IMG/VR virus record: IMGVR_UViG_3300034198_020844
Location: 1 to 23,202 of that record
DNA from: a virus
DNA length: 23,202 nt
Reading direction: 5' to 3' (one strand)
Part shown: positions 1 to 23,202 of the stretch, piece after piece
Numbering within the stretch: the stretch's first letter is position 1
Layout: each line of letters starts with the position of its first letter
The notes under the pieces: model-generated
Told to the model about the DNA's origin: nothing
Seen by the model: only the letters and a program-made list of their open reading frames with translations
Database searches by the model: none
Translations under genes and position numbers: made by a program

Positions 1-747
1 ATGGTCGATGAAGTTCACCAAGCAAAAGCTGATGCTTTGAAAACATTGTTGACCAGTGTATTTTGTAAAGTGCCCATAAGGTGGGGACTAACAGGAACCA
101 TACCAAAAGCTAAATTTGAAGCACAATCATTGTTTGTAAGTTTGGGACCAGTTATTAGTAAACTAAGTGCAAGCGAATTACAAGATCAGGGTGTTCTTGC
201 GAAATGCCATGTAAATATTATCCAATTGAAAGATGATGTTGAATTCACTAATTATCAAAGTGAATTAAAGTACCTTACTGAAGATAAAAAACGATTGGAT
301 GCAATTGCTAATTTGGTATCAAAAATTAAAGAAACAGGAAATACATTGATACTAGTAGATAGAATTGCTGCAGGTAAGGAACTAGTTGATAGGTTGCCTA
401 ATAGTGTATTTGTCAGCGGGGAAACTAAGTTAACTGACCGCAAGGAAGAATATGATGAAGTCGCAACTAGTACGAATAAAATTATCGTAGCAACTTATGG
501 TGTTGCTGCTGTTGGTATTAATATACCCCGCATATTTAACCTTGTGTTACTAGAACCAGGAAAGAGTTTTGTCCGGGTTATTCAAAGTATTGGGCGTGGA
601 ATTCGAAAAGCAGAAGATAAGGATCATGTTATGATATGGGATGTTACATCATCATGTAAGTTTGCTAAAAGGCACCTTACCCAGAGGAAAGCTTATTACA
701 AAGATGCAAATTATCCCTTCGATTTAGAAAAATTGGTATATAAATGA
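1..747 (+). CDS. uvsW: UvsW-like ATP-dependent helicase, C-terminal part (5' end outside window)
   Basis: The first bases lie inside a superfamily 2 helicase gene; the ATG at base 1 is an internal Met just before motif II. Visible in order: DEVH Walker B (residues 3-6), GLTGT motif III (29-33), an ATYGVAAVGIN motif V region (164-174) and QSIGRGIRK motif VI with the arginine fingers (195-203). The order and spacing match T4 UvsW, an RNA/DNA helicase that unwinds branched DNA and R-loops and helps switch T4 from origin-dependent to recombination-dependent replication. The N-terminal domain and Walker A lie upstream of the window. Its position next to clamp-loader, primase and helicase genes fits the T4 replication/recombination cluster. 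The domain assignment is firm; the UvsW name rests on context and on resemblance in the second helicase domain. Another phage SF2 helicase is the alternative. Confidence 0.88.
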   Translation: MVDEVHQAKADALKTLLTSVFCKVPIRWGLTGTIPKAKFEAQSLFVSLGPVISKLSASELQDQGVLAKCHVNIIQLKDDVEFTNYQSELKYLTEDKKRLDAIANLVSKIKETGNTLILVDRIAAGKELVDRLPNSVFVSGETKLTDRKEEYDEVATSTNKIIVATYGVAAVGINIPRIFNLVLLEPGKSFVRVIQSIGRGIRKAEDKDHVMIWDVTSSCKFAKRHLTQRKAYYKDANYPFDLEKLVYK

Positions 748-758
748 ACCATAATAGA

Positions 759-787
759 TTGACTATTCATGAAAGGTATAATATAAT
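759..787 (+). promoter_or_regulatory. Sigma-70-like promoter, apparently leaderless
   Basis: TTGACT (759-764), a 17-base spacer and a perfect TATAAT (782-787). The ATG of the next gene is at 794, six bases beyond the -10 box, where transcription would be expected to start. No Shine-Dalgarno sequence lies between. Confidence 0.65.
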
Positions 788-793
788 TGTAAA

Positions 794-1294
794 ATGAACA
801 TACTGCTATTAGAAAACATAAAATATAATTTAGAAAATCTACCAAACGAAGTTGATGATGTTAGGTTTGCTATCTTAGACAACAGTAACCCAGCTAATGT
901 AGATTACCATTATATTCCATTAATATTCTTAGAAAGTTTTAACGCTCCTGCATTAGTATTGCGCATAGGTGATAAACAAATTAAAATGCCAGTAGATTGG
1001 CAAATATTAATTGGAGAAAAAGAGCATGGTGATTTAGAGACATTGCCATTGACTAGTATAAATGATAGAGGATTTAACGCATTTATATTCAATCCATTAT
1101 CATCATTTAGATTAGATTTTGCTCCTGTTGAAATCATAGACATTTACCATGATGTAACTTGGTATGCACCTAGATTAAAGAACGGTCAATTTTTGTGTGT
1201 ACCAATTGAAGATGGACCTAAACCTAGATGTGCTTATTTTGTAAAAGAGATAAGCAGAAACTGCGAAATTGTAGATATTAGTCAGGTGCTTTAA
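794..1294 (+). CDS. Conserved-looking phage protein of unknown function (166 aa)
   Basis: I do not recognise a named family. The protein is soluble-looking, without signal peptide or membrane segment, and rich in beta-prone stretches (YHYIPLIFLESF near residue 37, WYAPRLKNGQFLCVPI near 118). The C-terminal part has the look of a core protein of T4-like aquatic phages that sits beside uvsW; this is an impression, not a search result. It lies between uvsW and the gp62-like gene, and its TAA shares a base with that gene's ATG (TAATG), suggesting translational coupling and a replication-linked role. It is preceded by a good sigma-70-like promoter whose -10 box ends six bases before the ATG, and by no ribosome binding site. 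A clamp-related or transcription-related accessory role is possible but unsupported. Confidence 0.75.
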   Translation: MNILLLENIKYNLENLPNEVDDVRFAILDNSNPANVDYHYIPLIFLESFNAPALVLRIGDKQIKMPVDWQILIGEKEHGDLETLPLTSINDRGFNAFIFNPLSSFRLDFAPVEIIDIYHDVTWYAPRLKNGQFLCVPIEDGPKPRCAYFVKEISRNCEIVDISQVL

Positions 1295-1884
1295 TGGCAA
1301 CTAAAAAGAACACTCCAGTTGATGAAAAGTTAGAAAAACAAGATTTTGATTTGTTCGATGCACTTGCTGCATTGGATAAAAAAGATTATGGATACTATGA
1401 TAGACTGACACCAGAGCAACAGAAAAAGTTTGTTCCACACATGATGCTTAAATGGATGAGTGGATTAAAAGGATCATCTGACATTCAACGATATTACTTG
1501 CAAAGTATAGAATATTACGCCAACAAATATTGGTATAATGAAAACATACAAAAAAATCCTAAACTACAATGGTTAATGTTATGTGCAGCAAGTCCTGGAG
1601 TAGGGAAACAATTTCACCAATGGATCCCTGAAATCAAATTAAAAGTAGCAAAACTACAAGAGAATGCTTCTTTAAAAGAAATCAAAGAGTATTTCAAAAA
1701 AACTTATCCAAAGATATCTGACACAGATTTAGAAGAACTCAGTAAAACTTATATAGAACAGCATAAAAGAAAAAAATATCTTGCAGAAACATTCCCCGAT
1801 CTTAAATTGAGTGACATAGAAGTTTTAAATGAAATTGTAACTGATGAAGAAATTAAACAATACGAGATGGACAGGGGCAATTAA
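1294..1884 (+). CDS. 62: Clamp-loader small subunit, gp62-like
   Basis: 196 aa, close to the 187 aa of T4 gp62. The core segment LQWLMLCAASPGVGKQFHQW (residues 92-111) resembles the T4 gp62 segment around YLMAAVPRGKRYGKW: an aliphatic helix, then a basic/glycine turn, then [FY]-x-x-W. A Lys-rich helical C-terminal half follows (KVAKLQEN, ELSKTYIEQHKRKKYL), as in gp62. In T4, gp62 joins gp44 to form the 4:1 ATPase that opens and loads the gp45 sliding clamp at primer-template junctions. The gene is coupled to the preceding one (TAATG). Similarity is visible only in this core and in overall size, so the call is moderate; gp44 and gp45 are not in the window. The first 30 residues are charged and probably disordered. 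Confidence 0.5.
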   Translation: MATKKNTPVDEKLEKQDFDLFDALAALDKKDYGYYDRLTPEQQKKFVPHMMLKWMSGLKGSSDIQRYYLQSIEYYANKYWYNENIQKNPKLQWLMLCAASPGVGKQFHQWIPEIKLKVAKLQENASLKEIKEYFKKTYPKISDTDLEELSKTYIEQHKRKKYLAETFPDLKLSDIEVLNEIVTDEEIKQYEMDRGN

Positions 1885-1901
1885 AATTTAATGATGTAAA
1901 A

Positions 1902-2585
1902 ATGAAAGAAACAAAATATTCTTGTGAATTTTGCAATCGTAGTTTTATAAAAGAATCTACCATTATTAGTCATGTATGTGAATACAAACAACGATGGTTA
2001 AATAAAGACTTGCAGGGAAATAGACTGGGGTTTCAAGCTTGGCTTCAGTTTTATAAAAAACATACAGCATCTAAAAAACAAAAAACATATCAAGAATTTA
2101 TAAAAAATGCTTACTATATTGCATTTGTAAAGTTTGGTAATTATTGTATCAACATTAATGCACTGAACATAAGCAGATATGTAGACTGGTTACTAAAAAA
2201 TCAAATAAAAATAGATACTTGGTGTTCTGATACAATATATTCACGATATCTATGTGAGTACTTGCGCAATGAAGATCCATTAGATGCAATTGCACGAAGT
2301 ATAGAAACTACAATAGAAAAAGCTAAAGAAGAAAATATACTAAGCAAAGATTATATACGGTATGGCAATGCAAATAAAATTTGCTACTCGGTGACAACTG
2401 GAAAAATCAGCCCATGGTTACTATATCAAAGTGTTAGTGGTACTAACTTTTTAGATAAGTTACACGAAGATCAAGTTAAAATGATCATAGATTATATCAA
2501 TCCCGAGCAATGGGCATTAAAATTTAGAAAAGATCCTGATGCAACAACTCAAGTCAAACAATTACTCGACCAAGCTGGGTACTAA
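1902..2585 (+). CDS. Zinc-finger phage protein; possible helicase-loader (gp59-like) candidate
   Basis: 227 aa. The N-terminus carries a C2HC zinc-finger pattern: C8-x2-C11-x12-H24-x-C26, followed by a basic/aromatic KQRW. The remaining ~200 residues are predicted mostly helical and include ISPWLLYQS near residue 170. The shape recalls a zinc-finger family of T4-like cyanophages that I cannot name functionally. T4 gp59, the helicase loader that places gp41 on gp32-coated DNA, is all-helical, 217 aa and encoded in the replication cluster. A few stretches look loosely alike, but gp59 has no zinc finger, so the link is weak. The gene lies 17 bases after the gp62-like gene with no convincing Shine-Dalgarno sequence. 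DNA binding is a fair inference from the finger and the neighbours. Confidence 0.7.
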   Translation: MKETKYSCEFCNRSFIKESTIISHVCEYKQRWLNKDLQGNRLGFQAWLQFYKKHTASKKQKTYQEFIKNAYYIAFVKFGNYCININALNISRYVDWLLKNQIKIDTWCSDTIYSRYLCEYLRNEDPLDAIARSIETTIEKAKEENILSKDYIRYGNANKICYSVTTGKISPWLLYQSVSGTNFLDKLHEDQVKMIIDYINPEQWALKFRKDPDATTQVKQLLDQAGY

Positions 2586-2772
2586 AATTTTACTTAACTG
2601 GACATTAGATAAAAATGACGGTTTAAATAATTGGAATGAAGTGTGCGCTTGGGCTATAGAACAATTTGGATTGCCTGGAGATAAATATCGATTTCATCCC
2701 AAATCTCAAGGTATGGAGTTTATATTTGAAGATGAAAAAGATGCTGTTCATATGTTGTTAAGGTGGCAATAA
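2539..2772 (+). CDS. Small protein 1 of a five-member tandem set (77 aa)
   Basis: The region similar to its neighbours starts near ILLNW (about residue 17) and ends with FEDEKDAVHMLLRWQ at the stop. That terminal signature (acidic-x-E-K/R, aliphatic run, L-R/K-W/F, polar end) recurs at the exact C-terminus of the next four genes. The ATG used overlaps the previous gene by 47 bases in another frame. Such a long overlap is unusual, so the true start may be a non-ATG codon nearer 2587. No membrane segment or cysteine pair is seen; composition is acidic and aromatic (five Trp). Function unknown. Compact size and early position suggest a host-takeover or regulatory protein, but nothing in the sequence proves it. 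Confidence 0.6.
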   Translation: MQQLKSNNYSTKLGTKILLNWTLDKNDGLNNWNEVCAWAIEQFGLPGDKYRFHPKSQGMEFIFEDEKDAVHMLLRWQ

Positions 2773-2779
2773 TTTATTC

Positions 2780-3028
2780 ATGGAATATTTACCGGCATAT
2801 TATTTTGACCATGATAAAGGATGGGACAATACCAAAAGGGGATGGTTAGAAACCAAAGTATATCTAAATAATGATTACCGAATGCAAGTAAAAGAAATCT
2901 TACTTTGGATGTACGATAAGATTGATAACTGTGAAAGACATGCTAGATGGACTATCATTGAAAATTATTTTCATGTTAAGTTTAGATATGAGCGTGATTT
3001 AATACTTTTTCGATTAAGATGGTCTTGA
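2780..3028 (+). CDS. Small protein 2 of the tandem set (82 aa)
   Basis: Begins 7 bases after the previous stop. The N-terminal half (YYFDHDKGWDNTKRGWLETK) has no counterpart in gene 1. The C-terminal half has a helix (VKEILLWMYDKIDN), a middle strand ending in HVKF, and the shared terminal signature RYERDLILFRLRWS at the stop. There is no Shine-Dalgarno sequence; AATAAT at 2768-2773 lies exactly six bases before the ATG, echoing the -10 placement at other early genes, but no good -35 is present. Function unknown; interpreted as a diverged paralogue of its neighbours. Confidence 0.65.
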   Translation: MEYLPAYYFDHDKGWDNTKRGWLETKVYLNNDYRMQVKEILLWMYDKIDNCERHARWTIIENYFHVKFRYERDLILFRLRWS

Positions 3029-3037
3029 TAATTTAAT

Positions 3038-3265
3038 ATGCCTGTAACAATTAGACTTAAGAGTACATATACTCCTGAACACGAGCACTGGTTAGAAAAA
3101 AATGTAGGACCAAGAATGCATTGGTTAAGTAATAGTATTGGTGGTGAGGGTTGGATATTGAAAAGAGAATTGAGAAAATCACAATCTTTGACACAAGTTG
3201 GTTGGACTTTGACCTTAGAAGATGAAAGATTCGCCACATTTTTTTTAATTTACTTTCCACAATGA
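3038..3265 (+). CDS. Small protein 3 of the tandem set (75 aa)
   Basis: Nine bases after the previous gene, and its stop overlaps the next start (ATGA). The order of elements follows the set: an initial strand (VTIRLKSTY), a helix with EHWLEKNVG, a Gly/Trp turn (GGEGWILKREL), then a strand-acidic-aliphatic C-terminus LTLEDERFATFFLIYFPQ. EDERFATFF aligns by eye with EDEKDAVHM of gene 1. GATAAT at 3027-3032 lies five bases before the ATG. No known domain. The conserved ending argues for a real protein rather than a chance reading frame. Confidence 0.65.
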   Translation: MPVTIRLKSTYTPEHEHWLEKNVGPRMHWLSNSIGGEGWILKRELRKSQSLTQVGWTLTLEDERFATFFLIYFPQ

Positions 3266-3543
3266 CAAACATCCCAAAAAGTTTTCAAGATTATGATGAT
3301 AATGATCCACTACTTGATAAAAGAAAAAAGCGTTGGGAATATTGGGCTGCACTAAAAAAGCTTCGGCATGAATATATGCAAACATTAGACGATCTAAATG
3401 GTCAGTTTGATGCATATGATTTTGAAGACTACATCGAAGCTAATTATGGTATAAAAATGAATTTAGTAGATGGCAATATCACAGATGACTATATCATCAT
3501 GGATGAAAAAAAATATTTGATTTTTCTACTTAAGTTTCAGTAA
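3262..3543 (+). CDS. Small protein 4 of the tandem set (93 aa)
   Basis: Translationally coupled to gene 3 through a 4-base ATGA overlap. Very acidic N-terminal region (FQDYDDNDPLLDKRKKRWEY), a helix (ALKKLRHEYMQTLDDL), then DFEDYIEANYGIKM, which matches the place of the [W/Y]-helix-E-x-x-[F/Y]-G segment in the other members. It closes with MDEKKYLIFLLKFQ, equivalent to the shared C-terminal signature. Function unknown; no cysteine, signal peptide or membrane segment. The longer N-terminus may be a member-specific addition. Confidence 0.65.
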   Translation: MTNIPKSFQDYDDNDPLLDKRKKRWEYWAALKKLRHEYMQTLDDLNGQFDAYDFEDYIEANYGIKMNLVDGNITDDYIIMDEKKYLIFLLKFQ

Positions 3544-3557
3544 TTATTCCAAACACA

Positions 3558-3586
3558 GTGACATTTGTTAGTAGTTGAAATATAAT
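3558..3586 (+). promoter_or_regulatory. Sigma-70-like promoter candidate
   Basis: In the 69-base gap before the gene at 3613: GTGACA (3558-3563), a 17-base spacer and a perfect TATAAT (3581-3586). Transcription would start near 3593, leaving a ~20-base leader. It could drive small protein 5, the DexA-like exonuclease and the polymerase-like gene. Confidence 0.5.
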
Positions 3587-3612
3587 ATCTATACTGTTTA
3601 TCCTACAATATT

Positions 3613-3885
3613 ATGGCAATATCAACTAGTACAGGAACTTATAAACAAATTTATATTTCTGAACCTCCCAACAGAGAGCGAGAAAGTTACACACTAGGTA
3701 GTAAAACAGTATATACTTATGATGCTAGATTTCGCAATGAAGATCCAACAGTGTTAATTAAATGGTGTAGAAAAAATTTCGGCGAACGGGGAGTTGGTTG
3801 GGATTTTACTTGTTCTAAACAATTGATTTCATTAGAAATTTGGGATAGCAAATATAAAGTAATATATGAATTATGGAAACATTGA
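3613..3885 (+). CDS. Small protein 5 of the tandem set (90 aa)
   Basis: Separated from gene 4 by a 69-base promoter-containing gap and 8 bases ahead of the exonuclease gene. Residues 1-35 are Ser/Thr/Tyr-rich. The second half has the set's pattern: a strand with TYDARF, a helix (PTVLIKWCRKNFGERGVGW) comparable to WAIEQFGLPGD of gene 1, and a degenerate C-terminal signature WDSKYKVIYELWKH. The most diverged member; membership is inferred from position, size and the aligned helix-turn-strand-helix order. Function unknown. Confidence 0.6.
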   Translation: MAISTSTGTYKQIYISEPPNRERESYTLGSKTVYTYDARFRNEDPTVLIKWCRKNFGERGVGWDFTCSKQLISLEIWDSKYKVIYELWKH

Positions 3886-3893
3886 GGTAAATT

Positions 3894-4451
3894 ATGGATA
3901 TAATGATTGACTTAGAAACACTAGACACTACACCATACTGTGTGATATTAACTATCGGCGTTGTAAAATTTGATCCAAAGGGTTCTGGTGTAACTGAACG
4001 ACTAGAATTGAGGCCCACAATTGAAGATCAAACCGAAATACATAATAGAATTATCAATGAAGATACTTTACGGTGGTGGTCTACTCAAAGTGCTGAAGCA
4101 ATGGAAGAAGCATTAGGCGATAGAGGAAGACAATCGTTTAAAGAATGCATGGAGATTCTTTATAAATTTTGTTGGAATCACCGTGCAGTTTGGAGCAACG
4201 GTGCAGCATTTGATATCGTAGCGTGTGAAACAGGGATGCGACAAACATTGACTGACTACCCTAATCCTATTCCATGGCCATTCTATACAGTTAGAGATAC
4301 AAGAACTTTGTATGAAGTAGCTGGTGTAAGTCTTAAAGATGGCGGTCATGTCACAAGTCACAAAGCAGTAGAAGATGCCGAACGACAGGCTATTGTTGTG
4401 CAACAAGCATATATGAAATTAATGAAAGCAGGATTGGTGACACCACGATGA
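3894..4451 (+). CDS. dexA: DexA-like 3'-5' exonuclease (DEDDh, RNase H-like fold)
   Basis: 185 aa with all five DEDDh catalytic residues in order: D6-x-E8 in the opening IDLET motif, D107 in SNGAAFD, and H156-x4-D161 in HKAVEDAER. This is the DnaQ-type fold, and the NGAAFD and HKAVEDA blocks are typical of the group containing T4 DexA and Rv2179c-like nucleases. T4 DexA (227 aa) degrades DNA 3'-5' using two metal ions. A GAGG ribosome binding site lies six bases before the ATG. The stop overlaps the start of the next gene (ATGA), so the two proteins are probably made together. Because that partner looks like a piece of a C-family polymerase, a proofreading-like or nucleolytic partner role is worth considering; ribonuclease activity is the other possibility. 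Confidence 0.85.
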   Translation: MDIMIDLETLDTTPYCVILTIGVVKFDPKGSGVTERLELRPTIEDQTEIHNRIINEDTLRWWSTQSAEAMEEALGDRGRQSFKECMEILYKFCWNHRAVWSNGAAFDIVACETGMRQTLTDYPNPIPWPFYTVRDTRTLYEVAGVSLKDGGHVTSHKAVEDAERQAIVVQQAYMKLMKAGLVTPR

Positions 4452-5050
4452 AAATTGATTCAGATATTGATATTGATTTGGGATCAAGAGAAAAATTATT
4501 AGATGTGATACCTCATATTAGAGCTAGTATGAGAAAGGTTTATCCCATCCGTCATCATGCGTCAGGTGTTTATGTAACAGACATACCATACGATCCTATT
4601 AATAACATGGCTTCAATAGATTACAAAGAAGCTGAAAAACGAGGCTATTTTAAATTAGATTTGCTTAATGTGCATGTCTATGAAAAAGTTCGGGATGAAT
4701 CACATTTAGTAGAACTAATGCGTGAACCAGATTGGAGTATGCTAAGGGACTATAATAAGATGAAAGGACTAATTCATCTACAAAATCAGTATCAAAATAT
4801 TAAAAAGATGCCTGAACCTATTAATAGTATCCCCAGACTCGCTATGTTTCTAGCGATTATTCGTCCTGGAAAAAAACATTTAATCGGTAAAACTTGGGCT
4901 GAAGTTGCTAAAACTGTATGGGATAAAGGAACTGATGGTTACACTTTTAAAAAGTCACACTCGCTTGGATATTCATGGTTAGTTGCGATACACATGAATC
5001 TGTTATCTGAAGAAGATTCACATTTTAAGAAATTCTTTTCACAAGAGTGA
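4448..5050 (+). CDS. Miniature DNA polymerase III alpha (DnaE/PolC)-like protein
   Basis: 200 aa carrying, collinearly, motifs of bacterial C-family replicative polymerases: SDIDIDLGSREKLLDVI at residues 5-21 (compare PDFDVDF...; D8 and D10 would be the catalytic pair), HHASGVYV at 36-43 (HAAGVV-type), YFKLDLLNV at 67-75 (KFDFLG-type; D71 would be the third catalytic Asp), AMFLAIIRPGKK at 132-143 (ALFRPG-type), and YTFKKSHSLGYSWLVA at 165-180 (FNKSHSAAYA-type). In DnaE these span several hundred residues; here the PHP domain, most of the fingers, the thumb and the C-terminal domains are absent. The gene is coupled to the DEDDh exonuclease and converges with the next gene by 26 bases. It could be a reduced polymerase, a template/primer-binding remnant with a new role, or a decoy of the host enzyme. 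Homology is well supported; activity is unknown. Confidence 0.75.
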   Translation: MKIDSDIDIDLGSREKLLDVIPHIRASMRKVYPIRHHASGVYVTDIPYDPINNMASIDYKEAEKRGYFKLDLLNVHVYEKVRDESHLVELMREPDWSMLRDYNKMKGLIHLQNQYQNIKKMPEPINSIPRLAMFLAIIRPGKKHLIGKTWAEVAKTVWDKGTDGYTFKKSHSLGYSWLVAIHMNLLSEEDSHFKKFFSQE

Positions 5051-5405
5051 TACTTCTGCGCTTTGATCTACGCTTGTTTAATTCACTCATACTACATACA
5101 GGTCCATGAATAATATCTAGATTTTTGTTATTAAATGTCCTTAAATAAGGCTTAAATATAGACCAGTCCCCTTTAAGAAATAAATTAATGGGGACTAACC
5201 TATTTGATTCCCACCACCAAATATCACCTAACTCTAAGAATTTTTCTTTTAAAATCGAGTCAACTATTGATCCGTAATCATAGATAGTAGTTACCATCTC
5301 ATCACGGTTTTGCACTATGCCAACATAATCTTGACCGGCGTAAGAACATACAGTGATGAAAGGATGAGAATCACTTAGTTTTTTGAAAAAATCGTTTTGG
5401 AGCAT
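5025..5405 (-). CDS. Conserved-looking small phage protein, unknown function (126 aa)
   Basis: The only minus-strand gene in the first 17 kb. Opens with FFKKLSDSHPFITVCSYAGQ, continues with strands around DYVGIVQNRDEMVTTIYDYGSI, a Trp-rich block (GDIWWWESNRLVPINLF), and ends with a very basic tail (NKRRSKRRSITLVKRIS) suggestive of nucleic-acid or capsid contact. I believe I have seen this pattern in T4-like aquatic phages, but cannot name it. The 3' end overlaps the convergent polymerase-like gene by 26 bases, and a late-promoter-like AATAAATA lies 19 bases upstream on the minus strand, so late expression is likely. Antisense effects of that transcript on the upstream early block are conceivable. 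Confidence 0.7.
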   Translation of the reverse strand: MLQNDFFKKLSDSHPFITVCSYAGQDYVGIVQNRDEMVTTIYDYGSIVDSILKEKFLELGDIWWWESNRLVPINLFLKGDWSIFKPYLRTFNNKNLDIIHGPVCSMSELNKRRSKRRSITLVKRIS

Positions 5406-5423
5406 TATTATTAAAATACTGTT

Positions 5424-5431
5424 TATTTATT
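5424..5431 (-). promoter_or_regulatory. Late-promoter-like box (AATAAATA)
   Basis: Reads AATAAATA on the minus strand, 18 bases between box and ATG of the gene ending at 5405. It is a one-base variant of the GATAAATA box seen upstream of other late genes here. Divergent with the box at 5462. Confidence 0.4.
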
Positions 5432-5461
5432 AGTTATAAAACCAAAGTTGAAAAACTTCTG

Positions 5462-5469
5462 ACTAAATA
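5462..5469 (+). promoter_or_regulatory. Late-promoter-like box (ACTAAATA)
   Basis: ACTAAATA in the divergent intergenic region 5406-5568. It would give a leader of roughly 90 bases before the structural gene at 5569. The same variant occurs on the minus strand at 19374-19381, ahead of the gp15-like gene. Confidence 0.35.
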
Positions 5470-5568
5470 CAGTATTGGGAGCGTACATTCGTGTATTCAA
5501 CATCAGTTTTTTATTATTTTCAAAGAAATATTGTCGTTCTACTATCAGGTACATCGCCAAGGAGATAT

Positions 5569-6264
5569 ATGCCAATTTATTCTAAGCCAATGACCCTACA
5601 TAAGGGCGTAGACAACCAACTTCAATTTCAATTCTTAAACCAAGAGCAAAAACCCATAGATATTACGGGCAAAGAAATAACTTGCAGGATTTTGAATTAT
5701 GAAGGTAATCAAGTACTTTTACAGAAAGCATTAACACTACAACTTCCAGCTACAGGTATTTGTGCATTGATAGTGAATGCTGCTGAAATTGAAGATATAG
5801 ATCCACAAAAAGCATATTATTCTCTTGAAATTCCTGTAGGAGAGTTCGACTATCCTGTATTTGTTGATCAAAATGCAGGTGCCCGTGGAATCATGAATAT
5901 AGTTAATAGTGTTCTTCCTAGCTTTGTACCCAGTTATTCTGTTAGTATACCGACTGGACAACCGTTTCCTAACATAAATCCAAATGCAAATGCTAACAGC
6001 AATGCACAAACTTATTATAGTAGTGTAATTTCTACTGATGATAATCCTATATTAACTTTCCAAACTCAATATGATCAATATTATGGAAATGTAATAATTG
6101 AAGGGTCAACTATTGTTGATGGAGATTGGTACCCAATCACAACCGATGTAAATTTAGCTAATGTTACTGACACTAAAGGTTATACTATAAAAGGATATCA
6201 TCCTTATGTTCGTATGCAATTTGTTAGTAATACGGGTGCAATAACAAATATATTGACCAGATAA
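5569..6264 (+). CDS. Structural/tail-associated protein with an N-terminal beta-sandwich-like domain (231 aa)
   Basis: The start at 5569 is chosen because AAGGAG lies 5 bases ahead of this ATG; a longer frame opening with GTG at 5491 has no such site and an atypical first 26 residues. The first ~95 residues (MPIYSKPMTLHKGVDNQLQF, PIDITGKEITCRIL, YYSLEIPVG) have the strand pattern of the phage Ig-like/BppU-type N-terminal domains used in baseplates and fibres: a request-like 'KGVD...F.F' start, then 'DITGKEI.CRI'. A flexible Asn/Ala/Pro linker follows near residues 135-147, then a C-terminal beta-rich region (VIIEGSTIVDGDWYPI, YTIKGYHPYVRMQFVS) resembling a small adhesin or decoration module. 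It sits just before the primase, an odd place for a structural gene. The exact role (fibre adaptor, baseplate, decoration) is not resolved. Confidence 0.65.
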   Translation: MPIYSKPMTLHKGVDNQLQFQFLNQEQKPIDITGKEITCRILNYEGNQVLLQKALTLQLPATGICALIVNAAEIEDIDPQKAYYSLEIPVGEFDYPVFVDQNAGARGIMNIVNSVLPSFVPSYSVSIPTGQPFPNINPNANANSNAQTYYSSVISTDDNPILTFQTQYDQYYGNVIIEGSTIVDGDWYPITTDVNLANVTDTKGYTIKGYHPYVRMQFVSNTGAITNILTR

Positions 6265-6276
6265 GTACCTGTAACA

Positions 6277-6305
6277 TTGATTTATCTTAATTAGTATGTT
6301 AAACT
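6277..6305 (+). promoter_or_regulatory. Weak sigma-70-like promoter with the -10 box six bases from ATG
   Basis: TTGATT (6277-6282), 17-base spacer, TAAACT (6300-6305), then six bases and the primase ATG at 6312. Each hexamer matches consensus at four positions. Taken alone it is weak; its interest is that the geometry equals that at 794 and 12832. Confidence 0.35.
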
Positions 6306-6311
6306 GTACTG

Positions 6312-7283
6312 ATGTTTGATATCCTATCAATTATTCCCGGCAAAAAGAAAAGTTCAAGTAGCGGATGGATAAGTTTTAACGCTATTTGCTGTAGCCATTT
6401 TGGGCATCGACCAGATAGAAGAATGCGCGGGGGTATAAAATTTGATAATCATAATTGGAGCTTTCATTGCTTTAACTGTGGGTTCAAATGTAATTTTACC
6501 TTAGGTAGAAGTATAAACGAAAAAACAAGAAAGTTGTTATCTTGGTCTGGAATTGATCAGACACAAATACAAAAATGGAGTTTAGAAAGTTTACAACAAA
6601 AAGATTTATTAGATTTTTCTAATATAAAAAAACAAAAAATAAAAATAAAATTCGAAGAACGAAAACTCCCAGATGGTGAATTACTTGATAAAACTAATAT
6701 ATCACATAAAGTATACATTGATTATTTGGAAAAAAGAAAAATAGATAGTGCTAGCTATCCATTTTTAATAACACCTAATGATACTGGAAGAATGGCAAAA
6801 AGAATTGTCATACCATATTCCTATAAAAATAAAATAGTAGGACACACTAGTAGATTTTTAGATAACAAAATTCCAAAGTACATAAATGAACAACAACCGG
6901 GATATGTTTTTAATATTGATGTGCAAAAATCTAACTGGCAAGTGTGTATTGTTACTGAAGGAATATTTGACGCACTAAGTATTGATGGTGTAGCAGTAAT
7001 GCATGATGATATTAGCAAAGATCAAGCATTACTACTAAGTACATTGAATAAACAAATAATTGTAGTACCAGATAGAGATATAACTGGATTAAAAATATGT
7101 GATAAGGCATTAGAGCTAGGCTATCAGGTTAGTTTACCTAAATGGGACAAAGATGTTAAAGATGTAAATGACGCAGTAGTAAAATATGGTAAACTACCCA
7201 CACTGATTAGTATTCTGCAAAATGCAACTAATAGTAAAATAAAAATAGAAATGATGAGGAAAAAAATTGTTAAAGGATTATAA
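6312..7283 (+). CDS. 61: DNA primase, T4 gp61-like
   Basis: 323 aa (T4 gp61: 342). An N-terminal zinc-binding region has ligand candidates C27, H32, C53 and C56 (CFNC). A Toprim-type catalytic domain is marked by VTEGIFDAL (E215, residues 213-221) and VPDRD (D253, D255 at 251-255). The primase lays down short RNA primers for lagging-strand synthesis on the T4-type replisome and works physically with the gp41 helicase. That helicase gene follows directly, overlapping by 17 bases and starting at a TTG behind a strong Shine-Dalgarno sequence. No ribosome binding site precedes the primase ATG; a weak -10 box lies six bases upstream. The family assignment is firm. Confidence 0.92.
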   Translation: MFDILSIIPGKKKSSSSGWISFNAICCSHFGHRPDRRMRGGIKFDNHNWSFHCFNCGFKCNFTLGRSINEKTRKLLSWSGIDQTQIQKWSLESLQQKDLLDFSNIKKQKIKIKFEERKLPDGELLDKTNISHKVYIDYLEKRKIDSASYPFLITPNDTGRMAKRIVIPYSYKNKIVGHTSRFLDNKIPKYINEQQPGYVFNIDVQKSNWQVCIVTEGIFDALSIDGVAVMHDDISKDQALLLSTLNKQIIVVPDRDITGLKICDKALELGYQVSLPKWDKDVKDVNDAVVKYGKLPTLISILQNATNSKIKIEMMRKKIVKGL

Positions 7284-8691
7284 TATAGATGTACAAAAAC
7301 TCTTTTTACAAATGATGCTAACAAATGCTGAATTGTATACTAGGGTTATGAATATCATGAACTCTGAAAATTTTGATAAGTCGCTTAGACCAGTGGCTGA
7401 GTTTATGTCAGAATATAGCGAAAAATATAGTTTGTTACCTGACGCCAGTCAGATAAAAGCAACAACAGGAATTGAATTAAGCTTGATTGAAGATTTCGGT
7501 GATAAGCATACTGAATGGTTTCTTGTAGAGTTTGAAGCATTTACTAAACGACAAGAATTAGAAAGAGCTATTCTAAAGTCGGCTGATTTATTAGAAAAAG
7601 GTGACTTCGGACCTGTTGAGAAACTTATTAAAGAAGCGGTTCAAATCAGCCTACAGCGTGACATGGGCACAGACTATTTTGCTGATCCTAAAGCAAGGAT
7701 AAACAAATATTTTAACGCTGGTGGTCAGCAAAGTACAGGCTGGCCACAGATGGATAAATTACTATATGGTGGATTTAGTCGCGGCGAATTGAATATTTTT
7801 GCAGGCGGTTCTGGCTCAGGTAAATCACTAGTAATGATGAATATTGCATTGAACTGGCTTCAAATGGGATTGAGTGGAGTTTATATTAGTTTAGAATTGA
7901 GTGAGGAATTAACTTCACTTAGGACTGATGCAATGTTAACTATGATGAGTACCCGAGATATCCGTAAAGACATTGATAGTACTGAATTGAAGGTCAAAAT
8001 GGCTGCTAAAAAATCAGGTCAGTATCGTGTTAAGGGCTTGCCGGCTCAAAGCAATGTCAATGATATCAGGTCGTATTTGAAAGAAGTGCAGATTCAAACA
8101 GGAATTAAAGTTGACTTTGTGATGATTGACTACTTGGATCTAGTCATGCCAGTCTCAGTCAAAGTGAATCCCAATGATCAATTTATTAAAGACAAGTATG
8201 TATCCGAAGAATTGCGAAATCTAGCTAAAGAGTTGGGAATTCTCATGGTTACTGCAAGTCAGTTGAATCGTAGTGCGGTTGAAGAAATCGAATTTGATCA
8301 TAGTCATATTGCAGGTGGTATTAGTAAAATCAATACAGCAGATAATGTGTTTGGTATCTTTACAAGTCGTAGTATGCGTGAAAGAGGAAAGTATCAAATT
8401 CAATGTATGAAAAGTCGTAGTTCTACTGGTGTAGGTCAAAAGATTGACTTAGAATATAATATTGAAACAATGAGAATTACAGATGATGATCCTGATGGAT
8501 ATGCAGACCAGCAGGCAAAATATAAACCAAATCCCAGCCCCTCTCCTGCGCAACTAATAGATAAATTTAAACCTGAACTCAATAATATTGACGAAAGTAC
8601 TGGCGAAATTATAGAACCTGAACAGAAAAAAATAGTTGCTGATGTACAAGCTACTAAGCTTAAAAAACTACTTAATTCCTTAAAGAAATAA
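7267..8691 (+). CDS. 41: Replicative DNA helicase, T4 gp41/DnaB-like
   Basis: 474 aa (T4 gp41: 475). The helical N-terminal domain is at ~1-130 and the RecA-type ATPase core at ~155-430. Walker A is GGSGSGKS (180-187), Walker B is VMIDYLDL with D288, TASQLNRSA follows as the DnaB H3-type region, and IQCMKSRSSTG carries the likely arginine-finger/basic element. The hexamer moves 5'-3' on the lagging strand and activates the primase. The start is a TTG: GAGGA lies six bases upstream (7256-7260), whereas the next in-frame ATG at 7312 would cut into the N-terminal helix. The overlap with the primase implies coupled translation. The C-terminus ends in a Lys-rich tail (TKLKKLLNSLKK) after a Pro/Glu-rich linker. 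Confidence 0.95.
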   Translation: MLKDYNIDVQKLFLQMMLTNAELYTRVMNIMNSENFDKSLRPVAEFMSEYSEKYSLLPDASQIKATTGIELSLIEDFGDKHTEWFLVEFEAFTKRQELERAILKSADLLEKGDFGPVEKLIKEAVQISLQRDMGTDYFADPKARINKYFNAGGQQSTGWPQMDKLLYGGFSRGELNIFAGGSGSGKSLVMMNIALNWLQMGLSGVYISLELSEELTSLRTDAMLTMMSTRDIRKDIDSTELKVKMAAKKSGQYRVKGLPAQSNVNDIRSYLKEVQIQTGIKVDFVMIDYLDLVMPVSVKVNPNDQFIKDKYVSEELRNLAKELGILMVTASQLNRSAVEEIEFDHSHIAGGISKINTADNVFGIFTSRSMRERGKYQIQCMKSRSSTGVGQKIDLEYNIETMRITDDDPDGYADQQAKYKPNPSPSPAQLIDKFKPELNNIDESTGEIIEPEQKKIVADVQATKLKKLLNSLKK

Positions 8692-8704
8692 TTATTAACT
8701 TTTT

Positions 8705-8712
8705 GATAAATA
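8705..8712 (+). promoter_or_regulatory. Late promoter candidate GATAAATA
   Basis: GATAAATA, 16 bases between the box and the ATG at 8729. One base from the T4 late consensus TATAAATA, with no -35 element required for that class. Confidence 0.6.
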
Positions 8713-8728
8713 TTAATAGGATAATCAT

Positions 8729-8974
8729 ATGCAACGAAAAACCCGATCATTACTTGAAGAACTAGAAGCTTTGGGAAATAATAGAGATACTAGTCATATC
8801 ATTGAAAGTAGAGGGCACAATATTATTACTAGTGCAATCAATTTAATTGAGATGATTAATAGACACTATAATCCAGAACAGGCATTAATTCTTGAGAAAA
8901 AGCTTATAAGTGCTATTAAAAATAAGGATCAGGCTCGTTTTGCAAAATCTTTAAGGAAAAACAATGAAACTTGA
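8729..8974 (+). CDS. Small helical late protein (81 aa), unknown function
   Basis: A helical protein with the segment IIESRGHNIITSAINLIEMI (residues 18-37) followed by a Lys-rich end (LEKKLISAIKNKDQARFAKS). The ESRG-x-NII-x-SAI block looks like a family of small proteins of T4-like aquatic phages whose role I do not know; head-assembly (prohead core) involvement would fit its place and size but is inference. Late-promoter box 16 bases upstream and AGGA ribosome binding site at 8718-8721. The 3' end overlaps the next gene by 11 bases. Confidence 0.75.
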   Translation: MQRKTRSLLEELEALGNNRDTSHIIESRGHNIITSAINLIEMINRHYNPEQALILEKKLISAIKNKDQARFAKSLRKNNET

Positions 8975-9893
8975 TGAAGTTTATAATATAAGTAATAGCG
9001 ACCCTGTAAAATTAAGATGGGTGAATAGGTTAGTGAGTAAACTATCAAACTCATTGGATGATGCATTTAAGTCAGGGAAGTTAGAAATGCCCGCTACACC
9101 TCAGAAACCTGGGGAACCTGCTGGTACATCCACTGCAACACCTACAACACCCAAAACTCCAGCAGAAATTAGACAAGAAAAGCTAGCAGCAGCAGGCCAA
9201 GCAGCACAACAACAAATGAAACCTGCCCCAGCAGCCCCAGCAGCCCCAGCAGCCCCAGCAGCCCCAGCAGCCCCAGCAGCCCCAGCAGCCCCTGCGAAAC
9301 CCAAAACTCCAGCAGAAATTAGACAAGAAAAACTAGCAGCAGCGGCTCAAAAAGCACAACAACAAATGAAAGAAGGTAAATCTGCTGCTCAGGTAAAATA
9401 CGCTAAATTAAACAATTTAATCGAATCTATCATTAATGTAGAACATAATATTGTAGAAAGTTCAGAAATCGTTCAAGTCGTAAAAGAACAAGAAACTGGA
9501 AAAATCAGTGGATATATATACAACTATATTACGAAACATGTCGGTGGAAAATTAAAAGACTCTAAACAAGAAAATAATATTCGTAATTTATCAAAACAAA
9601 TAGAAGAAATTTATTCGACCACTAAAGATCCTAAAGAAATCAACCAGTTATTGAGAACAATTTCTAATGTAGCCTATGATTCGTTAGTCAAAAAATCTCA
9701 ATCATCATTAATGGGAACTACTTCTGCCGCAGCCGGCGACACTTCTATGGCTGCTTCGTCATCTTCGAATGCAGCAATTGATATTCGTAAATTAATTTCA
9801 TCCGTAAAAAATTTAGATGCAAACTCATTAGCAGAATTGAAAAAGGTAGTAGATAAAGAGTTACAGACTAAAAAATCCGCTCAACCCGTTTAA
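8964..9893 (+). CDS. Ala/Pro-repeat phage protein, likely virion or assembly component (309 aa)
   Basis: Three parts: a short N-terminal domain (1-45, KLRWVNRLVSKLSNSLDD), a low-complexity middle (45-140) and a helical C-terminal part (145-309). The middle holds seven AAP triplets (residues 90-110) bounded by two near-identical copies of KTPAEIRQEKLAAA (64-77 and 114-127), each extended by AQQQMK. The C-terminal part has charged helices (ESIINVEHNIVESSEIV, ELKKVVDKEL) and a Ser/Ala-rich linker near 250-270. The AAGGA before the ATG lies inside the preceding gene. I do not recognise a named family; being in a late operon, a scaffold, internal head or prohead-core role is plausible. The repeat is likely length-variable between relatives. 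Confidence 0.75.
   Translation: MKLDEVYNISNSDPVKLRWVNRLVSKLSNSLDDAFKSGKLEMPATPQKPGEPAGTSTATPTTPKTPAEIRQEKLAAAGQAAQQQMKPAPAAPAAPAAPAAPAAPAAPAAPAKPKTPAEIRQEKLAAAAQKAQQQMKEGKSAAQVKYAKLNNLIESIINVEHNIVESSEIVQVVKEQETGKISGYIYNYITKHVGGKLKDSKQENNIRNLSKQIEEIYSTTKDPKEINQLLRTISNVAYDSLVKKSQSSLMGTTSAAAGDTSMAASSSSNAAIDIRKLISSVKNLDANSLAELKKVVDKELQTKKSAQPV
9150..9371 (+). repeat. Direct duplication flanking a 9-base tandem repeat
   Basis: Two ~72-base copies at 9150-9221 and 9300-9371 (offset 150 bases, only a few mismatches) flank seven tandem copies of a 9-base unit of the type gcagcccca at 9231-9293. All lie in frame within the 309-aa gene. The C-rich strand stands out against the AT-rich surroundings. 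Confidence 0.9.
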
Positions 9894-9928
9894 TTTTACA
9901 ACCAAATACCAAGATTTTTTACTTTTGG

Positions 9929-9936
9929 AATAAATA
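9929..9936 (+). promoter_or_regulatory. Late-promoter-like box AATAAATA
   Basis: AATAAATA, 45 bases between box and the ATG at 9982; the intervening leader contains the hairpin at 9932-9967. Confidence 0.4.
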
Positions 9937-9967
9937 ATTTTATGAATCAGTAGGATTCAAATTATTT
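9932..9967 (+). promoter_or_regulatory. 5' leader hairpin of the small virion-type gene
   Basis: AAATAATTT (9932-9940) pairs with AAATTATTT (9959-9967), and inside it TGAATC (9943-9948) pairs with GATTCA (9954-9959) around the loop AGTAG; the two stems share base 9959. The AAGGA ribosome binding site follows a few bases later and is left free. Such stem-loops near the 5' end of T4 messages are associated with stability. Confidence 0.5.
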
Positions 9968-9981
9968 TAAGGATTTTTAAA

Positions 9982-10371
9982 ATGGCACAATTTACAAAAA
10001 CAAACGGCGACTTTCTACCAGTTATTAACTATGATTCTGGTGCTTACACAAACAGTGGTCTAAACGCTGTTACTTCTGGAGCTACAGTTCAACCTCAAGG
10101 TCCAAAATTAGCATTCGGTACAATCACATTTACTGGTATTGCAACACCTACAGGTGCTGATTTAGCTATCGCTTTCCAGACTATTCAGCAATTGGCTACA
10201 GTTTACATGTATGAATTCACCGAAGTTGGTGACAATACTGACACATTAGCAGTTGCAATTTATCCAACTAATGCTTGGAGCTTCACAAACGCTGGTGACT
10301 TAGATGCTGCACTAACAGCAGCTTTAGGTTACGCTGTTACTACAGCAGCTACAGCTACATTCACAAACTAA
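9982..10371 (+). CDS. Small virion-type structural protein (129 aa), probably abundant
   Basis: Begins MAQFTKTNGDFLPVINYDSG and is rich in Thr, Ala, Gly and beta-prone segments, with few charges and a single Met after the N-terminal one; the C-terminus ends TTAATATFTN. The appearance matches a family of small structural proteins of T4-like aquatic phages (from memory). It is a self-contained unit: late-type box, 5' hairpin, AAGGA ribosome binding site 9 bases before the ATG, and a strong intrinsic terminator 19 bases after the stop. That arrangement, together with strongly preferred codons such as GCT, ACA and GGT, suggests high expression. Head decoration or tail-associated role possible; not resolved. 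Confidence 0.75.
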   Translation: MAQFTKTNGDFLPVINYDSGAYTNSGLNAVTSGATVQPQGPKLAFGTITFTGIATPTGADLAIAFQTIQQLATVYMYEFTEVGDNTDTLAVAIYPTNAWSFTNAGDLDAALTAALGYAVTTAATATFTN

Positions 10372-10389
10372 TCATAATTTAGTTTAATC

Positions 10390-10418
10390 AAAAGCCTGAG
10401 AATTCTCAGGCTTTTTTT
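10390..10418 (+). terminator. Intrinsic (rho-independent) terminator
   Basis: A ten-base stem AAAGCCTGAG (10391-10400) / CTCAGGCTTT (10405-10414), tetraloop AATT, followed by a run of T to 10418. The A-rich 5' flank makes it potentially active in the other direction as well. Confidence 0.92.
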
Positions 10419-10424
10419 ACCTCT

Positions 10425-10432
10425 ATTAAATA
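10425..10432 (+). promoter_or_regulatory. Late-promoter-like box ATTAAATA close to ATG
   Basis: ATTAAATA ends five bases before the ATG at 10438, immediately after the terminator; no Shine-Dalgarno sequence. If used as a late -10 box, the message would be leaderless or nearly so. Confidence 0.4.
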
Positions 10433-10437
10433 GTAGT

Positions 10438-10899
10438 ATGAGTTATAAAATTACTTGTTTTACGCTTTTTGATATTACCTACACTGGGGTGATTAATAGA
10501 AGCCGCCCTGAAGTAGACGCTGATATAGACACATGGCTTTATAAAAGAAACTCACAATGTAATTTTGACACTGTACAACAGGCAATATCATTACGATCTC
10601 AGCCTGAAATTATTAGGTATCCTGAAAAGACTAAGATAAAATTTAATGAATTTCAAAATTTTGGATTTTTGTTTGAATTGGAAACAAATGAATTAATTAA
10701 TTGTTGGTCTTTTGATTTTGATGTCCAGCATCCCAGTGTTTTCACAGATGGTATATCAGAGTTAGGATCGTTGTATACAGATTGTCACGGCGTACCTATG
10801 ATTAAATGCGGTACAGAATGGGAAAAACTTTCTAATTTTATAGACACCTCTGAAGATTTAAGGAACATTTATTTTGTCATCAACAAAAGCGAAAATTAA
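10438..10899 (+). CDS. Conserved-looking T4-like phage protein of unknown function (153 aa)
   Basis: Starts MSYKITCFTLFDITYTGVIN and contains WLYKRNSQCNFDTVQQAISLRSQP (residues about 33-56), a pattern I associate with an unnamed protein conserved in T4-like phages. It ends with a beta-rich region (INCWSFDFDVQHPSVF, YFVINKSEN). No membrane segment or signal peptide. It begins just after a terminator behind its own late-type box and overlaps the next gene by 26 bases. The 'KRN-QxNFDT' and 'ISLRxQP' blocks are the best handles for a database search. Function unknown; presumably late. Confidence 0.75.
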   Translation: MSYKITCFTLFDITYTGVINRSRPEVDADIDTWLYKRNSQCNFDTVQQAISLRSQPEIIRYPEKTKIKFNEFQNFGFLFELETNELINCWSFDFDVQHPSVFTDGISELGSLYTDCHGVPMIKCGTEWEKLSNFIDTSEDLRNIYFVINKSEN

Positions 10900-11350
10900 T
10901 ATAGACTACAAAGTAGAGAAGTTCTTAAAAAAAGAATTTAATTCTCAAGTTGATCAACTTATATTCTATGACCAAAATGGTAATTATTCATTATTTGGTA
11001 AATATTTAATTGAAAAGACATATGAAGATACTTACAAAGTAACATTGAAAAATACAGCTACTGAAAAAATATTTTATAAATTAAAACATGCAGTTAGTTG
11101 GTGTATTTTTGATAAAAGAAATATGATAATGGCTTCAAATAGGATTTTTTCGCTTGACCAATCATTATTAAGTTTGGAAGCAGGGATACAATTACACCAA
11201 AAACTTTTTAAACGCACCAAAACCATTGATGCTAAATTGATTTATCTAGCAAAATTAAAAGAAGAAAAACTTAAAAAGATTAAAATATACACAGAAATTA
11301 AACAGTATATACTTCAATCAGATGCTTGGCAAAAATCTAAATTTCTATAA
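10874..11350 (+). CDS. Phage protein of unknown function with TTG start (158 aa)
   Basis: The TTG start at 10874 is supported by AAGGA at 10860-10864, nine bases upstream; no ATG or GTG occurs in frame early enough to keep the N-terminal part. The first ~85 residues look beta-rich (QLIFYDQNGNYSLFGKYLI, TYKVTLKNTATEKIFY) and are followed by SWCIFDKRNMIMASNRIFSL. The rest is a Lys/Leu helical region (LHQKLFKRTKTIDAKLIYLA, KLKKIKIYTEIKQYI), probably coiled-coil. Overlaps the previous gene by 26 bases, so the pair is likely co-translated. I cannot name the family; its location among late genes suggests assembly or virion. Confidence 0.72.
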   Translation: MSSTKAKINIDYKVEKFLKKEFNSQVDQLIFYDQNGNYSLFGKYLIEKTYEDTYKVTLKNTATEKIFYKLKHAVSWCIFDKRNMIMASNRIFSLDQSLLSLEAGIQLHQKLFKRTKTIDAKLIYLAKLKEEKLKKIKIYTEIKQYILQSDAWQKSKFL

Positions 11351-11378
11351 AATTATTACCATAATTTTGTTCAAGAAA

Positions 11379-11386
11379 GATAAATA
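11379..11386 (+). promoter_or_regulatory. Late promoter candidate GATAAATA
   Basis: GATAAATA, 25 bases between box and the ATG at 11412; an AGGA ribosome binding site at about 11402-11405 serves that gene. Confidence 0.6.
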
Positions 11387-11411
11387 CTAAATAATATTCT
11401 TAGGATATACT

Positions 11412-12128
11412 ATGAAACTAACTGAATTTAACAACGACCTAATAACAACTACGACTAAAGCTCTCAAAGAGCATTATGAGATTCCCTTCAATGTAAATGC
11501 ATTGAATAAAATCTCAGCACAAGCTATGTTAAGAAAGGTCAGAGGCTTAATTAACGAAGCTCGTCAATCTCCTGAATTTCATCAGAAATCAACTGGACCT
11601 GCATACATGAAACTTGTTTTCATGGAGCAGTCTCTTGCTACTAGATTTAATCAACTACTATCACAAGAATCACGCATCGTAGTTGAAAACGAAGAAGTTG
11701 AGAAGTCACAAGTTGTTCTTGCTGCTCAAGATATGGTTGATAGTATTCAAAAAATGCTTGAAGATGTAGGACAGATGCAAGTTAAAGAACTACCGGCTTT
11801 AGTTTCTAGTATCGAAAGTGAAATTGGTGTCAATGAAGGTCAAGCCTATAATGACCAAGCTACACAACAATTAGAAGCATTGAGTGCAGCACTAAAAGAA
11901 GCATTTAGTGGAATGAAATCTGCTTTAGGAGTAGTCACCGGTCAAGGTGGTGAAGTTGCTGCATTTGACGCAGGTGCTGAAATGGGTGCAGAAGCTGGAT
12001 TAGAAGCAGGTGCTGAAATGGGTGCAGAAGCTGGATTAGAAGCAGGTGCTGAAATGGGAGATGAAGAAATCCCAGAACCAGAAGAAGAACCAGAAGATGT
12101 TTCTAATATAGGTAGAGCTAAAAGATAA
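11412..12128 (+). CDS. Prohead core/scaffold-type structural protein (238 aa)
   Basis: Helical and highly charged. The central block VVENEEVEKSQVVLAAQDMV (residues 90-109) followed by ELPALVSSIESEIGVNEGQ resembles a conserved late protein of T4-like aquatic phages that I associate with the prohead core or an internal structural role; that label is from memory. Residues ~185-220 consist of 12-residue repeats (GAEMGAEAGLEA), then an acidic Glu/Pro tail ending NIGRAKR. A helical body with a long acidic tail is what scaffold or core proteins usually look like, and the tail could be a target of a phage prohead protease. GATAAATA box and AGGA ribosome binding site upstream; the next gene begins two bases after the stop. 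Confidence 0.72.
   Translation: MKLTEFNNDLITTTTKALKEHYEIPFNVNALNKISAQAMLRKVRGLINEARQSPEFHQKSTGPAYMKLVFMEQSLATRFNQLLSQESRIVVENEEVEKSQVVLAAQDMVDSIQKMLEDVGQMQVKELPALVSSIESEIGVNEGQAYNDQATQQLEALSAALKEAFSGMKSALGVVTGQGGEVAAFDAGAEMGAEAGLEAGAEMGAEAGLEAGAEMGDEEIPEPEEEPEDVSNIGRAKR
11970..12058 (+). repeat. 36-base tandem repeat, about 2.5 copies, in frame
   Basis: Identical 36-base units at 11970-12005 and 12006-12041, then a 17-base partial copy from 12042. Encodes repeated GAEMGAEAGLEA. Perfect identity implies recent duplication or ongoing homogenisation. Confidence 0.9.
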
Positions 12129-12130
12129 TT

Positions 12131-12454
12131 ATGCTCTTATATGAGTTTGATATACCTGATCCGTTGCTAATTAAATTAGTTGCTATCACAAGTCAACTTA
12201 AAAAAGAAATAGATCAGGGTAAACAAAAACCAGATTGGACTGTTGATGAGTTACTGTCTTTATACAAAGCCAATGGTATAATAATCGACAAAACAGACCT
12301 TTACAATATGATAAAGAGTCCACCTTTAGATAAAACTATAAGTAACATACAAGGTAATGCAGTAAAGTTTAAAGGTCAGGATAGTGTTCAATCGACTGAT
12401 ATTGATAACAATCAAAAAATCGTTAAACAAATGGCACAAAGTGCTTTGAAATAA
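12131..12454 (+). CDS. Small phage protein of unknown function (107 aa)
   Basis: Helical N-terminal half (PDPLLIKLVAITSQLKKEID, WTVDELLSLYKANG) with a helix-turn-helix-like DKTDLYNMIKSPPLDKTISN segment around residues 56-77, then VKFKGQDS and a polar tail. The LYNMIK-x-PPL block looks family-specific, but I know no function for it. No membrane segment or cysteines. It sits in a tight late operon, two bases after the core-type gene and one base before the IscA-like gene, so co-expression with both is expected. The helix arrangement may be chance rather than a DNA-binding fold. Confidence 0.7.
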   Translation: MLLYEFDIPDPLLIKLVAITSQLKKEIDQGKQKPDWTVDELLSLYKANGIIIDKTDLYNMIKSPPLDKTISNIQGNAVKFKGQDSVQSTDIDNNQKIVKQMAQSALK

Positions 12455-12455
12455 T

Positions 12456-12782
12456 ATGATCACGCTGACTGATGCGGCATATAAAAAAATTCAACAACAA
12501 TTAAAAAAGCGTGGTAAGGGATTGGGCATCCAAATAGGAGTAAAAACTACTGGATGTTCTGGATTAGCCTACACATTAGAATACTTTGATGGTGTTGACG
12601 ATGAAAATCTATATATTATGTATGGCATTAGTGATGTTGTAGTGGCTATAAAAAAACAACATGAACCATATTTAAATAGATTGAATGTTGATTTTGTTAG
12701 AAATGGGTTGAATGAAGGTTTTGAATTCAAAAATCCAAATGAGCGTGACCGATGTGGTTGTGGAGAAAGTTTTAGAGTTTAA
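12456..12782 (+). CDS. A-type iron-sulfur carrier, IscA/HesB-like
   Basis: 108 aa, the usual length of IscA/SufA/ErpA. The three conserved cluster-binding cysteines are present: C34 in TTGCSGLAYTLEY and C100/C102 in DRCGCGESF, with the family's ~65-residue spacing. N-terminal ITLTDAAYKKIQQQLKKRGK also matches the family (V-T-xx-A). These proteins carry Fe-S clusters from the scaffold to apo-enzymes. In a phage this is an auxiliary metabolic gene that may help mature host or phage Fe-S enzymes during infection; HesB-like genes are known from aquatic T4-like phages. It ends the operon that begins at 11412, so it may be expressed late, when demand would be less obvious. Confidence 0.93.
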   Translation: MITLTDAAYKKIQQQLKKRGKGLGIQIGVKTTGCSGLAYTLEYFDGVDDENLYIMYGISDVVVAIKKQHEPYLNRLNVDFVRNGLNEGFEFKNPNERDRCGCGESFRV

Positions 12783-12796
12783 ATGTACCTAAATCA

Positions 12797-12825
12797 TTGC
12801 ATTGGGTTAGATAATATATTATCAT
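12797..12825 (+). promoter_or_regulatory. Sigma-70-like promoter, apparently leaderless
   Basis: TTGCAT (12797-12802), 17-base spacer, TATCAT (12820-12825), then six bases and the ATG at 12832. The stretch ATTGTAAAATG around the start is identical to that at 794. No Shine-Dalgarno sequence. Confidence 0.5.
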
Positions 12826-12831
12826 TGTAAA

Positions 12832-13518
12832 ATGTATAACCCAAACAAATTTAATTATGTTCCATTATCTAGAGTAGAAGTAGACGGAAAAAGAAGGTAT
12901 GCTACTCCAGATGGAGAAAAATTACCTAGTGTTACTACAATACTAGATGCAACAAAATCAGAAGAATCTAAAAAAGCACTACAAGAGTGGCGTAATAGAG
13001 TCGGTGCTAAAAAAGCGCAAGAAATAACCACAGAAGCTGCTGGCCGTGGCACACGAATGCACAAGTGGCTTGAAAATTATATTAAAACTGGTAGTACAGG
13101 AGATCCAGGATCAAATCCTTATAGTATTCAAAGTCATAAAATGGCTCACTCTATTATTTACCAAGGGTTGAGTAAATGCAATGAATTTTGGGGTACTGAA
13201 GTTCCTTTGTATTTCCCCAAAATATATGCAGGTACAACTGACTTGTGTGGGGTACATGACGGGGATGAAGCTATCATGGATTTCAAACAGACTAATAAAC
13301 TAAAAAAGAAAGAATGGATTGAAGATTACTTTGTTCAACTTTTATTTTATGGTACAGCACATAATGAAGTACATGGAACTAAAATACGCAAGGGTGTAAT
13401 CTTAATGTGTAGTGCTGATAATATATACCAAGAATTTATTGTTGAGGGTTCTGATTGGCATTTTTACGAAACTAAGATGTGGAAGAGACTGGAAGACTAT
13501 TATAACAAGCTAATTTAA
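12832..13518 (+). CDS. PD-(D/E)XK nuclease family protein (MGME1/RecB-like)
   Basis: 228 aa. The N-terminal region has LPSVTTIL (31-38), typical of phage PD-(D/E)XK exonucleases, then RGTRMHKWLE with H77. The active site is D137 in AGTTDLCG and D150-F-K152 in IMDFKQTNK, followed by the YFVQLLFYGTAHN (166-178) motif equivalent to the QxxxY element of RecB-type nucleases. Relatives include Cas4-, RecB- and MGME1-type single-strand-specific enzymes; the overall order looks closest to the MGME1-like phage group. Likely roles are DNA end processing in recombination or degradation of host DNA. The gene sits among late structural genes but has an early-type promoter with a -10 box six bases from the ATG, which fits a replication/recombination job. 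Confidence 0.85.
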   Translation: MYNPNKFNYVPLSRVEVDGKRRYATPDGEKLPSVTTILDATKSEESKKALQEWRNRVGAKKAQEITTEAAGRGTRMHKWLENYIKTGSTGDPGSNPYSIQSHKMAHSIIYQGLSKCNEFWGTEVPLYFPKIYAGTTDLCGVHDGDEAIMDFKQTNKLKKKEWIEDYFVQLLFYGTAHNEVHGTKIRKGVILMCSADNIYQEFIVEGSDWHFYETKMWKRLEDYYNKLI

Positions 13519-13543
13519 ATATAGGTAAATACGCTTGTAGTAT

Positions 13544-13551
13544 GATAAATA
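13544..13551 (+). promoter_or_regulatory. Late promoter candidate GATAAATA
   Basis: GATAAATA, 25 bases between box and ATG at 13577. It abuts the inverted repeat at 13551-13576. Confidence 0.6.
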
Positions 13552-13576
13552 AGTATAAATGTAAAGATTTATACTT
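13551..13576 (+). promoter_or_regulatory. Perfect 10-bp hairpin immediately before the ATG
   Basis: AAGTATAAAT (13551-13560), loop GTAAAG, ATTTATACTT (13567-13576); the ATG begins at the very next base. There is no Shine-Dalgarno sequence outside the hairpin. Confidence 0.65.
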
Positions 13577-15451
13577 ATGGCAATAATCCAGATATCAAAA
13601 ATTCAACAAAGATCCGGTAATTTAGTTGATCTTCCTCAACTAGATGAAGGTGAAATGGGCTGGGCATCTGATGAAAAAAGATTATTTATTGGAAAAACAG
13701 TTCCCAATGAAAACATAGAAGTTTTAACCACTTACTCTAATATAAACATGAGTCAGGTTACCGGCACAGATGGTACTGACTTCAATTTAAATAATCCAGC
13801 TAATGGAGAAGTATTGGGAGTAGAAACTATAGGTAGCACTGCTTATATAGTTAATAAAGGTGGTACTTCAGTAGGTAGTCCAGGTGGACTTATTAATTTA
13901 GGAAATGTAGCTAACTTAAAAATAGGTGGCGGAGCCCTAGGATATATTTTAGAAACCGATGGTTTAGGTAATTTATCCTGGACTTCAAAAGGAAGTTTAA
14001 CAGTAAATATTATTCAATTATCCAACGCCACTCCTATAGTAATGACAGTGGCTAATACAACTCCGTATATCAATGCCATGAAGGTTAGTATAACAGGAGT
14101 TCAAGGTACTGGTAATAGTATTGTTAATGGTGGTGACTTCTTTGTTAAGCTATCAACAAATTTTCCAACAACAGGTAATGTAAGTTTATTTAATGATGCT
14201 GGGTTGTCTTCACCTGTAGTAGGTACTGGATTAACTGCTACAGCTAACACAGGTGTAGCAGTTACGAGTTTATCAGGCGCAGGTGTATCTGTTGCTGCAG
14301 GTACTAATTCTTCAGTTCAGTTTAACTCTGGTTCTTTATTAGGCGGTGATGCTGACTTTACATACAATAACATAGGAACTAAATTACTAACTGTTAATGG
14401 TAATATAACAACATCAAATGTTAATGTATCAAATACTGTTACTGCACCTAGATTAATATCAAATGTATCAACTGGTACTGCTCCGTTGACAGTTAGTTCA
14501 ACTACAAAAGTCACAAATTTAAATGCTGATTTACTTGATGGATATGACACTGCAACAACTTCAACCGCCAATACTGTTGCAGTTAGAGACTCTAATGGTA
14601 GTCTTACCGCTAATGTTTTTATAGGTAGTGGGGCAAGCTTAACTAGTGTACCGGGTGCAAATGTTACAGGTCAAGTAGCCAATGCTCTTGTAGCTGGAAC
14701 CGTATATACTAACGCACAACCAAATATAACTTCAGTAGGAACATTAACAAGTTTAAGTGTTACAGGCAATGTTACCAGTGGTAATGCTAACTTAGGTAAT
14801 GCAGCAACCGCTAATTATTTTATTGGAAATGGAAGTCTTTTATCAGGATTACCCAGTGGATCTGGTGTATCTAATGGAACCTCAAATGTTGCTATACCAG
14901 TTGCTAACGGTAATGTTAATGTATCAGTTAATGGTTCTCCTAACATATTTGTAGTATCTGCAAGTGGAGCTAGTGTAGCAGGTAATTTAACAACAACAAA
15001 TATAACTACTGGCGCAAACACAACTGTAGGCAATATAACAGGTAATTGGTTATTAACTGCTGGTTCACAACTTGAAGCAACATATGCTGACTTGGCTGAA
15101 TATTACGAAGCAGATGAAAGTTATGAACCTGGCACTGTGCTTGAGTTCGGCGGCGACAAAGAAGTAACACTTGCTGAAGATGGTACAACAAGAGTTGCTG
15201 GGGTAGTATCAACTAATCCTGCATATGCAATGAATGCAAACTGCCAAGGTAGAGCAGTTGCCATTGCTCTACAAGGGCGTGTGCCTACTAAAGTAAGAGG
15301 AACAATTCGTAAAGGTGATATGATGGTATCTGGTGGAAATGGTTTTGCTAGACCAAGTAATTCACCGCAAATGGGAACTGTTATCGGCAAAGCATTACAA
15401 AACTTCGACGGAATCGAAGGTATTATTGAGGTTGCTGTCGGTAGATTATAA
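13577..15451 (+). CDS. Fibre-type tail/structural protein with modular repeats (624 aa)
   Basis: The N-terminal 50 residues (KIQQRSGNLVDLPQLDEGEMGW, RLFIGKT) form the short virion-attachment motif common in phage fibres ('...L.EGE.G...D..RL.IG'). The body (150-500) is Gly/Ser/Thr/Asn-rich and beta-prone with repeats such as TNLNADLLDGYD, NVFIGSGASLTSV and NYFIGNGSLLSGL, typical of trimeric fibre shafts. The last ~120 residues, from YADLAEYYEAD to IEVAVGRL, are a globular domain seen at the C-terminus of many structural proteins of aquatic T4-like phages (from memory). Likely a host-recognition or virion-surface fibre. GATAAATA box and a hairpin precede the ATG. No chaperone or peptidase S74 Ser-Asp signature was noticed. 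Confidence 0.8.
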   Translation: MAIIQISKIQQRSGNLVDLPQLDEGEMGWASDEKRLFIGKTVPNENIEVLTTYSNINMSQVTGTDGTDFNLNNPANGEVLGVETIGSTAYIVNKGGTSVGSPGGLINLGNVANLKIGGGALGYILETDGLGNLSWTSKGSLTVNIIQLSNATPIVMTVANTTPYINAMKVSITGVQGTGNSIVNGGDFFVKLSTNFPTTGNVSLFNDAGLSSPVVGTGLTATANTGVAVTSLSGAGVSVAAGTNSSVQFNSGSLLGGDADFTYNNIGTKLLTVNGNITTSNVNVSNTVTAPRLISNVSTGTAPLTVSSTTKVTNLNADLLDGYDTATTSTANTVAVRDSNGSLTANVFIGSGASLTSVPGANVTGQVANALVAGTVYTNAQPNITSVGTLTSLSVTGNVTSGNANLGNAATANYFIGNGSLLSGLPSGSGVSNGTSNVAIPVANGNVNVSVNGSPNIFVVSASGASVAGNLTTTNITTGANTTVGNITGNWLLTAGSQLEATYADLAEYYEADESYEPGTVLEFGGDKEVTLAEDGTTRVAGVVSTNPAYAMNANCQGRAVAIALQGRVPTKVRGTIRKGDMMVSGGNGFARPSNSPQMGTVIGKALQNFDGIEGIIEVAVGRL

Positions 15452-15463
15452 TAGGAAAAATAA

Positions 15464-15751
15464 ATGGCATCAGCAATTTACACAGCAAACAGTACAAGTC
15501 AACTAACAGCAATAGCCACAACTGACAAAGTTCGTATTGCCACCACAACATCAGCAATCGCAATTGCGGTTGGAAACTCTAGTGTCACTGCTAATTTAAC
15601 AGCATGTGAAATCATACCAGCTAATACAGTAGATAATAACTTTTTAGTTGGTCAAGGCAATTACATTGCTTATATCAATGTAGCTGGTTCTGCAGGAGCC
15701 TTTAGTGTTACTAATTTAGGTGCAAATCACCCATTGACTGGCACTGAATAA
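15464..15751 (+). CDS. Small structural-type protein (95 aa)
   Basis: Starts 12 bases after the fibre gene behind an AGGA site. Composition is Ala/Thr/Asn/Val-rich and almost uncharged: AIYTANSTSQLTAIATTDKV, IAVGNSSVTANLTACEIIPA, FLVGQGNYIAYINVAGSAG. The strand pattern suggests a small beta-sandwich or jelly-roll unit, as in virion decoration or fibre-associated proteins. I have the impression of a family common in marine T4-like phages but no named function. Probably transcribed with the fibre gene. No membrane segment: the aliphatic stretches are too polar and short. Confidence 0.72.
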   Translation: MASAIYTANSTSQLTAIATTDKVRIATTTSAIAIAVGNSSVTANLTACEIIPANTVDNNFLVGQGNYIAYINVAGSAGAFSVTNLGANHPLTGTE

Positions 15752-15762
15752 TACTGGTTATA

Positions 15763-15770
15763 GATAAATA
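15763..15770 (+). promoter_or_regulatory. Late promoter candidate GATAAATA
   Basis: GATAAATA with an unusually long leader (83 bases between box and the ATG at 15854), which contains the structured element at 15779-15834. Confidence 0.6.
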
Positions 15771-15778
15771 TATGATAC

Positions 15779-15834
15779 ACTTTCATTCGGAAAGTTTATG
15801 CAGTACCCACTGCGTAGCGGCTAGAACCCGCATA
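15779..15834 (+). promoter_or_regulatory. Structured 5' leader, several stem-loops
   Basis: Possible stems: ACTTTC (15779-15784)/GAAAGT (15790-15795); GCAGT (15800-15804)/ACTGC (15809-15813) with loop ACCC; GCGG (15817-15820)/CCGC (15828-15831); and an alternative outer stem TATGC (15797-15801)/GCATA (15830-15834) that competes with the last two. GC content is clearly above the surroundings. The AAGGA ribosome binding site follows at about 15842. Confidence 0.55.
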
Positions 15835-15853
15835 TAACATAAAGGAAAAACAA

Positions 15854-17233
15854 ATGGGACGCCCTATAAAAATAGCAAAAGCACAATCAGTCTTAACAAT
15901 CACTGACACTGCACAAACAGGAAGTATCGTTACGGTATCAGGTGGGAATTTAACTACTTCCCCCACAGTTGGTGTCATCGCAGGTATGCCATTCGTAGTA
16001 GCTACTACTGTAGGTGGTTTGGTTGCCGGTACAACATACTTTGTTAACTCAATCTTATCAAATACTACTTTTAATGTATCAGCTACTCAACTAAGTGTTC
16101 AACCACGAGTTATGGCTACAATGACAGACACAAGTAGTCAAACAGTTGGTATATCATTTGGAGTTGTTGACAGTGGCTTCAGCAATCCAGATGGTTCTAA
16201 TACAGCTACTAACTCTACGACATACGGTGTAGTTGGTGGTAACACTGCAATTGCTGGTAAGCAAGTTTTAACTCGCGTTGCCATTGGTATCAATGGAACA
16301 GGTACACTTTATGGTGATACAGGTAACTTGAATGTATATGGATCCGGAACAGACTTTGCTAACACATTGTCAGTTGGTTCTGCTATTCAAGTTGCTTCTG
16401 CAAATATTAATGGCGGTGCTGATTACACAAATGTTGGTTTTGTTGGTACTAATACAGGTTATATTACTGTTGCTGTTGCTAATACAAATGCTACAGGTAA
16501 TGTTATTCGCACTTCAGGTAATGCTCAAACATTGTTTGTGGGCGCACCGGTTGTATTTGATGCGAACACTGGTGGTTTAGTAACAGGGTCAACATACTTT
16601 GTTAAGACTATTGCTAACGCATCCGCATTTACTGTATCTAATACACAATATGGTGCAACAACAGCGATAACTACAGGTACTGCTACTGCAAACGCTAGAA
16701 TCGATGTAACTGTATTGGCTGTGGAACCTCCTGCAAACTTTGTAGGTGCATCATTTGTTTATGCAAATGACGAAGCAGGTTTTATTGTTCGTCAAAAAGG
16801 TAAAACAAAGTATTTGGTTACAGGTGGCACGACAGGTTTAACAGCACAATGTTTTACTGCAAATGTAGCTAATACAGCATTGACACCAAACACAATGTCT
16901 ATCATTTCAACTAACGCGGCTTCAGGTACTAATTATGTTTCAAGTGTAAATGATTACAACTCTGAAGTGTTCCCTGCACAAGTTGCTTCTGGTTCATTGG
17001 TAACAAGCACTGTTTATACAATTTACAGTGCAGGTACTACAAATTGGACATCAGTTGGTGCAATGGCTAACATGACGGGTATTACATTTACTGCTACTGG
17101 TACAGCAGCTGGAACGGGCACTGCAATAGTATCTAGTGCAAACCCTGATGTGATTGCTACATTTGGTACAGCTTACGCAGCTAATACATATGGTGGACAG
17201 CCTAACCCAATCGTAACAATTAACAACGCTTGA
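15854..17233 (+). CDS. Modular beta-rich structural/decoration protein (459 aa)
   Basis: Starts MGRPIKIAKAQ. Almost all Thr, Gly, Ala, Asn, Val and Ser. Contains two copies of a module: GLVAGTTYFVNSILSNTTFN (about residues 55-74) and GLVTGSTYFVKTIANASAFT (about 239-258), each ending in V-S-x-T-Q. Near the C-terminus, VASGSLVTSTVYTIYSAGTT followed by ITFTATGTAAGTGTA is a module I know as very frequent in marine phage structural proteins. The middle GTGTLYGDTGNLNVYGSGTD is glycine-turn-rich. Likely an outer capsid or fibre-type protein made in quantity. Own late-type box, structured leader and AAGGA ribosome binding site. Precise location in the virion unknown. Confidence 0.75.
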   Translation: MGRPIKIAKAQSVLTITDTAQTGSIVTVSGGNLTTSPTVGVIAGMPFVVATTVGGLVAGTTYFVNSILSNTTFNVSATQLSVQPRVMATMTDTSSQTVGISFGVVDSGFSNPDGSNTATNSTTYGVVGGNTAIAGKQVLTRVAIGINGTGTLYGDTGNLNVYGSGTDFANTLSVGSAIQVASANINGGADYTNVGFVGTNTGYITVAVANTNATGNVIRTSGNAQTLFVGAPVVFDANTGGLVTGSTYFVKTIANASAFTVSNTQYGATTAITTGTATANARIDVTVLAVEPPANFVGASFVYANDEAGFIVRQKGKTKYLVTGGTTGLTAQCFTANVANTALTPNTMSIISTNAASGTNYVSSVNDYNSEVFPAQVASGSLVTSTVYTIYSAGTTNWTSVGAMANMTGITFTATGTAAGTGTAIVSSANPDVIATFGTAYAANTYGGQPNPIVTINNA

Positions 17234-17235
17234 TC

Positions 17236-17547
17236 ATGACGACCCAGTCAATTAAAATGCCACTAAAAACAGAAACTGAAATAGCTGTGCTTCAAGTTCA
17301 AGTTCAAAACATCGAAGAAAAAGTCGGTGAGATTAAACAAGACTTGAAGTCAGTGCATGAGTGTCTGGATAGAAATAGTGAAGAAATGAAACAAATGATT
17401 AAAGAGTTGCAAGAGGCTGATACAAAGGCACATGCATCTTTAGCACAAAAAGTTTCTGCATTAGAAAAATGGCGATGGATGATGATGGGAGCAGGTATAG
17501 TTATAGGATCATTAGGATTCGACACACTAAGCAAACTGCTTAAATAA
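17236..17547 (+). CDS. Coiled-coil protein with C-terminal membrane anchor (103 aa)
   Basis: The ATG at 17236 lies two bases after the previous stop; an in-frame TTG at 17230 and an ATG at 17257 are alternatives. Residues ~12-75 form a heptad-rich coiled coil (TEIAVLQVQVQNIEEKVGEI, VHECLDRNSEEMKQMIKELQ). A hydrophobic segment WRWMMMGAGIVIGSLGFDTL near the C-terminus would cross the membrane once, with an aromatic/basic boundary before it. This layout equals that of XhlA-type haemolysin and related small phage proteins found near lysis genes. It could help lysis or anchor a complex at the membrane. No holin or lysin gene is adjacent, so the function stays open. Confidence 0.65.
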   Translation: MTTQSIKMPLKTETEIAVLQVQVQNIEEKVGEIKQDLKSVHECLDRNSEEMKQMIKELQEADTKAHASLAQKVSALEKWRWMMMGAGIVIGSLGFDTLSKLLK

Positions 17548-17548
17548 C

Positions 17549-17571
17549 AAAAGGGGCTTAATGCCCCTTTT
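17549..17571. terminator. Bidirectional intrinsic terminator
   Basis: AAAAGGGGC (17549-17557), loop TTAAT, GCCCCTTTT (17563-17571). It separates the convergent coiled-coil and Nudix genes, and has A-run/T-run flanks on both sides so it can serve both. It overlaps the end of the Nudix reading frame. Confidence 0.9.
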
Positions 17572-17974
17572 CTGTTAATGTCTTTAGTTTATCTTGTACA
17601 ACATCAAAATTTACTGTACTAAACAATCCAGGATGTAATGGCTTTGGGTATTGCCCGTCACCTACCCATGCATAACCACAATGTTCATCGTTTAATTTAG
17701 GAATAAACTCATCATCTATTGCGCAAAAAAATGTATGATATGTAAATGAATGATTAATAAATTTTTGTATAGGTATTAATTTAGCGTTTTTTGGAAAATA
17801 ACCTATTTCCTCTTCACACTCTCTTGCGACACCTTCAAACAATGTTTCATTGTTTTCAATTTTTCCACCTGGTATCCCCCAATTACCTGGATTTTTAGTA
17901 TCAGTTCTAAGTAGATATAAGTATCGTTTGGTTCTTTTATTGTAAAAGAACACACCTGCAGATGTATTATTCAT
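17558..17974 (-). CDS. Nudix hydrolase
   Basis: 138 aa with a complete Nudix box G-x5-E-x7-R-E-U-x-E-E-x-G-U: G37, E43, R51, E52, E55, E56, G58, in GKIENNETLFEGVARECEEE. These residues bind the divalent metal that hydrolyses nucleoside-diphosphate-linked compounds. The flanking WGIPGGK and the early RYLYLLRTDTKNPGNW are typical of MutT-like or NudE-type members. Substrates cannot be read from sequence; damaged dNTPs, ADP-ribose, NAD-related compounds or capped RNA are options (T4 NudE is a precedent). Starts 13 bases downstream of the gp15-like gene on the same strand, so it is probably co-transcribed with neck/tail genes. Ends within a shared terminator. Confidence 0.9.
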   Translation of the reverse strand: MNNTSAGVFFYNKRTKRYLYLLRTDTKNPGNWGIPGGKIENNETLFEGVARECEEEIGYFPKNAKLIPIQKFINHSFTYHTFFCAIDDEFIPKLNDEHCGYAWVGDGQYPKPLHPGLFSTVNFDVVQDKLKTLTEKGH

Positions 17975-17987
17975 CGTATCTTACTCG

Positions 17988-19358
17988 TCAAATAACTATT
18001 GAATAGTCACCTGATTCATACCAGCCTTCATAGGATTTCATCCAATTACCATCTGTCCATCGATATTGAACATTAGTGGCGACATTAGTTACATACTCAA
18101 CTGAAGTTACAGTAGTGCTATCAAATTGAACAACCCATTCATTTGTAGAAGTAGTATACTCTATGATATCATTAGCGTTAGCTACTAAGTTACCCCATGC
18201 AGTAGTAGGATCGCCTGCATATCCAATATCTTCAACGATAAGATATCTTTTTCCGTTAATAGGTCCAGGTAATCCAGCATTTGGTCCAGTGATTAGTGGA
18301 TTAATTACTCCGTCTACTGGATCTAATGTGTTTTGTGGTAATGTGTCAGGGTCTATGTTATAAATTAACAATCTATCATCTACTGGGTTAGTAACAATAG
18401 TACCAACAATTTCAGTATCCATATATGGATTTTGTAACCAAATCTGACTTATGCCTGGCCTCAATGCTCCGTACACATTCAACAGACTAGTCCAATATAA
18501 TGAAGTATTAGGTGGACTCGGTAAGTTTAAATCAGTGTTAGGTGGATAGAATGCTTCATTAGCAGGAAGCAATTGTAAATAATTATCAATTAATAATACA
18601 TTATATCCATATGGAGTTATTTTCTGTCTAGTTCCCAATAACAAATCATCATCTTGAATATCAGTCAATGCATTACCTCTAAATATACTTGCAATGATTT
18701 TTTCAATAACACCAAATTTTCTTAGTTTAGATGCAGTACTTAACCAGATTGGCATATAAAACTTCCAAGACATAACATCTATTGGATTGCCTGTGCCTTG
18801 GGGAATTGATCTACTCGTAAAAGTTAATCCATCTTGATATACTACACTTAAAGAAGTCCAGTCAATGAAATTATCTGTACTTTGTATTTCCATAGAAGGA
18901 TTAAACAAGGTACCCAATTGTTCAATTAATTCAAGCTTTTGATTGTAATTAGTTGTCCAAAAATCTACTGTAATACGCAATGTATAAGGAACAGGCATCA
19001 ATCGTTCTACTGTAAATGCTTGTCCTTGTGTAGTTTCATAATTCTGTGAATCTGGATTATATGCCCTTTGACGAACATTTATTCTATCAACAAATGTAGG
19101 ATCTTGTGTTCTACGCTGATCATATTCTAATCCACTAATATAAAAGGTTATTAGAGGTGCACTGGGAGTATTACTTGCAGAGTTGTTTGCTATTATAGTG
19201 GAAGCTTGTCTACTGCTATCACCATACATAATAGGAACTCTAACTAATATATCGTTTCCTGCAGGATCTTTACCTTTTGTAACATACCAAGAACTGAATA
19301 TTTTTGCGAATTGGATTAGAAACCTGCGTATTTGAGAATCATAGAAAAAATTTGCCAT
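17988..19358 (-). CDS. 15: Tail sheath stabiliser/completion protein, gp15-like
   Basis: 456 aa. The N-terminal half reads FFYDSQIRRFLIQFAKIFSS...ILVRVPIMYGD, collinear with T4 gp15 (YFYNSSFRRYATLMGDLFSN...FIRVPITYA). It continues with VPYTLRITVDFWTTNYNQKL and LIEQLGTLFNPSMEIQSTDN, matching the gp15 blocks with bipartite IVEQILPYFQP. T4 gp15 (272 aa) caps the completed tail and joins it to the neck. Here an additional ~180-residue C-terminal extension follows, ending with ANDIIEYTTSTNEWVVQFDS, YRWTDGNWMKSYEGWYESGD. A late-type box (ACTAAATA, minus strand) is 15 bases upstream of the ATG. Preceded by the gp14-like gene, as in T4. Confidence 0.83.
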   Translation of the reverse strand: MANFFYDSQIRRFLIQFAKIFSSWYVTKGKDPAGNDILVRVPIMYGDSSRQASTIIANNSASNTPSAPLITFYISGLEYDQRRTQDPTFVDRINVRQRAYNPDSQNYETTQGQAFTVERLMPVPYTLRITVDFWTTNYNQKLELIEQLGTLFNPSMEIQSTDNFIDWTSLSVVYQDGLTFTSRSIPQGTGNPIDVMSWKFYMPIWLSTASKLRKFGVIEKIIASIFRGNALTDIQDDDLLLGTRQKITPYGYNVLLIDNYLQLLPANEAFYPPNTDLNLPSPPNTSLYWTSLLNVYGALRPGISQIWLQNPYMDTEIVGTIVTNPVDDRLLIYNIDPDTLPQNTLDPVDGVINPLITGPNAGLPGPINGKRYLIVEDIGYAGDPTTAWGNLVANANDIIEYTTSTNEWVVQFDSTTVTSVEYVTNVATNVQYRWTDGNWMKSYEGWYESGDYSIVI

Positions 19359-19373
19359 ATCAGACCTTTAATG

Positions 19374-19381
19374 TATTTAGT
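19374..19381 (-). promoter_or_regulatory. Late-promoter-like box ACTAAATA
   Basis: On the minus strand, 15 bases between box and the ATG of the gp15-like gene; followed by AAAGG as ribosome binding site. Confidence 0.4.
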
Positions 19382-19400
19382 ACTTTAAAATCTATTAAAT

Positions 19401-21107
19401 TTAGATTACTGGTGGCAGTGGATCTGGTGCTATGGTTAATATAGTTGATAATGGTTGACTCTGTGAAACAACAGTACCATCAGTCAATACTGTTACATTA
19501 CTATTATTTATGAAACTCGATGTTTGTGATAAGTCGTTTTCAGTGAAGCCAGTTTCTGTTCTAACATTTGTACTTATTCTTATCCATAGTTGACCATCCC
19601 ATCTATACAATATTTGAGGTAAATAATCTGTGCGTAAGAAATAATCACCTACTTGTGGGTTTTGAGGGAATGAAATTCCAGCACCAGTTGGTATACCGTT
19701 AGGAGCAATATCTGATCCAGTTAAGTATCCAAATGAGTAACCAAAACTTCTAGGGGAATATCTTGCAATATATTGGAATCCTGGAATACAGTCTGCACGC
19801 CAATCCATTTGTAATGATACTGTTCCAGTAAACCCTGGTTCTTCTAAATCTGCGTCAGCAGTGGCATATGTATTATCTGCGGTACCAAATGGTCCAGTTA
19901 CTGGGCCATAGCCTCTAACTGCTAAAACACGATCACCTTCAACTGGGCCAGAACCCGATCCTATTCTCTCAGGAGCTAATGTAACAGTTTCTAAACTAGT
20001 TTGATTAAACGCAGATAATGGAAATTTCATGCCATCAACTGTCATGTTCCATATACTTTGAGCAACTTCTTTTTTAATTCTAACCATTGGACTAGGATTT
20101 TTATACCTAGGGTCTCGCATATATGCCACAGTTCCTTGAATTATCGGGGCACCACTTTCACCTCCTGATAAATTAATAGGGGGAGCAGGTTGATCTAATT
20201 TATTAGACAAATTATTATTCGTTTCATATATCCCGTAAGTTGGAACAATATAAAGATTGCTAGTGTCATATCCTGATTTAGGAACTATTCGTTTTGCCTC
20301 TTCAAGTATTGCATTGTTAACTTCTAAGTTTTTATTATATGTTGCTAGTATATCTTTTAAATTTTGATTAGGATCTAGTTCCCAGTATGTTTCGTTGGGG
20401 GGTGCGATACCTATAGGTACTTCTATTTTGGATATGTAATTTTTATCACCGTAACTGATAACATAGCCCGGTGGATATGTTTTGTCTTTATCCCATAACC
20501 CAAGATAATTATCTTGATTAATTGGCTCTTGTAATATTTGACTAAATTCTTGACTATCAACTAATGGCTCACATTTAATACGCCATAAGTGTGGAAACCA
20601 TGTTTGACTAAAGCCCTCACTTGCATAATTAGCGTCAGTGATTTGATAAAACCGTTTTAATGCTGTAGGTATTGTTTCTTTTAAAGGGTTATAATCTAGT
20701 AAATGCGGTAATTCTAAAACATCACCAACCATTAATTTCCTACCTACTAATTCAATCATATCATTATAGTGAACCACAATGAATATAATATCATTGTTTA
20801 AAAATAAACCAAACTGACTTAAATCAAAATCTAAGTTTTGTACATTGTATTGACCTCGTAAACGATATATGTTAGTATCGTATGTTCTGTCACGGTTTTC
20901 TAAGAAAAGCAAATCCTGTATATTTGTTGGATTTAATGAATCATATTCTGGTTGTGTGTAATCGATAGAGGATCCCTGATTCGTAGGTCCTAAATATTTG
21001 TGGATATATAAATCAGTTCCACCTGCGGTTAATTGTTCTGAAATAGTTCTGTCAAAGAATCTATAATCATTAGTTTTATTGGGCCTATAAAGGGATAATC
21101 GTGGCAT
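19401..21107 (-). CDS. 14: Neck protein, gp14-like
   Basis: 568 aa, more than twice T4 gp14 (256 aa). The first ~190 residues carry the family-like blocks: DYRFFDRTISEQLTAGGTDL (13-32), QDLLFLENRD, FDLSQFGLFLNND (~93-105; compare DFLSKFGLQIRDQ in T4 gp14), VGDVLELPHLLDY and FPHLWRIKCEPLVDSQEF (compare YDLVCEQFEYS). The long remainder includes a module with WDKDKTYPPGYVISYGDKNY, a type often found in fibre-like proteins, and a C-terminal region with QYIARYSPRSFGYSF and YFLRTDYLPQILYRWDGQLW. T4 gp14 with gp13 forms the neck joining head and tail. GATAAATA lies 19 bases upstream of the ATG on the minus strand. The order 14 then 15 is kept. Confidence 0.8.
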   Translation of the reverse strand: MPRLSLYRPNKTNDYRFFDRTISEQLTAGGTDLYIHKYLGPTNQGSSIDYTQPEYDSLNPTNIQDLLFLENRDRTYDTNIYRLRGQYNVQNLDFDLSQFGLFLNNDIIFIVVHYNDMIELVGRKLMVGDVLELPHLLDYNPLKETIPTALKRFYQITDANYASEGFSQTWFPHLWRIKCEPLVDSQEFSQILQEPINQDNYLGLWDKDKTYPPGYVISYGDKNYISKIEVPIGIAPPNETYWELDPNQNLKDILATYNKNLEVNNAILEEAKRIVPKSGYDTSNLYIVPTYGIYETNNNLSNKLDQPAPPINLSGGESGAPIIQGTVAYMRDPRYKNPSPMVRIKKEVAQSIWNMTVDGMKFPLSAFNQTSLETVTLAPERIGSGSGPVEGDRVLAVRGYGPVTGPFGTADNTYATADADLEEPGFTGTVSLQMDWRADCIPGFQYIARYSPRSFGYSFGYLTGSDIAPNGIPTGAGISFPQNPQVGDYFLRTDYLPQILYRWDGQLWIRISTNVRTETGFTENDLSQTSSFINNSNVTVLTDGTVVSQSQPLSTILTIAPDPLPPVI

Positions 21108-21126
21108 ATTTTTTAACTCTATTGAC

Positions 21127-21134
21127 TATTTATC
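21127..21134 (-). promoter_or_regulatory. Late promoter candidate GATAAATA (minus strand)
   Basis: Exact GATAAATA on the minus strand, 19 bases between box and the ATG of the gp14-like gene. It lies back-to-back with the early promoter at 21159. Confidence 0.6.
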
Positions 21135-21158
21135 GCTAAAGCATTACCTTTCAAGTAC

Positions 21159-21187
21159 TTGACAATAAATGGAATATGATATATAAT
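21159..21187 (+). promoter_or_regulatory. Perfect consensus sigma-70 promoter
   Basis: TTGACA (21159-21164), 17-base spacer, TATAAT (21182-21187): both hexamers and the spacing are exactly consensus. Transcription should start near 21194, giving a short leader with AGGAG before the ATG at 21213. Drives the two-gene early unit. Confidence 0.92.
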
Positions 21188-21212
21188 ACTTGTATTGTTA
21201 ACAGGAGCATGT

Positions 21213-22370
21213 ATGGCAACTCGCAAACCCAAGAAAACCAGTGACCATTTCATCAAGTCGCTTAATCCCCGTGATGCGGATACCAAATATCTAGGGGAAG
21301 AACCTTTTTTCCCAACACAACCAGTTGAAGTTGAACGAAGGGTTGCACTTGCTAGAAGTTTTGCTTGGTACAACCGTTTTTACGGTAAAAAAGATGCCAA
21401 AGAATTGCTTGCGCAATATTGCGACCACTATGATCGGCCGAACGATGCCAAAACCCTACGCAAAGTAGATGAAAAAGAATTCTTGACAACATTTTGCTGG
21501 CTTGCTAGGATGAAACTTAGGGGCCTTGAATTGACTGATTATGAGGGGTCGACCCTTGAAAATGAAATTAGTAGGCTTCTGAAAGTCGTAGCAAAGCCAC
21601 AACTTGTAGAAAAAGAAGAAAAACCCAACAATCGTCCTAACATTCAAGAACTTATGAAGGAAAAGGCTAGTGAGGCAGCAGGAGAACTTGAAGGTCTTTT
21701 TGATGACTTGATTACTACTGGAAAAGCAAATAGCAAGGTAGTTGACATTGTTAGTAAATTCAATGTCATGCCACAACATATTCCATTGATTGTTGAAATC
21801 TGGAAAAGAAAACAAACAGAATTTGATGAATTGTCTCAAGGTCAAGACAAAGACTTGAAAGAGGCTTATAGTCATTTAGGTAAGGTTCAAATTCGCAACA
21901 TTATCAAGTTTATCGAACAAGTACTCGGTGACTTGAACTCTTATATTTCTATCAAGAAAGCAAGTAAAGCACCTCGTAAACGCAAGGCTATTCCGGTTGA
22001 GAAAATCGTCAGTAAACTTAAATATCTTAAAGAATTTAAGGATCTTACGAATAAGCTTGAACTAGTTAGCATTCACCCTACTAAATTGCATGGTGCAAGT
22101 GAGGCTTGGTGTTATGATACTGAAAAGCGTAAATTGCATCACTACATTGCAGATGATTACTCCAAGTCTTTTACTGTCAAAGGTAACACATTGCTTGGGT
22201 TCGATGCAAACAAGTCTGAGATTAAAACTCTTCGGAAACCAGGTGAACAAATCAAAGAGATCATGGGTTCAAAACCCGCGGCAAGAAAATTCTTTGATAA
22301 CATCAAAGCAGTTGCAGCTAAGCCTAACGGCCGATTCAACGAAAATATTATTATTCTAAAGGCATTCTAA
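21213..22370 (+). CDS. Early phage protein of unknown function (385 aa)
   Basis: Start at the ATG 21213, five bases after AGGAG; a TTG at 21195 would add six residues and lies on the expected transcription start. N-terminus is very basic (MATRKPKKTSDHFIKSLNPR), and the middle is helical with FFPTQPVEVERRVALARSFA, YNRFYGKKDAKELLAQYCDH and TFCWLARMKL. A basic stretch APRKRKAIPVEKIVSKLKYL near residue 260 precedes a beta-rich end (SEAWCYDTEKRKLHHYI, FTVKGNTLLGFD). I do not recognise a family with known role, though the pattern feels like a protein shared by T4-like aquatic phages; nucleic-acid binding is likely. Leucine is encoded mainly by CTT, unlike the TTA-rich neighbours. The next gene overlaps by one base. 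Confidence 0.82.
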   Translation: MATRKPKKTSDHFIKSLNPRDADTKYLGEEPFFPTQPVEVERRVALARSFAWYNRFYGKKDAKELLAQYCDHYDRPNDAKTLRKVDEKEFLTTFCWLARMKLRGLELTDYEGSTLENEISRLLKVVAKPQLVEKEEKPNNRPNIQELMKEKASEAAGELEGLFDDLITTGKANSKVVDIVSKFNVMPQHIPLIVEIWKRKQTEFDELSQGQDKDLKEAYSHLGKVQIRNIIKFIEQVLGDLNSYISIKKASKAPRKRKAIPVEKIVSKLKYLKEFKDLTNKLELVSIHPTKLHGASEAWCYDTEKRKLHHYIADDYSKSFTVKGNTLLGFDANKSEIKTLRKPGEQIKEIMGSKPAARKFFDNIKAVAAKPNGRFNENIIILKAF

Positions 22371-22798
22371 TGACACAAAAAATTGACTTAAACAAATATC
22401 AGGACTTTGTAGCAACAGTTACAAGCAAACAATCAAATGGGCTTGACTCATTCATTGAATGTTTACACAACCTTGAAAAGAAAGCAGCAACTGACGGCAT
22501 TCAATTGAATGTCCCTCTACTGCTTACTGCAAGTATCGGCCTTGCAAGCGAGGGAGGCGAGTTTAGTGAGATTGTAAAGAAAATGGCTTTTCAAGGAAAA
22601 CCATACAATGAAGAAAATCGGTGGCATATGCTCCGGGAGTTAGGTGATATCATTTGGTATTGGATCAATGCCTGCAGGGCACTTGGATATGATCCAAATG
22701 AAGTTATCGCCGAGAATGTAAAAAAACTTGAAGCACGATATCCGGGAGGACACTTCGACTCATTCTATAGCGAGAACCGAAAAGAAGGAGATTTGTAA
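22370..22798 (+). CDS. mazG: MazG-like nucleotide pyrophosphohydrolase
   Basis: 142 aa with the single-domain MazG/dUTPase-like metal-binding pattern: E61-x2-E64-x2-E67 in ASEGGEFSEIV and E90-x2-D93 in LRELGDIIWYW. The C-terminal KKLEARYPGGHF is typical of phage MazG. These enzymes cleave NTPs or dNTPs to monophosphate and pyrophosphate; phage versions have been proposed to alter (p)ppGpp levels or to clean the nucleotide pool, and cyanophage MazG prefers dGTP/dCTP in published work. TAATG coupling to the preceding gene and the consensus sigma-70 promoter indicate early expression. A Nudix gene elsewhere in the window shares the broad theme. The substrate cannot be told from sequence. Confidence 0.88.
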   Translation: MTQKIDLNKYQDFVATVTSKQSNGLDSFIECLHNLEKKAATDGIQLNVPLLLTASIGLASEGGEFSEIVKKMAFQGKPYNEENRWHMLRELGDIIWYWINACRALGYDPNEVIAENVKKLEARYPGGHFDSFYSENRKEGDL

Positions 22799-22807
22799 TC
22801 TATATTA

Positions 22808-22834
22808 TTCCCTGATAAATACAATATCAGGGAA
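22808..22834 (+). terminator. Perfect 10-bp hairpin overlapping the late promoter box
   Basis: TTCCCTGATA (22808-22817), 7-base loop AATACAA, TATCAGGGAA (22825-22834). It follows the MazG stop and contains the GATAAATA box. There is no clear T-run, so terminator function is uncertain; a regulatory or transcript-end stem is equally possible. Confidence 0.5.
22814..22821 (+). promoter_or_regulatory. Late promoter candidate GATAAATA
   Basis: GATAAATA, 18 bases between box and ATG at 22840, lying in the left arm and loop of the hairpin at 22808-22834. Confidence 0.6.
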
Positions 22835-22839
22835 TTAAC

Positions 22840-23202
22840 ATGAGCACATCGCCTTTAGCAAATCCACTATCTACCCCTTCAGGTTTGACTCTTGATGAGT
22901 TAAAATCTGCAATGTTTGATAATCTTAAATATCGTCTAGGTGACGGTATAATTGATATTGAAATAGATCCTCAGCATTATGAGGCAGCATATAACTATGC
23001 CATTAAAATATATCGTCAACGGGCGCAAAATGCAACAGCAGAATCGTACACCTTGATGACTATTGAAAAAAATATTGATATATATACTTTGCCACAAGAA
23101 TTTATTAATGTAAGGTCTGTATTTCGTAGGACAGTTGGTTTTGAAACAGGTCCAAGCTCTACCTCATTTGATCCGTTTTCAAGTGCAATTTTGAACACAT
23201 AC
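22840..23202 (+). CDS. 13: Neck protein, gp13-like (N-terminal 121 codons; 3' end outside window)
   Basis: The frame is open from the ATG at 22840 to the end of the window. The N-terminal Ser/Pro segment is followed by LGDGIIDIEIDPQHYEAAYN (about residues 34-53), then AIKIYRQRAQNATAESYTLM and IDIYTLPQEFINVRSVFRRT. That is the pattern of the gp13/connector-type neck fold: 'LG.P...IEL...h..Ai..Al..Y....' then a strand, 'YTLP..i..V..V'. The likely partner is the gp14-like protein encoded 1.7 kb back on the opposite strand. A GATAAATA box lies 18 bases upstream; the only Shine-Dalgarno-like bases (AGGGA, right hairpin arm) are weak. The gp13 name is tentative; a structural protein with the same fold is the alternative. 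Confidence 0.55.
   Translation, partial: MSTSPLANPLSTPSGLTLDELKSAMFDNLKYRLGDGIIDIEIDPQHYEAAYNYAIKIYRQRAQNATAESYTLMTIEKNIDIYTLPQEFINVRSVFRRTVGFETGPSSTSFDPFSSAILNTY

Follow-up and report, generated by a model that had tools for sequence, protein, structure and literature searches.

The open reading frame at positions 4448..5050 (plus strand, 200 aa, phrog_11778) of a 23,202-nucleotide viral stretch from IMG/VR, hereafter the window, encodes what we interpret, with a probability of about 0.7, as the C-terminal chain of a minimal DnaE-type polymerase made of two subunits. This C-half corresponds to that part of a split minimal DNA polymerase III alpha which includes the metal-binding site and the fingers. 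The alignments place the predicted metal-binding residues D6, D8 and D71, together with reduced fingers containing the RPG and KSH motifs, on the C-half, and they place the GRGS part of the palm on a separate protein of ~171 aa (the N-half); the two aligned regions abut at E. coli DnaE residues 393/400 without overlap.

Homology and active site of the C-half

The first-pass annotation had reported a series of C-family (DnaE/PolC) motifs in this 200-residue protein. All of them are found in the translation and in order: SDIDIDL (residues 5-11), HHASGVYV (36-43), YFKLDLLNV (67-75), AIIRPGKK (136-143) and KKSHSLGYSW (168-177). The open reading frame and its motif series are real and beyond chance. 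In the PHROG profile search, the C-half matched phrog_11778, "DNA polymerase", with an E-value of 8e-58, and the full-length phage DnaE families more weakly; a match to phrog_405 was also counted as homology support for the split polymerase. There was no match in Pfam, NCBIfam or single-sequence PDB searches. A profile of 75 homologues matched nine PDB sequences at E <= 1, all nine of them DNA Pol III alpha, and these matches are collinear from the DxD through the KSH motif and cover the DnaE chains from residue ~400 onward. A direct hhalign comparison with E. coli DnaE (E 6e-5) paired HHASGV with KHAGGV (510), FKLDLL with KFDFL (553), IRPG with FRPG (638) and FKKSHS with FNKSHS (756). Several GenBank relatives are labelled "DNA polymerase III alpha" or "DnaE-like DNA polymerase III alpha".

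The AlphaFold model of the C-half (pLDDT 94.4, pTM 0.85) leads to the same family. Its 11 top Foldseek matches in the PDB are all C-family polymerases, with a probability of 1.0 and an E-value of 4e-3 for the best one (the Foldseek E-values of the C-half and N-half models do not reach 0.001), and the matches after these 11 are at probability <= 0.08. C-family proteins thus lead both the profile and the structure searches, and the descent from a C-family polymerase that had been proposed is supported by the phrog_11778 assignment, the nine DnaE profile matches and the 11 best structural matches.

Conservation was counted in 105-106 C-half homologues, non-redundant at 90%. D6, D8 and D10 are each invariant (105/105), as are H37, G40, K69, D71, W96, R139, P140, K142 and H171 (106/106). 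The retention of three catalytic aspartates, claimed earlier, holds for D6/D8/D71; the numbering required a partial correction. D71 had been identified properly, as the equivalent of E. coli D555, whereas the pair given as D8 and D10 was shifted by one step, since D6/D8 correspond to D401/D403 and D10 corresponds to D405. It should be noted that the catalytic Mg ions of DnaE are bound by D401, D403 and D555, and that D405 is a DnaE-specific invariant, the PolC residue at this position being Asn (PMC3919608). The invariant D10 and the lack of an embedded exonuclease domain led us to reject identity with PolC. Of the features of DnaE membership, the catalytic Asp triad, the D405 equivalent and the C-family fold (predicted, with Foldseek E > 0.001) are present.

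On the plus strand of the window, the alignment places the DxDxD motif (D6, D8, D10) at 4463..4477, and hhalign places H37-x-x-G40, the counterpart of DnaE KHAGG (E. coli 510-514), at 4556..4567, K69-x-D71, the counterpart of E. coli K553/D555 with the third catalytic Asp, at 4652..4660, and the KSH motif (K168-K169-S170-H171) at 4949..4960. H171 aligns with the steric-gate residue of the E. coli enzyme, H760 (PMC8485763). The RPG motif, R139-P140-G-K142, lies at 4862..4873 and was placed by profile alignment. In M. tuberculosis DnaE1, Arg667 and His787 touch the ligand in the nascent base-pair site (PMC8922275); profile alignment, allowing a chain-numbering offset of 6, assigns R139 and H171 to these two residues, suggesting that the base-pair pocket is retained besides the metal site.

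Much of DnaE is missing. The alignment contains no regions corresponding to the PHP, thumb and C-terminal domains, as had been noted, and there is no counterpart of HhH, OB or the clamp-binding regions either; the lost thumb corresponds to ~E. coli 432-510. The ~188 conserved residues of the C-half leave no room for PHP or (HhH)2, for which there was also no Pfam match, and these two domains are nearly universal among C-family polymerases (PMC3919608). The fingers are shortened by ~100 residues through deletion of the segment ~E. coli 645-745, with the YQEQ and RRAMG motifs. Because the thumb, HhH and the YQEQ/RRAMG segment are lost, the DNA grip and the triphosphate contacts must differ from those of DnaE.

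The N-half and the split point

PF07733 searches of relatives' genomes identified the N-half as a second small protein (phrog_11127), the C-terminus of which reads ...WGVGRGSSVASYVLYLIGIHRINSLYYQLSVDEFLK. The first-pass annotation had described the C-half as a palm/fingers core; a self-sufficient core is not supported, as the palm is divided between two proteins, with the GRGS motif absent from the C-half polypeptide and carried by the separately encoded partner. The N-half aligns to E. coli DnaE 319-393 (hhalign, E 1e-5). Its profile, too, matched nine PDB sequences, all DnaE, at chain residues ~320-454, and within each PDB DnaE chain the N-half and C-half matches do not overlap. As the N-half ends at E. 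coli 393 and the C-half, which starts ~5 residues before the DxD, begins at 400, the two adjoin each other on either side of the 394-399 loop. The AlphaFold model of the N-half (pLDDT 89.2, pTM 0.76) has 14 top Foldseek matches in the PDB, all to C-family polymerases, with a top probability of ~1.

N-half residues G137, G139, R140, G141 and S142 (GRGS) are invariant in 105/105 sequences. The chain stops exactly at ...EFLK in 90 of these 105, with 0 extra residues there and a maximum of 6. A split intein at the junction was considered and rejected because the N-halves end 0-6 residues past this motif. No fused reading frame with both halves was found among 191 C-half and 141 N-half reading frames in 333 loci.

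The N-half was not found in the 23-kb window, which ends 18 kb downstream of the C-half, while the N-half usually lies 40-53 kb downstream; this distance explains its absence. In most close relatives, it is found in that interval on the same strand as the C-half. All 12 of the 12 cultured phage genomes with a C-half encode one C-half and exactly one N-half. In tblastn searches, 90 phage records contained a C-half and 87 an N-half, with a nearly identical host-genus profile, and both halves were present in 15 of 17 further records. Two large contigs with only an N-half (G022 and G026) were considered as orphans and rejected: they share an identical N-half with relative G034, which has another arrangement, with the C-half ~95 kb away, past the ends of those contigs. 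Three other large contigs with one half only (G013, G060 and G068) are probably truncated.

Gene neighbourhood and distribution

The C-half is part of a conserved gene block with the order uvsW-like helicase, phrog_11279, phrog_11758, phrog_11058, C-half, phrog_11637, an intermediate gene, primase and DnaB-type helicase. In the window, the block starts with a fragment cut by the edge, the C-terminal part of a helicase in the UvsW position (1..747, plus strand; PHROG DNA helicase, PF00271 and synteny). It includes the zinc-finger-like protein phrog_11058 conserved upstream of the C-half (1902..2585, plus; PHROG and synteny) and continues to a gp61-type DNA primase (6312..7283, plus) and a gp41-type DnaB-like replicative helicase (7267..8691, plus), both assigned by PHROG, Pfam and synteny. 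The earlier assignment to a T4-like phage is broadly correct, with uvsW, gp61 and gp41 homologues flanking the C-half. A convergent small reading frame, phrog_11637 (5025..5405, minus; PHROG and synteny), overlaps the 3' end of the C-half, as it does in most relatives, and is found near it in 80/80 close and 56/80 distant loci. We note it as a conserved unknown gene, the opposite-strand overlap of which may be an antisense or co-regulatory arrangement.

In relatives, a GroES-like gene and the gp44 clamp-loader gene follow directly after the N-half. A deep branch (L357 and L358, with gene names taken from comparison of translations with annotated relatives) has the cluster N-half, GroES-like, membrane protein, clamp loader, further genes, zinc finger, C-half; in L357, phrog_11058 abuts the C-half directly. 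The halves here flank the clamp-loader gene and are collinear with an unsplit dnaE, an order that fits gene fission, followed by rearrangement, as the possible origin of the split.

The C-half was detected in at least 595 IMG/VR stretches, and the phages that carry it include RaK2-like/Asteriusvirus, GAP32, PA5oct-like and Atu_ph07 phages, as well as Phosso, SCTP-2, Vibrio 2.275.O and the 141-kb Slicko01. A family B polymerase was found in 21/21 of the relatives' genomes searched. C-halves are also present on contigs binned into bacterial and archaeal MAGs (L242-L252), and two Neomarinimicrobiota MAG contigs (L249 and L253; 335 and 153 kb) carry one. On the 335-kb contig there appear to be genes for an N-half and a family B polymerase as well, which makes it resemble a jumbo phage more than a host chromosome.

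Several other observations were made in the window. Runs of small reading frames (~75-97 aa) occur at 2539-3885 (plus) and, in the related locus L093, at 444-1193 and 2650-3209. Several of them end in a D/E-rich stretch followed by an (A)MLFKL.W-like sequence, and similar frames flank the N-half of Phosso; their joint profile matched 247 reading frames in the loci analysed, most pairs of which are too diverged to be detected by pairwise comparison. The window also encodes a 309-aa protein with a PAAPAAP repeat and duplicated KTPAEIRQEKLAAA units (8964-9893, plus), an IscA/HesB-like Fe-S cluster biosynthesis protein (12456-12782, plus; PF01521, E 2e-15), a NUDIX hydrolase (17558-17974, minus) and a MazG-type pyrophosphohydrolase (22370-22798, plus).

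Function, alternatives and known systems

Under the two-chain polymerase reading, the chains would associate and rebuild a Pol-beta-like palm, in which the GRGS of the N-half would hold the dNTP triphosphate beside the two-metal site, and the C-half would hold the metals, the primer end and the nascent base pair, with H171 as the putative steric gate. Such a heterodimer may extend primers as a specialised or accessory polymerase in a T4-like replisome, for example in lagging-strand primer extension, gap filling or repair, and the main replicase of the same replisome would be the family B enzyme. The missing thumb, HhH, OB and clamp-binding regions imply that firm DNA binding would come from partners (clamp, SSB, primase-helicase). 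Given that it has no thumb and no clamp-binding regions, the split polymerase is probably poorly processive alone and reliant on other replisome proteins. Complex formation and activity of the two halves are inferred, and several observations count against this reading: in most genomes the halves are far apart, without operon-enforced stoichiometry; the Foldseek E-values stay above 0.001; thumb, HhH and part of the fingers are lost; the N-half lies outside the window; and a few large contigs have one half only. On balance, we consider it fairly likely that the pair is an active heterodimeric C-family polymerase of ~370 residues without thumb, PHP or HhH, with a two-chain active site, operating beside a family B replicase.

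The pair could instead be a non-templated nucleotidyltransferase derived from the DnaE palm, with a role, for example, in nucleotide signalling, end-tagging or terminal transfer. Reuse of NTase folds for functions of this type is frequent, and the loss of the thumb, HhH and much of the fingers, with the two-metal site and GRGS kept, points in this direction. However, the residues predicted to contact the base pair and the sugar are invariant (R139, equivalent to Arg667, and H171, equivalent to H760/His787), and the genes are placed among primase, helicase and clamp loader, making this possibility rather unlikely. We consider less probable still a polymerase/proofreader unit formed by the C-half with the Rv2179c-like 3'-5' exonuclease encoded upstream (3894..4451, plus; PF16473, E 3e-30). 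The stop codon of the exonuclease gene overlaps the C-half start (4448-4451), and the earlier pairing of the two stands within the close clade, where the gene is found near the C-half in 65/65 loci with enough upstream sequence and is directly adjacent in 39. Atu_ph07 and CBB also have a Pol III epsilon-like protein encoded elsewhere in the genome, which would favour a proofreading connection. The pairing does not extend to distant relatives, the exonuclease being found beside the C-half in 0/74 distant viral and 0/11 MAG loci. It is, therefore, not a general partner, and an obligatory role is ruled out outside the close clade.

The truncated architecture might also be taken as a sign of a catalytically dead structural subunit or, as had been suggested, a decoy aimed at the clamp or proofreading subunits of the host. 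The active-site residues are the most conserved positions, down to ~30% identity, and dN/dS of the C-half is ~0.09 among close relatives; the PHP domain and the CTD, through which DnaE binds epsilon and the clamp, are both missing from the C-half. No support for the decoy was found, and this alternative is very improbable; the invariant active site agrees with the earlier view that the C-half is no pure remnant. Finally, the C-half has the complete catalytic Asp triad along with the steric-gate His, and its predicted single-chain fold is confident, so that it might act alone, as a mini-polymerase or primer-extension factor. This stand-alone role, also considered earlier, would require catalysis without the nucleotide-binding GRGS part of the palm, which is invariant in a partner present in 12/12 cultured phage genomes, and we hold it to be extremely unlikely.

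If the two-chain polymerase is active, it would show how little of the bacterial replicase suffices to synthesise DNA. It would also show that the active site of a polymerase is divisible between two genes and conserved in this state among highly diverged phages, and that a single virus can use a bacterial-type polymerase alongside a eukaryote-like one. To our knowledge, no C-family polymerase would be smaller, and no other natural C-family palm is known to be divided within the active site without the involvement of an intein. The precise split point and the invariant residues allow a direct test of the idea with two small proteins of cultured phages.

The first-pass annotation knew of no described system of this kind; the split polymerase is not new, as Iyer et al. 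2021 predicted a minimal Pol III in two parts for jumbo phages of "group 2.2" and regarded it as a possible model of ancestral Pol III (PMC7824862). The window represents an uncultured member of that system (phrog_11778 and phrog_11127), with nothing essential different. That system combines a separate C-terminal part for Mg and template binding, to which the 200-aa protein corresponds here, with an NTP-binding N-terminal part encoded at a distance in the same genome and with a family B DNA polymerase. We found no published experimental test of DNA synthesis by the split enzyme in the literature. The present analysis adds to Iyer et al. 2021 the split point, the invariant active site, the counts that show a near-strict co-occurrence, the structure models, the branch with halves flanking the clamp loader, and the status of the exonuclease as a clade-specific neighbour. 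Two genome reports describe a truncated Pol III alpha-like protein in CBB (CBB_328, 172 aa) and in Atu_ph07 (gp316), one per genome, and their passages on it do not mention a C-half as its complement (PMC5259590, PMC6102473). The size of CBB_328 and the gene number of gp316, near the clamp loader, suggest that both are N-halves. PF07733 was found in 52% of a marine jumbo-phage cluster (PMC9123017), and a viral minimal PolX is on record (PMC11646218).

Microbacterium phage OverHedge has a natural DnaE split of another form, with adjacent 346-aa and 768-aa genes (gp55/gp56; L354, 1974-5325), both annotated DnaE-like, and phrog_13169 (463 aa), phrog_11165 (782 aa) and phrog_21652 (476 aa) suggest that there are more reduced or split phage DnaEs. 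The minimal viral PolX, which we take to be African swine fever virus Pol X, is a precedent for a very small NTase-fold polymerase that consists of the NT fold and fingers only, but it belongs to the X family, is a single chain and has an unrelated origin. The bacterial DnaE enzymes are also among the closest known systems (E. coli Pol III alpha 2HNH/5FKV, Taq 2HPI/3E0D and M. tuberculosis 7PU7/5LEW). As in these enzymes, the Asp triad, D405, HAGG, KFD, RPG and KSH elements are ordered along the chain, with GRGS on the partner; unlike them, the viral protein pair is encoded by two genes, lacks PHP, thumb, HhH, OB and CTD, and has fingers ~100 residues shorter.
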